Source: Agreia sp. COWG
GTDB lineage: Bacteria > Actinomycetota > Actinomycetes > Actinomycetales > Microbacteriaceae
Reading direction: 5' to 3'
Assembly: GCF_904528075.1 (NCBI RefSeq)
Contig: NZ_LR882035.1
Coordinates: 1,178,001 to 1,242,000, forward strand
Length of the DNA: 64,000 nucleotides
Shown here: in pieces, positions 1 through 64,000 of the stretch
How positions within the stretch are numbered: the first letter of the stretch is position 1
Layout of the letters: each line of letters opens with the position of its first letter
The notes under the pieces: generated by a model
Seen by the model: the letters and a program-made list of their open reading frames with translations, nothing else
What the model was told of the DNA's origin: nothing
Database searches by the model: none
Position numbers and translations under genes: made by a program

Positions 1-20
1 TACCACTAAGCTACAGCCCC
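1..20 (-). tRNA. 5' end of a tRNA cut by the window edge
   Basis: Read on the minus strand this gives GGGGCTGTAGCTTAGTGGTA, which has the form of a tRNA 5' half: a 7-nt acceptor strand, TA, and the start of a D arm ending in GTGGTA. The anticodon lies outside the window, so the amino acid cannot be assigned. The 200 bases from here to the tRNA-Pro gene show no coding sequence. Confidence 0.6.
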
Positions 21-222
21 GAAAACGGGTGCGTGCCGCTGACGGCACTCGAACATCGTAGTACAGAGTTCGGCCTCGAGCGTAACCGGGCGCCGAGAAG
101 ACGCTCAGCGGGCGGTAAGACTGTGCAGTAGACTTGCCGAGGCCAATTCGCCCGGCACTACCCTCGTGCCAGACGCTTATCGCACCACGGTGAACTGGCC
201 TCACGGGACTTGTGACGAGAAC

Positions 223-300
223 CGGGGCGTAGCTCAGCTTGGCTAGAGCGCCCGTTTTGGGGGCGGGAGGTCGCAGGTTCGAATCCTGTCGCCCCGACCA
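223..300 (+). tRNA. tRNA-Pro (anticodon TGG)
   Basis: The acceptor strand CGGGGCG at 223-229 pairs with CGCCCCG before discriminator A297, and the CCA end is encoded (298-300). The anticodon stem CCCGT/GCGGG closes the loop TTTGGGG, giving anticodon TGG (proline CCN family). The T arm is GCAGG-TTCGAAT-CCTGT. It sits 74 bases upstream of the trigger factor gene on the same strand. Confidence 0.95.
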
Positions 301-374
301 CAGCGCGAGATCCCAGCACGACTTGATCCAGCCCACTGGTGCAGCACAGTACTAACCCTCAGGAGAAGCCAAAC

Positions 375-1721
375 GTGAAGACCACGGTCGAACAGCTCAC
401 CCCGACACGCGTGAAAATCGCCATCTCGGTCACCCCCGACGAGCTGAAGCCCAGCATTGATCATGCCTACGGCCACATCGCCGAGTCGATCAACATCCCC
501 GGCTTCCGCAAGGGCAAGGTTCCGCCGCCCCTGATCGACCAGCGCGTCGGCAAGGAAGCCGTTCTCGAGCACGCCGTCAACGACGGCCTCGACGGCTTCT
601 ACCGCCAGGCGATCACCGAGAACGAGCTGCGCCCCCTGGGCAAGCCGAGCGCCGACATCGTCGAGTGGCCCAGCAACAAAGACTTCTCCGGTGACCTCGA
701 GCTCGCGATCGAGGTCGACGTGCGTCCCGAGATTACCCTGCCCGACTACGAGGCCCTCGAGGTCGTCGTCGACGCCGTCGAGGTGGCCGACGAAGACATC
801 GAGACCGAGCTTCAGAACCTGCGCAGCCGCTTCGGCACGCTGGTGACCGTCGACCGTCCGGCCAAGACCGGCGACTTCGCCCAGCTCGACCTGGTCGCCA
901 CCATCGACGACGTCGAGGTCGACAAGGCCACGGGCATCTCCTACGAGGTCGGCTCCGGCGAACTGCTCGAGGGCATCGATGAGGCGCTCGACGCGCTCAG
1001 CGCCGGCGAGTCCACCACGTTCGAGGCCCCGCTGCTCGGTGGAGACCACGCCGGATCCGACGCCCTCGTGTCGGTCACCCTGCTGGCCGTCAAGGAGCGC
1101 GAGCTTCCCGAGGCCGATGACGACTTCGCCCAGATCGCCAGCGAGTTCGACACGCTCGACGAACTGAAGGCCGACCTCAAGAACACGGTCGCCAAGCAGA
1201 AGGCGTTCGGCCAGGCATCCGCCGCCCGCACCAAGCTGGTCGAGACGCTGCTCGAGAAGGTCGACGTGGCCGTGCCGCCCGCCCTGATCGAAGACGAGGT
1301 GCACCGTCACCTCGAGGGCGAGAACCGCCTCGAGGACGACGAGCACCGCGCTGAGGTCACCGCCTCGAGCGAGAGCACGTTCCGCACCCAGATCCTTCTC
1401 GACGCGGTCGCCGAGAAGGAAGAGGTCAAGGTCGGCCAGGACGAGCTCACGCAGTACCTCGTTCAGAGCGCCGCCCAGTACGGCATGGAGCCGAACGAGT
1501 TCGTTCAGGCCCTCGACCAGGGCGGCCAGATTCCCGCCATGGTCGGCGAGGTGGCACGCAACAAGGCCCTCGCCATCCTGCTCGGCAAGGCCAAGGTCGT
1601 CGACACCGACGGCAAGACGATCGACCTCAAGGAGTTCGCCGCCGTCGTGTCCGAGCCCGACGACGCGATCGACGAGCACGAGGGTCACGACCACGATGAC
1701 CACGAAGGTCACAACCACTAA
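375..1721 (+). CDS. tig: trigger factor, ribosome-associated chaperone and prolyl isomerase
   Basis: Trigger factor binds the ribosome exit tunnel and shields nascent chains. The 448-residue product has the expected order: an N-terminal ribosome-binding domain carrying the GFRKGKVP signature near residues 43-50 (the family consensus is GFRxGKxP), a central FKBP-type PPIase domain, and a helical C-terminal chaperone domain. I chose the GTG at 375 because AGGAGAAG lies about 7 bases upstream and the protein then begins VKTTVEQL, as in relatives. An in-frame upstream ATG at 339 lacks a ribosome site. The last 16 residues ([16 protein letters not shown]) are rich in His and Asp and could bind metal; that is inference. 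A strong terminator follows. Confidence 0.97.
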
Positions 1722-1734
1722 GACGGCGCAATAA

Positions 1735-1779
1735 CGAAGGGCCCGGCACGCGTCACGCGCGCCGGGCCCTTCGTTGTTT
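1735..1779 (+). terminator. rho-independent terminator after tig
   Basis: A 13-bp perfect inverted repeat (CGAAGGGCCCGGC at 1735-1747 and its complement at 1761-1773) is followed by the T-containing stretch TTGTTT. It separates tig from the convergent TetR gene and may serve both strands. Confidence 0.9.
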
Positions 1780-1807
1780 CGCGAGTGCTCAGGCGGGACC
1801 TATCGGG

Positions 1808-2395
1808 TCACTCGACCTCGAAGGCGTGGCCTAGCTTTTCGAGGACGTCCCGCGCGTGACGGGAGCACTCCCGAGCATCCGGTGCTGGCTCGAGGCCGAG
1901 CAGCCGGCGCCGATGGGGCTCGCCCAGCAGCAGTGAGTACAGCGCCTCCGCGTCAGCGCTGTCGGCGTGCTCATCGTGGCGCTCGAGCGTCGAGAGCAGG
2001 AGTCGCGTCGACCGTGAGGGCCCGGATTGGTAGAACCTGCGGGCGAGCTCGGGAAAGCGTTGCGACTCGCCGATGACCAAGCGGTGCAGCCCGACCGCCT
2101 CGTCAGAGAACAGCGTCTCGACCAATGAGGCCGCGACGGAGCCCAGCGGCGCGTCTTCGTCGACAGAGTCGTCGATTCTGTCGTGCAGCCGCTCGATCGC
2201 GGCCGTGAAAAGGCCCTCTTTATCGCCGAAGTAGGCGTACACGGTGCTCTTGCTCGCGCTGCTCGTGCGGGCTACGGCATCGATGCTCGTAGAGACGAAG
2301 CCGACCGAGAGGAAGAGTCCGACCGCCGCATCGAGGATGCGGTTGCGTCGCTCCGGTCTGTCTGCGTCTGCGATGCGGCCTCGGGAGATGGTCAT
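1808..2395 (-). CDS. TetR/AcrR family transcriptional regulator
   Basis: The 195-residue product starts MTISRGRIADADRPERRNRI and has a TetR helix-turn-helix in residues about 15-62 (ILDAAVGLFLSVGF, then SKSTVYAYFGDKEGLF, the usual recognition-helix pattern). The rest is a variable helical ligand domain. The ATG at 2395 is preferred over an upstream in-frame ATG at 2449 because the latter would run through the palindrome at 2401-2422. That palindrome lies just upstream of the start and between this gene and the divergent DUF952 gene, so the protein probably represses both. The ligand is unknown. Confidence 0.9.
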   Translation of the reverse strand: MTISRGRIADADRPERRNRILDAAVGLFLSVGFVSTSIDAVARTSSASKSTVYAYFGDKEGLFTAAIERLHDRIDDSVDEDAPLGSVAASLVETLFSDEAVGLHRLVIGESQRFPELARRFYQSGPSRSTRLLLSTLERHDEHADSADAEALYSLLLGEPHRRRLLGLEPAPDARECSRHARDVLEKLGHAFEVE

Positions 2396-2400
2396 GGGTA

Positions 2401-2422
2401 AATGATACTCAGTCGTATCATT
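2401..2422. promoter_or_regulatory. palindromic operator in the TetR/DUF952 divergent promoter
   Basis: Perfect 8-bp arms AATGATAC and GTATCATT flank a 6-base centre, TCAGTC. This is the size and symmetry of a TetR-family operator. It begins 6 bases before the TetR start codon and ends 29 bases before the DUF952 start, so one bound dimer could block both genes. Confidence 0.8.
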
Positions 2423-2450
2423 AATGCGAACGATGGAAAGGGGCTTCACA

Positions 2451-2840
2451 ATGGGCCAGAGAATTCTTCACGTGGCGATCGCCGACGACTGGGAGGCGTC
2501 CCGCAACTTCGGCGAGTACGAGGTGTCCACCCGCGGAGTCGGGTTGTTCGACGACGGCTACATCCGCGCGACGACGGCGTCCGGCCTGGCCGAGGTTCTG
2601 CGCCGTCGTTACTCCGATCTTCAGCTGCCGCTTCTTCTGTTGGTCATCGACGCGGATGCGCTGGGCCGCGCGGGCGTGAACATCGTGTGGTCGGACCCGC
2701 AACCCGGCGCACCCGCGTCGCCGCGGATCGAGGGAATCCTGCCGATGGACGACGAGGTCATCGTCGCCGCTCTTCCCATCGAGCGCATCAACGGAGGCCT
2801 CGAGGCGCCGGATGTGACAGCCTTCGACGTCGTCGCCTGA
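2451..2840 (+). CDS. DUF952 family protein
   Basis: A 129-residue protein matching the DUF952 pattern: an opening ILHVAIADDWEAS, the central GEYEVSTRGVGLFDDGYIRA (substrate-like loop of the family), LLLLVIDADAL, and a closing IEGILPMDDEVI. The molecular function of the family is not established to my knowledge. The ATG at 2451 follows GGAAAGGGG by about 7 bases; an ATG at 2424 lies next to the operator and lacks a site. It is divergent from the TetR gene and shares its palindrome, so it is probably the regulated target. Confidence 0.8.
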   Translation: MGQRILHVAIADDWEASRNFGEYEVSTRGVGLFDDGYIRATTASGLAEVLRRRYSDLQLPLLLLVIDADALGRAGVNIVWSDPQPGAPASPRIEGILPMDDEVIVAALPIERINGGLEAPDVTAFDVVA

Positions 2841-2856
2841 CTGCCAGACTGGGCCC

Positions 2857-3612
2857 ATGGTCATCGCGAATGTCCCCAGCGGGCCAGTCGATGTTCCGGC
2901 TGCAGTGGCCAGACTGGCGGGCTCCGACCCCGTTGTTCCCGTCTGGCGCAACACGCTCGGGGGCCTGACGTTTCGGCTCGGCTCTGATGAAGACGTCCGT
3001 TTCGCGAAATGGATGCCGCCGGGTACCTCGACCGTCGATGCGGAAGTCAGCCGGTTGGCATGGGCTTCGAGGTTCGTCACCGTCCCGACGGTGCTCGAGT
3101 GGGCCACAGACGATGCCGGTTCCTGGATGCTCACGGCCGGCCTCCCGGGTGACAGTGCTGTCGACAGCAGATTCAGGGCCGATGCCGCCGCGTCGCGCGT
3201 AGCGGCCCGCGCCGTGGGCAGGGGCCTGCGCCGACTGCACGACGAACTGCCCGTCGATGAGTGCCCCTACACGTGGTCGGTGCCGCACCGGATCGAGCGA
3301 GCGAGGAGTGACGGACGGCATCCGGTAACAGTTTTGCCGGCGCCTCCGACGACTGACCGCCTTGTCGTGTGCCACGGCGATGCGTGCGCGCCGAACACGC
3401 TGATCGGTATGGATGGCTCGTTCGTCGGGCATGTCGACCTCGGCGCCCTCGGCGTCGCAGACCGCTGGGCAGACCTGGCGGTGGCGACGTGGAGCCTGGA
3501 ATGGAACTTCGCCGGGGGAGTCGCCCTCGAAAACGTCCTGCTCGAGGCCTACGGCGTAGCCCGCGATGAGGGGCGGCTGGCGTACTACCGTGCGCTCTGG
3601 GATGCCACCTGA
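2857..3612 (+). CDS. aminoglycoside phosphotransferase family protein, APH(3')-like
   Basis: The 251-residue product has the kinase features of APH(3') enzymes, which phosphorylate aminoglycosides with ATP. It has a candidate ATP lysine (K51 in RFAKW), the catalytic loop VVCHGDACAPN (D175, N180), the metal-binding VDLGALGVADRWADLA (D194) and a following LAVATWSLEWNF segment. The last two are close to the APH(3') consensus from memory. It is slightly shorter than typical enzymes of about 264 residues. It starts 16 bases after the DUF952 gene, so the TetR regulator may also control it. Whether it confers resistance or acts on another small molecule cannot be told from sequence alone. Confidence 0.85.
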   Translation: MVIANVPSGPVDVPAAVARLAGSDPVVPVWRNTLGGLTFRLGSDEDVRFAKWMPPGTSTVDAEVSRLAWASRFVTVPTVLEWATDDAGSWMLTAGLPGDSAVDSRFRADAAASRVAARAVGRGLRRLHDELPVDECPYTWSVPHRIERARSDGRHPVTVLPAPPTTDRLVVCHGDACAPNTLIGMDGSFVGHVDLGALGVADRWADLAVATWSLEWNFAGGVALENVLLEAYGVARDEGRLAYYRALWDAT

Positions 3613-3753
3613 TGATGGCCGCTCCCGTTCAACAGGACGGTTTTCCGGATCGCCGCGTTTGGTTCGCCGACACGCCGACGGCGCGCGTGATAGTCCTGTA
3701 ATACGGTAACCGAACGGCCCACGGCAGTCGGGCGACGAGCGGGCGGGAACTAC

Positions 3754-5046
3754 TCAGCTGCCGAAGATCGCGTGGGCCACCGTGAAGATCGCGAGGCCCG
3801 CCAGCGAGCCGACCACCGTGCCGTTGATGCGGATGAACTGCAGGTCGCGCCCGACCTCCACCTCGAGCTTCTTCGACGTGTCCTCCGCATCCCAGCCCCT
3901 CACGGTGTCGGTGATGATGGCCGCGAGGTCGTGCCGGTAGGTCTCCACGAGGTAGCCGGCGGCGTCCTCCACCCAGCGGTCCACCTTGGCGGCGAGCAGC
4001 TCGTCGGTGAGCAGCGCCTGACCGAACTGCGTGACGGCCTGGGACAGGCGCACCCGCAGTTCGCTCTCCGGGTCTTCGAGGGCGGTGATCAGCGCGGTAC
4101 GCGCCGCGTTCCAGGCCTTTCCCGCGAGGTCGCGCACCTGCGGGCTGTCGAAGATCTGGGCCTTCAACTCCTCGACCTTGTTCATCGTGGCGGGGTCGTT
4201 CTGCAGATCCGCGCTCAGCTTGCGCAGGTACTCGTCTATCGCCACGCGCAGCTGGTGGTGCGGGTCGTCGCGCACGGCCGAGATGAACTTCATCGCCTCG
4301 CGGTGCGCCCGGTCGTCGACGACGCGGTCCACGAACGAGGGCATCCAACTGGGCAGGCGCTCGCTCACAGCCTGGCCGAAGGCATCCGGGTTGCGCTCGA
4401 GCCAGTCGCCCAGACGCTCGACGAGGAGGTCGACGAGCTGATGCTGGTGGCCGCCCTCGACGAAAGTCGACGCCATTCGGCCGAGTGGAGGGCCCCACTC
4501 AGGGTCGATCAGCTGGCGCCGGCCGATCTCCTCGATCACCTCGCGCATGGTGTCGTCGTCGACCAGCGAGAGAAAGCCGCGTGCCGCGTTCGCCGCCTCG
4601 CTCGTGAGCCGGGAGGCGTGTGCGGGCTCGATCAGCCAGGCGCCCACCGACCGCGAGACCCCGAGCGAGCGCAGCTTGGTGGTGATCACCTCGCGAGAGA
4701 GAAAGTTGGTCTCGACGAAGTCGCCGAGCGTCACGCCGATCTGGTCTTTCTGGGTCGGGATGATGGCGGTGTGCGGGATCTTCAGGCCCAGCGGATGCCG
4801 GAACAGCGCAGTCACCGCGAACCAGTCCGCGATGGCCCCGACCATCCCGCCCTCCGCCGCGGCGCGCACATACTGCAGCCACTCGATGCGCTCCTGCAGC
4901 GCGAACGCCACCACGAAGATCACCGCCATGATCACGAGCAGGCCCGTGGCGAGCCGCTTCATGCTGCGCAGCGCGGCGAGCTTCTCGAGGTCGCGCGCAG
5001 ACAGCAGGTCGGTGGATGCGGCGGGCTGGGTAAGCGGGGTGGCCAT
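3754..5046 (-). CDS. DUF445 family membrane protein
   Basis: A 430-residue protein with the DUF445 architecture: an N-terminal transmembrane helix near residues 33-50, the conserved block AAAEGGMVGAIADWFAVTAL followed by LFRHPLGLKIPHTAIIPTQKD, a long helical middle part with repeated EEIGRRQL-like segments, and a C-terminal hydrophobic helix (TVVGSLAGLAIFTVAHAIFG). The function of the family is unknown; it is probably an inner-membrane protein with a cytoplasmic helical body. It is divergent from clpP1, and the 160-base gap holds ClgR-like repeats. The 141 bases on its 3' side (3613-3753) show no gene. Confidence 0.85.
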   Translation of the reverse strand: MATPLTQPAASTDLLSARDLEKLAALRSMKRLATGLLVIMAVIFVVAFALQERIEWLQYVRAAAEGGMVGAIADWFAVTALFRHPLGLKIPHTAIIPTQKDQIGVTLGDFVETNFLSREVITTKLRSLGVSRSVGAWLIEPAHASRLTSEAANAARGFLSLVDDDTMREVIEEIGRRQLIDPEWGPPLGRMASTFVEGGHQHQLVDLLVERLGDWLERNPDAFGQAVSERLPSWMPSFVDRVVDDRAHREAMKFISAVRDDPHHQLRVAIDEYLRKLSADLQNDPATMNKVEELKAQIFDSPQVRDLAGKAWNAARTALITALEDPESELRVRLSQAVTQFGQALLTDELLAAKVDRWVEDAAGYLVETYRHDLAAIITDTVRGWDAEDTSKKLEVEVGRDLQFIRINGTVVGSLAGLAIFTVAHAIFGS

Positions 5047-5076
5047 GCTTCATCGTATGGCTGGCCCACTGCATTC

Positions 5077-5137
5077 TTTGCCTACGGCGGCAGTGCCTAC
5101 TTTGCCTGCGGCGGCAGTGCCTACTTTGCCTACGGCG
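5077..5137 (+). repeat. 2.5-copy 24-bp tandem repeat upstream of clpP1
   Basis: Unit 1 (5077-5100) and unit 2 (5101-5124) differ at one base; a 13-base third part (5125-5137) follows. Each unit begins TTTGCCTACGGCG (unit 2 has G for A), so the array carries three ClgR-like half-palindromic cores. It lies between the DUF445 and clpP1 starts. Confidence 0.9.
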
Positions 5138-5140
5138 AAC
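5123..5140 (+). promoter_or_regulatory. candidate ClgR operator for clpP1P2
   Basis: ACTTTGCCTACGGCGAAC matches the corynebacterial ClgR consensus WNNWCGCYNANRGCGWWS (from memory) at all defined positions except one (T for the first C of CGC). It ends 66 bases before the clpP1 start. ClgR is the known activator of clp genes in actinobacteria. The two upstream repeat units carry degenerate versions of the same core. No clgR gene is in the window. Confidence 0.65.
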
Positions 5141-5206
5141 ATGGGCTTCGGGGCGGGCGGCCTCCGATAGATTCGAGATCACGAGAAGTGAAAGAGGAGC
5201 AATCAC

Positions 5207-5818
5207 ATGGCCGAACCGGCTCTGGTATCCAGTGTTTTTGACCGACTACTCAAGGACCGCATCATCTGGTTGGGCAGCGCCGTCCGCGACGACAATGCAA
5301 ACGAGATCTGCGCGAAGATCCTTCTGCTGGCCGCCGAAGACCCCAATCGCGACATCTACCTCTACATCAACTCGCCCGGTGGTTCTATCACCGCGGGAAT
5401 GGCCATCTACGACACCATGAAGTTCGTTTCGAACGACATCGTCACCGTGGGCATCGGAATGGCCGCTTCGATGGGGCAGTTCCTGCTCTCGTCGGGCACC
5501 AAGGGCAAGCGTTACATCACGCCCAATGCGCGTGTGCTGCTGCACCAGCCGTCCGGAGGGTTCGGCGGAACCAGCGCCGACATCCAGACGCAGGCCAAGC
5601 TCATCCTCGACATGAAGCGCCGCATGGCCGAATTGACGAGCGAGCAAACCGGAAAGACCATCGAAGACGTCATCAAGGACGGCGACCGTGACAACTGGTT
5701 CACCGCCCAGGAGGCCCTCGAGTACGGCTTCGTCGACCACGTCCGCGAGTTCGCCAGCGATGTCGCCGGTGGCGGCGGCACCGAAGAGGCCGACGTCGTG
5801 CCCTCCGAGTCCAAGTAA
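5207..5818 (+). CDS. clpP1: ATP-dependent Clp protease proteolytic subunit 1
   Basis: This is the serine peptidase that degrades proteins unfolded by ClpX or ClpC. The 203-residue product keeps the catalytic triad Ser88 (GMAASMG), His113 (LLHQPSGG) and Asp162 (GDRDNWF), with the same spacing as E. coli ClpP (25 and 49 residues). The oligomerisation block [21 protein letters not shown] is intact. AGAGGAG lies 7 bases before the ATG. Actinobacterial ClpP1 and ClpP2 form mixed tetradecamers; the paralogue follows 33 bases downstream. The short acidic C-terminal tail ([16 protein letters not shown]) is probably disordered. Confidence 0.97.
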
Positions 5819-5851
5819 GTCTCCGCCGAGTCAAGACGAACAGAGAAGAAC

Positions 5852-6532
5852 ATGAATACTCCTAATTTCGGCGCCGCTTACAGCTCGCCCTATGGAAACG
5901 GCACCTCGCCGTCGAACCGCTACATCCTGCCCACGTTCGAAGAGCGCACGGCTTACGGTTACAAGCGTCAAGATCCGTACGCCAAGCTCTTCGAAGACCG
6001 CATCATCTTCCTCGGTGTGCAGGTCGACGATGCGTCGGCCGACGACATCATGGCCCAGCTCCTCGTTCTCGAGAGCCAGGACCCGGATCGCGACATCGAG
6101 ATGTACATCAACTCTCCCGGTGGATCCTTCACCGCGATGACGGCGATCTACGACACGATGCAGTACATCCGTCCGCAGATCCAGACCGTCTGCCTCGGCC
6201 AGGCGGCATCGGCGGCAGCCGTGCTGCTCGCCGCGGGCTCGCCCGGCAAGCGCCTCGCGCTGCCGAACGCACGCATCCTCATCCACCAGCCGTCCGCAGG
6301 TGGCGGGGAGGGTGGTGGACAGGCCTCCGACATCGAGATCCAGGCCGCCGAGATCCTGCGCATGCGCACGTGGCTCGAAGAGACCCTCGCGCACCACTCA
6401 GGCAAGACCGCGGAGCAGGTGAACAAGGACATCGACCGCGACAACATCATGAACGCGAACGAGGCCCTCGAGTACGGACTGATCGACCAGGTCCTGACCT
6501 CGCGCAAGAACCTCCCGGCGCTGGTCAAGTAA
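5852..6532 (+). CDS. clpP2: ATP-dependent Clp protease proteolytic subunit 2
   Basis: The 226-residue product is a second ClpP with catalytic Ser120 (GQAASAA), His145 (LIHQPSAG) and Asp197 (DIDRDN). Compared with ClpP1 it has about 35 extra N-terminal residues, likely a propeptide, and a three-residue Gly-rich insertion after the catalytic His (GGGEGGG). It is co-transcribed with clpP1. The ribosome site is weak (GAGAAG), so translation may be coupled. A hairpin with a T-run follows, before clpX. Confidence 0.97.
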   Translation: MNTPNFGAAYSSPYGNGTSPSNRYILPTFEERTAYGYKRQDPYAKLFEDRIIFLGVQVDDASADDIMAQLLVLESQDPDRDIEMYINSPGGSFTAMTAIYDTMQYIRPQIQTVCLGQAASAAAVLLAAGSPGKRLALPNARILIHQPSAGGGEGGGQASDIEIQAAEILRMRTWLEETLAHHSGKTAEQVNKDIDRDNIMNANEALEYGLIDQVLTSRKNLPALVK

Positions 6533-6545
6533 CAGCGCACACACC

Positions 6546-6607
6546 GGCCCTTCGACAGGCTCAGAGAGCGTCAGATCCGTTCCCTGAGTCGGTCGAAGGG
6601 CCTTTTT
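6546..6607 (+). terminator. hairpin terminator between clpP2 and clpX
   Basis: A 19-base left arm (6546-6564) pairs with a right arm (6584-6602) at 17 of 19 positions and is followed by TTTTT. The arms contain GGCCCTTCGAC, a sequence that recurs as a small interspersed repeat in many high-GC genomes (from memory), so this may be a repeat element acting as a terminator. Part of the clpP transcripts would stop here. Confidence 0.8.
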
Positions 6608-6699
6608 GTTACGACTCGCGCGACTCTCATCGGCCCACTGCCCCGGATGTCGGCGGCACGGGCTAGGCTCGAAATACTCGTCATCAACAGGAGGCTGGC

Positions 6700-7977
6700 A
6701 TGGCACGCATCGGAGAAAGCGCCGACCTGCTCAAGTGTTCTTTCTGCGGAAAGAGCCAGAAGCAGGTTCAGCAGCTCATCGCCGGCCCCGGCGTCTACAT
6801 CTGCGACGAGTGCGTCGAGCTGTGCAACGAGATCATCGAAGAGCGCCTCTCGGAAGCTGGCGAGGATACTCCCGGCGAATTCGAGCTGCCGAAGCCCAAA
6901 GAGATCTTCTCGTTCCTCGAAGAATATGTCATCGGCCAAGAGGCTGCGAAGAAGGCGCTCTCGGTCGCCGTCTACAACCACTACAAGCGCACCAGGGCTC
7001 GCACGACCATCGGCCCCGCCGAGACCCAGGGCGACCAGATCGAATTGGCCAAGAGCAACATCCTGCTCATCGGACCGACCGGCTGCGGCAAGACCTACCT
7101 CGCGCAGACGCTGGCCAAGCGCCTCAACGTGCCGTTCGCTGTGGCGGACGCGACCGCCCTCACCGAGGCAGGCTACGTCGGCGAAGACGTCGAGAACATC
7201 CTCTTGAAGCTCATCCAGGCCGCCGACTACGACGTGAAGCGCGCCGAGACGGGCATCATCTACATCGACGAGGTCGACAAGATCGCCCGCAAGGCCGAGA
7301 ACCCGTCGATCACCCGCGATGTGTCCGGCGAGGGCGTGCAGCAGGCGCTGCTGAAGATCCTCGAGGGAACAGTCGCCTCGGTTCCGCCGCAGGGAGGGCG
7401 CAAGCACCCTCACCAAGAGTTCATTCAGATCGACACCACGAACGTGCTGTTCATCGTCGCGGGAGCCTTCGCCGGTCTCGAAGAGATCATCGCCGAGCGT
7501 GCAGGCAAGCGAGGCATCGGCTTCAACGCCCCGCTGCACTCGAAGCGCGAAGACGTCAACTTCTTCTCCGACGTGCTGCCCGAAGACCTGCACAAGTTCG
7601 GGCTCATCCCCGAGTTCATCGGCCGGCTCCCCGTGGTCACCACGGTCACCCCGCTCGATCAGACGGCCCTGATGCAGATCCTGACCGAGCCGCGCAATGC
7701 CATCGTGAAGCAGTATCAGCGCATGTTCGAGCTCGACGGCGTCGAGCTCGAGTTCGACCGCGAGGCGCTTGAGGCCATCGCCGACCTTGCCGTGCTGCGC
7801 AAGACCGGAGCCCGAGGGCTCCGTTCCATCATGGAAGAGGTGCTCGGCCCGATCATGTTCGAGGTGCCCTCCACCGATGAGGTCGCCAGGGTCGTGGTCA
7901 CGCGCGATTCCGTGATCAACAATGCGGCACCCACGATCGTTCCGCGTACGCCCGTTCGTGCCGAGAAGTCGGCCTAG
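6700..7977 (+). CDS. clpX: ATP-dependent protease ATP-binding subunit ClpX
   Basis: ClpX is the AAA+ unfoldase that feeds substrates to ClpP. The 425-residue product has the N-terminal C4 zinc finger (Cys13, 16, 35, 38), Walker A GPTGCGKT at 125-132, the pore loop GYVG near 158-161, Walker B IIYIDE at 186-191 and a KRGIGF loop that docks onto ClpP. AGGAGG (6689-6694) precedes the ATG. It has its own promoter region after the clpP2 terminator. The following transporter gene overlaps its 3' end. Confidence 0.98.
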
Positions 7978-9187
7978 TACCCACGCAGCCGCCGGGCTCG
8001 TCCAGCCCGTCTCTGCGGGCATCGTCTCGGCGATCACGGGGTTCGCCAGCTCGTTCGTCCTGGTCGTCGCCGGGCTTCGGGCCGTGGGAGCAAGCGAGGC
8101 CCAAGCCTCATCCGGGCTGCTCGTCGTCTGCGTCACCAGTGGGCTGTGTTGCATCGTGCTGGCGGCGTACTTTCGCATGCCGATCTCGTTCGCCTGGTCG
8201 ACCCCCGGAGCAGCCCTGCTCGTCGCGGCTGCAGGGGTCACCAAAGACTTCGGGGCGGCGGTCGGGGCCTTCCTCGTCTGCGGCGCGCTCATCGTGCTGT
8301 GCGGCCTCTGGCCTGCACTCGGACGAGCGATAACGTCCATTCCGCGTCCGATCGCCAGTGCGATGCTGGCGGGCATCCTGTTTCCCATCTGCCTTGCTCC
8401 GATCACCGCGGCGGTGCAGATTCCCGTGCTGGCCCTGCCCGTCGTCGTCACCTGGCTGGTGCTGTCGAGACTCGCGCCTCGCTGGGCTGTTCCCGCCGCC
8501 ATGGCCGTGGCAGCTCTCGGCATCGGCCTGACGGCTGGCAGCAGCATGCTCGAGGGTGCGTCTCTCGCACCGACGCTCTCGTTCGTGGCACCATCGTTCG
8601 ACCCGGCCGTGATCGTGAGTCTCGGCCTGCCGCTGTTCATCGTCACCATGGCCGGCCAGAACGTTCCGGGCTTTGCCGTGATGAGCACATTCGGCTACAC
8701 CGTTCCTGCGCGGCCGGCCCTCGTGGCATCCGGCGCCGGCACCATGATCGGCTCGTTCTTCGGGGGCCATGCTATCAATCTGGCGGCCATCACCGCCGCG
8801 ATCATGGCGGGGCCAGACTCGGCGCCCGACCCGGCCAAGCGCTGGCCAGCGTCGGTGACGGCCGGGGTTCTCTATGTGGTCTTCGGGCTCGGAGCCGGCG
8901 TGGCCACAGCGCTCATCTCGGCGGCTCCGCCCATCCTGATCACCGCCGTCGCCGGCCTCGCCCTACTCGGTGCGCTGGTCACCAGCATCGTGAGTTCCCT
9001 CGATGACGCCGCTCGGCGTATCCCCGCGATCGCCACGTTTCTGGTGACGGCGTCGGGCATATCGATTGCCGGAATCGGCGCGGCATTCTGGGGCTTGGTC
9101 GTGGGAGCCGTCGTGCTGCTCGTCTCGACGGCGGGCGCACGGACTGCGGTCAGTTCTCCGAACGGCCCAGGCGCCAGTACCCCATGA
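7922..9187 (+). CDS. BenE family (benzoate/H+ symporter-like) membrane transporter
   Basis: The product has about 400 residues and is almost wholly hydrophobic, with 11-12 predicted helices. It follows the BenE pattern: an early [17 protein letters not shown] helix, [28 protein letters not shown] in mid-protein, and [22 protein letters not shown]. BenE of Acinetobacter imports benzoate, but the substrate here is unknown. The start is uncertain: the ATG at 7922 overlaps clpX by 56 bases, a GTG at 7958 overlaps by 20, and neither has a clear ribosome site. The gene converges on the siderophore-interacting gene and overlaps it by 38 bases. Confidence 0.85.
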
Positions 9188-10082
9188 AAGCCACGGTCTT
9201 GCGATCGATTCCCAACTCCGACACCAGGTGGCGGCGAATTGCCTTGATGGCGCCGGCCTCGCCGGCAAGCCACGAATAGAGGGCAGTCGCCTCGCGCGCC
9301 GGGCCGCCGTGCTCGTCGCTCGGAACTTCCCAGAGAAGCTCCGAGTCGACATCCACGTCGGTCAGTTCGGTCGATTCTGTGGCCGGTGCGCCCCGAAGCA
9401 GCTGAGGCGCGGTCTCGCGCACGGCATCGAGCAGGAGCTCGCCGGAAGGCCTTCCATTCCGCCCGAACACGCGCACGTCGAAACCGGGATGAGACGGCAC
9501 GCACACTGCGTCGTCTTCTCGCGGAACCTCGAGGAGAGCGGTGCCGCGAGCGGTCAGAGGAAGACGCTCGAGGATGGAGGCGATCGCGGGCAACGCGGTC
9601 TCATCTCCCGCCAACAGAATCATGTCTGTGTGTGCGGGGGGCAGAAAGTCGACGCCGCCGTGTGGTCCGTCGTGTTGGGCGTTCGGGCCGACGATCACGA
9701 GTTCTGAGCCGATGACGGCGTCCTCGGCCCAGCGCGATGCGGGGCCCGATACGGGATGAACGACCACGTCGACGTCGATCTCACGATCCACGGCTCGGGT
9801 CTGGCGCACCGTGTAGGTGCGGATGGGGTTGCGCTGGTGGTCGGGCAGTTCGCGCCACGCTGCATACCAGTCATCGTTCGCCGGGAGCGGCGTGATGCCC
9901 GCCCCCTCCAGTGGGAGGATCAACTTGATGCGCTGGTCGAAGCCGTTGTCGGCGAAATGCTGCAGCTCGTCGCCGACCAGCGTGAAGCGCCTGAAGCTCG
10001 GCGACAGATCGACGATGCGCCGCACCGTGACGGCGAAGAGACGGAATGGCGGTGCGGGTGCGGTGGCTGTGACGGCGGCCAC
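9150..10082 (-). CDS. siderophore-interacting protein (FAD-dependent ferric reductase family)
   Basis: The 310-residue product belongs to the SIP family, flavoproteins that reduce iron bound to siderophores and release it in the cytoplasm. It shows the FAD-binding RTYTVR at 88-93, the HPVSGPASRWA segment near 109-119, LLAGDETALPAI near 156-167 in the NAD(P)H domain, and the family's C-terminal signature FMGYWRLG. It overlaps the end of the convergent BenE gene by 38 bases. It lies 5 bases downstream of the small 82-residue gene, so the two are probably co-transcribed. No siderophore synthesis genes are nearby. Confidence 0.93.
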   Translation of the reverse strand: MAAVTATAPAPPFRLFAVTVRRIVDLSPSFRRFTLVGDELQHFADNGFDQRIKLILPLEGAGITPLPANDDWYAAWRELPDHQRNPIRTYTVRQTRAVDREIDVDVVVHPVSGPASRWAEDAVIGSELVIVGPNAQHDGPHGGVDFLPPAHTDMILLAGDETALPAIASILERLPLTARGTALLEVPREDDAVCVPSHPGFDVRVFGRNGRPSGELLLDAVRETAPQLLRGAPATESTELTDVDVDSELLWEVPSDEHGGPAREATALYSWLAGEAGAIKAIRRHLVSELGIDRKTVAFMGYWRLGRSEN

Positions 10083-10087
10083 GACGC

Positions 10088-10336
10088 TCAGTCGAGCTCG
10101 TCGTACGGAGTGACGATGGCCTGGTCTTCGTCGGCATCGTATTCGACCAGGGTGCCGTCGTCGAGTTCGCAGACGGGCTTGCCCTCGAGCCAGGTCAGCG
10201 TCCAGTTCCAGCCTGAGGTGTCGGTCTTAGCCTCGGCGAGAGCCGCCTCGACCTCCTCGACCGCGTCGGATACGACCTGGGGCAGGCGTTCCGGCGTCTC
10301 GTCGCCGACGGGCCAACGGGTTCCGAGCTGGATCAT
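10088..10336 (-). CDS. small acidic hypothetical protein
   Basis: An 82-residue protein, strongly acidic, with a Trp-rich core (GWNWTLTWLEGKPVCELDDGT) and no signal peptide or membrane helix. A good AAGGAG site precedes the ATG. I do not recognise a family with a known function. It is tightly linked (5 bases) to the downstream siderophore-interacting gene and 33 bases after the lipoprotein gene. The codon use fits a real gene. Confidence 0.75.
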   Translation of the reverse strand: MIQLGTRWPVGDETPERLPQVVSDAVEEVEAALAEAKTDTSGWNWTLTWLEGKPVCELDDGTLVEYDADEDQAIVTPYDELD

Positions 10337-10369
10337 GTGATCTCCTTGCGGGGTGGGTGAGGGGGCTGG

Positions 10370-10954
10370 TCAGGTGGCCGGAGCGCCGTCGAGACCGAAT
10401 GAGGCCGCCGGCGTGAGGGTGAGAGATGTGAACGCCGACTCCGCGTCGGCCGTGGGAAAGCCGCAGGCATCGACGGGCGCATAGACCGGATAGGCACGCT
10501 CGCCGGGATAGCTGAGCCAGACCAGCAACGGGTCTTTCAGCTGCGCGGTGCACGCGATGGTGTCATCGATCGGTGCATTCGGCGCGGCGTAAGCATCGAG
10601 AAGCGCATCGAGCCCTGCCTCGACGGTGTTCACCGTGATGGTCGCGGCACCGTCTGTGCCCAGCGCCGAGGTGCAGACCACAGCACCGGTGACTTCGACG
10701 TCGAGCTGGTGCAGGTGCACGGCGGGGGTGTCGAGAGGACACCAGGCCCCGAGCTCAGCGGAATCGGGGAACTGCATCAGGGGCATGGTCGTCGTCGGCT
10801 GCCGACCGCCCTGGAGATCGCTCGGCACGGCCGTCGCCGTCGCCGTCGGACTCGGAGAAGGTGCGGGCGCGGAGCATCCGGCCAGGGCAGCGACGACGAG
10901 CGCCGCTGCGGCCAGCACGGCGAAACGTGCAGCCCCGCCCTGATTCGCCCTCAT
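10370..10954 (-). CDS. predicted lipoprotein
   Basis: The 194-residue product has a type II signal peptide with a lipobox ending LAGC (Cys27), then a Ser/Pro/Thr-rich linker, then a compact domain with four further cysteines (GAWCPLD, VVCTSA, IACTAQ, DACGFP) that could form two disulfides outside the membrane. I do not recognise the domain. The start is the ATG at 10954 that gives the signal sequence directly; the longer open frame upstream overlaps the GNAT gene. It is part of the minus-strand run from valS to the SIP gene. Confidence 0.8.
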   Translation of the reverse strand: MRANQGGAARFAVLAAAALVVAALAGCSAPAPSPSPTATATAVPSDLQGGRQPTTTMPLMQFPDSAELGAWCPLDTPAVHLHQLDVEVTGAVVCTSALGTDGAATITVNTVEAGLDALLDAYAAPNAPIDDTIACTAQLKDPLLVWLSYPGERAYPVYAPVDACGFPTADAESAFTSLTLTPAASFGLDGAPAT

Positions 10955-10967
10955 CTGCGCAGCCGCC

Positions 10968-11417
10968 TTACACGGCCAGGTCGTACGTGATCCAGCTGGT
11001 CTTCTGCGCGACAGAGTCGTACAGGCGCTGCGCGGTCTCGTTGTCGGCCGCGGTGATCCAGCGCACGACGATGGCCCGGCGCTCCACACCGATCTGCTTG
11101 ACCCGCTCGATCAGGGCTCGGCCGACGCCCTCGCCCCGCGAATCCGGCCCCACGAAGAGGTCGTCGAGATAGAGTCCCATGCCCCCGGCGAGGGTGCGGA
11201 TGAACTCACGGTAGTGCGCGAGGCCGATGAGCGCGCCCGTCTCGTCGTCGACGGCCACGATCGCCTCGGCCTTGCGCTCGGGCGACATGAACCACGACCA
11301 CGCCCGAACGGCGAGCTCGTCGTGCAGGGGTGTGTTGTAGAACGCGCAGTATCCCTCGAACAGCTCGTGCCAGGCGAAAAAGTCCTTCTCTTCGACGGCC
11401 CTGATCGTGAATGTCAT
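10968..11417 (-). CDS. GNAT family N-acetyltransferase
   Basis: A 149-residue acetyl-CoA-dependent acyltransferase of the GNAT fold. It has the conserved motif A region LDDLFVGPDSRGEGVGRALIERV, where the RGEGVG segment binds the pyrophosphate of acetyl-CoA, and a C-terminal NETAQRLYDSVAQK helix. The opening (TIRAVEEKDFFAWHELFEGY) resembles amine acetyltransferases, but the acceptor cannot be assigned. GAAGGACC precedes the ATG. It follows valS by 30 bases. Confidence 0.88.
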   Translation of the reverse strand: MTFTIRAVEEKDFFAWHELFEGYCAFYNTPLHDELAVRAWSWFMSPERKAEAIVAVDDETGALIGLAHYREFIRTLAGGMGLYLDDLFVGPDSRGEGVGRALIERVKQIGVERRAIVVRWITAADNETAQRLYDSVAQKTSWITYDLAV

Positions 11418-11447
11418 GCTGTGGTCCTTCGCTTGTTCGTTGTCGGG

Positions 11448-14066
11448 TCAGACGAGCGTATCGGGAGCGAAGACGATGTCGCAGACCCGCAACTCGTCGC
11501 CGACGCGGAACGACAGCGCGTCGATCTTGCCCACGGCCTTCAGATCGTCGGCCGCGACCTCGAGCACGGCGACGATATCGGCCGGAGCCTCGATCACAGC
11601 CGAGGCGACGGGTGTCTTCTGTGACGCCTTCGCGTCGGTCTTGGCGCGCCGGATGCCGATGAGCGCCTGCCCGGCCAGGTTCAGCAGCGGGTCGTGGGAA
11701 GGATCTCGGTCGGCTGCAGCGCCGACGCCCTCGGCATCGGCCGTTCCGACCGGCCACGATGCGCGGTGCACCGAGCCCTCGTGAGTCCACGACCACACTT
11801 CTTCGGTGGCGAACGGCAGGAAGGGGGCGAAGAGGCGCAGCATCACGTCGGTCGCGGCGCGGAGCGCGAGCACGGCCGAGGCGCGGGCCGCCGGCTCTGT
11901 TGCTTCGCTGTAGGCGCGCTCCTTGACCAGCTCGAGGTAGTCGTCGCAGAAGGTCCAGAAGAACGACTCGGTCGCTTCGAGCGCGCGGGCGTGATCGTAG
12001 TTCGCGAACGCATCGGTGGCCGTGCGGATGACCTCGTCGAGGGCCGTGAGCATGGACATGTCGATAGCGTGGGTGACCTCGTGCGCGCCCTCGGGCAGCT
12101 CGAAGCCGTAGACGAACTTGGCGGCGTTCAAGATCTTGATCGCGAGGCGGCGGCCGATCTTGATCTGGGTGGGATTCTGCGGGTCGAAGGCCGCGTCGGT
12201 GCCGAGACGGGAGGAGGCAGCCCAATAGCGCACCGCGTCGGAGCCGTGCTGCGCGAGGACATCGGCTGGGGTCACCACGTTGCCCTTCGACTTCGACATC
12301 TTCTTGCGGTCGGGGTCGACGATGAAGCCGCTCACCGCGGCATGCTGCCAGGGCTTCGCGTCGTCTTCGAGAGTGGCGCGCAGAAGCGAGGAGAAGAGCC
12401 AGGTTCGAATGATGTCCTGGCCCTGGGGACGCAGATCGAACGGGTAGACGCGCTCGAAGAGGTCTTCGTCGCGCTTCCAACCGCCGGCCAGCTGCGGGGT
12501 GAGCGACGAGGTCGCCCACGTGTCCATCACGTCGACCTCGCCCTGGAACCCGCCGGCAATGCCGCGCTGGCTCTCGTCGTAGCCGGGGGCGGCGTCCGAC
12601 GAGGGATCGACCGGCAGGGACTCGGCCGCAGGGAAGATGGGCTCATCGAACACGGGGTTTCCATCGCCGTCGAGCGGGTACCAGACGGGCAGCGGAACGC
12701 CGAAGAATCGTTGGCGGGAGATGAGCCAGTCGCCGGTGAGGCCGCCGACCCAGTTGTCGAAGCGCACCTTCATGAACTCGGGGTGCCACGAGATCTCGTT
12801 GCCGAGCTCGAGCAGTCGAGCGCGCAGCTCTTCGTTGCGAGCGCCGTTCGTGATGTACCACTGGCGGGTCGACACGATCTCGAGCGGCTTGTCGCCCTTC
12901 TCGAAGAACTTCACGGGGTGCGTGATGGGCTTCGGGTCGCCGATCATCTCACCGGACTCGCGCAGCAGCTCGACGATCGTCTGCTTGGCGGAGAACACCG
13001 TCTTGCCGGCCAGCTGGGCGTAGGCCGCAATGCCGGCCTCCGAGGTGATCGCCGCCGGCGCATCCGACACGAGGCGGCCGTCGAAGCCGATCACAGCGCG
13101 AATGGGCAGATCGAGGTCGCGCCACCAGATCACGTCGGTGAGGTCGCCGAACGTGCAGATCATGGCGATTCCGGAACCCTTGTCTTGCTGGGCGAGGTGG
13201 TGGGCCACCACGGGGATCTCGACGTCGAAGAGGGGTGAGCGAACGGTAGTGCCGACCAGATCGGCGTAGCGCGGGTCGTCCGGATGCGCGACGAGGGCGA
13301 CGCAGGCCGCCAGCAGTTCGGGGCGGGTCGTCTCGATGAAGATGTCGCCGGCCGCGCCGTGGAACGCAAGGCGATGGTACGCGCCGGGCTGCTCCTTGTC
13401 TTCGAGCTCGGCCTGCGCGACGGCGGTGCGGAAGGTGACGTCCCACAGGGTGGGCGCCATCGCCTGGTAGGCCTCGCCGCGCTCGACGTTACCGAGGAAG
13501 GCGAGCTGGCTCGCCCGCAGCGACTCGTTCCCGATGGTGCGGTAGGTCTGGGTCCAGTCGACCGACAGGCCCAGCTCACGCCACAGCGCCTCGAACTGCT
13601 TCTCGTCTTCGACGGTGAGCCGTTCGCAGAGCTCGGTGAAGTTCTTGCGTGAGATGGGCTTCTGGTCGGCCGCTTTGGTGCTCTTGTTGTCGCCGCCCTC
13701 GAAGGGCGGGGTGAAATCGGGGTCGTAGGGCAGCGAGGGATCGCAACGCACGCCGTAGTAGTTCTGCACCCGGCGCTCGGTGGGCAATCCGTTGTCGTCC
13801 CATCCGATGGGATAGAACACGCTCTTGCCGCGCATGCGCTGGAATCGAGCGATCACGTCGGTGTGCGTGTACGAGAAGACGTGCCCGATGTGCAGCGATC
13901 CGCTGGCCGTGGGCGGGGGAGTGTCGATCGAGTAGACGCCCTCGCGGGTGGCCGCGCCACGGTCGAAGAGGTAGGTGCCTCTCTCTTCCCAGACCGACCC
14001 CCACTTCGTCTCCAGTCCCTCGAGAACGGGCTTGGCGGGAATGGCTGAGGGCGTGGCGTCGGTCAC
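11448..14066 (-). CDS. valS: valine--tRNA ligase
   Basis: It charges tRNA-Val. The 872-residue class I synthetase has HIGH at 59-62 (GSLHIGHVF), an editing domain containing FIETTRPELL and the tRNA-CCA contacts, KMSKS at 589-593 (DRKKMSKSKGNVVTP) and a helical anticodon-binding domain ending around FRVGDELRV. The GTG start at 14066 is chosen because AAAGGA lies about 8 bases upstream; longer frames run toward pckG. No T-box was found in the 85-base gap from pckG. It heads the run of minus-strand genes down to the SIP gene. Confidence 0.97.
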   Translation of the reverse strand: MTDATPSAIPAKPVLEGLETKWGSVWEERGTYLFDRGAATREGVYSIDTPPPTASGSLHIGHVFSYTHTDVIARFQRMRGKSVFYPIGWDDNGLPTERRVQNYYGVRCDPSLPYDPDFTPPFEGGDNKSTKAADQKPISRKNFTELCERLTVEDEKQFEALWRELGLSVDWTQTYRTIGNESLRASQLAFLGNVERGEAYQAMAPTLWDVTFRTAVAQAELEDKEQPGAYHRLAFHGAAGDIFIETTRPELLAACVALVAHPDDPRYADLVGTTVRSPLFDVEIPVVAHHLAQQDKGSGIAMICTFGDLTDVIWWRDLDLPIRAVIGFDGRLVSDAPAAITSEAGIAAYAQLAGKTVFSAKQTIVELLRESGEMIGDPKPITHPVKFFEKGDKPLEIVSTRQWYITNGARNEELRARLLELGNEISWHPEFMKVRFDNWVGGLTGDWLISRQRFFGVPLPVWYPLDGDGNPVFDEPIFPAAESLPVDPSSDAAPGYDESQRGIAGGFQGEVDVMDTWATSSLTPQLAGGWKRDEDLFERVYPFDLRPQGQDIIRTWLFSSLLRATLEDDAKPWQHAAVSGFIVDPDRKKMSKSKGNVVTPADVLAQHGSDAVRYWAASSRLGTDAAFDPQNPTQIKIGRRLAIKILNAAKFVYGFELPEGAHEVTHAIDMSMLTALDEVIRTATDAFANYDHARALEATESFFWTFCDDYLELVKERAYSEATEPAARASAVLALRAATDVMLRLFAPFLPFATEEVWSWTHEGSVHRASWPVGTADAEGVGAAADRDPSHDPLLNLAGQALIGIRRAKTDAKASQKTPVASAVIEAPADIVAVLEVAADDLKAVGKIDALSFRVGDELRVCDIVFAPDTLV

Positions 14067-14151
14067 GATGGAATCCTTTGGGTGTGGGCGGCACCGTGTC
14101 GATGGTGAGGTGCCTGAATGTCTGGGACTCAGACTACCGTGGGCGCGCGGC

Positions 14152-16002
14152 TCAACCGAGATCCCGGGTGAGCCGCTCCAGCTCGCGAGTGAGTGCGACA
14201 GGAAAACGCCGCGGGTCGAAGGTGCCGAAGTAATCGGCGACCGATGCGCACTCCCGGCGCCAGGCATCCGGCTCGACGTCGATGATGCCGGCCAGGGCCT
14301 GCGGGTCGATGTCGAGGCCCTCGGTGTTCAGCTCGTGAGCGAGCGGGAGTCCGCCGATGGGCGTTCGGCGGGCGGTGACCGCGCCCTCGAGGCGGCGGAC
14401 GATCCACTCGATGACGCGCGCGTTCTCGCTGAAGCCGGGCCAGACGAAGCCGCCGTCAGCGTCTTTACGGAACCAATTCACGCTGAAGACGGCCGGCGCG
14501 TTCTCGCCGAGGCGTTCGCCCATCTTGATCCAGTGGGCGAAGTAGTCCGCCATGTTGTAGCCGGCGAACGGCAGCATGGCGAACGGGTCGTGCCGAAGCT
14601 GCCCGACCTGCCCGGTGGCCGCGGCCGTGGTCTCCGATGCCATGGTCGCGCCCATGAACACCCCGTGAGGCCACGAGCGGGCCTCGCTGACGAGCGGCAC
14701 CGTGCTGGGCCGGCGGCCGCCGAACAGGATCGCGTCGATGACGACTCCCTCGGGGTCGTCCCACTCCGACGCGATCGAGGGGCACTGCTCGGCCGCGACC
14801 GTGAAGCGGCTGTTCGGGTGCGCTGCCACGGTGCCGGATGCCGGGGTCCAGTCGTTGCCACGCCAGTCGGTCGCGTGAGCGGGCGGCGTACTCGTGAGTC
14901 CCTCCCACCACACGTCGCCGTCGTCTCTGAGCGCCACGTTCGTGAAGATGGTGTTGCCCCAGATCGTCTCCGTCGCCGTGGGGTTCGTGGACTCGCCCGT
15001 TCCGGGCGCAACCCCGAAGAACCCGCGCTCGGGATTGATCGCGCGCAGGCGCCCATCGGTACCGGGGCGCATCCACGCGATGTCGTCGCCGATGGTCTCG
15101 ACCTTCCAGCCCGGGATGCTCGGCGCCAGCATGGCGAGATTCGTCTTGCCGCAGGCGGACGGGAACGCTGCGGCGAGGTGGAAGACCCGGTTCTCAGGGC
15201 TCGTCACCTTGATGATCAGCATGTGCTCGGCCAGCCAGCCCTCGTCCCGGGCCATGACGCTGGCGATCCGCAGCGCGAAGCACTTCTTGCCGAGCAGGGC
15301 GTTTCCGCCGTATCCGGAGCCGAACGACCAGATCTCGCGGGTCTCGGGAAAGTGGCAGATGTACTTGGTCTCGCTGTGCGGCCAGGCCACGTCGTCGCGT
15401 CGAGTGCCGTCCTCGTCGACGAGCGGCGCGCCCACGCTGTGCAGCGCAGGCACCCACGGCGTGTGCGGCCCGATCAGCTCGAGCGCGGCATCGCCCGTGC
15501 GAGTCATCAGCGCCATGCTCGTGGCCACGTAGGCGGAGTCCGTGATCTGCACGCCCAGTTGGGAGATGTCCCCGCCGAGCGGACCCATCGAGAACGGGAT
15601 GACGTACATGGTGCGGCCCCGCATGCTTGCGGCGAACAGCTCAGAGAGCTCGAGGCGCATGATCGAGGGATCGCGCCAGTTGTTCGTCGGGCCCGCGTCG
15701 TCGGGGTCGGTCGAGCAGATGAAGGTGCGATCCTCTACTCTCGCCACGTCATCGGGGTCGCTGCGGGCGAGAAAGCTGTTCGGTCGCCACTCCGGGTTCA
15801 GTCTGATGAGCGTGCCCTGGGCGACCATCTCCTTGGTCAGCCTGTCCCACTCGCCGACGGAACCGTCGACCCAGTAAATACGATCGGGGCGGGTCAGCTC
15901 GGCGATGTTCTGCACCCAGTCGTTCAGGGCGGTGTTGTGACTGTGCCCAGACGACGGTGCGGCGACGGACGGTTCGGCGGTAGGCGATTCGAGCAGGCTC
16001 AT
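14152..16002 (-). CDS. pckG: phosphoenolpyruvate carboxykinase (GTP)
   Basis: It converts oxaloacetate and GTP to phosphoenolpyruvate, the entry step of gluconeogenesis. The 616-residue product has the P-loop [10 protein letters not shown] at 279-288 with the reactive cysteine of GTP-type enzymes, the metal-binding GDDIAW at 305-310, and [16 protein letters not shown], a guanine-nucleotide enzyme signature. The gene is divergent from an ScfR-type regulator, which fits control by carbon source. The first 20 residues are low-complexity and probably disordered. Confidence 0.97.
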
Positions 16003-16100
16003 GGTTCTCCTTCGGACGATGGCTGGAATTTCGGCGACAAGTTCTGGCCCTTCAATCCAGATTGGGCGTATTCTGCGCGGTATGCGGCGGAGAGCCGTGA

Positions 16101-16118
16101 AAAGATCTGCCGATCTTT
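16101..16118. promoter_or_regulatory. palindromic operator before the pckG regulator
   Basis: Perfect 7-bp arms AAAGATC and GATCTTT around TGCC. The palindrome ends 3 bases before the ribosome site of the regulator at 16132, so a bound protein would block the gene's own expression. The divergent pckG start is 99 bases away. Confidence 0.7.
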
Positions 16119-16131
16119 ACAGGAGGGCAAA

Positions 16132-17571
16132 GTGGCCACCGAAACGGACCTGATCACGCTGGGGCGGCGCATCCGGCATCACCGGAAGGCCGCCGGCCTG
16201 ACGCTCGACCAGCTCGGAGACCGGGTCGGCGTGGTGGGCAGCCAGCTGTCGCTGATCGAGAACGGCCGCCGCGAGCCGAAGCTCACGGTGCTGCAGACCG
16301 TCGCGTCCGTTCTCGGGGTGTCGCTGGCCGATCTGCTGTCGGGTGAGGCGCCGGATGCCCGCACGGCCTTGGAGATCGAGCTCGCCAGGGCTCAGCTCGG
16401 CCCGCTCTACGCCTCTCTCGGTCTGCCCGTCATCCCCGCATCGCGAAACCTGCCCCACGAGACGCTCGAGTCGCTCGTCGGCTTGCACCGTGAGCTGATC
16501 CGCCGGGCAAACAGGTCGATCGCGACACCCGAGGAGGCTCGGAGGGCGAATACAGAACTCCGCATCTGGATGCGCGAGCGCAACAACCACCTGCCCGAGA
16601 TCGAGGCCATCGCCTCAGAGGCGCTCACGGCCGTGGGACACGAGGGCGGAGCGCTCACCCACCGCAGCGTGAGCCTCATGGCCGAGCATCTCGGCTTCGT
16701 GCTCATCTACGTCGACGACCTGCCGGACTCCGCCCGCAGCGTTATCGACTTGGAGAACGGACGCATCTACTTACCGCCGGCCTCCATCCCCGGCGGGCAC
16801 GGCCTGAGGTCGATGGCGCTCCAGGCGATGGCTCACCGCCTGTTGGGACACACCCCGCCGACGAGCTACGCGGAGTTTCTTCGCCAGCGGCTCGAGATCA
16901 ACTATTTCGCGGCGGCCTGCCTCATGCCCTTGGGTCCTTCCGTCCGCTTCCTCCGGGCGGCCAAGGCCAGACACGATCTCTCGGTCGAGGACTTCAGGGA
17001 CGCCTTCGGGGTCACCCACGAGGCCGCGGCCCTGCGTCTCACGAACCTCGCCACCGAGCAGCTCGGCCTGCCGGTGCACTTCCTTCGCGTCGGAAACAAC
17101 GGCTCCATCCAGAAGGCCTATGAGAACGACGGGCTCGTGCTGCCGAAAGACGTGACCGGCGCCATCGAGGGCCAGCCCGTCTGCCGCTACTGGGCGGCCC
17201 GAGCAGCACTGCACCGCAGCAATCGCACGACGGAGTTCTACCAATACACCGATACGCCCGGGGGCACCTTCTGGTGCGCGACGCAGACGGGCAAGACCGA
17301 CGCGGGCGAGTTCTCGATCACCTTCGGAGTTCCCTTCGCCGAGGCGAAGTGGTTCCGCGGGCGGGATACGACGGTGCGGGCCGCGTCGCGCTGCCCCGAA
17401 CTCTCGTGCTGTCGCCAGCCGGATGACGCGCTGTCGGCTCGCTGGGCCGACCGCGCGTGGCCGAGCGCGCGGCTTCACGCTCACGTCCTCTCCCCGCTGC
17501 CGCAGGGCAGCTTCCCCGGCGTCGACGAGAGCGAGGTGTACACGTTCCTGGAGCGCCACTCCACGGAGTGA
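16132..17571 (+). CDS. XRE-family regulator of short-chain fatty acid type (RamB-like)
   Basis: The 479-residue product has an N-terminal XRE helix-turn-helix (residues about 10-63: LDQLGDRVGVVGSQLSLIENGRREP), a long helical middle, an IrrE/DUF955-like domain with the segment MALQAMAHRLLGH, and a C-terminal region with cysteines (RCPELSCCRQP) as in ScfR/RamB proteins. RamB in Corynebacterium controls acetate and glyoxylate genes; the divergent pckG suggests a similar metabolic role here (inference). The GTG at 16132 has AGGAGGG at 16121-16127. The open frame extends more than 2 kb upstream without a real start. Confidence 0.88.
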   Translation: MATETDLITLGRRIRHHRKAAGLTLDQLGDRVGVVGSQLSLIENGRREPKLTVLQTVASVLGVSLADLLSGEAPDARTALEIELARAQLGPLYASLGLPVIPASRNLPHETLESLVGLHRELIRRANRSIATPEEARRANTELRIWMRERNNHLPEIEAIASEALTAVGHEGGALTHRSVSLMAEHLGFVLIYVDDLPDSARSVIDLENGRIYLPPASIPGGHGLRSMALQAMAHRLLGHTPPTSYAEFLRQRLEINYFAAACLMPLGPSVRFLRAAKARHDLSVEDFRDAFGVTHEAAALRLTNLATEQLGLPVHFLRVGNNGSIQKAYENDGLVLPKDVTGAIEGQPVCRYWAARAALHRSNRTTEFYQYTDTPGGTFWCATQTGKTDAGEFSITFGVPFAEAKWFRGRDTTVRAASRCPELSCCRQPDDALSARWADRAWPSARLHAHVLSPLPQGSFPGVDESEVYTFLERHSTE

Positions 17572-17656
17572 GGCGCCCCGCCTGAGCCGTGCGCCGTTGC
17601 GCCGTCGCGCCGTTGCGTTGTTGCGCGCCGTGCCCGCCCAGAGGGTGCCGGCCTCT

Positions 17657-17717
17657 ACGGGCGGAGATCGGCTCCTCCGATCCACGGAGCGCGTCGGTGC
17701 TGCCCATCTCCGCCCGT
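17657..17717. terminator. hairpin between convergent regulator genes
   Basis: A 12-bp perfect inverted repeat (ACGGGCGGAGAT at 17657-17668 and its complement at 17706-17717) encloses a smaller hairpin (GCTCC/GGAGC). It lies in the 171-base gap between the ScfR-type gene and the convergent TetR gene. There is no T-run, so termination is inferred. The rest of the gap is low-complexity GC-rich sequence. Confidence 0.55.
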
Positions 17718-17742
17718 TCACACCGTCCGGGCGGGAGACGGG

Positions 17743-18390
17743 TCAGTCGTGCGGAAGGATCGGCCCGAGGGCTGCGTCCAGGTGGGCGGCGAGGGTGCCG
17801 CGCCGGGGGCCCGCCTCCGCCCAGGACTGCATGGCGGCCACGATGGCGCCGACACAGGCGAATGCGAGACTGCGGCCCAGCCCCGCACCCTCGAGGATCT
17901 GCGACAGGCGGCTCGCCCGTCCGATCGCCGAGGCCATTACCTCGTGGGTGCTGCCGATCAGCTCGAAGTGTGTGAGCACCCACGGCACGTCCGACGGGCC
18001 GAGCTCATCGGCGGCCTCGAGCAATGCCCGCCGCGCCGACAAACCCGGCGAAGCAGGCGATGCCGACAAACCCGGCGAAGCAGACGACCCCGGCGACGCA
18101 GCCGACCTGGCCGACCCAGACGACCCGGGCCGCCCAGAGGCATCGGCCCCCGCCCCCAGCGACCCGCCGAGCCGCTCGATGCTCGCATCGAGGCCCACCC
18201 AGAACACGTCGCTCTTCGCATGGAAATAGTTGAAGAACGTGTTGCGGCTCACCCCGGCGCGCGTCGTGATCTGCTCTATGGTCGTTCCGGCGTAGCCGTT
18301 CTCGAGAAAGAGCTCGAAGGCGGCCTCCTCCAGCAGGGCTGGCGACGCGAGTTTCGGTCGTCCACGGGCGGCGCGCGGCGCATCCGGCAT
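17743..18390 (-). CDS. TetR family regulator with a low-complexity insertion
   Basis: A 215-residue protein with a canonical N-terminal TetR DNA-binding domain (LLEEAAFELFLENGYAGTTIEQI, then SRNTFFNYFHAKSDVF). Between that domain and the ligand domain, residues about 84-121 are a Ser/Pro/Gly/Ala-rich repeat (SSASPGLSASPASPGLS) encoded by a 27-bp tandem repeat. The C-terminal part resembles TetR_C domains of actinobacterial regulators of this type (MftR-like; weak resemblance). It is divergent from the peptide ABC importer and may regulate it. The insertion is likely a flexible linker that varies in length between strains. Confidence 0.87.
   Translation of the reverse strand: MPDAPRAARGRPKLASPALLEEAAFELFLENGYAGTTIEQITTRAGVSRNTFFNYFHAKSDVFWVGLDASIERLGGSLGAGADASGRPGSSGSARSAASPGSSASPGLSASPASPGLSARRALLEAADELGPSDVPWVLTHFELIGSTHEVMASAIGRASRLSQILEGAGLGRSLAFACVGAIVAAMQSWAEAGPRRGTLAAHLDAALGPILPHD
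18035..18088. repeat. 27-bp coding minisatellite inside the TetR gene
   Basis: Two adjacent 27-bp units (18035-18061 and 18062-18088) differ at only two positions, and a degenerate partial unit follows. The period is a multiple of three, so copy changes keep the frame and would add or remove nine residues of the SPGLSA type. Confidence 0.85.
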
Positions 18391-18522
18391 GTCTCGGCCC
18401 TCCGTCGTTTATTGGTCTCGGTCTAAAAATAAGGGTTACTGTAGATGGCGGGCTCATGCTGGGTCGCCCGCGATCTTCACCGAGACAGCACTCGGTTTCG
18501 CACCCTTTGAGAGAAGTCCACC
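18391..18522. promoter_or_regulatory. TetR / ABC importer divergent promoter region
   Basis: GTCTCGG occurs at 18391-18397 and 18415-18421, and the 8-base GTCTCGGT at 18415-18422 has an inverted copy ACCGAGAC at 18479-18486. An AT-rich stretch (TCTAAAAATAAGG) lies between. These could be half-sites for the adjacent TetR protein; the arrangement is loose, so this is weak evidence. No gene lies here. Confidence 0.35.
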
Positions 18523-20154
18523 ATGTTTTCGCGCTCCCGTTCGTTCCGCGCTGCCGGTTCGCTGGCCCTCATCGCCGCCGCCGCGGTCGTTCTCGCCGGA
18601 TGTTCCGCCTCCACGGCCCCCACAGAGAAGGTCGCCGGCGGCACCATCACCTTCGGTGTCGACGTCGACCCCGTGGGGCACCTCGACGTGCACTCCTCGC
18701 AACTCGACATCAACGCCATCCTGCAGCGCCCCGTCTTCGACTCGCTCGTGTCGCAGAACGCCGACGGAAGCATCGTTCCGTGGCTCGCGAAGAGCTGGAC
18801 GATGTCGGACGACGGCCTGCACTACACCTTCGCGCTGCGCGATGACGTGACCTTCAGCGACGGCGAGAAGTTCGATGCGGCGGCGGTCAAGGCGAACTTC
18901 GACCACATCGTCGACCCGAAGACCGAGTCCGCGCAGGCATCCAGCCTGATCGGCGGCAAATATTATGCGGGCACCGAGGTGATCGACGCCACGACGGTGC
19001 AGGTCGACTTCACCCAGCCCTACGCCCCGTTCCTGGCGAACGCCGCGTCGGTCGAACTCGGCTTCTACTCGCCCAAGGTGCTCACCGAGCACGCCGACGA
19101 GCTGAAGGCAGGGGGCCCCGGTGTCTCCGTGGGCTCCGGACCGTTCGTGCTCTCGAAGTACACGCCCGGCAGCGAGCTCGTCTACACGAAGAACCCCGAC
19201 TACAACTGGGCTCCCGAGGGGGCCTCGGCCCAGGGGCCGGCCACGATCGACGAGCTCGACGTGAAGATCCTGCCTGAGAGCTCGGTGCGCACCAGCGCGC
19301 TGACCTCCGGCCAGGTCGACGTGATCGGCGACACCGCCCCCTCGAGCCTCAGCCAGATCGGCAAGGACTTCACCGTCACCTCCACCGAGTCTCCCGGCGT
19401 GCCGTACTCGCTCTATCTCAACGTGACGCGCCCCGTGTTCAGCGATGTCGACGTGAGAAAGGGCTTCGCCGAAGGCTTCGACCTCGACGCGGCGGTCAAG
19501 GCCGTCTTCAACGGCAGCTACCAGCGCGCCTGGTCGATCCTCGGACCGACCACGCCCGACTCCTACGATTCGGCCCTCGAGAAGTCGTCGTCGTTCGACG
19601 CCGACGCCGCGAACAAGGCTCTGGATGCCGCCGGCTGGACCCAGCGCGACTCCGACGGCTACCGCACGAAGAACGGTGAGCGCCTGAGCGCCCGCTGGAT
19701 CTCGTACACGCCCATCAACGACGACAACGCGAACCTGGCCAACCTGATCCAGGACGGGCTGAAGAAGGTCGGCTTCGAAGTGAAGCACGACCAGCTGGAG
19801 CCGGGTGCCTACCTCGACGCCTACCTCGCCGGCGACTACGACCTCACCGACTGGGGATTCCTCTCTGCCGATGCCGACGTTCTGCGCAGCCACCTCGGCA
19901 CCGACGGCTACCAGAATGCCTCCCACCTGAGCGACCCGCAGATCGATGCCACCCTCGCGTCGGCGGTCGCCACCAGCGACCAGGCCCAGCGCGCGAAGCT
20001 GTACACCGAGCTGCAGCAGTGGAACGCCGAGAACGTCGCGATCGTTCCGCTCTATGTGCCCGAGTACATCCTCGCGTCGAGCTCCAAGGTGGGCGGTATC
20101 CAGGTGGATATCCACGGTTGGCCGATCTTCTCCGGTGCGTACACGACGAAGTAG
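18523..20154 (+). CDS. ABC transporter substrate-binding lipoprotein, family 5 (peptide type)
   Basis: The 543-residue product has a lipoprotein signal ending LAGC (Cys27) and the family 5 solute-binding fold: the N-terminal lobe with VFDSLVSQNADGSIVPWLAKSW and LRDDVTFSDGEKFDAAAVKANFDHI, and a C-terminal lobe ending near EVKHDQLEPGAYLDAYLAGDYDL. It captures oligopeptides or similar ligands outside the cell and passes them to the two permeases encoded next. It is the first gene of a four-gene operon. Ligand specificity (dipeptide, nickel complex or other) cannot be decided from sequence. Confidence 0.93.
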   Translation: MFSRSRSFRAAGSLALIAAAAVVLAGCSASTAPTEKVAGGTITFGVDVDPVGHLDVHSSQLDINAILQRPVFDSLVSQNADGSIVPWLAKSWTMSDDGLHYTFALRDDVTFSDGEKFDAAAVKANFDHIVDPKTESAQASSLIGGKYYAGTEVIDATTVQVDFTQPYAPFLANAASVELGFYSPKVLTEHADELKAGGPGVSVGSGPFVLSKYTPGSELVYTKNPDYNWAPEGASAQGPATIDELDVKILPESSVRTSALTSGQVDVIGDTAPSSLSQIGKDFTVTSTESPGVPYSLYLNVTRPVFSDVDVRKGFAEGFDLDAAVKAVFNGSYQRAWSILGPTTPDSYDSALEKSSSFDADAANKALDAAGWTQRDSDGYRTKNGERLSARWISYTPINDDNANLANLIQDGLKKVGFEVKHDQLEPGAYLDAYLAGDYDLTDWGFLSADADVLRSHLGTDGYQNASHLSDPQIDATLASAVATSDQAQRAKLYTELQQWNAENVAIVPLYVPEYILASSSKVGGIQVDIHGWPIFSGAYTTK

Positions 20155-20177
20155 GCGCGGTACGAAGTAGGCGCAGT
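20146..20177 (+). repeat. 16-bp tandem duplication across the end of the SBP gene
   Basis: Two 16-base units (20146-20161 and 20162-20177) share 15 of 16 bases and begin ACGAAGTAGGCGC. The first copy contains the stop codon TAG of the substrate-binding gene and the second lies in the intergenic spacer. It looks like a local slippage duplication that lengthened the gap to the permease gene. Confidence 0.85.
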
Positions 20178-20193
20178 AGATAGAGTGCGGTTC

Positions 20194-21138
20194 ATGGTCA
20201 CACGGCGCATCCTCCTGCGCCTCGCGGGCATGCTCGTGGTGGTGTGGGGCGCGGCGACGGCGGCGTTCGCCGTGCTGAAGCTCGTGCCGGGGGATCCGGT
20301 CGACGTGATGCTGGGAATCCAGGGCCAGGCCACCCCGGAGCTCAAGGACTCGATTCGGCGCGAGCTCGGACTCGATCAGCCCCTGATCACCCAGTACCTG
20401 TCTTACCTCGGTCGGCTGCTGCGCGGCGACTTCGGGACGAGCTATCAGCTGCGGCTGCCCGTGACCGATGTGATCGGCCAGCAGCTGGGTTACACCCTCC
20501 AGCTCGCGGCGGCGTCGCTGGCCATCGCGCTGGTGCTGTCCCTGCTCGGCGCGATCCTGGTGCACGGCCGGTTCGCCAGGGGGATCGTCTCCGTGCTCGA
20601 GCTCGTCGCAATCAGCTCGCCGCCGTTCTGGATCGGCCTCGTGCTGCTCGCGGTGTTCGCTTTCGGGCTGGGGTGGTTTCCGGTGGCCGGCGCAGACGGC
20701 ATCCAGGCCCTCGTTCTGCCTGCGCTCACCATCGCGCTACCCGTCGCCGGGATCCTCGGCCAGGTGCTGCGCACGGGTCTCGAAGACGCGGAGGCGCAGC
20801 CGTTCGCGACGACTGCTCGTGCCCGCGGCGCCGGGCAGGCGCGGCTCGTGCTGCGGCACACGCTGCGACACGCGTCGATTCCCGCGATCACGCTCGCCGG
20901 CTACATCGTGGGCTCGCTTCTCGGCGGGGCGGTTATCGTGGAGTCCGTGTTCGCCCGTCCCGGACTCGGCCGGGTGGCTCTCGCCGCCATTACCAACAGG
21001 GATCTGCCCGTGGTGATGGGAATCATCGTCTTCACGGCGATCGTCTTCGTGCTGGTGAACCTGCTGGTCGATGTCGCCTATCGCCTCATCGATCCCCGCA
21101 TCACCGCCCCGACCACGGCCATCAGGGGCGCCCGATGA
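20194..21138 (+). CDS. ABC transporter permease, DppB/OppB type
   Basis: A 314-residue membrane protein with six predicted helices. It has the N-terminal LKLVPGDPVDVMLG signature of DppB-type permeases and the EAA loop ARARGAGQARLVLRHTLRHA that contacts the ATPase. The ATG at 20194 is chosen over a GTG at 20185. Its stop overlaps the start of the second permease (ATGA), so translation is coupled. Confidence 0.93.
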   Translation: MVTRRILLRLAGMLVVVWGAATAAFAVLKLVPGDPVDVMLGIQGQATPELKDSIRRELGLDQPLITQYLSYLGRLLRGDFGTSYQLRLPVTDVIGQQLGYTLQLAAASLAIALVLSLLGAILVHGRFARGIVSVLELVAISSPPFWIGLVLLAVFAFGLGWFPVAGADGIQALVLPALTIALPVAGILGQVLRTGLEDAEAQPFATTARARGAGQARLVLRHTLRHASIPAITLAGYIVGSLLGGAVIVESVFARPGLGRVALAAITNRDLPVVMGIIVFTAIVFVLVNLLVDVAYRLIDPRITAPTTAIRGAR

Positions 21139-21953
21139 ACCGCGCCTCCTGGCCCCGCACAGCACTCGGAGCGGCGGTGCTTTTTCTGATGGTCGTCGTG
21201 GCCATGGCGCTCTTTCCCGGGCTCTTCACCGCGCTCGATCCGCTCGCGACGGACACCTCGGCGGTGCTGCAGGCGCCCGGCTGGGGCCACCCGTTCGGCA
21301 CGGATCAGACAGGCCGCGATATCTACGCGCGCGTCGTCTACGGCGCGTCGTTCTCGCTGGGAACAGGGTTCGGCGCCACCGCAGCCGCGCTGTCGGTCGG
21401 GGTCGTCGTCGGCACGCTCGTCGGACTCGCGCCGAAAGCCGTCGACGGCGTGCTCATGCGCGGCGTCGAGATCGTGCTGGCGTTCCCCGAGTTTCTCATC
21501 GCGCTGTTCGCCATCGCGGTGCTGGGTCCCGGCCCCGTGAATGTCGGCGTCGCCGTCGGCATCGCGGCCGTCCCGGCGTACATCCGCGTGGCGCGGGCCG
21601 AGACCCTGGTGGTGAGGCGCGCGGGCTACGTCGAGGCCGCGCGGGGCTTGGGCATCCACCCGCTGAGGGTGGCCGTGACACACGTCGTGCCGAACATCCT
21701 TCGTCCGCTCGGGGTCATCGCCACTATCGGCATCGGCACCACGATCGTGGCCGCCGCCGGCCTCAGCTTTCTCGGCCTCGGCCCGCAGGATCCGACGCCC
21801 GAGTGGGGGCTGATCCTCTCCGGCGGGCGCAACCTGCTCGCGCAGGCCTGGTGGGTCGCATTCTTCCCCGGGCTCTTCATCACGGGCACCGTGATCGCGG
21901 CCACGGCGGTCGGTCGGCGCCTGCGTCGCGCCGGTGAGGGGCGGTCGGCATGA
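21135..21953 (+). CDS. ABC transporter permease, DppC/OppC type
   Basis: A 272-residue permease with the DppC features: GHPFGTDQTGRDIYARVVYGA after the first helix, the EAA loop EAARGLGIHPLRVAVTHVVPN, and AGLSFLGLGPQDPTPEWG near the end. It overlaps the preceding permease and the following ATPase genes by four bases each (ATGA), a compact operon arrangement. Confidence 0.93.
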   Translation: MNRASWPRTALGAAVLFLMVVVAMALFPGLFTALDPLATDTSAVLQAPGWGHPFGTDQTGRDIYARVVYGASFSLGTGFGATAAALSVGVVVGTLVGLAPKAVDGVLMRGVEIVLAFPEFLIALFAIAVLGPGPVNVGVAVGIAAVPAYIRVARAETLVVRRAGYVEAARGLGIHPLRVAVTHVVPNILRPLGVIATIGIGTTIVAAAGLSFLGLGPQDPTPEWGLILSGGRNLLAQAWWVAFFPGLFITGTVIAATAVGRRLRRAGEGRSA

Positions 21954-23593
21954 GCGATACGAGAAAACTTCTGCGGGTCGACGCGCTCACCGTGCGTTTC
22001 GGGCAAACCGTCGTCGTCGACGACGTGTCGCTCGCGCTCGAAGCGGGGGAGTGCCTCGCCATCGTCGGGGAGTCCGGATCGGGCAAGACCCTCACCGCAC
22101 GAGCGCTGCTCGGCCTGCTGCCGCACGGTGCCACACGCAGCGCGGAGCTGCTCGAAGTCGACGGCATCGACGCGCGCGAGTTCGCCGAGGCCGACTGGAG
22201 GCGCGTGCGCGGCGCCGGCGTCGGGCTCGTCAGCCAGGACGCGCTGGTCTCCCTCGATCCGCTGCGCCGCGTGGGCCGCGAGATCGCCGAGCCGCTCGAG
22301 ATCCACGGCGAATCCGGCACGGGCGACCGGATGCCCCGGGCCGCGATCGCGGCCCGGGTCACCGAGCTCCTGGGTCGGGTCGCGGTGCCCGAGCCCCTCG
22401 AGCGTTCGCGGCAATATCCGCACCAGCTCTCGGGTGGACTTCGGCAGCGGGCCCTCATCGCCTCGGCACTCGCCGCCGCGCCAGGGGTACTGATCGCGGA
22501 CGAGCCCACCACGGCGCTCGACGTCACTGTGCAGGCGCAGATACTCGCTCTCCTGGCCTCCCTCAAGTCCGAGGGGCTCGGCATCGTGCTGATCAGCCAC
22601 GACTTGGCAGTCGTGTCCGAGATCGCCGACCGCATCGCAGTGATGCGCTCGGGGCGCATCGTCGAGGAGGGGCGCACCCTCGACGTGCTCACTGCCCCGC
22701 AGCACGAATACACGAAGAGCCTGCTGGCGGCGGCCCCGTCGTTCACCGAGCCCGTCGAAGAGGAGTCCACGGTGACTGTCCCTTCGCCAAGCCCCGGGGG
22801 CGAAGGATCGAGGGTGGTGTCCACGCCCCCGATACTCCGTGCCACCGGGCTCGGTCGAGATTTCAGGCGAGAAGACGGTTCGGCGCGCACTGCGGTCGAC
22901 GATGTCTCCTTCGAGGTGCTCGCGGGCGACTCCCTCGGAATCGTGGGGGAGTCGGGCTCCGGAAAGACCACCCTGGCGCGACTTCTGCTCGGATTCGATG
23001 AGCCCGGTCGTGGGGTGGTGCAGCTCGACGGCCAGCCGTGGAGCGGCGTTCCGGAGCGTCGGCGCCGTTCCCGGCGCGGCGACATCCAGTTCATCAGCCA
23101 GGACCCCCTCGGCTCCTTCGACCCGCGATTCACCGTCGAACGCATCGTCGGGGAGGCGCTTCCCGGTCGGAGAGGCGCCGAGCGGGCACCCCGGGTTCGC
23201 CAACTGCTCGACAGTGTCGGACTCGTCTCGACGCTCGACGGTCGCCGGCCACATGAGCTCTCAGGCGGGCAACGACAGCGCGTGGCGATTGCCCGGGCGC
23301 TCGCGACGAATCCCCGAGTCCTGGTCTGCGATGAGCCGGTCTCGGCCCTCGATGTCTCGATCCAGGCCACCATCCTCGAGCTGCTCGCCCGGCTCCGCGC
23401 CGATCTAGGGTTGACGTTGGTGTTCGTTTCGCACGACCTCGCCGTCGTTGCCACGCTGTGCGAGACGGTGCTGGTCATGAAGGATGGCCGTGTGGTCGAG
23501 CGCGGGCGCACATCCGACGTGTTCGGCAAACCCGTGCATCCGTTCACCCGGGCCCTCGTGGCGGCCGTCCCTCGAATGCCATCAGTGTTCTGA
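21950..23593 (+). CDS. fused dual-domain ABC transporter ATPase (DppD-DppF type)
   Basis: The 547-residue product holds two nucleotide-binding domains in one chain. Domain 1 has Walker A GESGSGKT at 40-47 and signature LSGGLRQR; domain 2 has GESGSGKT at 333-340 and signature LSGGQRQR with VLVCDEPVSALD. Both halves look intact, with Walker B and H-loops. A short Pro/Ser/Gly linker (VTVPSPSPGGEGS) joins them. This fusion replaces separate DppD and DppF proteins and completes the importer. No second substrate-binding gene is present. Confidence 0.94.
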   Translation: MSDTRKLLRVDALTVRFGQTVVVDDVSLALEAGECLAIVGESGSGKTLTARALLGLLPHGATRSAELLEVDGIDAREFAEADWRRVRGAGVGLVSQDALVSLDPLRRVGREIAEPLEIHGESGTGDRMPRAAIAARVTELLGRVAVPEPLERSRQYPHQLSGGLRQRALIASALAAAPGVLIADEPTTALDVTVQAQILALLASLKSEGLGIVLISHDLAVVSEIADRIAVMRSGRIVEEGRTLDVLTAPQHEYTKSLLAAAPSFTEPVEEESTVTVPSPSPGGEGSRVVSTPPILRATGLGRDFRREDGSARTAVDDVSFEVLAGDSLGIVGESGSGKTTLARLLLGFDEPGRGVVQLDGQPWSGVPERRRRSRRGDIQFISQDPLGSFDPRFTVERIVGEALPGRRGAERAPRVRQLLDSVGLVSTLDGRRPHELSGGQRQRVAIARALATNPRVLVCDEPVSALDVSIQATILELLARLRADLGLTLVFVSHDLAVVATLCETVLVMKDGRVVERGRTSDVFGKPVHPFTRALVAAVPRMPSVF

Positions 23594-23616
23594 CATTTCT
23601 GCTGTGTGGCTATGGA

Positions 23617-23642
23617 GCAATTTAGCAACAGTGCTATATTGC
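23617..23642. promoter_or_regulatory. palindromic operator and promoter of the ArsR-DUF2071 operon
   Basis: The arms GCAATTTAGCA (23617-23627) and TGCTATATTGC (23632-23642) pair at 10 of 11 positions around ACAG. The right arm contains TATATT (23635-23640), a good -10 box. The ATG is only 7 bases after it, so the mRNA is probably leaderless. ArsR-family repressors use 12-2-12-like palindromes such as this, so autorepression is likely. Confidence 0.75.
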
Positions 23643-23646
23643 GAAT

Positions 23647-23982
23647 ATGCGAAATGACGAGACCGTGTCCGACGTCTTCTCCGCGCTGAGTTCACCCGTA
23701 CGCAGGCAGATCCTCCAGGAGTTGCGCCAGGGCGAACTGGCGGCGGGCGACATCGCCTCACGCTTTCCCGTCTCCGGGCCGACGATCTCCAGGCACCTCT
23801 CCGTGCTTCGCGCGGCCGGTCTGGTGACCGAACGGAGGGATGCCAACCGCATCCTCTACACGCTGGTCGGCGATCGCCTCGCGCTCTCGGTCGGCGACTT
23901 CCTCTCGGCGGTGTGCCCCGAGCAGATGGTTTTGCGCGCACTCAGCCCGGCCCGATCGACGAGCGGAGAGGCCACGGCATGA
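23647..23982 (+). CDS. ArsR/SmtB family winged-helix repressor
   Basis: A 111-residue protein with the ArsR fold: SDVFSALSSPVRRQILQELRQGELAAGDIASRF, then the recognition helix VSGPTISRHLSVLRAAGLV and the wing ERRDANRILYTLVGD. It lacks the CxC metal-binding motif of classic arsenic or cadmium sensors (only one Cys, near residue 89), so it may sense something else or act through its partner. Its stop codon overlaps the DUF2071 start (ATGA). There is no Shine-Dalgarno site, consistent with a leaderless transcript. Confidence 0.92.
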   Translation: MRNDETVSDVFSALSSPVRRQILQELRQGELAAGDIASRFPVSGPTISRHLSVLRAAGLVTERRDANRILYTLVGDRLALSVGDFLSAVCPEQMVLRALSPARSTSGEATA

Positions 23983-24728
23983 GCTACGTCCTCCCGAAGC
24001 TGGCGGCGGTCATCGAACGTCGCCTGCTCATCAACTACCGACTCGACGCCTCTGTGGCGACGACGTTGTTGCCCGATGGCCTGCGACCACAGCTGGTTGA
24101 CGGCAGCGCGGTCGCCGGCGTGTGCCTCATCCGGCTCGGCTCGCTCCGGCCAGAGTGGATGCCGCCCGCTCTCGGCTGGGGCGGAGAGAACGCCGCTCAT
24201 CGCATCGCGGTGGAGTGGGACGACGGGCACGGCACCCAGCTTGGTGTGTACATTCCGGTTCGGCACAGCGCGTCCTGGCTGCCCGTCGCCGTCGGGGGGC
24301 GGGTCTTTCCCGGCGTGCACCGCCACGCACGGTTCGACGGCCACGAGACGCCCAACCGCATCAGGGTGGCCCTGGCCGCGCCCGACCTGCACGTCTCGGC
24401 AGATGTCGCCGTCGTCACGGAGTTCTCGAGCGGCCTGTTCCCCTCGATCGACGCGGCGTCGGAGTTCTTTCAGGCCGGATCGACGGGCTGGTCACCGAAA
24501 GGGCGCGGGGCTGCCCTCGACGGCCTCACGCTCGCCACCGATCAGTGGCGCGTCGAACCCGGGCGGCTGCTGCACGTGGAATCGTCGTTCTTCGACCAAC
24601 TGCCCGACGGGTCAGCCCAGCTCGACAGCGTGCTCGTGATGCGCGATGTGCCCATCACCTGGGGTGTCCCCACCCCGCTCGCGGTCACGGGCCAGAACCG
24701 GGGAGCGCTCGCCGCCGCCGTCAGATAG
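23979..24728 (+). CDS. DUF2071 family protein
   Basis: The 249-residue product matches DUF2071: the opening RRLLINYRLDASVATTLLPDGLRPQLVDGSAVAGVCLIRL is characteristic, followed by a beta-rich core and a closing HVESSFFDQLPDGSAQLDSVLVMRDVPITW. The biochemical function is unknown; the fold resembles acetoacetate decarboxylase-like proteins (from memory, tentative). It is translationally coupled to the ArsR repressor, which probably controls it. The stop codon lies inside TAGAAT, a possible -10 box for the T-box transcript. Confidence 0.8.
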   Translation: MSYVLPKLAAVIERRLLINYRLDASVATTLLPDGLRPQLVDGSAVAGVCLIRLGSLRPEWMPPALGWGGENAAHRIAVEWDDGHGTQLGVYIPVRHSASWLPVAVGGRVFPGVHRHARFDGHETPNRIRVALAAPDLHVSADVAVVTEFSSGLFPSIDAASEFFQAGSTGWSPKGRGAALDGLTLATDQWRVEPGRLLHVESSFFDQLPDGSAQLDSVLVMRDVPITWGVPTPLAVTGQNRGALAAAVR

Positions 24729-24732
24729 AATT

Positions 24733-24956
24733 GTGTGCAGCATGACAGTGATCCGGCAATCACCGGTGAGTCTTCGGAAGAAATGCACGCGAGAGCGGGC
24801 TGAGTAGAGTCGAACGGGTCTGGCCCGTCACAGCCAAGGAACAAGCGGTCGATCGCACTGTGCGAGCGACAAGCGAGGTGGTACCGCGCGGGTCGGAGCG
24901 TTTCCGACCAGGCGTCCTCGTGGAACAGGCAACGAGAAAGCCCGTCCAGGAGAAGC
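24733..24956 (+). promoter_or_regulatory. isoleucine T-box riboswitch (ultrashort stem I, translational type)
   Basis: The leader senses uncharged tRNA-Ile. The specifier codon ATC is at 24751-24753 inside a short stem (GTGATC/GATTG-like pairing with CAATCACCGG), and the T-box core GCGAGGTGGTACCGCG is at 24873-24888. Its GGTGG bases can pair with the tRNA 3' end. The ribosome site AGGAGAAG (24948-24955) lies directly before the ileS ATG, and a CGTCCTCG stretch can sequester it. There is no terminator T-run, so control is of translation, as known for actinobacterial ileS T-boxes. Confidence 0.93.
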
Positions 24957-27900
24957 ATGTCCTACCCCAAGTCTTCCGAGAACAACCAGCCGGCAGAGGG
25001 CTCGTCCGACGAGCATCGCCACGCTGCACCTCCCGTGTCGCCGAGCCCCAACTTCCCCGCCATCGAAGAAGAGGTTCTGGGCTTCTGGAAAGCCGACGAC
25101 ACGTTCCGGGCGTCCATCGAGAACCGCGCCGACGCCGAGGAGTGGGTCTTCTACGACGGGCCGCCCTTCGCCAACGGCCTGCCGCACTACGGCCACCTTC
25201 TCACCGGCTACGCCAAAGACCTGTTCCCGCGCTTCCAGACCATGCGCGACAAGAAGGTCGAGCGCCGCTTCGGCTGGGACACTCACGGCCTCCCCGCCGA
25301 GCTCGAGGCCATGCGCCAGCTCGGCATCACCGAGAAGAGCCAGATCGAGGAGATGGGCATCGGGGTCTTCAACCAGGCCTCCCGTGACTCCGTTCTGAAG
25401 TACACCGGCGAGTGGCAGGAATACGTCACCCGCCAGGCCCGCTGGGTCGACTTCGAGAATGACTACAAGACCCTCGACATCACCTTCATGGAGAGCGTCA
25501 TCTGGGCGTTCAAGCAGCTGCACACGAAGGGCCTCGCCTACGAGGGCTTCCGAGTGCTCCCGTACTGCTGGCACGACGAGACTCCGCTGTCGAACCACGA
25601 GCTGCGCATGGACGACGACGTCTACAAGATGCGCCAAGACCAGACGGTTACGGTCACGTTCCCGTTGACCGGCGCCAAGGCGGAGGCCCTCGGCCTCACC
25701 GCCGTGCGCGCCCTCGCGTGGACCACGACCCCGTGGACCCTGCCGACGAACCTCGCGCTCGCGGTCGGCCCGGGCATCCGGTACGCCGTGCTTCCGGGCG
25801 GGCCGAACGGCGCGGCCGATGTGCACGAAGACAGGCTGGAGGGCGAGGCGCACGAGTATCTGCTCGCCGAAGACCTCGTGGGCAACTACGCCAAGGACCT
25901 CGGCTACGAGAGCGCCGACGAGGCGATCGCGGCGATCTCGCGCACCCACACGGGCGCCGAACTCGAGGGCATCAGCTATGACCGGCTGTGGGACTACTAC
26001 GCCGACACCGAGGCCTGGGGCACGCAGAACGCGTGGCGCATCCTGGTCGCCGACTACGTGTCGACCACCGATGGAACAGGCATCGTTCACCAGGCCCCGG
26101 CCTACGGTGAGGAGGACCAGAAGATCTGCGAGGCCGCGGGCATCCCCGTGGTCATCTCGGTCGACGAGGGTGCCCGCTTCGTGTCGAGCGTGCCGGATGT
26201 CGCGGGCCTGCAGGTCTTCGAGGCTAACAAGCCGCTCACCCAGCTTCTGCGCGCCAATGGACGGCTGCTGCGCCAGGCCAGCTACGAGCACTCGTACCCG
26301 CACTGCTGGCGCTGCCGCAACCCTCTGATCTACAAGGCCGTGTCGAGCTGGTTCGTGCGGGTCACCGAGTTCCGTGACCGCATGGAGACGCTCAACCAGG
26401 AGATCAACTGGATCCCCGAGAACGTCAAAGACGGCCAATTCGGCAAGTGGGTGTCGAACGCCCGCGACTGGTCGATCTCGCGCAACCGCTACTGGGGATC
26501 GCCTATCCCCGTCTGGAAGAGCGACAACCCCGAGTACCCGCGGGTCGATGTCTACGGCTCGCTCGACGAGCTCGAGGCAGACTTCGGCGTGCGCCCGACC
26601 GACCTTCACCGCCCGTTCATCGACGAGTTGACGCGCCCGAACCCCGACGATCCCACCGGGCAGTCCACGATGCGCCGCATCGAAGACGTGCTCGACGTGT
26701 GGTTCGACTCCGGCTCGATGCCGTTCGCGCAGGTGCACTACCCGTTCGAGAACCAGGAGTGGTTCGACAGCCACAACCCGGCCGACTTCATCGTGGAGTA
26801 CATCGGGCAGACCAGGGGGTGGTTCTACACGCTGCACACGCTGTCGACGGCGTTGTTCGACCGCCCGGCGTTCCGCAACGTGGTCAGTCATGGCATCGTG
26901 CTCGGAAGCGACGGCCAGAAGATGTCGAAGAGCCTGCGCAACTATCCGGATGTCTCCGAGGTGCTCGACCGCGACGGCTCTGATGCGATGCGTTGGTTCC
27001 TCATGAGCTCGCCGGTGTTGCGCGGCGGCAACCTCGTCGTCACCGAGGAAGCCATCCGCGAGGCGACGCGTCAGGTGCTCCTTCCTCTCTGGAGCACGTA
27101 CTACTTCTTCACCCTGTACGCGAATGCCGCAAGCACGAATGGATCGACGGGCTACGACGCCCAGCTGCGCACCGACTCGTCCGATGTGCTCGACCGCTAC
27201 CTGCTCGCCAAGACCCGTGAGCTCATCCACGACGTGACCGCCGACCTCGAGGCCTATGACTCGACGCTGGCGACGAGCAAGCTGCGCGACTTCGCCGATG
27301 TGCTCACGAACTGGTACGTGCGCCGCAGCCGGGACCGATTCTGGGCCGGCACCGATACCGCCGCGTTCGACACGCTGTTCACCGTGCTCGAGACGGTGAC
27401 CCGCGTCGCCGCGCCCCTGCTGCCCCTCGTCTCGGAGGAGATCTGGAAGGGTCTGACCGGCGGCCGCAGCGTGCACCTCACCGATTGGCCGAACGAGAAC
27501 CTCTTCCCGGCCGCCCCTGGCCTCGTGCACGCCATGGACCAGGTGCGGGAGATCTCGTCGACCGTGCTGTCGCTGCGCAAGCAGAGCGGACTGCGCGTGC
27601 GCCTGCCGCTCGCGAACCTCACGATCGTGGCAGAGAACGTCGAGGCCATCCGTCCGTTCGAAGCGATCCTCGCCGACGAGCTCAACGTGAAGAGCGTCAC
27701 CCTGGTCGAGCAGGCCGCGAACAGCGCGCTCGAGTTCGGCATCACGTCGAAGCTCACCGTCAACGCCCGCGCCGCCGGGCCCCGCCTCGGCAAGCAGGTG
27801 CAGCAGGTCATCAAGGCCGCGCGCGCCGGTGACTGGTCCGAGAGCGACGGGGTGGTGACCGCGGGCGGCATCGATCTGGTCGAGGGCGAGTACGAGCTCG

Positions 27901-28367
27901 TGCTCGAGAAGCAGGATGCCGACGGCGGCTCGAGCGCGGCCCTCGCGCTGCTGCCCGGCGGCGGCTTCGCCCTGCTCGACACGGTGACCACCCCCGAGCT
28001 GGAGGCAGAGGGACTGGCGCGGGACATCATCCGGGCCGTGCAGGACACCCGGAAGTCGGCCGGCTTCGCCGTGAGTGACCGCATCGTGCTCGACCTGGTC
28101 TTCTTCTCCGACGCAGATGCCGAGGCGCTGCGCTCGGCCACGATGGTCGATGTCGCCGGTGAGACGCTCGCGACCGCCTTCACCATCAGCGGCCCCCGTG
28201 ACACTCCCGGTCTCGACGGGTACCGTGAAGAGTTCGTAACGGAATGGATCGGCACCGCCGTCGCCACCGCCCCGGAGCACGTCGTTCGGGTCGGCGGCGC
28301 CAAGTACTCGAACGTCGACGACTTCGTCGTCGCCGTGAGCCGACAGTCAGGAATCCGCAATGTCTGA
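24957..28367 (+). CDS. ileS: isoleucine--tRNA ligase, type 2 (eukaryote-like)
   Basis: It charges tRNA-Ile. The 1136-residue class I enzyme has HYGH in [16 protein letters not shown] (residues near 80), KMSKS in [17 protein letters not shown], the editing-domain segment [17 protein letters not shown], and a long C-terminal domain. HYGH and the overall pattern identify the IleRS2 class, which is resistant to mupirocin in characterised cases. The first 35 residues are polar and low-complexity. The gene follows the T-box and overlaps folC by 8 bases. Confidence 0.97.
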
Positions 28368-29775
28368 TTTTTCTTCGCCCGATCCAGAGAAGCCGGGCTA
28401 CATCGGCCCCCTCGACGACTCCGATCCCGACGAGTTCACCGCCGCCGGTGATGCCGTCTACGAGGCATTGCTCTCTCGCCTCGGCGAGGCATCGCCCCAG
28501 CCCAGGCTGTCGGCCACGCGACGCGTCGTCGAGCTGCTCGGAGACCCGCAGCGGGCGTACCCGGTGATCCACATCACCGGCACGAACGGCAAGACCAGCA
28601 CGAGCCGCATCACGGAGAGCATTCTGCGGGCCTATGGCCTTCGCACCGGGCTCTTCACCAGCCCGCACCTGGAGCGGGTGAACGAACGCATCGTGATCGA
28701 CGGTGAATCGATCAGCAACGAGGCGCTCGCGGCAAATTGGGCCGACATCGAGCCGTTCCTCGCCATCGTCGACGGAGAGCTCGAGACCGCGGGGGAGCCG
28801 CGCATCACTTTCTTCGAGGCGCTCTCGATCCTCGCCTTCGCGTGCTTCGCCGATGCCCCCGTCGATGTTGCAGTGATCGAGGTCGGCATGGGCGGCGAGT
28901 GGGATTCCACCAATGTCGCCGACGGACAGGTCGCGGTGATCACGCCCATCTCGCTCGACCACATGAACCGCCTCGGCAACACGGTCGAGGAGATCGCCCG
29001 CACCAAGTCCGGCATCATCAAGCCGGTGTCGCACGTGGTCAGCGCCTTTCAGCCCGCGTCTGCGCTCGCCGAGCTCACCCGCGCGGCCGAGCTCACGGAG
29101 TCCAGCCTCGCCGTGCAGGGCGACGGCTTCAGCCTGCTGTCGAGCGCCGTGGGCGTCGGAGGACAGGTCGTGTCGATCAAGGGGCTCGCTGGAACCTACT
29201 CGGATCTCTTCCTTCCGCTCTACGGCGCCCACCAGGCGCAGAACGCCGCCGTCGCGGTGGCCGCGGTGGAGTCCTTCCTCGGTGGGGGCACCCACGAGCT
29301 CTCCCAGGAGGTGGTCGGCGAGGGCTTCGCCACCGTCACCTCGCCGGGCCGGCTGCAGCTCGTCGGCATCGAGCCGACCGTGCTCGTCGACGCCGCCCAC
29401 AACCCGGGCGGTGCCGATGTGCTCGCTGTGGCCCTCACCGAGTACTTCACCTTCGACAAGGTGGTCGCGGTCGTCGGCATCCTGCACGACAAAGACGTGG
29501 AGGGCATCATCCGTGCTCTCGAACCGGTCGTCACCGAATTCGTCGTCACGGAGGCTCCGAGCGATCGGGCTGTCGACGCCGACACCCTCGCTGCCATCGT
29601 CGTCGGCATCGTCGGGCGCGACCGTGTCGCCGTCGAACCCGACGTCGACAGGGCTCTCGTTCTCGCGCGGGACAGTGCAGACGAGGCAGAGCGCGGGGCC
29701 GTCTTGGTGACGGGCTCCGTGACGCTCGTGGGGCAGGCCATCACGGTGGCTGCGGCTGAGAAATGGAAGCCGTGA
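28360..29775 (+). CDS. folC: bifunctional folylpolyglutamate synthase / dihydrofolate synthase
   Basis: It adds glutamate to dihydropteroate and folates. The 471-residue Mur-ligase-family product has the P-loop TGTNGKT at 73-79 ([14 protein letters not shown]), [17 protein letters not shown] and [20 protein letters not shown] in the central domain, and [14 protein letters not shown] in the C-terminal domain. It overlaps ileS by 8 bases and the DUF4233 gene by 13 bases, so the three genes are probably translated in series. Confidence 0.96.
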
Positions 29776-30179
29776 CCGACATCCAGCCCGAGCCTGTGCC
29801 CGAGAATGTGCCCGAGCCTCGCCCTCGTCCTGCCCGTGTGACATCGGTTCGGCGCTCGCTCGGCTCGATCGTGCTCGGCTTCGAGAGCGTCATCATGTTT
29901 TTGGCTGCGCTGGTCGCCTTCGGGCTGAAGGCGTTGCCGCCGATTCAGGCCCTCGGGGGCGGCGCGGTGCTGTGCGTCGCGCTCGTCGCGTGCGCGGGCC
30001 TGCTCCGGTATCGCTGGGGTTACATCCTCGGGTGGGTGCTGCAGGCCGCCATCATCGCGACGGCGTTTCTTGTGCCGGTCATGTGGATCGTCGGCATTCT
30101 CTTCGTGGCGCTCTGGACCTACTGCATGGTCGTCGGTGCGCGCATCGACCGCGAGAAAGCCGCCGCCGCCGGGCTGTGA
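29763..30179 (+). CDS. DUF4233 family membrane protein
   Basis: A 138-residue protein with a Pro-rich cytoplasmic N-terminus and four predicted membrane helices (GFESVIMFLAALVAFGL, ALGGGAVLCVALVACAGLL, GYILGWVLQAAIIATAFLV, MWIVGILFVALWTYCMVVG). It matches DUF4233, which is regularly found between folC and ndk in actinobacteria (from memory). The function is unknown. The start is an ATG inside the end of folC. Confidence 0.85.
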   Translation: MEAVTDIQPEPVPENVPEPRPRPARVTSVRRSLGSIVLGFESVIMFLAALVAFGLKALPPIQALGGGAVLCVALVACAGLLRYRWGYILGWVLQAAIIATAFLVPVMWIVGILFVALWTYCMVVGARIDREKAAAAGL

Positions 30180-30285
30180 GGGCTGTTCAACGACTGCGGT
30201 GACGGGTGCGGTGACACCTGGAGTACACCGCCCCTCGCTACAGTGATGCGGTACGACTTTTACCCAGTCTGGAAGGACCCCCACC

Positions 30286-30708
30286 GTGACCATCACGAGC
30301 GAAGAATCCCTCGTCCTCATCAAGCCCGACGGCGTCGCCCGCAACCTCACGGGTGAGATCCTCTCCCGCATCGAGGCGAAGGGCTACCAGCTCGTCGACA
30401 TCAAGCTGGTCGAGCCGCAGCGCAGCGTCCTCGCCGCGCACTACGCCGAGCACGAGGGCAAGCCGTTCTATGAGCCCTTGATCGAGTTCATGGAGTCGGG
30501 CCCCATCGTGGCCATCCGCATCGCCGGGAACCGCGTCATCGAGGGCTTCCGCTCGCTCGCCGGCACCACGGACCCCACAACCGCGGCGCCCGGAACGATC
30601 CGCGGCGACCTCGGCAGGGACTGGGGCCTGGCCGTTCAGCAGAACCTCGTGCACGGCAGCGACTCGCCCGAGTCGGCCGAGCGCGAGCTGTCGATCTGGT
30701 TCAGCTGA
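30286..30708 (+). CDS. ndk: nucleoside diphosphate kinase
   Basis: It transfers phosphate between nucleoside triphosphates and diphosphates through a phosphohistidine. The 140-residue product has LVLIKPDGVARNLTGEI at the N-terminus, the substrate loop TDPTTAAPGTIRGDLG and the active-site NLVHGSDSPESAERE, whose His is the phosphorylated residue. The GTG start at 30286 follows a GGAAGGA site. Confidence 0.97.
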   Translation: MTITSEESLVLIKPDGVARNLTGEILSRIEAKGYQLVDIKLVEPQRSVLAAHYAEHEGKPFYEPLIEFMESGPIVAIRIAGNRVIEGFRSLAGTTDPTTAAPGTIRGDLGRDWGLAVQQNLVHGSDSPESAERELSIWFS

Positions 30709-30721
30709 CGTAGGGGGTTTG

Positions 30722-30762
30722 CTCGGTGGCGGGAGGCGGTGGAGCGCCGTCCCGCGGCCGAG
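30722..30762. terminator. hairpin between convergent ndk and VKOR genes
   Basis: An imperfect stem of 13 positions (CTCGG..GGCGGGA against TCCCG..CCGAG, 11 paired) encloses an inner GGCG/CGCC stem. It fills the 57-base gap between the convergent genes and could terminate transcription from both sides. No T-run is present. Confidence 0.5.
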
Positions 30763-30765
30763 GCC

Positions 30766-31380
30766 CTAGCTGTAGAGGAAGATCGTGGTGATCGCATCGA
30801 GGCGGAACTGCGCCAGCGCCACAATCGTCAGGTACCCCAGCAGCACCAGAATCCAGGTGAAGGGGTACAGGCGGCCGAAGAAACTGCGCGACGCGCCCGA
30901 GTTGCCGAAGTGCCCCTCTTTGAGGTTGAACACCGTCACGTAGAAGAACATCGGGATCATGACGCTCCACACCACCATGCAGTACGGGCAGAGGGTGCCG
31001 AGCACGAAGATGCTTTCGGACACCAGCCAGATCACGAAGGCGATACCGCCGAGCACTCCGACGTTGAAGAGAATCCAGAACCACCGGGCGAAGCGTGCCC
31101 CTGCCAAGATGGCGACTCCCACGAAGACGGGTGCGGTGAAGGCAGCGAGACCGATGAGCGGATTGGGGAAGCCGAACACCGAACCCTGGGCACTGGAGAG
31201 GTTCACCCCGCACTGCACGAGCGGGGAGATGTCGCAGCTCGGGCTGTAGCTGGGGTTCATCAGCGTCTCGAACTTGTCGATGGTGAGGGCGAATGCCGCG
31301 ATCCAGCCCACGACGCCGGCGACGATCAAAAAGATCGCGAAAACGAACGGCCGCCTGGTTTCGAGCTTGGTATCTGCCAC
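30766..31380 (-). CDS. vitamin K epoxide reductase family membrane protein
   Basis: The 204-residue product has five predicted helices and the bacterial VKOR redox cysteines: the loop pair Cys49 and Cys57 (CDISPLVQC) and the active-site CPYC (Cys131, Cys134). In actinobacteria VKOR reoxidises DsbA-like proteins and so drives disulfide formation in exported proteins. The GTG at 31380 is preferred because the upstream in-frame extension is not hydrophobic or conserved. There is no fused thioredoxin domain; a separate DsbA partner is expected elsewhere. Confidence 0.92.
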   Translation of the reverse strand: MADTKLETRRPFVFAIFLIVAGVVGWIAAFALTIDKFETLMNPSYSPSCDISPLVQCGVNLSSAQGSVFGFPNPLIGLAAFTAPVFVGVAILAGARFARWFWILFNVGVLGGIAFVIWLVSESIFVLGTLCPYCMVVWSVMIPMFFYVTVFNLKEGHFGNSGASRSFFGRLYPFTWILVLLGYLTIVALAQFRLDAITTIFLYS

Positions 31381-31690
31381 GCTCGGATTATGGCACAGGG
31401 CCTCCATACGCAATCTGGGAATGCATGCGATAATTGGCGACAGTCCTTCCGGCCGCGTCCGGAAAGGCGCCAAAGAAGGCTTGTCGGAACAGGCGCGTGC
31501 AGCCAGATGGTCGCCCGCCTCACCCGAACACGAACACCATGTCTCAAAAGAAGTACACGTAAAGGCAGCCAGAGCCACGGGCCGGCTGCCCGTGTAAAGG
31601 ATTGGCGGGAATCTCGCTCAAGCGAGGGGCTCGCTCACGAGAGTACCAACGGGTGGCGCGGCTACCAGTTCGGCAAGGAGTGCACCAGAA
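31381..31690 (+). promoter_or_regulatory. 310-base structured leader upstream of the RNase E/G gene
   Basis: This stretch has no convincing gene on either strand. It holds a perfect hairpin CACGGGC-CGGCT-GCCCGTG (31576-31594) and a second, CTCGC/GCGAG with a TCAA loop (31613-31626), followed by a third short stem (CTCG/CGAG). RNase E is known to autoregulate through its 5' leader in other bacteria. A similar role here is inference. Confidence 0.5.
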
Positions 31691-34363
31691 ATGGTGGAAG
31701 ACAACAACAACACAGGTTCATCCAACACAGAATCCGCACCACGCAAGCGTCTCTTCGGAGGGCGCAAGACGTCGCGCAGGGTCACCGATGCCTCGCCCCA
31801 GCAGCCCGCGGTTCCCCCCGTGAGCGAGCGCGCAGAGGCAGCGGCCCCGGCTCAGGTGCCGGCTGAGACACCGGATGCCATGGCCGCGCCGGCCGCATCC
31901 GGTTTCGACACCGAGCACCCGGGTCTCGCGCCGCTGGAGCCCTCGACTCAGGCACCGGCCACGCAGTCGAAGGCACCGCTTCGTCCGACGACCTCGCTGT
32001 TCTTCCAGGCCCCGGACATCCAGCCGTTGCCCCCGCGCGACGACGATGACGCGGCAGACGACGACGACCGGCCCGACACATCCGTTCGGCGTCGCTCGCG
32101 CCGTCGCTCCGGCGAAGACAACAGGCCCGGCGACAACGATCCGGCCAACACCGTGGTCAAGGTGCGCGCGCCGCGCCCCGAGCCCGAACTCATCACCGAG
32201 CCCCAGCGCATCAAGGGCTCGACCCGCCTCGAGGCCAAGAAGCAGCGCCGCCGCGATGGCCGCGACGCCGGCCGCCGCCGCCCCGTCGTCACCGAGGCGG
32301 AGTTCCTCGCCCGCCGCGAGTCCGTCGACCGTGTCATGGTGATTCGCGCCAAAGACAACAAGATCCAGATCGGTGTGCTCGAAGACGGCGTGCTCGTCGA
32401 GCACTACGTGGCGAAGGCGCAGGATGCCTCACTCATCGGCAACGTGTACCTCGGCAAGGTGCAGAACGTGCTGCCGAGCATGGAGGCCGCGTTCGTCGAC
32501 ATCGGGCGCGGACGCAACGCCGTTCTCTACGCCGGCGAGGTCGATTGGGACGCGGCCGCCGCCGAGAGCCCGAACGGTGGCAACCAGGCTCGAAAGATCG
32601 AGCTGGCGCTCAAGCCGGGTGCCACGGTGCTCGTGCAGGTCACGAAAGACCCTGTCGGACACAAGGGCGCACGCCTGACGAGTCAGATCTCGCTGCCGGG
32701 CCGCTACCTCGTCTACGTGCCGAACGGCTCGATGAACGGCATCTCGCGCAAGCTTCCCGACACCGAGCGGGCTCGCCTGAAGAAGATCCTCAAGGAGGTG
32801 CTTCCCGAGAACGTCGGCGTGATCGTGCGCACCGCCTCGGAGGGAGCCACGGAGGAGCAGCTGACGCTCGACGTGAGCCGGCTCACCAAGCAGTGGTCCG
32901 AGATCTCGACCGCCGTCCAGAAGCAGCAGTCTCCCGCGTTGCTGCACTCCGAGCCCGACCTGCTCATCAAGATCGTGCGCGACGTCTTCAACGAGGACTT
33001 CCAGCGTCTCGTCATCTCGGGCGACGACGCCCGCTCCACCATCGAGACCTACCTGGCACAGGTCGCCCCCGATCTGCTCGACAGGGTCGAGCGCTATGAG
33101 GGCGAGCGCGACGCGTTCGAGGAGTTCCGCGTCTCGGAGCAGATCGAGAAGGCGCTCGACCGTAAGGTCTGGCTGCCTTCCGGTGGATCCCTCGTGATCG
33201 ACCGCACAGAGGCGATGACCGTCGTCGACGTGAACACGGGCAAGTTCGTCGGCTCGGGCGGAAACCTCGAGGAGACGGTCACGAAGAACAACCTCGAGGC
33301 CGCCGAGGAGATCGTGCGCCAGCTGCGCCTGCGAGACATCGGCGGCATCATCGTCGTCGACTTCATCGACATGGTGCTCGAGACCAATCGCGACCTCGTG
33401 CTGCGCCGCATGGTCGAATGTCTCAGCCGCGACCGCACGAAGCACCAGGTCGCCGAGGTCACCTCGCTCGGCCTGGTGCAGATGACGCGCAAGAAGCTCG
33501 GTCTCGGGCTCCTCGAATCGTTCAGCGAGGCCTGCGAGGTCTGCGCGGGTCGCGGAGTCATCGTGCATCACGATCCCGTCGTCAAGCACCGCGGGCAGAC
33601 GGGTGCGCCTGCGTTGGGCGGAGCGCCGCAGCAGGAGCGTCGCCGCTCCGGTCGTGGTGGCAACGGCAACGGCGGTGGCAACAACGGCTCCAATGGCAAC
33701 GGCAACGGGAACGGCTCGAACGGCTCGGCACAGGGCAACGGTGGCGGTTCTCAGGCGACTCAGGGTGTCAGCGCTCCTCGCCCGCACAGCATCACCGATG
33801 ACGCCAAGAACGCGTTGGCCAAGATCGCGGCGTCCACCATCGCGACCCACACGGGCGCGGTGAACATCATCACGGCAGAGCAGTCCGAGGCGGCGAAGGC
33901 CCAGCCCGAGACCTCCCCCCGGGCAGAGGCTCCCGCGGCATCCGCCTCGGAGGTCGCCGCCCAGCCCGACGCCGACACCGCACAGGCGGGCTCGACGGCG
34001 TCGGGTTCAGGCTCGTCACGGTCACGCAAGGGCAACCGCCGCTCCCGCCAGGCGAGGTCGGAGGCTCCCGACGCCGACGACGCATCCGACTCACCCGTCG
34101 AGACGCAGGCCCCCGTCGCCGAGGCGCCCACCGAGGAGCCCGTCGTCATCACCCTGCCCGTACAGGCGACCGTCGACATCCTCGACATTCCTGTCGCCAA
34201 GGCGCCCGCATCGCAGCGTCGTATCTCGAACCGCGATGCCGAGGTACTTCTCGACTCGGTGCTCGACGCGCTGCCCGAGCCGAAGCAGCCGGGTCAGGGT
34301 CGCTCGCGCAGCCGACGCGTCAGCACCGCTGCCCTCTCGGCGCCGACGCCCGAGCAGGAATAG
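31691..34363 (+). CDS. rne: ribonuclease E/G family endoribonuclease
   Basis: It cleaves single-stranded RNA in rRNA maturation and mRNA decay. The 890-residue product has a long charged, disordered N-terminal part (residues 1-215), an S1 domain near 216-300 (GNVYLGKVQNVLPSMEAAF), and the catalytic domain with Asp513 (VVDVNTGKF) and Asp557 (IVVDFIDM), the metal ligands. A zinc-link CxxC follows (CEVCAGRG). The C-terminal 280 residues are a Gly/Asn/Ser-repeat linker (33655-33760) and acidic disordered sequence. This N- and C-extended layout is typical of actinobacterial RNase E/G. Confidence 0.95.
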   Translation: MVEDNNNTGSSNTESAPRKRLFGGRKTSRRVTDASPQQPAVPPVSERAEAAAPAQVPAETPDAMAAPAASGFDTEHPGLAPLEPSTQAPATQSKAPLRPTTSLFFQAPDIQPLPPRDDDDAADDDDRPDTSVRRRSRRRSGEDNRPGDNDPANTVVKVRAPRPEPELITEPQRIKGSTRLEAKKQRRRDGRDAGRRRPVVTEAEFLARRESVDRVMVIRAKDNKIQIGVLEDGVLVEHYVAKAQDASLIGNVYLGKVQNVLPSMEAAFVDIGRGRNAVLYAGEVDWDAAAAESPNGGNQARKIELALKPGATVLVQVTKDPVGHKGARLTSQISLPGRYLVYVPNGSMNGISRKLPDTERARLKKILKEVLPENVGVIVRTASEGATEEQLTLDVSRLTKQWSEISTAVQKQQSPALLHSEPDLLIKIVRDVFNEDFQRLVISGDDARSTIETYLAQVAPDLLDRVERYEGERDAFEEFRVSEQIEKALDRKVWLPSGGSLVIDRTEAMTVVDVNTGKFVGSGGNLEETVTKNNLEAAEEIVRQLRLRDIGGIIVVDFIDMVLETNRDLVLRRMVECLSRDRTKHQVAEVTSLGLVQMTRKKLGLGLLESFSEACEVCAGRGVIVHHDPVVKHRGQTGAPALGGAPQQERRRSGRGGNGNGGGNNGSNGNGNGNGSNGSAQGNGGGSQATQGVSAPRPHSITDDAKNALAKIAASTIATHTGAVNIITAEQSEAAKAQPETSPRAEAPAASASEVAAQPDADTAQAGSTASGSGSSRSRKGNRRSRQARSEAPDADDASDSPVETQAPVAEAPTEEPVVITLPVQATVDILDIPVAKAPASQRRISNRDAEVLLDSVLDALPEPKQPGQGRSRSRRVSTAALSAPTPEQE

Positions 34364-34414
34364 CGCCGCGGCCTTCCGGACCCGTCGAGGGGTCGCCCCA
34401 TGCGGCTATCCCTC

Positions 34415-34478
34415 GGCGGGCTCCGGAAATGGTGGGCTCAGTGGGCGGCGGGCTCCGGGAGCGGTGGGCTCAGTGGGC
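34415..34478. repeat. 32-bp tandem duplication overlapping the DUF4031 stop codon
   Basis: Unit 1 (34415-34446) and unit 2 (34447-34478) match at 29 of 32 bases; both begin GGCGGGCTCCGG and end TGGGCTCAGTGGGC. Unit 2 contains the last codons and stop of the DUF4031 gene on the minus strand, so unit 1 is a copy of that gene's 3' end placed downstream. Confidence 0.85.
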
Positions 34479-34748
34479 CTTCGCCGGGCGATCGCGTCCC
34501 TTGATGCGCAGCCCGCTTCGCTCGAGGCGACGAACGAGGTCGCGATAGCTGACCGGCACGGCTCCCGCCGAGACCAGTTCGTCGTGCCGGTGGACCGGGA
34601 CGTCGTAATGGTCGAGGTCGAAGCTGCGCGGGGGAAGGCCCGCGGCCGCCGCAAAGGCGTGCAGCTCGTCGAGGGACTCGTCGCTCACCAGGTGTCCCCA
34701 CACGGTGCCGTGCGCGGGCCAGCTGGGCCAGTCGATGAGCACGGTCAT
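34470..34748 (-). CDS. DUF4031 family protein
   Basis: A 92-residue protein matching DUF4031: MTVLIDWPSWPAHGTVWGHLVSD at the start, then DELHAFAAAAGLPPRSFDLDHYDVP and ALRREL-like end (RDLVRRLERSGLRIKGRDRP). The function is not known. It is the only minus-strand gene in this housekeeping run and is divergent from rplU. The longer open frame upstream covers the rplU leader and is not coding. Confidence 0.8.
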   Translation of the reverse strand: MTVLIDWPSWPAHGTVWGHLVSDESLDELHAFAAAAGLPPRSFDLDHYDVPVHRHDELVSAGAVPVSYRDLVRRLERSGLRIKGRDRPAKAH

Positions 34749-35012
34749 AGCAGTGAAGTCTACGAGCGCGGGCGGCCTGTTATGCTGATCCGAGCGCAAA
34801 GACCTCGACCGAACCCTCGGGGGAAGGCGCTCGACACGGCATTCCGGTTTGACCCGGAATGCTCGCATGAAGTAATGTTGTCCTTTGATGCGCGCATGGC
34901 TCTGCCCGCGCATCGAACCGTCCCACACAGTCTCGAATCTCACGATTCGTCGCTCACGCAGGGCGGGCTCAAGTTTTTGCGGGCATTCGCTCTCTAGAGA
35001 ATAGGTACTGAA
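34749..35012 (+). promoter_or_regulatory. 264-base structured leader of rplU-rpmA
   Basis: No gene is seen here. Three perfect hairpins occur in order: GCATTCCGG/CCGGAATGC (34839-34862), GATGCGCG/CGCGCATC (34887-34914) and CGAATC-TCAC-GATTCG (34934-34949). Ribosomal protein genes are often autoregulated through such leaders. Whether L21, L27 or another factor binds this one is unknown. Confidence 0.55.
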
Positions 35013-35321
35013 GTGGTTTACGCAGTTGTGCGCGCCGGTGGTCGGCAAGAAAAGGTAGAGGTCGGAACGATCGTCACCCTCGACCGCATCAAGGCTGACA
35101 AAGACGGCAACATCGAGCTGGCCGCAGTGCTGCTCGTCGACGGTGAGAACATCACGTTCGACGCTGCATCGCTCGCCAAGGTCACCGTCACCGCCGAGGT
35201 CCTCGAAGACCTCCGTGGCCCGAAGATCGTCATCCAGAAGTTCAAGAACAAGACCGGGTACAAGAAGCGCCAGGGTCACCGCCAGGATCTGACCCGCGTC
35301 AAGGTCACCGGAATCAAGTAG
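35013..35321 (+). CDS. rplU: 50S ribosomal protein L21
   Basis: The 102-residue product is a complete L21: [18 protein letters not shown] at the N-terminus and the family signature [16 protein letters not shown] near the C-terminus, which binds 23S rRNA. The start is a GTG. It is followed by rpmA after 14 bases, the standard arrangement. Confidence 0.98.
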
Positions 35322-35335
35322 GGCAGGAAGAGCTA

Positions 35336-35590
35336 ATGGCACATAAAAAGGGCGCGAGTTCCACTCGCAACGGTCGTGACTCCAACGCACAGCGTCTGGG
35401 CGTCAAGCGCTTCGGCGGTCAGGTCGTCGGAGCGGGCGAGATCATCGTTCGCCAGCGCGGCACCCACTTCCACCCGGGCGTCAACGTCGGTCGCGGCGGA
35501 GACGACACCCTGTTCGCCCTCGCAGCCGGTTCTGTCGAGTTCGGCAACAAGGGCGGCCGCAAGGTCATCAACATCGTGGCGGGCGAGTAG
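35336..35590 (+). CDS. rpmA: 50S ribosomal protein L27
   Basis: The 84-residue product begins [17 protein letters not shown], which reaches the peptidyl-transferase centre, and contains [26 protein letters not shown]. It has no cleavable N-terminal extension of the firmicute type. AGGAAGAG precedes the ATG. A terminator follows. Confidence 0.98.
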
Positions 35591-35621
35591 TTAGTTCTCA
35601 CAACTGCACTCGTACGCACAG

Positions 35622-35663
35622 ATGGCAGGGGCGGGCTTAGGCCCGCTCCTGCCATTCTTCGTT
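35622..35663 (+). terminator. terminator after rpmA
   Basis: A 15-base arm (35622-35636) pairs with 35641-35655, with one G-T pair, around TTAG, and is followed by TCTTCGTTT. It separates the ribosomal protein genes from the obgE operon. Confidence 0.9.
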
Positions 35664-35692
35664 TCACATTGATTTAGTTTCACCTTGATTTA
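35661..35692 (+). repeat. 16-bp tandem duplication in the obgE promoter region
   Basis: The units at 35661-35676 and 35677-35692 share 15 of 16 bases and begin GTTTCAC. Each carries TTGATT, a plausible -35 element, so duplication may have altered the promoter of the obgE-proB operon. The remaining bases to 35745 show only the ribosome site AGGAGAG before the ATG. Confidence 0.8.
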
Positions 35693-35745
35693 TTTGCACA
35701 GCCGGATGCTCACTCGAGCGCCAGGCGAGAACGTTAGGAGAGCAG

Positions 35746-37260
35746 ATGGCAACGTTTGTTGACCATGTGACACTCCACCTTCGAGCCGGCAACGGCGGTA
35801 ACGGCTGTGTGTCGGTGAAGCGCGAGAAGTTCAAGCCCCTCGCGGGCCCCGACGGCGGCAACGGCGGCAACGGCGGAGACATCGTGCTTGTGGCCGATCC
35901 CGGCGTCACGACCCTCCTCGGCTTCCACCGCTCGCCGCACCGTCGCAGCGACAATGGCGGCCCGGGCATGGGAGATCACCGCAGCGGAACCAACGGCGAG
36001 GAGCTCGTGCTCAGCGTTCCCATCGGAACCCTCGTCAAAGACGCCGACGGCACCGAGCTCGCCGACATGACGGATCCCGGCATGCGAGTGGTCGTGGCGG
36101 AGGCAGGCCAGGGCGGACTCGGCAACGCCGCGCTGTCGAACACCAAGCGCAAGGCACCCGGTTTCGCCCTCCTCGGCACCCTCGGCTTCGAGGGCGATGT
36201 GCGGCTCGAGCTCAAGGTCGTCGCCGACGTAGCACTCGTCGGATACCCGTCCGCCGGCAAGTCCAGCCTGGTCGCAGCCCTCTCGGCCGCAAAGCCCAAG
36301 ATCGCCGATTACCCCTTCACCACGCTGCACCCGAACCTCGGTGTCGTGCAGGCGGGGGAGACCCGGTACACGATCGCCGACGTACCCGGCCTCATCGAGG
36401 GCGCAAGCGAGGGCAAGGGCCTCGGGCTCGAGTTCCTGCGTCACGTGGAGCGTTGCACGGCGTTGCTGCACGTTCTCGACTGCGCCACCCTCGAGCCGGG
36501 TCGCGACCCCATCTCAGACCTCGACATCATCCTCACCGAGCTGGCCGCCTACCCGGTGCCCGACGGCCAGATTCCGCTACTCGAGCGCCCGCAGCTCATC
36601 GCGCTGAACAAGATCGACGTTCCCGAGGGTCGCGAACTCGCAGACTTCGTCACGGCAGAGCTCGAGGCGCGCGGCTACCGCGTGTTCGAGATCTCGACCG
36701 TGAGCCACGAGGGCCTGCGCCAGCTGTCCTTCGCCCTGGGCGAGCTCGTCGAAGAGGGCCGCCAGGCGCTCATCAACGCCCCGGCCAAGCCGCGCATCGT
36801 GATGCGTCCACGCGCCGTCGACGAGGCATCCTTCGTCGTGCGCGTCGAGGGCGGCTCCAACGGCAACATCTACCGCATCCTGGGTACCAAGCCCGAGCGA
36901 TGGGTGCAGCAGACCGACTTCACGAACGAGGAGGCCATCGGCTTCCTCGCGGACCGCCTGGCCAAGCTCGGCGTCGAGGATCAGCTCTTCAAGAAGGGCG
37001 CGCAGGCCGGCTCCACCGTGATCATCGGCCTCGACAACGGCGTGGTGTTCGACTGGGAGCCCACCATGACCTCGACCGCCGAGCTCGTGACGGCTCCTCG
37101 AGGACTCGATCCTCGCCTACTCAAAGACGGACGCCGCACCAGCAACCAGCGTCGCGAGGAGTACTTCGAGCGTATGGACGCCAAGGCCGAGGCTCGCGCC
37201 GAGCTCGTTCGCGAGAAGGAAGCGGGACTCTGGCGCGAAGACAGCTCGGAAGAGGAGTGA
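35746..37260 (+). CDS. obgE: GTPase Obg, ribosome assembly factor
   Basis: The 504-residue GTPase acts in 50S subunit maturation. It has the Gly-rich Obg domain (residues 1-160: [28 protein letters not shown]), a G domain with G1 GYPSAGKSS at 166-174, [10 protein letters not shown] (G3) and NKID (G4), and a C-terminal OCT domain ([18 protein letters not shown]). A charged tail follows. Its stop overlaps the proB GTG start (GTGA). Confidence 0.97.
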
Positions 37261-38045
37261 GTCGGGCGCGCCTCGCGGGCCGAGGCGACGTCGCGAACGC
37301 TCGCCGCATCGTCGTCAAGGTCGGCTCCTCGTCGATCTCCGGTGACAACGCCGGCCAGATCGCACCCCTGGTCGATGCCCTCGCCGAGGCGCACGCGAGG
37401 GGAGTCGAGATCATGCTCGTCTCCTCGGGCGCGATCGCCACGGGCATGCCCTATCTGCAGTTGGATTCCAGGCCGACAGACCTGGCGACGCAGCAGGCCG
37501 CCGCCGCCGTGGGCCAGAACGTTCTGATCTACCGCTACCAGGACAGCCTCGACCGCTATTCGATCGTGGCGGGGCAGGTGCTGCTCACCGCTGGCGATCT
37601 CGAGACGGCGACTCCACGCTCGAACGCGCAGCGGGCCATGGAGCGTTTGCTCGGCCTGCGCATCCTGCCGATCGTGAACGAGAACGACACCGTCGCCACT
37701 CACGAGATCCGTTTCGGCGACAACGACAGACTCGCCTCCCTCGTGGCGGAGCTCGTGCAGGCCGATCTGCTCGTTCTGCTCAGCGACGTCGACGCCCTCT
37801 ACACGCGGCCACCGCTCGAACCGGGCGCCATCCTCATCTCGCACGTGCCTTACGGCGACGAGCTCGAGGGCGTCGTGGTCGGCGACGTCGGAACCGGTAT
37901 CGGAACCGGGGGAGCGACCACCAAGGTCTCTGCAGCCCGCTACGCGGCCGACAACGGCACCGCCGTGATCCTCACATCGACCCCTCAGGCCGCCAAGGCG
38001 CTGGCGGGAGAGCCCGTGGGCACCTGGTTCGACGCGGCCCCCTGA
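37257..38045 (+). CDS. proB: glutamate 5-kinase
   Basis: It makes glutamyl 5-phosphate, the first step of proline synthesis. The 262-residue amino acid kinase has [13 protein letters not shown] at the N-terminus, [10 protein letters not shown], and [20 protein letters not shown] in the substrate and ATP sites. It lacks the C-terminal PUA domain of the 367-residue E. coli enzyme, as in several actinobacterial enzymes. The GTG start lies inside the obgE stop, so translation is coupled. Confidence 0.95.
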
Positions 38046-38071
38046 CGTTCTCAAGCGGTTAAGCTGTGGGC

Positions 38072-39340
38072 ATGCCCGAGCAGACTCAGAGCGAGACCGC
38101 GTTCATCGAGAAACTGGATGCCGGACGGACCGCCGCGCGCAGCCTCGCGTCGGCCACGACACTCGTCAAGAACCGCGCGCTGACGGCGATCGCGGCCGAG
38201 CTCCGCGGCCACGTCGATGTGATCATCGCCGCCAATGAAGTGGACCTCGCCAACGGACGTCAGAACGGCCTCTCAGAGGGCATGCTCGACCGCCTGACAC
38301 TCGATGTCGGTCGCATCGACTCTCTCGCAGAGGCGACGGAAGACCTCGTGGGCCTCGTCGACCCTATCGGCGAGACGGTGCGCGGGCGCTCACTGCCGAA
38401 CGGCCTGCGCATCGATGAGGTGCGCGTTCCCTTCGGGGTCGTCGGCGCCATCTACGAGGCGCGCCCGAACGTGACCATCGATATCGCCGCCCTGGCCATC
38501 AAGAGCGGGAACGCGGTGGTGCTTCGCGGGGGATCCGCCGCGGAGAACACCAACAGGGTGCTCGTCGGGCTGCTCCAGAACGCCCTTGCGGCGGCGGGAC
38601 TCCCGCGAGACGCGGCACAGACCATCGACGAGTTCGGCAGAGAGGGAGCCGGCCGTCTCATGACGGCGCGCGGTTATGTCGACGTTCTCATTCCCCGCGG
38701 CAGCGCTGCGCTCATCAACAGGGTGGTCACCGAATCCACCGTCCCGGTCATCGAGACCGGGGCCGGGGTGGTGCACGTCTTTTTGGACGAGAGCGCCGAT
38801 CTGGCCATGGCCACAGCGATCGTGCACAACTCCAAGGTGCAGCGCCCGAGCGTGTGTAACGCACTGGAGACGCTGCTGGTGCACGAGGCCGCGGCAGAAC
38901 GCCTCCTGCCCGGTGTGCTGGCCGAGCTGCGCGCATCCGGCGTCACGATTCACGGGGATCGGCGCACGCGTCAGATCTTCGCCGACTCGGTCGAGGCCAC
39001 CGAAGAGGACTGGGCGACGGAGTACATGACCCTCGACCTGGCCGTGAAGGTGGTGGCCGATGTCGGCGAGGCGATGCGGCACATCCGGCTGTATTCGACC
39101 CACCACACCGAGTCGATCGTCACCAACGACCTGGCGAACGCTGAGCGGTTTCTGCGGGAGGTCGACTCTGCCGCGGTGATGGTGAACGCGTCGACGCGGT
39201 TCACCGACGGGGGAGAGTTCGGCTTCGGCGCCGAGGTCGGCATCTCGACGCAGAAGCTGCACGCGCGCGGTCCTATGGGCCTTCCTGAGCTCACCAGTAC
39301 CAAATGGCTGGTGCGCGGAAGCGGACAGGTCCGCGCTTAG
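38072..39340 (+). CDS. proA: glutamate-5-semialdehyde dehydrogenase (gamma-glutamyl phosphate reductase)
   Basis: It reduces glutamyl 5-phosphate with NADPH, the second step of proline synthesis. The 422-residue aldehyde-dehydrogenase-fold product has IRVPFGVVGAIYEARPNVT-like and KSGNAVVLRGGSAAENTN in the NADPH-binding part, and the catalytic cysteine in RPSVCNALETLLVH. The ATG at 38072 is preferred to a GTG at 38066; no strong ribosome site is seen for either. It lies 26 bases after proB. Confidence 0.96.
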   Translation: MPEQTQSETAFIEKLDAGRTAARSLASATTLVKNRALTAIAAELRGHVDVIIAANEVDLANGRQNGLSEGMLDRLTLDVGRIDSLAEATEDLVGLVDPIGETVRGRSLPNGLRIDEVRVPFGVVGAIYEARPNVTIDIAALAIKSGNAVVLRGGSAAENTNRVLVGLLQNALAAAGLPRDAAQTIDEFGREGAGRLMTARGYVDVLIPRGSAALINRVVTESTVPVIETGAGVVHVFLDESADLAMATAIVHNSKVQRPSVCNALETLLVHEAAAERLLPGVLAELRASGVTIHGDRRTRQIFADSVEATEEDWATEYMTLDLAVKVVADVGEAMRHIRLYSTHHTESIVTNDLANAERFLREVDSAAVMVNASTRFTDGGEFGFGAEVGISTQKLHARGPMGLPELTSTKWLVRGSGQVRA

Positions 39341-39397
39341 CGGTATCCTTGAGCAACCGCGCATTTACCGCGCGGCTGAAGTCGACGAAAGAGAACC

Positions 39398-39619
39398 ATG
39401 TCCGTTGTGACAAGCCTCCTGGCTGAAGCCGAAGCCCACGCCCAGCTGCCATTTCCTGCCGTCGTCTTCGGACTGATCGCCTTCGTGATCTTCGCCGCTC
39501 TTGCCGCCGTCATGTGGAGCTACCGTGACGTGGCCAATCGCCACCCGCGCAAGACCGCCGCCTACACCGCCACGCACGACCCGCACGGGCACGCCGACCG
39601 CACCGGTGCGGACCACTAG
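39398..39619 (+). CDS. small membrane protein between proA and nadD
   Basis: A 73-residue protein with one membrane helix (VVFGLIAFVIFAALAAVMW, residues about 22-40) and a His/Asp-rich cytoplasmic tail (THDPHGHADRTGADH). GAAAGAGAACC precedes the ATG. I do not know a function; similar small proteins at this site occur in related actinobacteria (from memory, weak). Confidence 0.75.
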   Translation: MSVVTSLLAEAEAHAQLPFPAVVFGLIAFVIFAALAAVMWSYRDVANRHPRKTAAYTATHDPHGHADRTGADH

Positions 39620-39631
39620 CCCACGAGCATC

Positions 39632-40234
39632 GTGACCTCAGCCAGCTCGCGTCGCGCCCGCATCGGCGTGATGGGTGGCACGTTCGACCCCATCCACCAC
39701 GGTCACCTCGTGGCGGCCAGCGAGGTCGCCCAGTCTTTCGACCTCGATGAGGTCGTCTTCGTTCCCACCGGGCAACCGTGGCAGAAGAAGGTCGTCACCT
39801 CGGCCGAGCACCGTTATCTCATGACGGTGATCGCCACGGCGTCGAATCCCCGCTTCACGGTCAGCCGTGTCGACATCGATCGTGTCGGCGACACGTACAC
39901 GATCGACACCCTGCGCGACCTGCATGAACAGCGACCGGATGCCGATCTGTTCTTCATCTCGGGTGCCGATGCTATCGCTCAGATCCTCGGCTGGAAGAAC
40001 GCCGACGAATTGTGGTCGCTGGCCCACTTCGTGGCGGTGTCCAGGCCGGGACATCCGCTGTCCATTAGCGCTTTACCGCATGAAGACGTAAGCTATTTGG
40101 AAGTTCCGGCTCTAGCGATATCGTCTACTGACATACGCGGCCGGGTGGGCCGGGGTTTTCCGGTGTGGTACTTGGTACCCGACGGTGTCGTACAGTACAT
40201 CACCAAGCACCATCTATATCGGAGTATTGAATGA
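39632..40234 (+). CDS. nadD: nicotinate-nucleotide adenylyltransferase
   Basis: It makes deamido-NAD from nicotinate mononucleotide and ATP. The 200-residue nucleotidyltransferase has the [11 protein letters not shown] signature (residues 15-25) and [12 protein letters not shown] near the C-terminus, the ISSTxxR motif of the family. The GTG start at 39632 gives the usual short N-terminus. Its stop overlaps the next gene (ATGA). Confidence 0.96.
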
Positions 40235-41292
40235 CGTTGTCCCCCGACGAGCAGCCGCTTACTCGGCGCCAGTTGCGCGAGCTCGAGCGAACGATGCCGA
40301 AGAAGGACCGCCAGGATCCTACGAAGGTGGCTGAAGAAGCCGCACGACGCGCATCCGAGCCCGCCGTCCCGCCGGTCGAAGAAACCGTCGCGCCCGAGCA
40401 GCAGAGCCACGCGTCAGACGCCGAAGAGGTCGTCGAAGATGCCGTCGTGGTCGAAGAACCCCAGAACGGCGTCGCGCAGCCAGCCTCCGTCGAGCGGGCC
40501 GACGCATCCGACGAAGAGTCGTCAGACTCCGGCCCCGTATCGAGCTTCGCCCCGCACGACGACGAGCCCCAGCAGATCGTCGAAGAGCTGGTCATCGACG
40601 ACGCGACGCCCGAGAACGTCTCTGTGACGACGGAGCCGTCCGACAGCGGCCCGGCGGGCAATGCCAACGCCGGCGATGCGGCGACCGACACCACGACCAT
40701 CGACGATGTGCCCATCGACGACGACCCCGAAGACGGCAACGCCGTCACCGAGATCACCGTCGAGCCTCTCTCGAGCGGGCCCATCCTGGCGCCGATCTTC
40801 CAGCCACCCGTCGTCCCTCCCACACAGACGTCCCCGGCGAAGATCGACGATGCGGATGCGTCCTTCGACGACCTGATCTCCTCGCGCACGGTCGGCTCGA
40901 CCAACTCGTCGCAGACGAGCGCGCTCGTGCTTCCCGCCGTTCCCAGCAGCATGGACATGGGAACCGCCCTCGACGAGACCGGTGAGGTCATCATCACGGG
41001 GTCGATCGATCTGCCCATGAGCATGGGCGCCAGTGGCGCCCCGGCGGCCGGAATCGAATCTAAAGACCTCGACTCGCTGCTCGACGCGGGCGAATCCGAG
41101 CAGGTCGACGGCGACGTAGCCCCCGTCAGCGCGAGCCGTGCCGTGAGCACGGGTGCATCGAACAATGCTCTCGTTGCACCTCCCAAGCGAGGCAGGGCCA
41201 ATGTGCCCGTCGTCCTCGCGATCACCGCGGGTGTTCTCGCGATCGGCGTGGTGGGTATTCTCATCGCCGCCTTTGTATTCAAGATTTTCTAG
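40231..41292 (+). CDS. acidic, disordered hypothetical protein with C-terminal membrane anchor
   Basis: A 353-residue protein. The N-terminus has the TRRQLRELE motif seen in many actinobacterial membrane proteins. Residues about 40-310 are acidic and low in complexity, with repeated Glu/Asp/Pro/Thr/Ser and the segment [24 protein letters not shown] single helix near the C-terminus ([26 protein letters not shown]) would anchor it with the acidic part in the cytoplasm. It overlaps nadD by four bases and lies 5 bases before rsfS. The function is unknown. Confidence 0.75.
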
Positions 41293-41297
41293 AACTT

Positions 41298-41678
41298 ATG
41301 ACAGCTTCCGAGCGCTCCATCGAACTTACCCAGGTCGCGGCTCTGGCCGCCGACTCCAAGCAGGCCTCCGACCTCGTCGCCCTCGACGTTTCCGGACCGC
41401 TGCCGCTTGCCGACATCTTCTTCCTCGCCTCAGGTCGTAACGAGCGCAACGTCGTCGCCATCGCCGAGGAGATCATCGACAAGCTCGGCGAGCAGGGTGT
41501 GAAGATTCTGCGCCGTGAGGGTCTCTCGGAGGGCCGTTGGGCACTCCTCGACTTCGGCGACATCGTGGTGCACGTGTTCCACGAGGAAGACCGCATGTAC
41601 TACTCGCTCGAGCGCCTCTGGAAGGACTGTCCCGTCGTTCCCATCGACGTGCCGTCGTCGAGCGAGGCGAACGCCTGA
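41298..41678 (+). CDS. rsfS: ribosome silencing factor RsfS
   Basis: RsfS binds L14 on the large subunit and blocks subunit joining when nutrients are low. The 126-residue product has the DUF143 fold: ALAADSKQASDLVALDVSGPLPLADIFFLASG, then RREGLSEGRWALLDFGDIVVHVFHEEDRMYYSLERLW. It closes the proA-to-rsfS run of plus-strand genes, in keeping with the usual nadD-rsfS linkage. Confidence 0.95.
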   Translation: MTASERSIELTQVAALAADSKQASDLVALDVSGPLPLADIFFLASGRNERNVVAIAEEIIDKLGEQGVKILRREGLSEGRWALLDFGDIVVHVFHEEDRMYYSLERLWKDCPVVPIDVPSSSEANA

Positions 41679-41783
41679 CTAAGTCTCGCATCGCGGCCGC
41701 CGATTTTCATTCGGCGGGATCCGTGTTGTAAGCTAGGCAAGTTGTTTCGAGCCGGTGTGAAGACACAGGGCGGAGACATGTTC

Positions 41784-41858
<75 letters not shown>

Positions 41859-41866
41859 GAATAGAT

Positions 41867-41892
41867 AAGGCCGCCCATCGGGCGGCCTTTTC
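41867..41892 (+). terminator. terminator after tRNA-Ala
   Basis: A 10-bp perfect stem (AAGGCCGCCC at 41867-41876 and its complement at 41880-41889) with an ATC loop is followed by TTTTCTGG. It ends the tRNA-Ala transcript. Confidence 0.9.
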
Positions 41893-41933
41893 TGGTTGAT
41901 GCGGCCGCTACCTGTGGCTATCGAGTCCACTGA

Positions 41934-41969
41934 TTGCACTCGATGTCTAAAAGTGCAAGACTGCACTCT

Positions 41970-41984
<15 letters not shown>
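41934..41984. promoter_or_regulatory. double palindromic operator overlapping the TetR start codon
   Basis: Two adjacent palindromes share the GTGCA core. TTGCACT (41934-41940) pairs with AGTGCAA (41952-41958), and TGCACTCT (41962-41969) pairs with AGAGTGCA (41977-41984). The second spans the ATG at 41970. Four half-sites suggest two TetR dimers and tight autorepression. Confidence 0.85.
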
Positions 41985-45289
<3,305 letters not shown>

Positions 45290-45295
45290 TGGATA

Positions 45296-45313
45296 TAGTT
45301 TACTAGTAAACTA
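45296..45313. promoter_or_regulatory. 18-bp perfect palindrome, MarR operator
   Basis: TAGTTTACTAGTAAACTA is a perfect palindrome with the size and AT-rich symmetry of MarR-family operators. It lies in the 46-base gap between the FUSC and MarR start codons, so one site could control both. Confidence 0.88.
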
Positions 45314-45335
45314 CAACGTAGGTGGGTGGTGAGAA

Positions 45336-45845
45336 ATGCGCACGAACGACGCGGTAGATGAGATTCAGCATCAGTGGGGCCGCGTGCGCCCAGAGCTGGA
45401 TCTCGACGGAATCGCCGTCGTCGGCCGCGTTCTCCGCAGTGCAGCGCTGATCGTGCAGCGCAGCGACGAGGTGCTGGCCCGCCATGGGCTCAGCCGGGGC
45501 GAATTCGATATTCTGGCGGCCCTTCGCCGCTCGGGCAGGCCGCAGTCCCCGGGCACCCTGCGCACCATCTCGCTCGCGTCTGGCCCTGCGACGACGAAAA
45601 GGCTCAAGTCCCTCGCGGGCAGGGGGTTGATCGTTCGGGCGGCCAATCCGAGCGACGGGCGAGGCGTGCTCATCTCGCTCACGTCCCCTGGCATTGCGCT
45701 CGTCGACGAGGTCTTGCCCGTTCAGCTCGACGCCGAACGCGAGCTTCTCGCCGGGATCGAACCGGGGGAGCGGCCGGCCGTGGTCGAATCGCTGAGACGC
45801 GTGCTGTCGAGCATCGAACACGCCGGGTCGCACGGGCAGAACTAG
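45336..45845 (+). CDS. MarR family winged-helix regulator
   Basis: The 169-residue product is a MarR repressor: a winged helix with LSRGEFDILAALRRSGRPQSPGTLRTI and SGPATTKRLKSLAGRGLIVRAANPSDGRGVLISLT (recognition helix and wing), flanked by dimerisation helices. The operator lies 22 bases upstream. Ligands for such proteins are often phenolic or other aromatic compounds, which fits the divergent FUSC exporter. The downstream UbiA gene is 37 bases away and may be co-transcribed. Confidence 0.93.
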   Translation: MRTNDAVDEIQHQWGRVRPELDLDGIAVVGRVLRSAALIVQRSDEVLARHGLSRGEFDILAALRRSGRPQSPGTLRTISLASGPATTKRLKSLAGRGLIVRAANPSDGRGVLISLTSPGIALVDEVLPVQLDAERELLAGIEPGERPAVVESLRRVLSSIEHAGSHGQN

Positions 45846-45882
45846 TCCAACGGGTGCGAGCGGTGTTCCTATACTTCGAATT

Positions 45883-46716
45883 ATGATCTGGGCTCTCGTT
45901 CGCGCATCGCACCCGGGGCCCGCGACCGCGGTCACGCTCGTCACCGTCGTTCTCGCCGCGGGAATCGGTCTCGACGGGCCCCGCATCGTTCTGGTCGGTG
46001 CCGCCATGTTGGCTGGCCAGCTGTCGATCGGCTGGAGCAACGACTGGATCGATGCCGAGCGCGACATCGCGGTCGCCAGGGCCGACAAGCCCATCGCGTC
46101 CGGACGCGTGACGCGCCGCGCCGTCGGGATCGCCGCCGTCGTGGCGCTGGCGGCATCCGTGCCCCTGTCGCTCGGCCTCGGGCTGCCGGCGGCCCTCGTC
46201 AACCTCGTGGGCATCGCCTCGGGGTGGAGTTACAACGCGGCACTGAAGCGAACGCTCGCGTCCGGGATACCGTATCTCGTCACCTTCGGCACGCTGCCGC
46301 TGTTCGTGACGCTGTCGGATGAGCCGGCCCAGCCAGCCACCTGGTGGGCGCTTGCCGCCGGGGCGATGCTGGGTTTCGGCGCCCACTTCGCCAACGTGCT
46401 GCCCGATCTCGACGACGATGCCCGCACCGGGGTACGGGGGCTGCCCCACGCGATCGGGCGTGTCCCGTCCGGGATCACCGCCTTCGTCGCGCTCGCCACC
46501 GCCTCTGCGCTCGCCGCGGGGGGACTCACCGTGGCCGATGCGCGCGTTCTTCCGCTCGCGATCGTCGGACTCGCCGTAACCGTCGTGGTGGCCGTGGGAG
46601 GAATAGCGATCGTCGTTCGCAGGCCTCCCACACGGCTGCTGTTTCAGTTGATCATCGTCTGCGCGATCGTCGATGTCGTGATGCTCGCGATCGCAGGCCG
46701 CGCGATCGTGGCCTGA
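45883..46716 (+). CDS. UbiA family prenyltransferase
   Basis: A 277-residue integral membrane enzyme of the UbiA superfamily, which transfers prenyl groups to aromatic or lipid acceptors. It has the first Asp-rich motif NDWIDAERD (near 53-61), the second motif NVLPDLDDDA (near 171-180), and about eight helices. The acceptor is not predictable; no menaquinone genes are adjacent. Its proximity to a MarR gene and a FUSC exporter may indicate aromatic metabolism, which is speculative. Confidence 0.93.
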   Translation: MIWALVRASHPGPATAVTLVTVVLAAGIGLDGPRIVLVGAAMLAGQLSIGWSNDWIDAERDIAVARADKPIASGRVTRRAVGIAAVVALAASVPLSLGLGLPAALVNLVGIASGWSYNAALKRTLASGIPYLVTFGTLPLFVTLSDEPAQPATWWALAAGAMLGFGAHFANVLPDLDDDARTGVRGLPHAIGRVPSGITAFVALATASALAAGGLTVADARVLPLAIVGLAVTVVVAVGGIAIVVRRPPTRLLFQLIIVCAIVDVVMLAIAGRAIVA

Positions 46717-46732
46717 GGCTCCAAAGACGAGA

Positions 46733-47899
46733 TCAATACCAGTGGGGTGAGCGTGAGTTCCACTTGCTCCAGGCGGAGCACGGCGTGCCGTACGCGTCAC
46801 GGATGTAGTTCAGACCCCAGACGATCTGCGTCTGCGCGTTGGTTTGCCAGTCGTCGGCGACGGACGACATTTTGTTGGCAGGCCAGGACTGAGGGATGCC
46901 GTAGGCCCCGCTGTCGGGGTTGTAGGCGTTGACGCGCCATCCCGATTCGCCGATCCACAACTGCACGAGGCAGCTCTGCTGGTCGCCGCCCCACCCGTAG
47001 GAGCCGAGTAGGCCGAACGCGATCTGCTGCGCCTCGGCAGGGGAGGCGATGCTACCGGAGTCGGGAACCCAGGAGCTGCCGCTGCCCGTGTTCGCCGCGT
47101 CTCGAGCCGCTGCCTCCTCTGCGATCCTGGCGCGTTCGGCCTCTTCGGCCTTTTTCGCCTCGCCATCTCGATAGCTCTGCTCGACGGCGGCCGTGCTGTT
47201 CTTGAGCGTGGCGAGCTGCGCATAGAGGGTGTCGCTGTGCGCCTTCTCCTCCGCCACTTGTTCGTCTACAGCATCTTGCGCTGCCTTCGCCGCAGCGAGC
47301 GCGTTCTCGGCCTCGCCCGCGAGCCTGTCTCGCTCGACGACGGCCGCGTCGGCCTGCGCTTGCAATGAGCTGGCGTTGTTGGCTGCGAGTACGGCCGCGT
47401 CTCGCATCCCGGACGTCTGCGAGGTCAGCTGGCTCATCGTTCCCAGCCGGTAGAGCAGGGTATCGGAGTCGTCGCCGCTGAGCATCAGCTTCACCGCGCC
47501 GTTGTCCCCTCCGGACTTGTACAGCTGGGCCGCGATCGTTCCGACCTGGCGTTTGGTGGATTCGGCGGTGGCCTGAGCCGCGGTGGCCTGGGCCTGGAGG
47601 CTGTCTGCCGAGGTCTGGGCCGCGTCACGGTTGTACGTGGCGAGCAGGTATTCCTGGCCGCGCTTCAGCTTCTCATTCGTGAGGGTGGTGGCGGTCGCCT
47701 CGAGCTGGTCGAGCAGCGCCGAAATGTTGTCGGCCTCCGCCTGGGCTGCGGCCTGGTTCTGCTTGGCCGCCTGCACGTCGTCCCACGAGGGGTAATCGGC
47801 GGTGCTGACCTGGCCGGCGGAGACGCCATTGAGGGGTGTTGCGACGAGGGCGACGACCGTCGCCAGTACGCCGAACAATCGGAGGGCGGGCTGTCTCAT
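46733..47899 (-). CDS. secreted coiled-coil protein with lysozyme-like C-terminal domain
   Basis: The 388-residue product has a signal peptide (residues 1-29), a long coiled-coil with two segments (residues about 35-270, rich in Ala/Glu/Gln), and a C-terminal domain of about 90 residues with CLVQLWIGESGWRVNAYNPDSGAYGIPQSWP and CSAWSKWNSRSPHWY. This resembles transglycosylase or aggregation-promoting-factor domains, with Glu in GESGW as the likely catalytic residue. It probably acts on peptidoglycan outside the cell. The start is the ATG at 47899 that begins the signal peptide. Most of the coiled-coil region resembles CwlO/RipC-type proteins. Confidence 0.88.
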   Translation of the reverse strand: MRQPALRLFGVLATVVALVATPLNGVSAGQVSTADYPSWDDVQAAKQNQAAAQAEADNISALLDQLEATATTLTNEKLKRGQEYLLATYNRDAAQTSADSLQAQATAAQATAESTKRQVGTIAAQLYKSGGDNGAVKLMLSGDDSDTLLYRLGTMSQLTSQTSGMRDAAVLAANNASSLQAQADAAVVERDRLAGEAENALAAAKAAQDAVDEQVAEEKAHSDTLYAQLATLKNSTAAVEQSYRDGEAKKAEEAERARIAEEAAARDAANTGSGSSWVPDSGSIASPAEAQQIAFGLLGSYGWGGDQQSCLVQLWIGESGWRVNAYNPDSGAYGIPQSWPANKMSSVADDWQTNAQTQIVWGLNYIRDAYGTPCSAWSKWNSRSPHWY

Positions 47900-47937
47900 A
47901 CGGTCAAGGCTAGGCGACACCCCTGGGAATTGCGGGA

Positions 47938-48564
47938 TTACGAGAAGTCGGGCTCGCGGGTCCTCGAGCGCTTGAGCTCGAAGAAACCGTCGTACGACGC
48001 CGCTGCGACCACCCCGTCCCACAAGGCCAGGGCCTGCTCGCCCTTCGGCGCGGGAGAGATGACGGGGCCGAAGAATGCGACGCCATTGACGGCGATGATG
48101 GGCGTGCCCACGTCTTCTCCGACGAGGTCGATGCCGCTGGAGTGGGACGCGCGCAGTTCGGCCTCGAACTCGAAGACGCCGTTCTCGTCGGGCTCAGCCC
48201 GCTGTGCGAGCTCGGCCTCGAGGCCCGCTTCGGCGAGCGACTCGGCGATGACGGCCTCGACGTCGGTGGCCCGCTCCTCGAGGTGGATGCGCCTGCCCAG
48301 GGCGTCGTAGAGAGGCTTGAGCGCCTGCGGGCCGTGCAGGGCCTCGGCCGTGGCGACGACACGGGCATAACGCAGCGCCCGGGGAAAGAACGCCCTGTAA
48401 CTCTCGGGCACATCGTTGTTCTCGTTGAGTATCGCCAGGCTCATGATGTGCCAATGCACGTCGAGGGTGCGGTGCCCCGCCACCTCGTCGACCCAGCGGC
48501 TAGTCATCCAGGCCCAGGGGCAGGACGGGTCGAACCAGAAATCAACTCGTGTGTCGTTCGTCAT
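47938..48564 (-). CDS. DsbA-like mycothiol-dependent nitroreductase family protein (Rv2466c-like), monothiol form
   Basis: The 208-residue product has a thioredoxin fold: VDFWFDPSCPWAWMTSRWVDEV at the N-terminus, a helical insert, and VGTPIIAVNGVAFFGPVISPAPKGE with the cis-proline. It resembles M. tuberculosis Rv2466c, which reduces substrates with mycothiol and activates nitro prodrugs (from memory). Where Rv2466c has CPWC, this has CPWA: the resolving cysteine is Ala, so only Cys15 remains. It lies 38 bases upstream of the lysozyme-like gene on the same strand and is divergent from YceI. Confidence 0.88.
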   Translation of the reverse strand: MTNDTRVDFWFDPSCPWAWMTSRWVDEVAGHRTLDVHWHIMSLAILNENNDVPESYRAFFPRALRYARVVATAEALHGPQALKPLYDALGRRIHLEERATDVEAVIAESLAEAGLEAELAQRAEPDENGVFEFEAELRASHSSGIDLVGEDVGTPIIAVNGVAFFGPVISPAPKGEQALALWDGVVAAASYDGFFELKRSRTREPDFS

Positions 48565-48725
48565 ACATCCATTCTCATGCGTGTTGCGCCACGTGACGTT
48601 CACCGCTCGGATACTCAGGCAGAAATGTGGGCGTGGTGGAATAATCTGACCGGTACATGCATTTGTATCGAAGTGGCGCGCATCGATAGCCACCCCCTGT
48701 GTCCCTTTCTACGAAAAGAGAAATC

Positions 48726-49280
48726 ATGACTGACACCATCTCCATCCCGGGTTACAAGGCCGGCACCTGGACCGTGGACCCCTCGCACTCCGAGGTCTCG
48801 TTCAGCGTTCGCCACCTGCTCATCAGCAAGGTCAAGGGCAAGTTCGAGAAGTTCGACGCCACGTTCACCACCGGCGAGAACCCCCTCGACTCCTCCGTCA
48901 AGGCCAGCGCCGAGGTCGCGTCGATCAACACGAACGACGAGAACCGCGACGGTCACCTGCGCACCAACGACTTCTTCGACGCCCCCACGCACCCCGAGCT
49001 CACGTTCGTTTCGACCGGTATCCGCTACGAGGGTGGCGACTTTCTGGTCGATGGCGACCTGACGATCAAGGGCGTCACCAAGCCGGTGACGTTCGACCTC
49101 GAGTTCGGCGGCTTCCAGGACGACCTGTACGGCAACTACAAGGCCGGACTCACCGCGACCACCAAGATCAACCGCAACGACTTCGGCGTGAACTGGAACG
49201 CTCCGCTCGAGACCGGTGGAGTGCTCGTCGGCGACGAGGTCACCATCACGATCGACCTGCAGGCTGCCCTGCAGAAGTAG
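48726..49280 (+). CDS. YceI family lipid-binding protein
   Basis: The 184-residue product is a YceI beta-barrel: GTWTVDPSHSEVSFSVRHLLISKVKGKF at the start, then NRDGHLRTNDFFDAPTHPELTFVST and NRNDFGVNWNAPLETGGVLVGDEVTI. These proteins bind isoprenoids or other lipids. No signal peptide is present, so it is cytoplasmic, as usual in actinobacteria. The ATG at 48726 follows an AAAGAGAAA site; an upstream GTG at 48699 would add nine residues. A strong hairpin follows. Confidence 0.93.
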   Translation: MTDTISIPGYKAGTWTVDPSHSEVSFSVRHLLISKVKGKFEKFDATFTTGENPLDSSVKASAEVASINTNDENRDGHLRTNDFFDAPTHPELTFVSTGIRYEGGDFLVDGDLTIKGVTKPVTFDLEFGGFQDDLYGNYKAGLTATTKINRNDFGVNWNAPLETGGVLVGDEVTITIDLQAALQK

Positions 49281-49297
49281 TCACGAGACGCATTCTC

Positions 49298-49334
49298 CGC
49301 TGCCGCCGCCCGGTTCGCCCGGACGGCGGCAGCG
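49298..49334. terminator. hairpin between convergent YceI and hydrolase genes
   Basis: An 11-bp perfect stem (CGCTGCCGCCG at 49298-49308 and its complement at 49324-49334) with an inner CCGG-type pairing is followed by TCGTTTAA. It likely terminates both converging genes. Confidence 0.85.
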
Positions 49335-49358
49335 TCGTTTAATCACGCACGGTCATGA

Positions 49359-50297
49359 TCAGGGGCGGGACTCGCCGAGCAGACCGAGGGCGGCGAGCGT
49401 GCCGACAGGGCGCTCGATGTGAGCGAAATGGCCGCAATCGGGCACCTCCGTCAACACGATGCCGGGGATGACGACGATCAGGTCTGCCAGATCGGACGCG
49501 GGTACGAACACGTCGTCTGCGCCCCGGACGGCCCAGACAGGGCACCGGACGGTGGGCCACAGCCGGGAGGTGGCATAGCCACGCGTCTCTTCGGCCGCAC
49601 GAACGAACGTGTCGGGCCTCACCTCGTCGGCGAGGGCATCGATGACGCTCTGCGGCATCCTGGCCGGGTGCCTGAACAGAGGCGACATGAGAACGCGCAG
49701 GAGCCCGAGCCGGCGCGCGAGAAGGACGGGGCCGCTAGCTCGATCGCCGAATGTGCGCAGCACGCGGAACACGCCGAGCAGCATGGTGAACGCCGGCACC
49801 TCTCCGAAGCGCCTGAGAGGATGCTCGATGCTCTCGAGGATGGCGAACGACGTCGACGACACGAGCCGCACCGCCGTCACACAGTCCGGACGTGTGGCCG
49901 CCAGGTGCAACGCGATGAACCCGCCGAGCGAATGCCCGACGACATCGACCCGTTCGTAGCCCAGCGCGCCGCGCACGACCTGCCACACCGTATCGGCCAG
50001 CGCATCCAGGGTCAGGCGAGACCGGATGTCCGGGCCGGGCGAGTCGCCCCAGCCCGGCAGATCGATGGCGACAATATCGCCGAGGGGATGTCCCTCGGCT
50101 ACGGCGGTGGCCAGCATCGGTGTCCACGTCGTCCAGGATCCGGCAGCGCCATGCAATAACAGGGTTGCTATGGACGACGTGCGATGCGGTGAGTGGCGAA
50201 CGGCGACGGAGCCGAGCTCGGTGTCGACCCGGCTCGTCGTGAGGCCGAGTTCGCGATCGTCGGCGACGAGACCGCGCGGAGCGTAGGGCTCGCCCAT
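49359..50297 (-). CDS. alpha/beta-fold hydrolase
   Basis: The 312-residue product has the alpha/beta hydrolase core: TLLLHGAAGSW (oxyanion region), the nucleophile elbow VDVVGHSLGGFIAL with Ser, a cap domain, and the late CPVWAVRGADDVFVPASDL and PDCGHFAHIERP, holding the Asp and His of the triad. The substrate is unknown. Its ATG overlaps the stop of the HTH_42 gene by one base (TGATG), indicating coupling. Confidence 0.9.
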   Translation of the reverse strand: MGEPYAPRGLVADDRELGLTTSRVDTELGSVAVRHSPHRTSSIATLLLHGAAGSWTTWTPMLATAVAEGHPLGDIVAIDLPGWGDSPGPDIRSRLTLDALADTVWQVVRGALGYERVDVVGHSLGGFIALHLAATRPDCVTAVRLVSSTSFAILESIEHPLRRFGEVPAFTMLLGVFRVLRTFGDRASGPVLLARRLGLLRVLMSPLFRHPARMPQSVIDALADEVRPDTFVRAAEETRGYATSRLWPTVRCPVWAVRGADDVFVPASDLADLIVVIPGIVLTEVPDCGHFAHIERPVGTLAALGLLGESRP

Positions 50298-51430
50298 CAC
50301 GCGGCGCCTACGGTCATCGAGCCCGGCCGTAGCCCGAGGAATCGGGCGTATCGTTTCGCGGCGGAGTTCACGCGAAGGTATTCGGAGCCCGAGAGCGGGG
50401 CGAATGGTGTGACGTGAACGTCGACGATCGATCGTCTCGTCTGCCGCTGCCACGTGCCGACGATTTTGCCTTGCGAGACCAGCATGGGCAGGAAGATTCC
50501 GTTGGAGCCCGGAACCACGGCGGGGCTGTGCTCTTCGGCGAGTTGTGCCGTGCGGTCCCGGTAGCCCAGGAGGTACTCGTCGAAGCCGGGGAGCAGCAGC
50601 GTGCTGGGGCGGCGGGCGGCCCCACTCTCGACATCGGGGTCCAGGGGCCTCGTCGCCGAGCTGAAGTAGCGGCTGCCGTCGATGACGGTCTCTGCCAGTC
50701 GATCGCGGGCGCCCTCGATCGCCGATGTGGCCTCGGGCACGAGGATGTTGCTCCACCAGAGCAGGTCGCGGGCCGTGGCCGGTCCGTGTGTCTCGAAGTA
50801 GCGCACGGCGAGTTCGGTGAGGGCCTCGGCACGCGACAGCTCGCGGGGCTGCCGGATCCACTCGCTGGTCAGCACGACGGACTGGCCCGTACCCGCCGTA
50901 GGGCCGAGGCAGACGAGGCCGATGTGGCTGAGGTACCAGAGCAGATTGCTGCCGCGCTGTCTGGCGGTATCGATACCGGCGAGCTCGAGTTCTGCGTAGA
51001 GTTCGTCCCGCGTCAACCGCACCCCGCCGCGGAGGATCGACCGGGTGACGTCGCTGGCGCGAGCGAAGACCGCTTCATCGAGCCCGAGCTGTCTCTGCCG
51101 CGTGGCGGCGCTCCGCACCGTGCGTGCGCTCGTGAGCGCGAGCATCCAGCCCAGTTCTTCGGCCGCGACCACGTGCAGGGTGCCTCGGAACGGCCATGAT
51201 CGCACGAGCGCGCCGGAGTCGAAGGCAGCATCGATGTCGGCGACGGTGGAGCGCGGGCTGCGCACGCCCAGCGCCCACTTGGCGGCGGCGAAGTCCTGGG
51301 CCTGCACCGCGAGCATGCCGGATGCCGCCGCCACCGGGTCGAGAGCGTCGCCTCGTGTGGCGGGCTGGCCCGCAAGACGCTGGCTCTCGAGCCTGCGCCG
51401 CCGCAGAAGCATCACTTCAGCGCGTTGCAT
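50297..51430 (-). CDS. winged-helix HTH_42 protein (YcaQ/AlkZ-like), possible DNA glycosylase
   Basis: The 377-residue product belongs to PF06224, with GMLAVQAQDFAAAKWALGVR near residues 40-57 and STLLLPGFDEYLLGYRDR. AlkZ and YcaQ of this family are DNA glycosylases that remove alkylated or crosslinked bases using a QxQ motif; here QAQ sits at that position. It could act in DNA repair, in line with the degenerate DnaE2-like gene just upstream, but this is inference. Homologues with other motifs are not known to be active. Confidence 0.85.
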   Translation of the reverse strand: MQRAEVMLLRRRRLESQRLAGQPATRGDALDPVAAASGMLAVQAQDFAAAKWALGVRSPRSTVADIDAAFDSGALVRSWPFRGTLHVVAAEELGWMLALTSARTVRSAATRQRQLGLDEAVFARASDVTRSILRGGVRLTRDELYAELELAGIDTARQRGSNLLWYLSHIGLVCLGPTAGTGQSVVLTSEWIRQPRELSRAEALTELAVRYFETHGPATARDLLWWSNILVPEATSAIEGARDRLAETVIDGSRYFSSATRPLDPDVESGAARRPSTLLLPGFDEYLLGYRDRTAQLAEEHSPAVVPGSNGIFLPMLVSQGKIVGTWQRQTRRSIVDVHVTPFAPLSGSEYLRVNSAAKRYARFLGLRPGSMTVGAA

Positions 51431-51473
51431 GGCCTCATTCTGCCCGCTCGTCGGTGCGAGCGCCGTCTCGTAA

Positions 51474-54134
51474 TTAAGACGCTTCGCGGCGAGGTCGGCG
51501 CTGGGCGGCTTGCCACTGCGACCAGAGGGTGCGAACGTCCCATGCCGCGCTCACCTCGACGAGGGGGCAGCCGTCGTCACCGTCTCTGACCGTGCCCTCG
51601 ACCAGCACGAGGCGTGAGCCGGACAGCTGGGTGCCGAGCTGCCTCGCTTCGCCGCCGAATGCCGCGTCGAACGAGGCGGTGCCGTCGTCGATGCTCATGA
51701 CGATCGTGCGGTCGGCGCCTTGCCGCCCGATGGCGCGCGACGTCGAGCGGCTTCCGGCCACGATCACCGTCGAGCCGCTCTGCTGCCATGAGAGATCGCT
51801 CGCACGCATGGCGCCGATCTCGTCGAGCAGGGGGCGATAGTCGTCGATGACGTGACCGATCGCGTTCCCGAGCCGCACGAGAGGCGTCGTCGTCTCGCTG
51901 GGTGACACCGCTGCATCGCTCGGCAGCGCGACCGGGGATGACGGTTCATCAGCACTCTCGACGTCAGCCGTCGAGACGTCAGCACTCTCGATGGCGTCGG
52001 TCTTTTCTGCCTCGTCGATATCGAAGAGGGCGAAGGCCTGCTGCGCGGCAGCCCGCCGCGCCCGTAACGATGTTGCGGTGTGCCGCCGGACCGCCGCCAT
52101 CACCGTGACGCGACTGGGCTCACCGGGCAACAGGGTGTCGAGGGCGCCCGCGTGTCCCAACGCCGAGAGCAGCGCGGTCGAGGGCTGCACCCGTCTGACG
52201 AGCTCGGCGAGGTCGGCGTACGGTCGACCACGCCGGATGTCCGCGCGCTCCAACGGCGTGATGCCCGGCACCTCGTCGAGCGGCAGCCGAATCGCCAGGA
52301 TGACGTCGTCGGGATCGGCGAGCACGCCGTGAGCCGTCGGCGGCTCGACTCGTTCGACGCCATAGCGCTCGGGCGACAGATTCACGTCGAGGGCGAGGAT
52401 CGGAACGCGCATGCGTTCGGCCTCGGCGATGATTGTGCGTCGTCGTGACCTGTTCGTTTCGTGCCGGAGGACCCCCGCCAGGAATTCCGCCGGGTAGTGC
52501 GTCTTCATCCAGGCGCCCCGGTAGGCGGCCGTGGCCGTGGCAGTCGCCGATGAGGGTTCTTCATCGCCGAAGAACGTCACGAGGTCGTCGAATGCATCGA
52601 GCTGCGCCAATCGGAGCCGCCGCCGCGCATCCCTGGTGTCGTTGTGGGGCTCGTCGTCGTTGTGTTGGTCGTTGTCGTCGAACGAGGCGATGCCGACCGT
52701 CTTCCCGCGCCGGAGAGTGTCGAACGTGGCCAGATCGTCGAGCGGGAGCGCGTCGAGATCGATGACCCCCGACGGATCGACGTACGCCGCATCGGCCGAC
52801 AACCCGCCAGCCCTTCCGGCCTTCTCGCCGTGGACGAGGGCTATCTGCGATGCGGCGAAGGCCAGCGCGCCGAGGGCGGGGTCGTCGACGAGAAGAATGG
52901 TGAACAGCCCCAGGCCGCGCAGCTCGTGTGCGTCGATGGAGGTCGTCAGTACCTCGGCGTCGTCGACGGGCAGTATGAGGCTCAGCCGAACGTCGCTGAC
53001 GACGATCGCCTCGGCACCCGCACACGGCCGGTCTATCGAGGAGTGCAGGCGCGCGAGCCCCACCCTGTCGTGGCCGAGGCGCCGCTGAAGTGCTGCAATC
53101 AGCTCGTGCCGCCGGTCGGGGTCGACGAGCAGCCGCGGGAACGGCTCCGCGGTCTCTTCGGTGCGCGCCGCTCGCGTCGGTCGAACCGGGTCGATGACCG
53201 TGCCGATGATGTGCAGCGAGCCCAGGATCGAGGTGATCGCCTCGAGGATCGTCGCGGAGCTCGACGGGTTCGAAGACGAGTTCCACCAGAGGTCGTCGGC
53301 CTGTAACCGACACCGGTCCGCCACACGTTCCGTGTTGTCGAGCATCGCATCCGCCACCCTTTTTGAAAGTCGCGAGTGCGCCACGATCGACTCGGCCTCC
53401 CTTCTCATCACGTGGGGAGGCTTCAGCCAGGCATCGGACACCGGCCGCGTCTGGAACGCATCGAGCGCGAGGGGTCCGCCCGCGGCATCCGGCATCGGCA
53501 CAGGCAGAATCGGCGCTTCGCCCCGGTGGCGCACGGCGTTGCTGAGGATGGCGGGTACACCCATGGAATCTGCGAGTTCGAGGGCGCGGACCGCCTGCAG
53601 CATGCCGTCGGCTGCGTCGTTGCCGGGACAGACCACCTCGATGGCGATGGCCCCCGGAAACTGGGCAAGCCAGTGACTCAACAGCAGGGCCGCGCTGTCG
53701 GCGTCGGCCGCCGCGATGGCCTGCCCCACGTCGGAGAACGGCCCGAGAAGGACGGTGCCGCGGGGGCGGTCGTCGTCGTCGATGAGGGCGAGCCTCAGCT
53801 GCTGCCGTCTGACGCCCGCCTGTGCCGAGGCTCGAACCGAGCTGACGAGCCCGCACAGGGCCGACCACCCGTCGCCCCTGCGTTGGCCGTGGGCGAGAAC
53901 GGTGACGTGGCCGGCGTGGGGGTGCAGGGTGAGCTCGGCACCCACGATGGGGTCGAGGCCAGCCTCTATGCAGGCCCGGATGTGACGGATCGCGCCTCGA
54001 AGATCGTCTCGGTCTGTCAGGGCGGCGGCCGTGGCGCCGTGCGCGCGGGCCTTTGCGACGAGCTGTTCGACGCTGGCGCTCGTGTCGCCGGGGGAGAAGA
54101 GAGAGGCCACGTGCAGGTGCGTGAAACGGGGCAC
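51474..54134 (-). CDS. degenerate DnaE2-like protein (PHP, truncated polymerase core, OB fold)
   Basis: The 886-residue product follows the order of the error-prone polymerase DnaE2: PHP domain (HLHVASLFS, ALTDRDDLRG, GLDPIVGAELTL), a shortened palm/thumb (about 280-410), the segment LPLDDLATFDTLRRGKTVGI (464-482), fingers with WMKTHYPAEFLAGVLR, helix-hairpin-helix (VPGITPLERADI) and a C-terminal OB fold. The catalytic triad appears broken in my by-eye alignment: PDIDVD-type motif is PRLLVD, so the first Asp is Leu336 (Asp338 kept), and the third is Glu404. GRGSAANS was not found. The PHP also lacks the usual DHG. It starts at a GTG behind AAGGGAG. It is unlikely to polymerise DNA; a structural or regulatory role in repair is possible. 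Confidence 0.85.
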   Translation of the reverse strand: MPRFTHLHVASLFSPGDTSASVEQLVAKARAHGATAAALTDRDDLRGAIRHIRACIEAGLDPIVGAELTLHPHAGHVTVLAHGQRRGDGWSALCGLVSSVRASAQAGVRRQQLRLALIDDDDRPRGTVLLGPFSDVGQAIAAADADSAALLLSHWLAQFPGAIAIEVVCPGNDAADGMLQAVRALELADSMGVPAILSNAVRHRGEAPILPVPMPDAAGGPLALDAFQTRPVSDAWLKPPHVMRREAESIVAHSRLSKRVADAMLDNTERVADRCRLQADDLWWNSSSNPSSSATILEAITSILGSLHIIGTVIDPVRPTRAARTEETAEPFPRLLVDPDRRHELIAALQRRLGHDRVGLARLHSSIDRPCAGAEAIVVSDVRLSLILPVDDAEVLTTSIDAHELRGLGLFTILLVDDPALGALAFAASQIALVHGEKAGRAGGLSADAAYVDPSGVIDLDALPLDDLATFDTLRRGKTVGIASFDDNDQHNDDEPHNDTRDARRRLRLAQLDAFDDLVTFFGDEEPSSATATATAAYRGAWMKTHYPAEFLAGVLRHETNRSRRRTIIAEAERMRVPILALDVNLSPERYGVERVEPPTAHGVLADPDDVILAIRLPLDEVPGITPLERADIRRGRPYADLAELVRRVQPSTALLSALGHAGALDTLLPGEPSRVTVMAAVRRHTATSLRARRAAAQQAFALFDIDEAEKTDAIESADVSTADVESADEPSSPVALPSDAAVSPSETTTPLVRLGNAIGHVIDDYRPLLDEIGAMRASDLSWQQSGSTVIVAGSRSTSRAIGRQGADRTIVMSIDDGTASFDAAFGGEARQLGTQLSGSRLVLVEGTVRDGDDGCPLVEVSAAWDVRTLWSQWQAAQRRPRREAS

Positions 54135-54157
54135 GGGGCACTCCCTTCGTAAGGCAT

Positions 54158-54173
54158 TCGAATATATCTTCTA
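54158..54173. promoter_or_regulatory. possible SOS box overlapping the promoter of the DnaE2-like gene
   Basis: TCGAATATATCTTCTA matches the actinobacterial LexA consensus TCGAAC-N4-GTTCGA at 9 of 12 defined positions, which is weak. On the minus strand it contains TATATT, a good -10 box, and its near edge is 24 bases from the GTG start. If real, it would make the gene DNA-damage inducible, like dnaE2. Confidence 0.35.
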
Positions 54174-54240
54174 ATGCGTCAGTCTACGAAGCATCCCCGG
54201 GTTCCGCCACCGCCCACCCGAGACGCTCGCGCTGCGTGCG

Positions 54241-54819
54241 TCAGGCGACGGAGTGGACGACGCCCCCGATGACGACGCCCAACAGCGTGGTCCAGCCGAC
54301 GATAGCGAGGCCCTGCCAGAGCAGCACGCGCGACACGGAGACTCCTGAGGCGGTCAGCATCGTGGCGGTGAACTGGGTGGGCAGCAGCAGGGGACCGAGC
54401 AGACTCACGCCGGGAACCCCGTAGCGGTCGAGTGCGCGCTGGAACTTCGCCTTGCGAGTGGCCCGGCGGCCGGATGCAGAGGGGGATCCGGCCGCTGTGG
54501 GAAGCGTCGGTTTCTCGAGGTGGGCGGATGTGCCTGCGGCCACCACGGCGAGTTCGTGAGCCTCGGAACGTGAGCGCCTGCGGTTCACGATCGCCGAGCG
54601 GGCATTCGAGCTGATCGTCACGAGCACGAGCACACACAGAAAGTTGCCGACCGCGCCCGCGATCACCGCAGCCACGGGATGTACCCCGCCGATGATTCCG
54701 ATGGTGGCTGCGCCCTCGCCCTCGATGAAGGGCACTGCGCCGGCGAGGGCGACTATGAGAGGCTGCACGACCTCCGGCACCTGGGCGACCAGGTCTTGAA
54801 AACGGGAGATGAGATCCAT
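54241..54819 (-). CDS. small multidrug export protein family (PF06695-like) membrane protein
   Basis: The 192-residue product has about four helices: AVPFIEGEGAATIGIIGG, VHPVAAVIAGAVGNFLCVLVLVTI, and two near the C-terminus (LGPLLLPTQFTATMLTASGV, VLLWQGLAIVGWTTLLGVVIGGVV). A charged loop of about 60 residues separates the halves. It resembles the small multidrug export family. The ATG at 54819 has an AAGGAG site. It is divergent from the histidine kinase gene and could be its target. Confidence 0.7.
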   Translation of the reverse strand: MDLISRFQDLVAQVPEVVQPLIVALAGAVPFIEGEGAATIGIIGGVHPVAAVIAGAVGNFLCVLVLVTISSNARSAIVNRRRSRSEAHELAVVAAGTSAHLEKPTLPTAAGSPSASGRRATRKAKFQRALDRYGVPGVSLLGPLLLPTQFTATMLTASGVSVSRVLLWQGLAIVGWTTLLGVVIGGVVHSVA

Positions 54820-54950
54820 TGTGCGACTCCTTGCTCGAGGGCTCGGTCGGGATCGACTGCGCCGCGGTATGACCTCAGCCCATCGCACCCGCGCGGCCGT
54901 GTGCAGTGCCGGGCAGTCATCGCATCGCGGGTCTTGCTCCCGGTCGACCC

Positions 54951-54964
54951 GTGACATCTGTCAC
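54951..54964. promoter_or_regulatory. palindrome upstream of the histidine kinase gene
   Basis: GTGACATCTGTCAC has perfect 6-bp arms around TC, a form known for NarL/DesR-type response-regulator sites. It ends 19 bases before the kinase start, so it may be the autoregulatory site. Confidence 0.6.
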
Positions 54965-54982
54965 GCCCATAGGGTGGTTGGC

Positions 54983-56200
54983 GTGACGGAACCCTCAGCA
55001 CCAGGCAGCACCGCGGAAACGACCCGTCGACCCGTCGCGCCGACGGCACGGGGGGTCGTGGCCACCTGGTGGTACACGGCGTCGGCGATCGTCATGTTCG
55101 AGGTCGTTATCGTGCTGATCTGGCTGGGAATCCAGGTGCAGATGGGGGGTGGCACCCCGGCATTGCTCGTGCTGCTCGTCGCAGGGGTGCTGTGGATCGG
55201 CTCGACCCTTCCCCTCGTGCGCTCATACCGTCATCGCACCGGCGAAACCAAGACGCTGCCGGGGCGCCATGTTCTGCTGCCGCTCCTGGTTGCCGCGGCG
55301 GCTGGCGCGGCGGCCTTCTGGGTGAGCGGATTCTGGCTGATGCTGGTGCTTCCCCTGGCTCAGTCGCTGCAATTGCTCGATTGGCCGCGGCCCGTGCGAA
55401 GCCGCATGGTCGTCGTGGTCACCGCGCTGCTGTTGTGTCTGTGGCTTGTCGATGTGAACGGCTCGCCGATGGCGCCCGTCGAATCCGCATCCTTTCTCTT
55501 CGGTTTCTACTCGAGCGCCCTTCCCCTCATGACGGTTTTGTCGCTGTGGTGGTGGGACGTGCTCATCGCCCTCGACCGCGCTCGAGTCTCGGAGTCGCGT
55601 CTCGCGGCCGCCCAGGAGCGGTTGAGTGTGGCCACAGACGTTCACGACCTGCAGGGGCACCACCTTCAGGTCATCGCCCTACAGCTGGAGTTGGCGGAGC
55701 GGCTCCTGCCCACCGATCCCGACGCCGCGCTGGCGCAGCTGCGCGGGGCTCGCACGAGCGTCGACGAGGCGCGCCAGGGAACCCGAGATCTCGCCACCCG
55801 GTTCCGATCTGTTCCCCTGCCCGACGAAATCGCCAACGCCAGGGACCTTCTCGGCGCCGCCGGGATGGCCGCCCAGGCGCACGTGTCACCGGATGCGGTC
55901 GACGCACCCGCGTCGATCTTCGGACCCGTCATCCGAGAGACCACGACCAATGTGCTTCGACACGGCGGAGGCCGGCGGGCCACCCTCGAGCTCGTCCGTT
56001 CCGACGGCCAGTGGCGTTATGAGATTCGAAACGACCTGAGGGAATCCGACGCGGCGCCCGACGTCGACGGTCGAGGATCCGGGCTCGACGGCATCGCCCG
56101 GCGCGTCGGCGCTGCGGGCGGCTCGCTGACCGTCGCGACAGACGGCGGCGACTTCTGCGTGGTTGTGTCCGTGCCGGCTGAAAACGCGGGCCGATCGTGA
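54983..56200 (+). CDS. sensor histidine kinase, DesK/NarL (HisKA_3) type
   Basis: The 405-residue product has several membrane helices (residues about 28-190), a HisKA_3 dimerisation domain with the phospho-acceptor His221 in VHDLQGHHLQVI, and a HATPase domain with the N-box IRETTTNVLRHGGG and G-box GRGSGLDGIARRVGAAGG. It would sense a membrane or envelope signal, as DesK does. The GTG at 54983 is chosen; a GTG at 54974 is possible. Its end overlaps the response regulator start (GTGA). Confidence 0.9.
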   Translation: MTEPSAPGSTAETTRRPVAPTARGVVATWWYTASAIVMFEVVIVLIWLGIQVQMGGGTPALLVLLVAGVLWIGSTLPLVRSYRHRTGETKTLPGRHVLLPLLVAAAAGAAAFWVSGFWLMLVLPLAQSLQLLDWPRPVRSRMVVVVTALLLCLWLVDVNGSPMAPVESASFLFGFYSSALPLMTVLSLWWWDVLIALDRARVSESRLAAAQERLSVATDVHDLQGHHLQVIALQLELAERLLPTDPDAALAQLRGARTSVDEARQGTRDLATRFRSVPLPDEIANARDLLGAAGMAAQAHVSPDAVDAPASIFGPVIRETTTNVLRHGGGRRATLELVRSDGQWRYEIRNDLRESDAAPDVDGRGSGLDGIARRVGAAGGSLTVATDGGDFCVVVSVPAENAGRS

Positions 56201-56799
56201 TCCGGGTGCTCGTCGCCGACGACGAGGCGATGATCCGTTCCGCGCTCGCGGCGCTCCTGCGCCTCGAGGGCGACATCGACGTGATTGCGGAGTGCTCCGA
56301 CGGGACCGAGGCGGTCGCCGAGGCCGAGCGGCTGAAGCCGGATGTCTGCCTCCTCGACCTCGAGATGCCCGGTCTCGACGGTGTCGAGGTCGCCGAGCGG
56401 CTGCGGCGCACGGTCAGCGCACGGTGCGTGGTCGTCACCAGACACGCGCGCCCGGGCGTCCTCAGGCGGGCGCTCGCGGCGGGGGTGGCCGGTTTTCTGC
56501 CGAAGTCGCGTGACGCCGGCGAAGTGGCCGCGGTCATCCGCAAGGTGATGGCAGGTGCGCGCTACGTCGATCCCGAGCTGGCGGCGGACGCATTGAGCGA
56601 TGAGCGCTGCCCGCTCACCGACCGGGAACTCGACGTGCTGCGGGTGGGGCGGCGCGGCGAGACGACCGCCCAGATAGCGCGCGAGCTGAGTCTCGCGCCG
56701 GGCACGGTGCGCAACCACGTGTCCATGGTGCTCGCGAAACTGGCCGTCGACACCCGGCAGCAGGCGGTGTTCCTCGCCCAGGAACGCGGCTGGATCTAG
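56197..56799 (+). CDS. LuxR/NarL-type response regulator
   Basis: The 200-residue product has a receiver domain (acidic pair Asp8/Asp9, phospho-acceptor Asp54 in LLDLEMPG, Thr81, Lys103) and a LuxR-type HTH domain (LTDRELDVLRVGRRGETTAQIARELSLAPGTVRNHVSMVLAKL). It is coupled to the kinase by a GTGA overlap. The palindrome at 54951-54964 is a candidate binding site. No dedicated downstream target is obvious; the divergent small exporter is a candidate. Confidence 0.94.
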   Translation: MIRVLVADDEAMIRSALAALLRLEGDIDVIAECSDGTEAVAEAERLKPDVCLLDLEMPGLDGVEVAERLRRTVSARCVVVTRHARPGVLRRALAAGVAGFLPKSRDAGEVAAVIRKVMAGARYVDPELAADALSDERCPLTDRELDVLRVGRRGETTAQIARELSLAPGTVRNHVSMVLAKLAVDTRQQAVFLAQERGWI

Positions 56800-56807
56800 A
56801 GAGCGGT

Positions 56808-57818
56808 CTAGAGGATGCCGGCCTGCGTGAGCTGCGTGGAGAGGCCGGCGCCGTCGGGGGAGTAGACCCAGGTCGCACCCGTGCGCTGGGTGTTGATGTC
56901 GTCTTTCGACCGCTTGCCCGCCAACACGGCCTCACTCGTCGAGAGTTGCCGGATGGCCACGGCCGAGATGCTCGACGGAAAGTCAGTGGCGAACTCCGAG
57001 TAGATCTCTTCGTCGTGCTGGCCGTCGTCGCCGATCAGCAGCCAACGTACGTCGGGGAACTCCCTGGCCAGGCGGCGCAGATTGCCGCGCTTGTGTTCGC
57101 GCCCGCTGCGGAACCACCTGTCGTGTGTGGGTCCCCAGTCTGTGAGCAGCAGCGGGCCGGAGGGGTAGAGGTTGCGCGACAGGAAGCGCGTGAGGGTGGG
57201 AGCGACGTTCCAGGCCCCCGTCGAGAGGTAGACGACGGGCGAGCCCGGATTCTCGGTGGTCAGCCTCTCGAGCAGCACGGCCATGCCGGGCGTAGGCACT
57301 CGGGCGTGTTCGTCGAGCACAAACGTGTTCCAGGCAGCGAGCAGAGGGCGGGGGAGCGCCGTCACCATCACGGTGTCGTCGATGTCGCTCACGACGCCGA
57401 ATCGAGTCGACGGATCGAGCACGAACACGCGTGCCTCGACGGTCTCGCCGCCCCTGATGGCGATGGATAAGTTCTGCCAGCCCGGTTCGAGTGCGGCCTC
57501 GATGACCGCATCGACCACGCCGCCCCTGTCGGCCGACACGACGTGCTCGGCGCCGCCGACGTGCACCGTGACCTCGGCCTTGCCGTAGGGGACGCTGGTG
57601 AAGCTGCGCCACCCGCGCACGCTCTCTTGTCGAGTTCCGAGCTTGCGCGATGCGCGCGAACGGGGCCTCTTGGTGAGCAGCACTCGGCAGAGCACTCGAA
57701 CCCAGGTGGTCGACCCGTATCCGGTATAGGGAATGACAGTGGGCACCTGGCCCTCGTTGATTGCGCGCTTCTGCCGGAACTCATGGACGGCGTCCTCGAT
57801 GCGGGCCGCGCGATGCAT
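56808..57818 (-). CDS. App1 family phosphatase (DUF2183)
   Basis: The 336-residue product has the App1 catalytic motif DIDDT (VVSDIDDTVMV) of the HAD superfamily, followed by VVYLSTGAWNVAPTLTRFL and LLIGDDGQHDEEIY, the last two HAD motifs. App1 of yeast is a phosphatidate phosphatase; the bacterial substrate is unknown. The ATG at 57818 is preferred since MHRAARIEDAVHEF is a natural start; a GTG at 57884 would add 22 residues. It converges on the response regulator gene. Confidence 0.9.
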   Translation of the reverse strand: MHRAARIEDAVHEFRQKRAINEGQVPTVIPYTGYGSTTWVRVLCRVLLTKRPRSRASRKLGTRQESVRGWRSFTSVPYGKAEVTVHVGGAEHVVSADRGGVVDAVIEAALEPGWQNLSIAIRGGETVEARVFVLDPSTRFGVVSDIDDTVMVTALPRPLLAAWNTFVLDEHARVPTPGMAVLLERLTTENPGSPVVYLSTGAWNVAPTLTRFLSRNLYPSGPLLLTDWGPTHDRWFRSGREHKRGNLRRLAREFPDVRWLLIGDDGQHDEEIYSEFATDFPSSISAVAIRQLSTSEAVLAGKRSKDDINTQRTGATWVYSPDGAGLSTQLTQAGIL

Positions 57819-57908
57819 GATGACTTCGGCGCCCTGCTTGGCTGAAAGTGTCTTATCCGTTTTGCGCACGCCCCAGTGTCGCACTGTTACATCGGGGCGG
57901 TCGGGGCG

Positions 57909-58646
57909 TCAGGCGACGCGCTCGATGAGTTCCGGTGAATTGTTGCGCACATTCCCGACGGCCGATGAGACCGCATAGAACTCCATGTCGTCGGCCAGGT
58001 CTGCCGCCGCGAGCGATATCTCATCGAGCAGCGCGCGGTCTCCGGTCGTACGAGGATCGAGCCAGTCCTCCATGAGTCCGGGCTCGAGCAGTACCGGCAT
58101 GCGATCGTGCAGGCTCGCCAAGGGTCCCGATCCCTCTCGGGTGAGAATCGTCGTCGAGAGCAGCCAACGCGCCGGGTCGCCGTCGTCGGCCACCGGATTG
58201 CGCCACCATTCGTAGAGACCGGCCAGAAGCAGCGGCTCCTCGCTACCCGAGTGCACAAACTGGGCGACCTTCGTTCCGTCGGGTTCGACGAGCCACTCGT
58301 AATAGCCGGATGCCGGGATCGCGGCCCGCCTGGAGGCCACCGCCGAACGGAAGGCCGGCTTCTCGTGCGCGGTCTCGATGCGCGCGTTGAACAGGGGAGC
58401 GGACTCTGCCGGGTCTTTCGCGAAGCCCGGTACCAGGCCCCATCGCGCCGAGGCCAGGCGCCGCAGCACATCCGGCGCATCTGGATCGCTCGCGCTCTGC
58501 CTGTTCAGGGCGTCGATGATCACCGAGACGCGCTGTGTCGGAGCCGTGTTGAACGACGGTTCGGGCAGATCGTCGCCCTCGACATCCACATCGAAGAAAG
58601 CGGCAAGTTCACCCGATGTTCGGGACACGACGAGACGACCACACAT
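57909..58646 (-). CDS. SRAP domain protein (HMCES/YedK-like), abasic-site DNA crosslinker
   Basis: It forms a covalent link to abasic sites in single-stranded DNA and so protects them. The 245-residue product starts MCGRLVVSR, and Cys2 becomes the N-terminal catalytic residue once Met1 is removed. It keeps FNTAPTQRVSVI, RWGLVPGFAK, NARIETAHEKPAF and ASGYYEWL, the SRAP active-site segments, and the LHDRMPVLL His motif. The ATG at 58646 is chosen so that Cys is residue 2; an upstream ATG at 58667 would bury it. It is divergent from a TetR gene. Confidence 0.95.
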   Translation of the reverse strand: MCGRLVVSRTSGELAAFFDVDVEGDDLPEPSFNTAPTQRVSVIIDALNRQSASDPDAPDVLRRLASARWGLVPGFAKDPAESAPLFNARIETAHEKPAFRSAVASRRAAIPASGYYEWLVEPDGTKVAQFVHSGSEEPLLLAGLYEWWRNPVADDGDPARWLLSTTILTREGSGPLASLHDRMPVLLEPGLMEDWLDPRTTGDRALLDEISLAAADLADDMEFYAVSSAVGNVRNNSPELIERVA

Positions 58647-58717
58647 AGCAACCATTCTGCCGGTCACGCGCGACTAGTATGATCACCACCACGTCCACCC
58701 GTGAAAGGATCGCCGCC

Positions 58718-59380
58718 GTGTCTGTGAACAATGTCTTCGAGGACACCCGCGCCGACGCCGTTCAGGTTCGCAACGAGCCGATCCAGGCCCGCAGCTCTGA
58801 CCGCATCGCGGCATTGCTCGACGCTGCCGCCGCCGTCGTCGACGAGGTCGGAATTGAGCGCCTGACGACCGCGCTCGTCGCCGAGCGTGCCGAGGCGTCG
58901 ATCGGCACCGTCTACCGGTACTTCCCCGACCGCATCGCCGTTCTCTCCGCGCTGGGAACCCGCAGCGTCGAGCGCTTCTTGCGTCAGTTCGAGGCCGACA
59001 TCATCGAGCAGAAGCCCGCTACCTGGGTCGACGCGATGCTGGTCTCCATCGGCTCGTCCGTGGCCATGCACCGCAGTGAGGTGGGCTTCACCTCCATCCG
59101 GCTCGGCGATCTCGTCTCGTCACCCGAGACCGACGTGTCCAGGGTCAAGTCTCGCCGCATCGCCCAAACCCTGCGCGACGTGCTCGTCGAGAGCTACGGC
59201 ATGCCGCAAGACGACGTGCTCCTCACCCGACTCGAGATCGCGGTCACAATGATCGACGCCCTTCTTGTTCGCGCGTTCCTCATCGGCGGAACGGGCGACG
59301 AGACGATCATCTCCGAGTGCAAGCAGATTCTGCGGGTCTACCTGACGAGCCATTACGAGGTCGACCAGCCCGACGCGTGA
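58718..59380 (+). CDS. TetR family regulator
   Basis: The 220-residue product starts at GTG 58718 with AAAGGA 8 bases upstream; an ATG at 58679 overlaps a likely -10 box (TAGTATGAT). It has the TetR DNA-binding domain (RIAALLDAAAAVVDEVGIERLTTALVAERAEASIGTVYRYFPDRIAV). The ligand is unknown. It lies 133 bases upstream of the OpuC-type importer and may regulate it or the divergent SRAP gene. The 133-base gap shows no clear palindrome. Confidence 0.9.
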   Translation: MSVNNVFEDTRADAVQVRNEPIQARSSDRIAALLDAAAAVVDEVGIERLTTALVAERAEASIGTVYRYFPDRIAVLSALGTRSVERFLRQFEADIIEQKPATWVDAMLVSIGSSVAMHRSEVGFTSIRLGDLVSSPETDVSRVKSRRIAQTLRDVLVESYGMPQDDVLLTRLEIAVTMIDALLVRAFLIGGTGDETIISECKQILRVYLTSHYEVDQPDA

Positions 59381-59513
59381 TGGCGGGGGCACACCATAGC
59401 CCCTCGGAAACAATTCGTCACGCCCGATCGCGGGGCTTTGCCTATTCGTTCCTGCCATGTTTGGCTAGGTCGACACGCACTGCTCTGAGTGCGCCCGACG
59501 AACGGTTTGCCAG

Positions 59514-60359
59514 ATGATCGAGTTCCGTCAGGTGTCCAAGCAGTTTCCCGATGGCACCCGCGCCGTCGAGGACTTCAGCCTCGTCATCCCGTCTCGCAAG
59601 ACCACCGTCTTCGTCGGCTCTTCGGGGTGCGGCAAGACCACCATTCTGCGCATGATCAACCGCATGGTCGATCGGACGTCCGGCTCGATCGAGATCGACG
59701 GTGAAGACATCTCGAACCTCGACAAGGTGAAGCTGCGTCGGCGCATCGGCTACGTCATGCAGAACTCCGGTCTGCTGCCTCATCGCAAGGTCATCGACAA
59801 CGTGGCGACCGTGCCCGTGCTCAACGGGGTGACGAAGAAGGAGGCTCACGCCAGGGCCCTCGAGCTGCTCGACACGGTCGGGCTCGATCGTTCCCTGGCC
59901 GACAGGTATCCGAGTCAGCTCTCCGGGGGCCAGCAGCAGCGCGTGGGTGTGGCACGCGGCCTGGCGGCCGACCCGAACATCCTGCTGATGGACGAGCCGT
60001 TCGGGGCCGTAGACCCGCTTGTGCGAGCCGAGCTCCAACAGGAGCTGATCCGGCTGCAGCGCGATCTCGACAAGACGGTGGTGTTTGTGACGCACGACAT
60101 CGACGAGGCGTTCCTGCTCGGCGACCAGGTCGTCATCTTGCAGAAGGGCGGCGTCATCGTGCAGAAGGGCTCGCCCACAGAGATCCTCACCAACCCGACC
60201 AACGACTTCGTCGCCGACTTCATCGGGGCCAACAAGGGCAAGCGCGCACTGCGCATCGACCGACGCGGCGGTCGAGACATCGTGGTCGACAGCGAGGGCC
60301 GCGCGGCCGGGGTGCTCGTCGAGGACGGCCTCCACGCAGACGAGGGCGATCCGGCATGA
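59514..60359 (+). CDS. ABC transporter ATPase, quaternary amine (OpuC/ProU) type
   Basis: The 281-residue ATPase has Walker A GSSGCGKT near residues 35-42, signature LSGGQQQR, Walker B LLMDEPFGAVD and VFVTHDIDEAFLLGD. It belongs to the glycine betaine/proline betaine/choline importer group but lacks the C-terminal tandem CBS domains that sense ionic strength in OpuA/ProV-type proteins. It is the first gene of a four-gene importer operon and overlaps the next (ATGA). Confidence 0.93.
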   Translation: MIEFRQVSKQFPDGTRAVEDFSLVIPSRKTTVFVGSSGCGKTTILRMINRMVDRTSGSIEIDGEDISNLDKVKLRRRIGYVMQNSGLLPHRKVIDNVATVPVLNGVTKKEAHARALELLDTVGLDRSLADRYPSQLSGGQQQRVGVARGLAADPNILLMDEPFGAVDPLVRAELQQELIRLQRDLDKTVVFVTHDIDEAFLLGDQVVILQKGGVIVQKGSPTEILTNPTNDFVADFIGANKGKRALRIDRRGGRDIVVDSEGRAAGVLVEDGLHADEGDPA

Positions 60360-61042
60360 ACTGGGTCGTCGAGAACCTGCCCCTGATCGGTCAGCGCACC
60401 CTCGAGCACCTCGCCCTGAGCGTTCCGCCCATCATCTTGAGCTTCATCATCTCGGTGCCCATCGGGTGGCTCGCCAACCGCTATCACTGGAGCCGAGGGG
60501 TGCTTCTCACGGTGCTCGGCCTGCTCTACGCGATTCCCTCGCTGCCTCTGTTCGTGATTCTGCCCATCGTGCTCGGAACGGGCCTTCGGGACTCGGTCAA
60601 TGTGATCGTGGCCCTGACGCTGTACGGCATCGCTCTCATGGTGCGAACGACGGCGGATGCCCTCGGCTCGGTCTCGAGCGACGTCATCCAGTCGGCCACC
60701 GCCATCGGCTTCTCGCCCTGGACGAGATTCTGGCGGGTCGACCTACCCCTCGCCGGCCCGGTGCTCCTGGCCGGCATCCGTGTCGTGGCGGTCAGCACGG
60801 TCAGCCTCGTGACGGTCGGTGCCGTGCTCGGAATCAAGAGCCTCGGCCTGCTCTTCACCGATGGGCTGCAGCGCAACATCGTCGCCGAGGTCGCCGCGGG
60901 AATGGTGGCGACAATAGCGCTCGCCCTCGCGATCGATTTCGCGCTCGTGCTCGTCGGCCGGGTGCTCATGCCCTGGACGCGGGCCACCCGGGTGACCGTC
61001 GAACGCCGCAGCCGTGTTGCGGCAGGGGTGGTCGCGCCGTGA
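60356..61042 (+). CDS. ABC transporter permease 1, quaternary amine type
   Basis: A 228-residue permease with about six helices and the EAA loop IQSATAIGFSPWTRFWRVDLPLA that contacts the ATPase. It resembles OpuCB-type subunits. Translationally coupled on both sides (ATGA before, GTGA after). Confidence 0.92.
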   Translation: MNWVVENLPLIGQRTLEHLALSVPPIILSFIISVPIGWLANRYHWSRGVLLTVLGLLYAIPSLPLFVILPIVLGTGLRDSVNVIVALTLYGIALMVRTTADALGSVSSDVIQSATAIGFSPWTRFWRVDLPLAGPVLLAGIRVVAVSTVSLVTVGAVLGIKSLGLLFTDGLQRNIVAEVAAGMVATIALALAIDFALVLVGRVLMPWTRATRVTVERRSRVAAGVVAP

Positions 61043-61782
61043 ACCTTCTGATCGACGCCATCGCGTGGATCTTCGATCCCGCGCACCTGGACGGCCCCAA
61101 CGGAATTCCCACCCGCCTGGTGCAGCACCTCGGCATCAGCCTCGCCGTTCTCGTGATCGCCAGCGTCATCGCCATCCCCGTCGGCTATCTGATCGGCCAC
61201 ACCGGACGTGGGAGGGGCATCGCCGTGAGCCTGACGGGCGGGCTGCGCGCCCTGCCCACCCTGGGGCTTCTCATCATTCTCGCCCTGTGGCTGGGCATCG
61301 GGCTGGAGGCGCCGCTCATCGCGCTCGTGGTCTTGGCGGTGCCGCCCATCCTGGCGGGCGCCTACTCGGGTTTCGAGGCGGTCGATCGGCGCACCATCGA
61401 CGCCGCCCGTGCGGTGGGCATGACCGAGCGACAGATCGTCTCGAAGGTCGAGATCCCCCTCGGACTGCCGCTGCTGATCGGAGGGTTGCGGTCAGGCACC
61501 CTGCAGATCATCGCCACGGCGACCCTGGCCGACTATGTGGGGGCGGGTGGACTCGGCCACTTCATCTTCGTCGGCCAGAAGACGAACGACTACCCGCAGA
61601 TGCTCGCCGGCTCGGTGCTCGTCATCCTGCTCGCCCTCCTGAGCGAGGGAATCTTCGCGATCATCCAGAAGTTGGCAGTACCACGCGGCGTATCCGCGGG
61701 CGCTGCAGAGCGCACAGACGTCCGTACGTCGTCATCCCGGCGCGTGGCGGTGGTGGGGTCTCCCACCGAAGAGAGGAAATGA
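61039..61782 (+). CDS. ABC transporter permease 2, quaternary amine type
   Basis: The 247-residue second permease has about six helices and the EAA loop IDAARAVGMTERQIVSKVEIPLGLP. The GTG start at 61039 sits inside the stop of permease 1. With permease 1 it forms the heterodimeric channel. The C-terminus carries an Arg/Ser-rich tail (SAGAAERTDVRTSSSRR). Its stop is close to the substrate-binding gene start. Confidence 0.92.
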   Translation: MNLLIDAIAWIFDPAHLDGPNGIPTRLVQHLGISLAVLVIASVIAIPVGYLIGHTGRGRGIAVSLTGGLRALPTLGLLIILALWLGIGLEAPLIALVVLAVPPILAGAYSGFEAVDRRTIDAARAVGMTERQIVSKVEIPLGLPLLIGGLRSGTLQIIATATLADYVGAGGLGHFIFVGQKTNDYPQMLAGSVLVILLALLSEGIFAIIQKLAVPRGVSAGAAERTDVRTSSSRRVAVVGSPTEERK

Positions 61783-61784
61783 CC

Positions 61785-62711
61785 ATGTTCACAGCACACA
61801 TGAAGAAGGGCCGGATCGCCGCAGGCGTCATCGCGGTCGGCGCCGTGGTGGCGCTGGCAGGGTGCGCAACGAGTGATCCCCTGGACACCGGATCGAGTGA
61901 CGCAGCGAGCTCCGACACCATCGTGATCGGCTCGCAGGACTACTACTCCAGCGAGATCATCGCGGAGATCTACGCCCAGGCCCTGGAGGCCAACGACTAC
62001 ACGGTAGACCGCCAGTTCCGCATCGGCCAGCGCGAGGTCTACCTGCCCGAGATCGAGGCCGGCAAGATCGATCTGTTCCCCGAGTACACCGGAAGTCTGC
62101 TGCAGGCGCTCAAACCCGACACCACGGCGACCACGAGCGACGACGTCTACACCGATCTCAAGACGGCGCTTCCCGACGGCCTGCGCGTTCTCGACAAGTC
62201 AGAAGCCAGTGACCAGAACTCCTACACGGTGACCCAGGCGTACGCCACCCAGAACAAGCTCACCGACATCGCGTCGCTCGCGAACGTGACGACCCCGATC
62301 GTGGTCGGCGGAAACGCCGAGCTCGAGACCCGGCCCTACGGACCGGCCACCCTGAAGTCGAAGTACGGAATCGACACGACCTTCCAGTCGATCGAGGACT
62401 CGGGTGGACCGCTGACCGTGAAGGCGCTCGTCGACAACACGATCCAGCTCGGCAACATCTATACCGCCGACCCGAACATCAAAAGCAACAACCTCGTGGC
62501 ACTGACCGACCCCGATGGTCTCTTCGTTGCCGACAACGTGGTTCCCGTCGCGTCGTCGAAGGTCGACGACAAGGCCGCCGGCATCATCAACAAGATCAGC
62601 GCTGCGCTCACGGAGGACGACCTCGTCAGCCTCAACTCCCAGAGCGTCAACGACCAGAAGTCGGCCGAGGTCATCGCCAAGGCGTGGCTCGACGACAAGA
62701 AGCTCTTCTAA
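61785..62711 (+). CDS. substrate-binding lipoprotein, OpuAC/OsmF type
   Basis: The 308-residue product has a lipoprotein signal ending LAGC (Cys27) and the quaternary-amine-binding fold: TIVIGSQDYYSSEIIAEIYAQ, then REVYLPEIEAGKIDLFPEYTGSLLQAL. It delivers glycine betaine, choline or a similar compound (ergothioneine-type EgtU proteins also fall in this group) to the permeases. The ATG at 61785 is best placed after GAGAGGA; an ATG at 61779 is too close. It ends the operon. Confidence 0.93.
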   Translation: MFTAHMKKGRIAAGVIAVGAVVALAGCATSDPLDTGSSDAASSDTIVIGSQDYYSSEIIAEIYAQALEANDYTVDRQFRIGQREVYLPEIEAGKIDLFPEYTGSLLQALKPDTTATTSDDVYTDLKTALPDGLRVLDKSEASDQNSYTVTQAYATQNKLTDIASLANVTTPIVVGGNAELETRPYGPATLKSKYGIDTTFQSIEDSGGPLTVKALVDNTIQLGNIYTADPNIKSNNLVALTDPDGLFVADNVVPVASSKVDDKAAGIINKISAALTEDDLVSLNSQSVNDQKSAEVIAKAWLDDKKLF

Positions 62712-62729
62712 GCCCAGTCGGTAGACGCA

Positions 62730-62792
62730 ACGGCCCCTCGACGGGTCCGGGTGGTGACCTCGGTCAACGCTCCGGGTTCGTCGAGGGGCCGT
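62730..62792. terminator. 14-bp inverted repeat between convergent SBP and DedA genes
   Basis: A perfect 14-bp inverted repeat, ACGGCCCCTCGACG (62730-62743) and its complement (62779-62792), spans the gap. The right arm lies in the last codons of the DedA gene on the minus strand, so its C-terminal residues are encoded in the terminator stem. No T-run is seen. Confidence 0.7.
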
Positions 62793-63435
62793 CGCTCGTC
62801 TCGCCCATGTGCTTGGCCTCACCGCGGGCGATGAGCTTCTTGACGATGAAGATCACCAGGACGAAGACGGCGATGACGCCCACGAAGATGTAGCCGGCGA
62901 AGTGAAGTCTGTCGGCGATCTCGCGGTAGCCGCCGGCGGCGGCCGAACCCGCGCTCACGTAGGCGAACGACCACAGAACGCACGCCGGCAGCGTCCAGCT
63001 GATGAAGCGGCGGTAGCTCATCGTGCTCATTCCGACGGTGACGGGGATGAGCGAATGCAGAACCGGCAGGAAGCGGGAGAGGAACACGGCTATTCCGCCG
63101 CGGCGGTCGAGGTAGCGCTCGGCCCTGGCCCAGTTGCGTTCGCCGACCCGGCGGCCCAGAGCGGAGTGTCTGATTCGCGGCCCGAAGTATCGGCCGAGCG
63201 CGAAGCCGATGCTCTCTCCCGCCAGCGCTCCCACGATGGCGGCCAGGGCGAGCCCGAAGTATTGAGCGGGGCCCTGCACGCCCGTAGCGGTGACGAGCAG
63301 CACGGTGTCGCCCGGAACGATCAGGCCGAGCAGGATGCTGGTTTCGAGCAGCATAGCCACGCCCGCGATCAGCGTGCGCCAGACCGGATCGACGCTCGAC
63401 ACCGTGTCCAGGATCCAGCTCAGCGCATCGTTCAC
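62764..63435 (-). CDS. DedA family (VTT domain) membrane protein
   Basis: The 223-residue product has the VTT/SNARE-associated architecture: an entry helix, AGESIGFALGRYFGPRIR near 73-90, FLSRFLPVLHSLIPVTVGMSTMSYRRFISW (the family's conserved Arg/Pro helix) and a C-terminal helix. DedA proteins act in lipid carrier or phospholipid flipping and membrane homeostasis. A basic tail follows. It converges on the OpuC-type operon. The 82-base gap on its other side leads to the M56 gene. Confidence 0.93.
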   Translation of the reverse strand: MNDALSWILDTVSSVDPVWRTLIAGVAMLLETSILLGLIVPGDTVLLVTATGVQGPAQYFGLALAAIVGALAGESIGFALGRYFGPRIRHSALGRRVGERNWARAERYLDRRGGIAVFLSRFLPVLHSLIPVTVGMSTMSYRRFISWTLPACVLWSFAYVSAGSAAAGGYREIADRLHFAGYIFVGVIAVFVLVIFIVKKLIARGEAKHMGETSDGPSTNPER

Positions 63436-63517
63436 GACCCGAGCCTATGGCGTCTCAGACGAGTCGAACTGGGGATGCGCCGAGCGGCGGCTGCACGCGC
63501 CGCGAACGCGCGCTGAA

Positions 63518-64000
63518 TCACAGCAGACGGAGAAGAACCGCGGCCGGGGCGGCGACGAGCGCTACCGACAGCGCCAGCACGACGAGGCGCGCTCCGCGCC
63601 CCAGCGCGGCGGGAGGATTCAGAAGGCGTGAGACCCGGGCGCCGAGCGTCTCGGGATCGGCCTGGGGAATGAGGTCGTCCGTCGCCGGCGCAGTGATGGC
63701 CGGATCGCCGTCGCGCCAGGGGGAGCCCACGATGGCGATCGCCGTGGCCAGTGAGGAGTCGTCGACCTCGCGCCGCGCGTCGTCGTCGGCGAGCATCTCC
63801 ACGAGCAGGGCGACCGCCTTCTCCGCCCGATTGGCGATGGGAAACCAGGGGAGGGCGCTGTTCCAGGCCTTGAAGGCGAGGAGCACCAGATGGTGGTACT
63901 GGCGCAGGTGCGCCCGCTCGTGGGCCAGGACGGCGCGCAACTGCGCGGCATCCAGAACCCGCACGAGCCCCTCGGTGAGCACGGTGATCGATCGGACCCC
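63518..64000 (-). CDS. M56 family (BlaR1-like) membrane zinc peptidase, N-terminus cut by window
   Basis: The last 161 codons or so of an M56 peptidase. It has GVRSITVLTEG near the cut end and the zinc motif HERAH (VLAHERAHLRQYHHLVLL), followed by a helix-like AFKAWNSALPWFP and NRAEKAVALLVEMLADDDA, then two more hydrophobic segments near the C-terminus. Members such as BlaR1 cleave a repressor when a ligand binds. The reading frame stays open to position 64000, so the N-terminal helices lie outside the window. A regulator (BlaI/MecI-like) is expected upstream (inference). Confidence 0.85.
   Translation of the reverse strand, partial: GVRSITVLTEGLVRVLDAAQLRAVLAHERAHLRQYHHLVLLAFKAWNSALPWFPIANRAEKAVALLVEMLADDDARREVDDSSLATAIAIVGSPWRDGDPAITAPATDDLIPQADPETLGARVSRLLNPPAALGRGARLVVLALSVALVAAPAAVLLRLL

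Follow-up and report, generated by a model that had tools for sequence, protein, structure and literature searches.

The DnaE-type gene at positions 51474..54134 of the window, by which we mean the whole 64,000-nt stretch of Agreia sp. COWG that was analysed, raises two questions: whether its product can still be a DNA polymerase and, if it cannot, whether the remaining protein is kept for some other purpose. The gene has a GTG start, encodes 886 aa on the minus strand, as do all window features given below, and is homologous to error-prone DnaE polymerases over the DnaE body. Its N-terminal PHP domain (aa 1–285, 53280..54134) is delimited by a Pfam PHP match (58.2 bits over aa 6–167), by the alignment and by the predicted model, in which the 10-residue pLDDT means of this domain lie at 75–97 except over aa 11–20 and 201–240. 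The domain is followed by a palm remnant (aa 286–480, 52695..53279), whose fold is partly retained in the predicted model, by a short segment in place of the deleted fingers (aa 481–530, 52545..52694), with residues 488–498 at pLDDT <50, and by a HhH2 region (aa 531–690, 52065..52544; Pfam HHH_6, 28.4 bits over aa 577–668). The C-terminal OB-fold domain (aa 761–886, 51477..51854) fell below the Pfam cut-off in the 886-aa protein and is assigned from the model and from structural matches over approximately aa 772–872. Between the HhH2 and OB parts, the stretch QQAFALF (52023..52043), picked by eye, is a candidate clamp-binding-like motif in the register of QPTLPIF in intact Agreia copies; this register reads QPTLPIL in A. 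bicolorata and is altered, to HPTLPVL, in A. pratensis. The folded models reached pLDDT 78.5 and 83.7, although they depend in part on intact homologues in the alignment. An AlkZ-like DNA glycosylase gene (50297..51430), a likely operon neighbour, lies on the same strand 43 nt 3' of the inactive polymerase gene.

We set the catalytic register by counting in the intact paralogue along the alignment to E. coli DnaE, which places D401 at the first and D403 at the second Asp of PDIDID, and puts D555 within LKLDVLG. All three catalytic Asp are changed in the window protein: F332 and R334 (53133..53141) match D401 and D403, and L414 (52893..52895) matches D555. A first-pass annotation of this DNA, made from the sequence by eye, had proposed that the polymerase active site was lost, and in this it was right. 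The register that it gave, Leu336, Asp338 and Glu404, was wrong, as L336 occupies the position of D405 and neither D338 nor E404 is catalytic. The absence of a GRGSAANS segment that it had reported corresponds to a deletion of the RGSG segment relative to intact orthologues, and the protein likewise lacks most of the fingers and a stretch that we take to be the thumb. Its reading of a DnaE2-like domain order stands for the homology and for the PHP, HhH2 and OB parts, which remain, and fails for the fingers, which are mostly deleted; a Pfam scan reported no palm and found the fingers under cut-off. With its metal-binding Asp replaced, its RGSG segment and thumb missing and most of its fingers deleted, the protein predicted from this gene cannot be a polymerase. 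In the accessible text of PMC3919608 the three catalytic Asp are called absolutely conserved in the C family.

The PHP domain indeed lacks the DHG, as had been noted early on, but this is a trait of the subfamily (14 of 15 rows) and not private to the window copy. Across the PHP rows of the subfamily the D-x-H pair is missing in 15/15 and the TDH histidine in 14/15. The TDH and D-x-H residues of the genome's own DnaE1, which we presume to be those that bind metal, are missing from the window PHP, and an intact metal site is absent. The PHP metal site thus appears, from the alignment, to be degenerate already in the intact subfamily.

The locus is syntenic with intact DnaE copies in four other Agreia genomes (G002–G005; 1149–1165 aa, with PDIDID), and by position these DUF6504-linked genes are orthologues of the window gene; G006 also has an intact copy of the DUF6504-linked DnaE. 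A search for orthologues with the same kind of loss, as suggested at the outset, found them in A. pratensis (G001, 944 aa) and A. bicolorata (G007, 967 aa). The G007 protein has 100% identity to a protein recorded for A. bicolorata, and the named records came from A. bicolorata, A. pratensis and four further Agreia strains. In both, PVIA[IV]D replaces PDIDID (D401 to V, D403 to A, D555 retained), and an exact 77-aa deletion is common to the two copies. The idea of a recent mutant, raised as a possible objection, is only partly borne out: there are intact orthologues at the same locus in four Agreia, but in A. bicolorata and A. pratensis the loss is older than the divergence of the two copies. 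A recent private mutation of the window strain is not the whole story, given inactive copies in two more species, and an assembly error is unlikely because the three species come from separate assemblies.

Among 79 named loci retained from 306 relatives for this count, 77 have all three Asp, the exceptions being A. bicolorata and A. pratensis. In a motif census of 218 proteins (the best 120 of 135 and the best 120 of 4762 relatives), PDxDxD was missing only in P0121, P0125 and P0139 among the proteins listed, whereas P0051 (a fragment), P0086, P0102 and P0103 lacked another motif pattern. P0139 is a metagenome protein of 987 aa in which, by eye, D401 is replaced by H, D403 is retained, D555 and the RGSG motif are lost and most of the thumb and fingers are missing. 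A profile of the four altered sequences added no further altered relatives among the best 120 of its 139 matches, and the six new proteins from this search all had PDxDxD.

DnaE1 was found in all eight Agreia genomes searched. Seven of the eight also encode a second DnaE, intact and with a 1139-aa frame, and show a Y-family match 2.5–3 kb upstream of it. The G006 assembly (96% complete, 260 contigs) had no Y-family (IMS) match, an absence that gaps may explain. In the three genomes read closely, the second DnaE ends in SRDFR, and it is accompanied by a gene of 212–213 aa in the imuA position, with an ImuB-like protein encoded before it. The window, A. bicolorata and A. pratensis genomes all keep an intact DnaE1 and an intact DnaE2 near the ImuB-like gene, so that the question of whether genomes with an inactive copy also retain a working DnaE2, with a Y-family (ImuB-like) match upstream, is answered positively for all three.

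The window genome additionally carries an intact paralogue on its 64-kb second contig (L043:3412-7823, contig C2 of G000), where a DUF6504 gene and a DnaE gene (1114 aa, PDIDID) form a cassette with an SRAP-type gene adjoining. Relatives were found on 102 plasmid records (90 from Streptomyces), all at <60% identity (40–52% in the 12 listed). Agreia sp. Leaf210 (L110, L130) has two intact copies of this DnaE subfamily: the chromosomal locus holds one, and a separate contig carries a plasmid-type copy. A search of the G001 and G007 assemblies returned no other full match of this DnaE type, but an intact copy is present in a different A. pratensis record (P0195). The intact paralogue of the window genome, and P0195 in A. 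pratensis, could make the inactive copies redundant. Where a further copy in the genus is plainly dead, it is a fragment with ~80–90% identity to an intact one; taken as an internal control, this counts towards retention of the full-length inactive frames. These broken plasmid-type pieces come from three Agreia genomes (L044:7096-7695, L044:12198-12605, L052:5676-6558 and L053:5656-6108) and comprise two 3' pieces in G000, one 3' piece over two frames in G002 and one 5' piece in G007. The 5' DnaE fragment at L053 follows a DUF6504 gene that looks intact.

A DUF6504 match on the same strand accompanies 69 of the 79 named loci and ends ≤400 nt 5' of DnaE in 58 of the 74 loci with a located start, the inactive two being counted by leader remnants only in both figures. 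In A. bicolorata and A. pratensis the DUF6504 gene is reduced to a remnant of 18 codons, the same length in both, whose frame stops just before the dnaE start; no DUF6504 trace was detected in the window by tblastn at E<=1. We read the window gene as the chromosomal DnaE gene of Agreia, probably of the DnaE2 type, which was once linked to DUF6504 and has lost its polymerase function. The intact DUF6504-linked subfamily is probably DnaE2B, which the accessible part of PMC12926913 describes from Actinobacteria together with a standalone ImuB-C. The likeness lies in the small DUF6504 gene directly 5' of the intact relatives, in the size (~1110–1165 aa) and degenerate PHP site of the intact Agreia DnaE, and in an SRAP gene nearby in several loci; the window, A. 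bicolorata and A. pratensis copies are unlike DnaE2B in lacking catalytic Asp, the DUF6504 partner, the thumb and most of the fingers. We infer that DUF6504 equals ImuB-C; an hhalign comparison of the two gave a non-significant probability of 0.2%, with a W..WW motif as the sole shared feature. The intact paralogue scored 601 bits against PRK05672 (error-prone) and 598 bits against PRK05673 (replicative), both below cut-off. No paper on DUF6504 was found in a literature search to which most subscription papers were closed.

Whether the inactive gene is maintained has to be judged separately for the window copy and for the other two. For the window copy dN/dS is uninformative, because synonymous change is saturated. 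Its branch carries 1.98 amino-acid changes per site, and under this saturation omega was 0.13 when left free (2dlnL 34.2 versus 1) and 1.37, 0.67 and 0.37 with the neutral branch fixed at 1.0, 2.0 and 3.6, respectively; the neutral branch length suggested by DnaE1 is 0.97 and that by the second DnaE 3.6. Domain-specific retention, counted over columns that are at least 90% conserved among 46 unaltered relatives, is the better evidence here. The window copy kept 64/88 columns in the PHP domain (73%) and 28/45 in the HhH region (62%), compared with 14/62 in the palm (23%; Fisher test of retention versus palm, 1e-9 for PHP and 5e-5 for HhH), a contrast that misaligned palm columns near the deletions may exaggerate. 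The linker kept 10/14, the fingers 24/55, the OB fold 17/42 and the thumb region 6/17 columns, an unevenness that speaks against maintenance.

For A. bicolorata and A. pratensis we used a branch codon model over six Agreia. The 77-aa deletion, the substitutions and the DUF6504 remnant are all shared by the two copies, and inactivation therefore predates the terminal branches of the gene tree. Against a background omega of 0.045, the terminal branches had an omega of 0.298 in A. pratensis (bootstrap interval from 73 replicates 0.23–0.38) and 0.251 in A. bicolorata (0.18–0.35), and their stem one of 0.311; omega = 1 was rejected with 2dlnL of 45.4, 28.7 and 9.8, respectively. A topology without the two as sisters, with one omega class fewer, was ~160 log units worse. 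Neutral simulation predicted 10.9 stops for A. pratensis and 8.9 for A. bicolorata, with no fewer than 3 and 2 in 200 simulations each, and none was observed. Indels were counted on protein alignments only and so provide no separate evidence. The A. bicolorata and A. pratensis copies are thus under amino-acid-level purifying selection after loss of catalysis; the selection that the first-pass annotation had named as support for a pseudo-polymerase is present on both terminal branches, with omega well below 1.

Among the domains of this inactive clade, omega was lowest in HhH (0.17, background 0.055) and PHP (0.23, background 0.057), followed by the polymerase remnant (0.30, background 0.035), the OB fold (0.44, background 0.020; 2dlnL 9.9) and the linker (0.56, background 0.073), which did not differ significantly from 1 (2dlnL 2.4). 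Relative to background this is a 3-fold rise in HhH, 4-fold in PHP, 9-fold in the polymerase remnant, 8-fold in the linker and 22-fold in the OB fold. A. bicolorata kept 36/44 conserved columns in palm-N, 25/31 in palm-C and 37/45 in HhH, and in A. pratensis and A. bicolorata only the catalytic hairpin, together with the thumb region, stands out by poorer retention (Fisher 1e-6 and 4e-5). Since most palm columns are kept like those of HhH, and given the domain omegas, selection in these two does not single out PHP and HhH.

The same figures are the ground on which a slowly dying gene has to be weighed, one whose polymerase was inactivated, whose body was kept for a time through fold stability or a residual role, and which is now drifting. 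We consider this a serious possibility that falls short of being probable, strongest for the window strain, where the 64-kb contig supplies an intact copy. Such a gene would show the elevated omega of A. pratensis and A. bicolorata (~6x background overall), most of all in the OB fold, and average values of 0.25–0.30 could mix constrained and recently neutral time. The extremely long window branch fits an omega near 1 if the neutral branch is short, and the loss of DUF6504, the loss of one arm of an upstream palindrome in the window and the fragmentary state of other copies in the genus point the same way. What drift does not account for are the zero stops against ~9–11 expected on each of two post-inactivation branches, an omega significantly below 1 on both, and the domain-specific retention of the window copy. 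We lean slightly towards a maintained non-catalytic protein, the window strain included, and the pattern suggests that a dead polymerase body may have been kept for another job.

Stops would also be selected against if the frame were preserved for the operon, its translation sustaining the downstream AlkZ-like gene (polarity) while the protein itself does little. The short distance to that gene on the same strand in the window would suit this account, as would the 18-codon remnant before dnaE in A. bicolorata and A. pratensis, through which translational coupling could persist. It predicts neither an omega of 0.17–0.30 nor domain-specific retention, however, and the AlkZ-like glycosylase gene does not adjoin the intact copy in Agreia genome G003, and we consider it very unlikely. 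That the protein is still an enzyme, a PHP nuclease or phosphoesterase like the polymerase-dead PolX proteins with published exonuclease activity (PMC9226535 and PMC12926913, in the parts available), is scarcely credible, for although PHP is among the best-kept window parts and dead PolX likewise bears a PHP domain and has lost its polymerase site, PolX belongs to the X family and has an active PHP exonuclease, whereas the Agreia PHP site is degenerate, with the residues of the genome's own DnaE1 largely missing already in the intact subfamily.

For a maintained non-catalytic protein, a mutasome-binding mechanism can be drawn by analogy, and we offer it tentatively, as possible but somewhat unlikely. 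The remaining body would bind DNA via HhH2/OB and perhaps the clamp too, and its PHP and HhH2 faces would compete with or escort active error-prone polymerases, namely the DnaE2 near the ImuB-like gene in three genomes and, in the window strain, also the intact copy of the 64-kb contig; mutagenic repair would be tuned as a result. In AlphaFold models of the M. tuberculosis mutasome, as given in the accessible text of PMC12926913, the DnaE2 PHP touches ImuB-C and HhH2 touches the ImuB thumb. A DNA- or mutasome-binding body is favoured because these ImuB-contacting parts also have the lowest omega. DUF6504, as the putative partner of the PHP domain, has been lost, and this would indicate a changed rather than a kept interaction. 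More speculative, and in our view doubtful, is the full scenario that in Agreia a mutagenic C-family polymerase became a dedicated pseudo-polymerase, perhaps independently in two lineages, when thumb and fingers were cut out in frame and the metal ligands were lost, and that the PHP-HhH-OB body competes with or governs active error-prone polymerases, mobile plasmid-type copies included.

Both the Y and the X family of polymerases have known dead members. ImuB, as described in the available part of PMC12926913, is like the Agreia protein in having a polymerase body that has no active site and has often lost structural elements, beside an active DnaE2. It differs in being a widespread, established mutasome part of the Y family, whereas the Agreia protein belongs to the C family and dead DnaE was encountered in this analysis in three species and one metagenome cluster. 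A literature search that included the accessible parts of PMC3919608, PMC3765255 and PMC12926913, most subscription papers being out of its reach, returned no report of a dead C-family polymerase, and a search for Agreia and DNA polymerase returned no title on Agreia polymerases. According to the part of PMC3919608 that is available, its C-family census removed sequence fragments without an intact site. Two of the inactive proteins are already in NCBI as 'PHP domain-containing protein', so that the sequences are known and the reading is new. If dead DnaE is maintained, C-family surveys filter out a protein class, and nature has provided a separation-of-function tool for the roles of the PHP, HhH and OB parts of DnaE2 without synthesis.

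In the tree of flanking genes, the window species falls outside the other six Agreia (support 100/99). The flanking genes reject a clade of the window species with A. pratensis and A. bicolorata (p-AU 0.0012 with five genes, 0.0008 with six) and also a sister relationship between the latter two (p 0.018 and 0.013). When the polymerase gene itself is used, the best tree splits the window, G001, G007 and P0139 sequences from 12 unaltered rows (support 90/98, on long branches), and neither a clade uniting the window copy with G001 and G007 (p 0.309) nor one of the six other Agreia (p 0.291) is rejected. From these trees, the inactive state would either have arisen more than once or have moved between species. 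In the case of A. bicolorata and A. pratensis, the flanking genes reject sisterhood and yet the gene copies share deletions, which makes lineage sorting or a transfer of the inactive allele from one species to another likely.

A perfect 25-bp palindrome, TTCGAATATAGAAGATATATTCGAA, is present as a single copy per genome in six of the eight Agreia, always 5' of the DnaE locus, and is unchanged in A. pratensis and A. bicolorata, a point in favour of a maintained gene. The full palindrome was not found at ≤3 mismatches in the window genome or G006. In the window the left arm is changed and the right part, TAGAAGATATATTCGAATG (54155..54173), remains, its 19 bp being identical across seven aligned sequences, the window included. 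The palindrome arms are like those of the LexA-type box TCGAA(N6)TTCGA near the gene in the imuA position, but the palindrome has a wider spacing.
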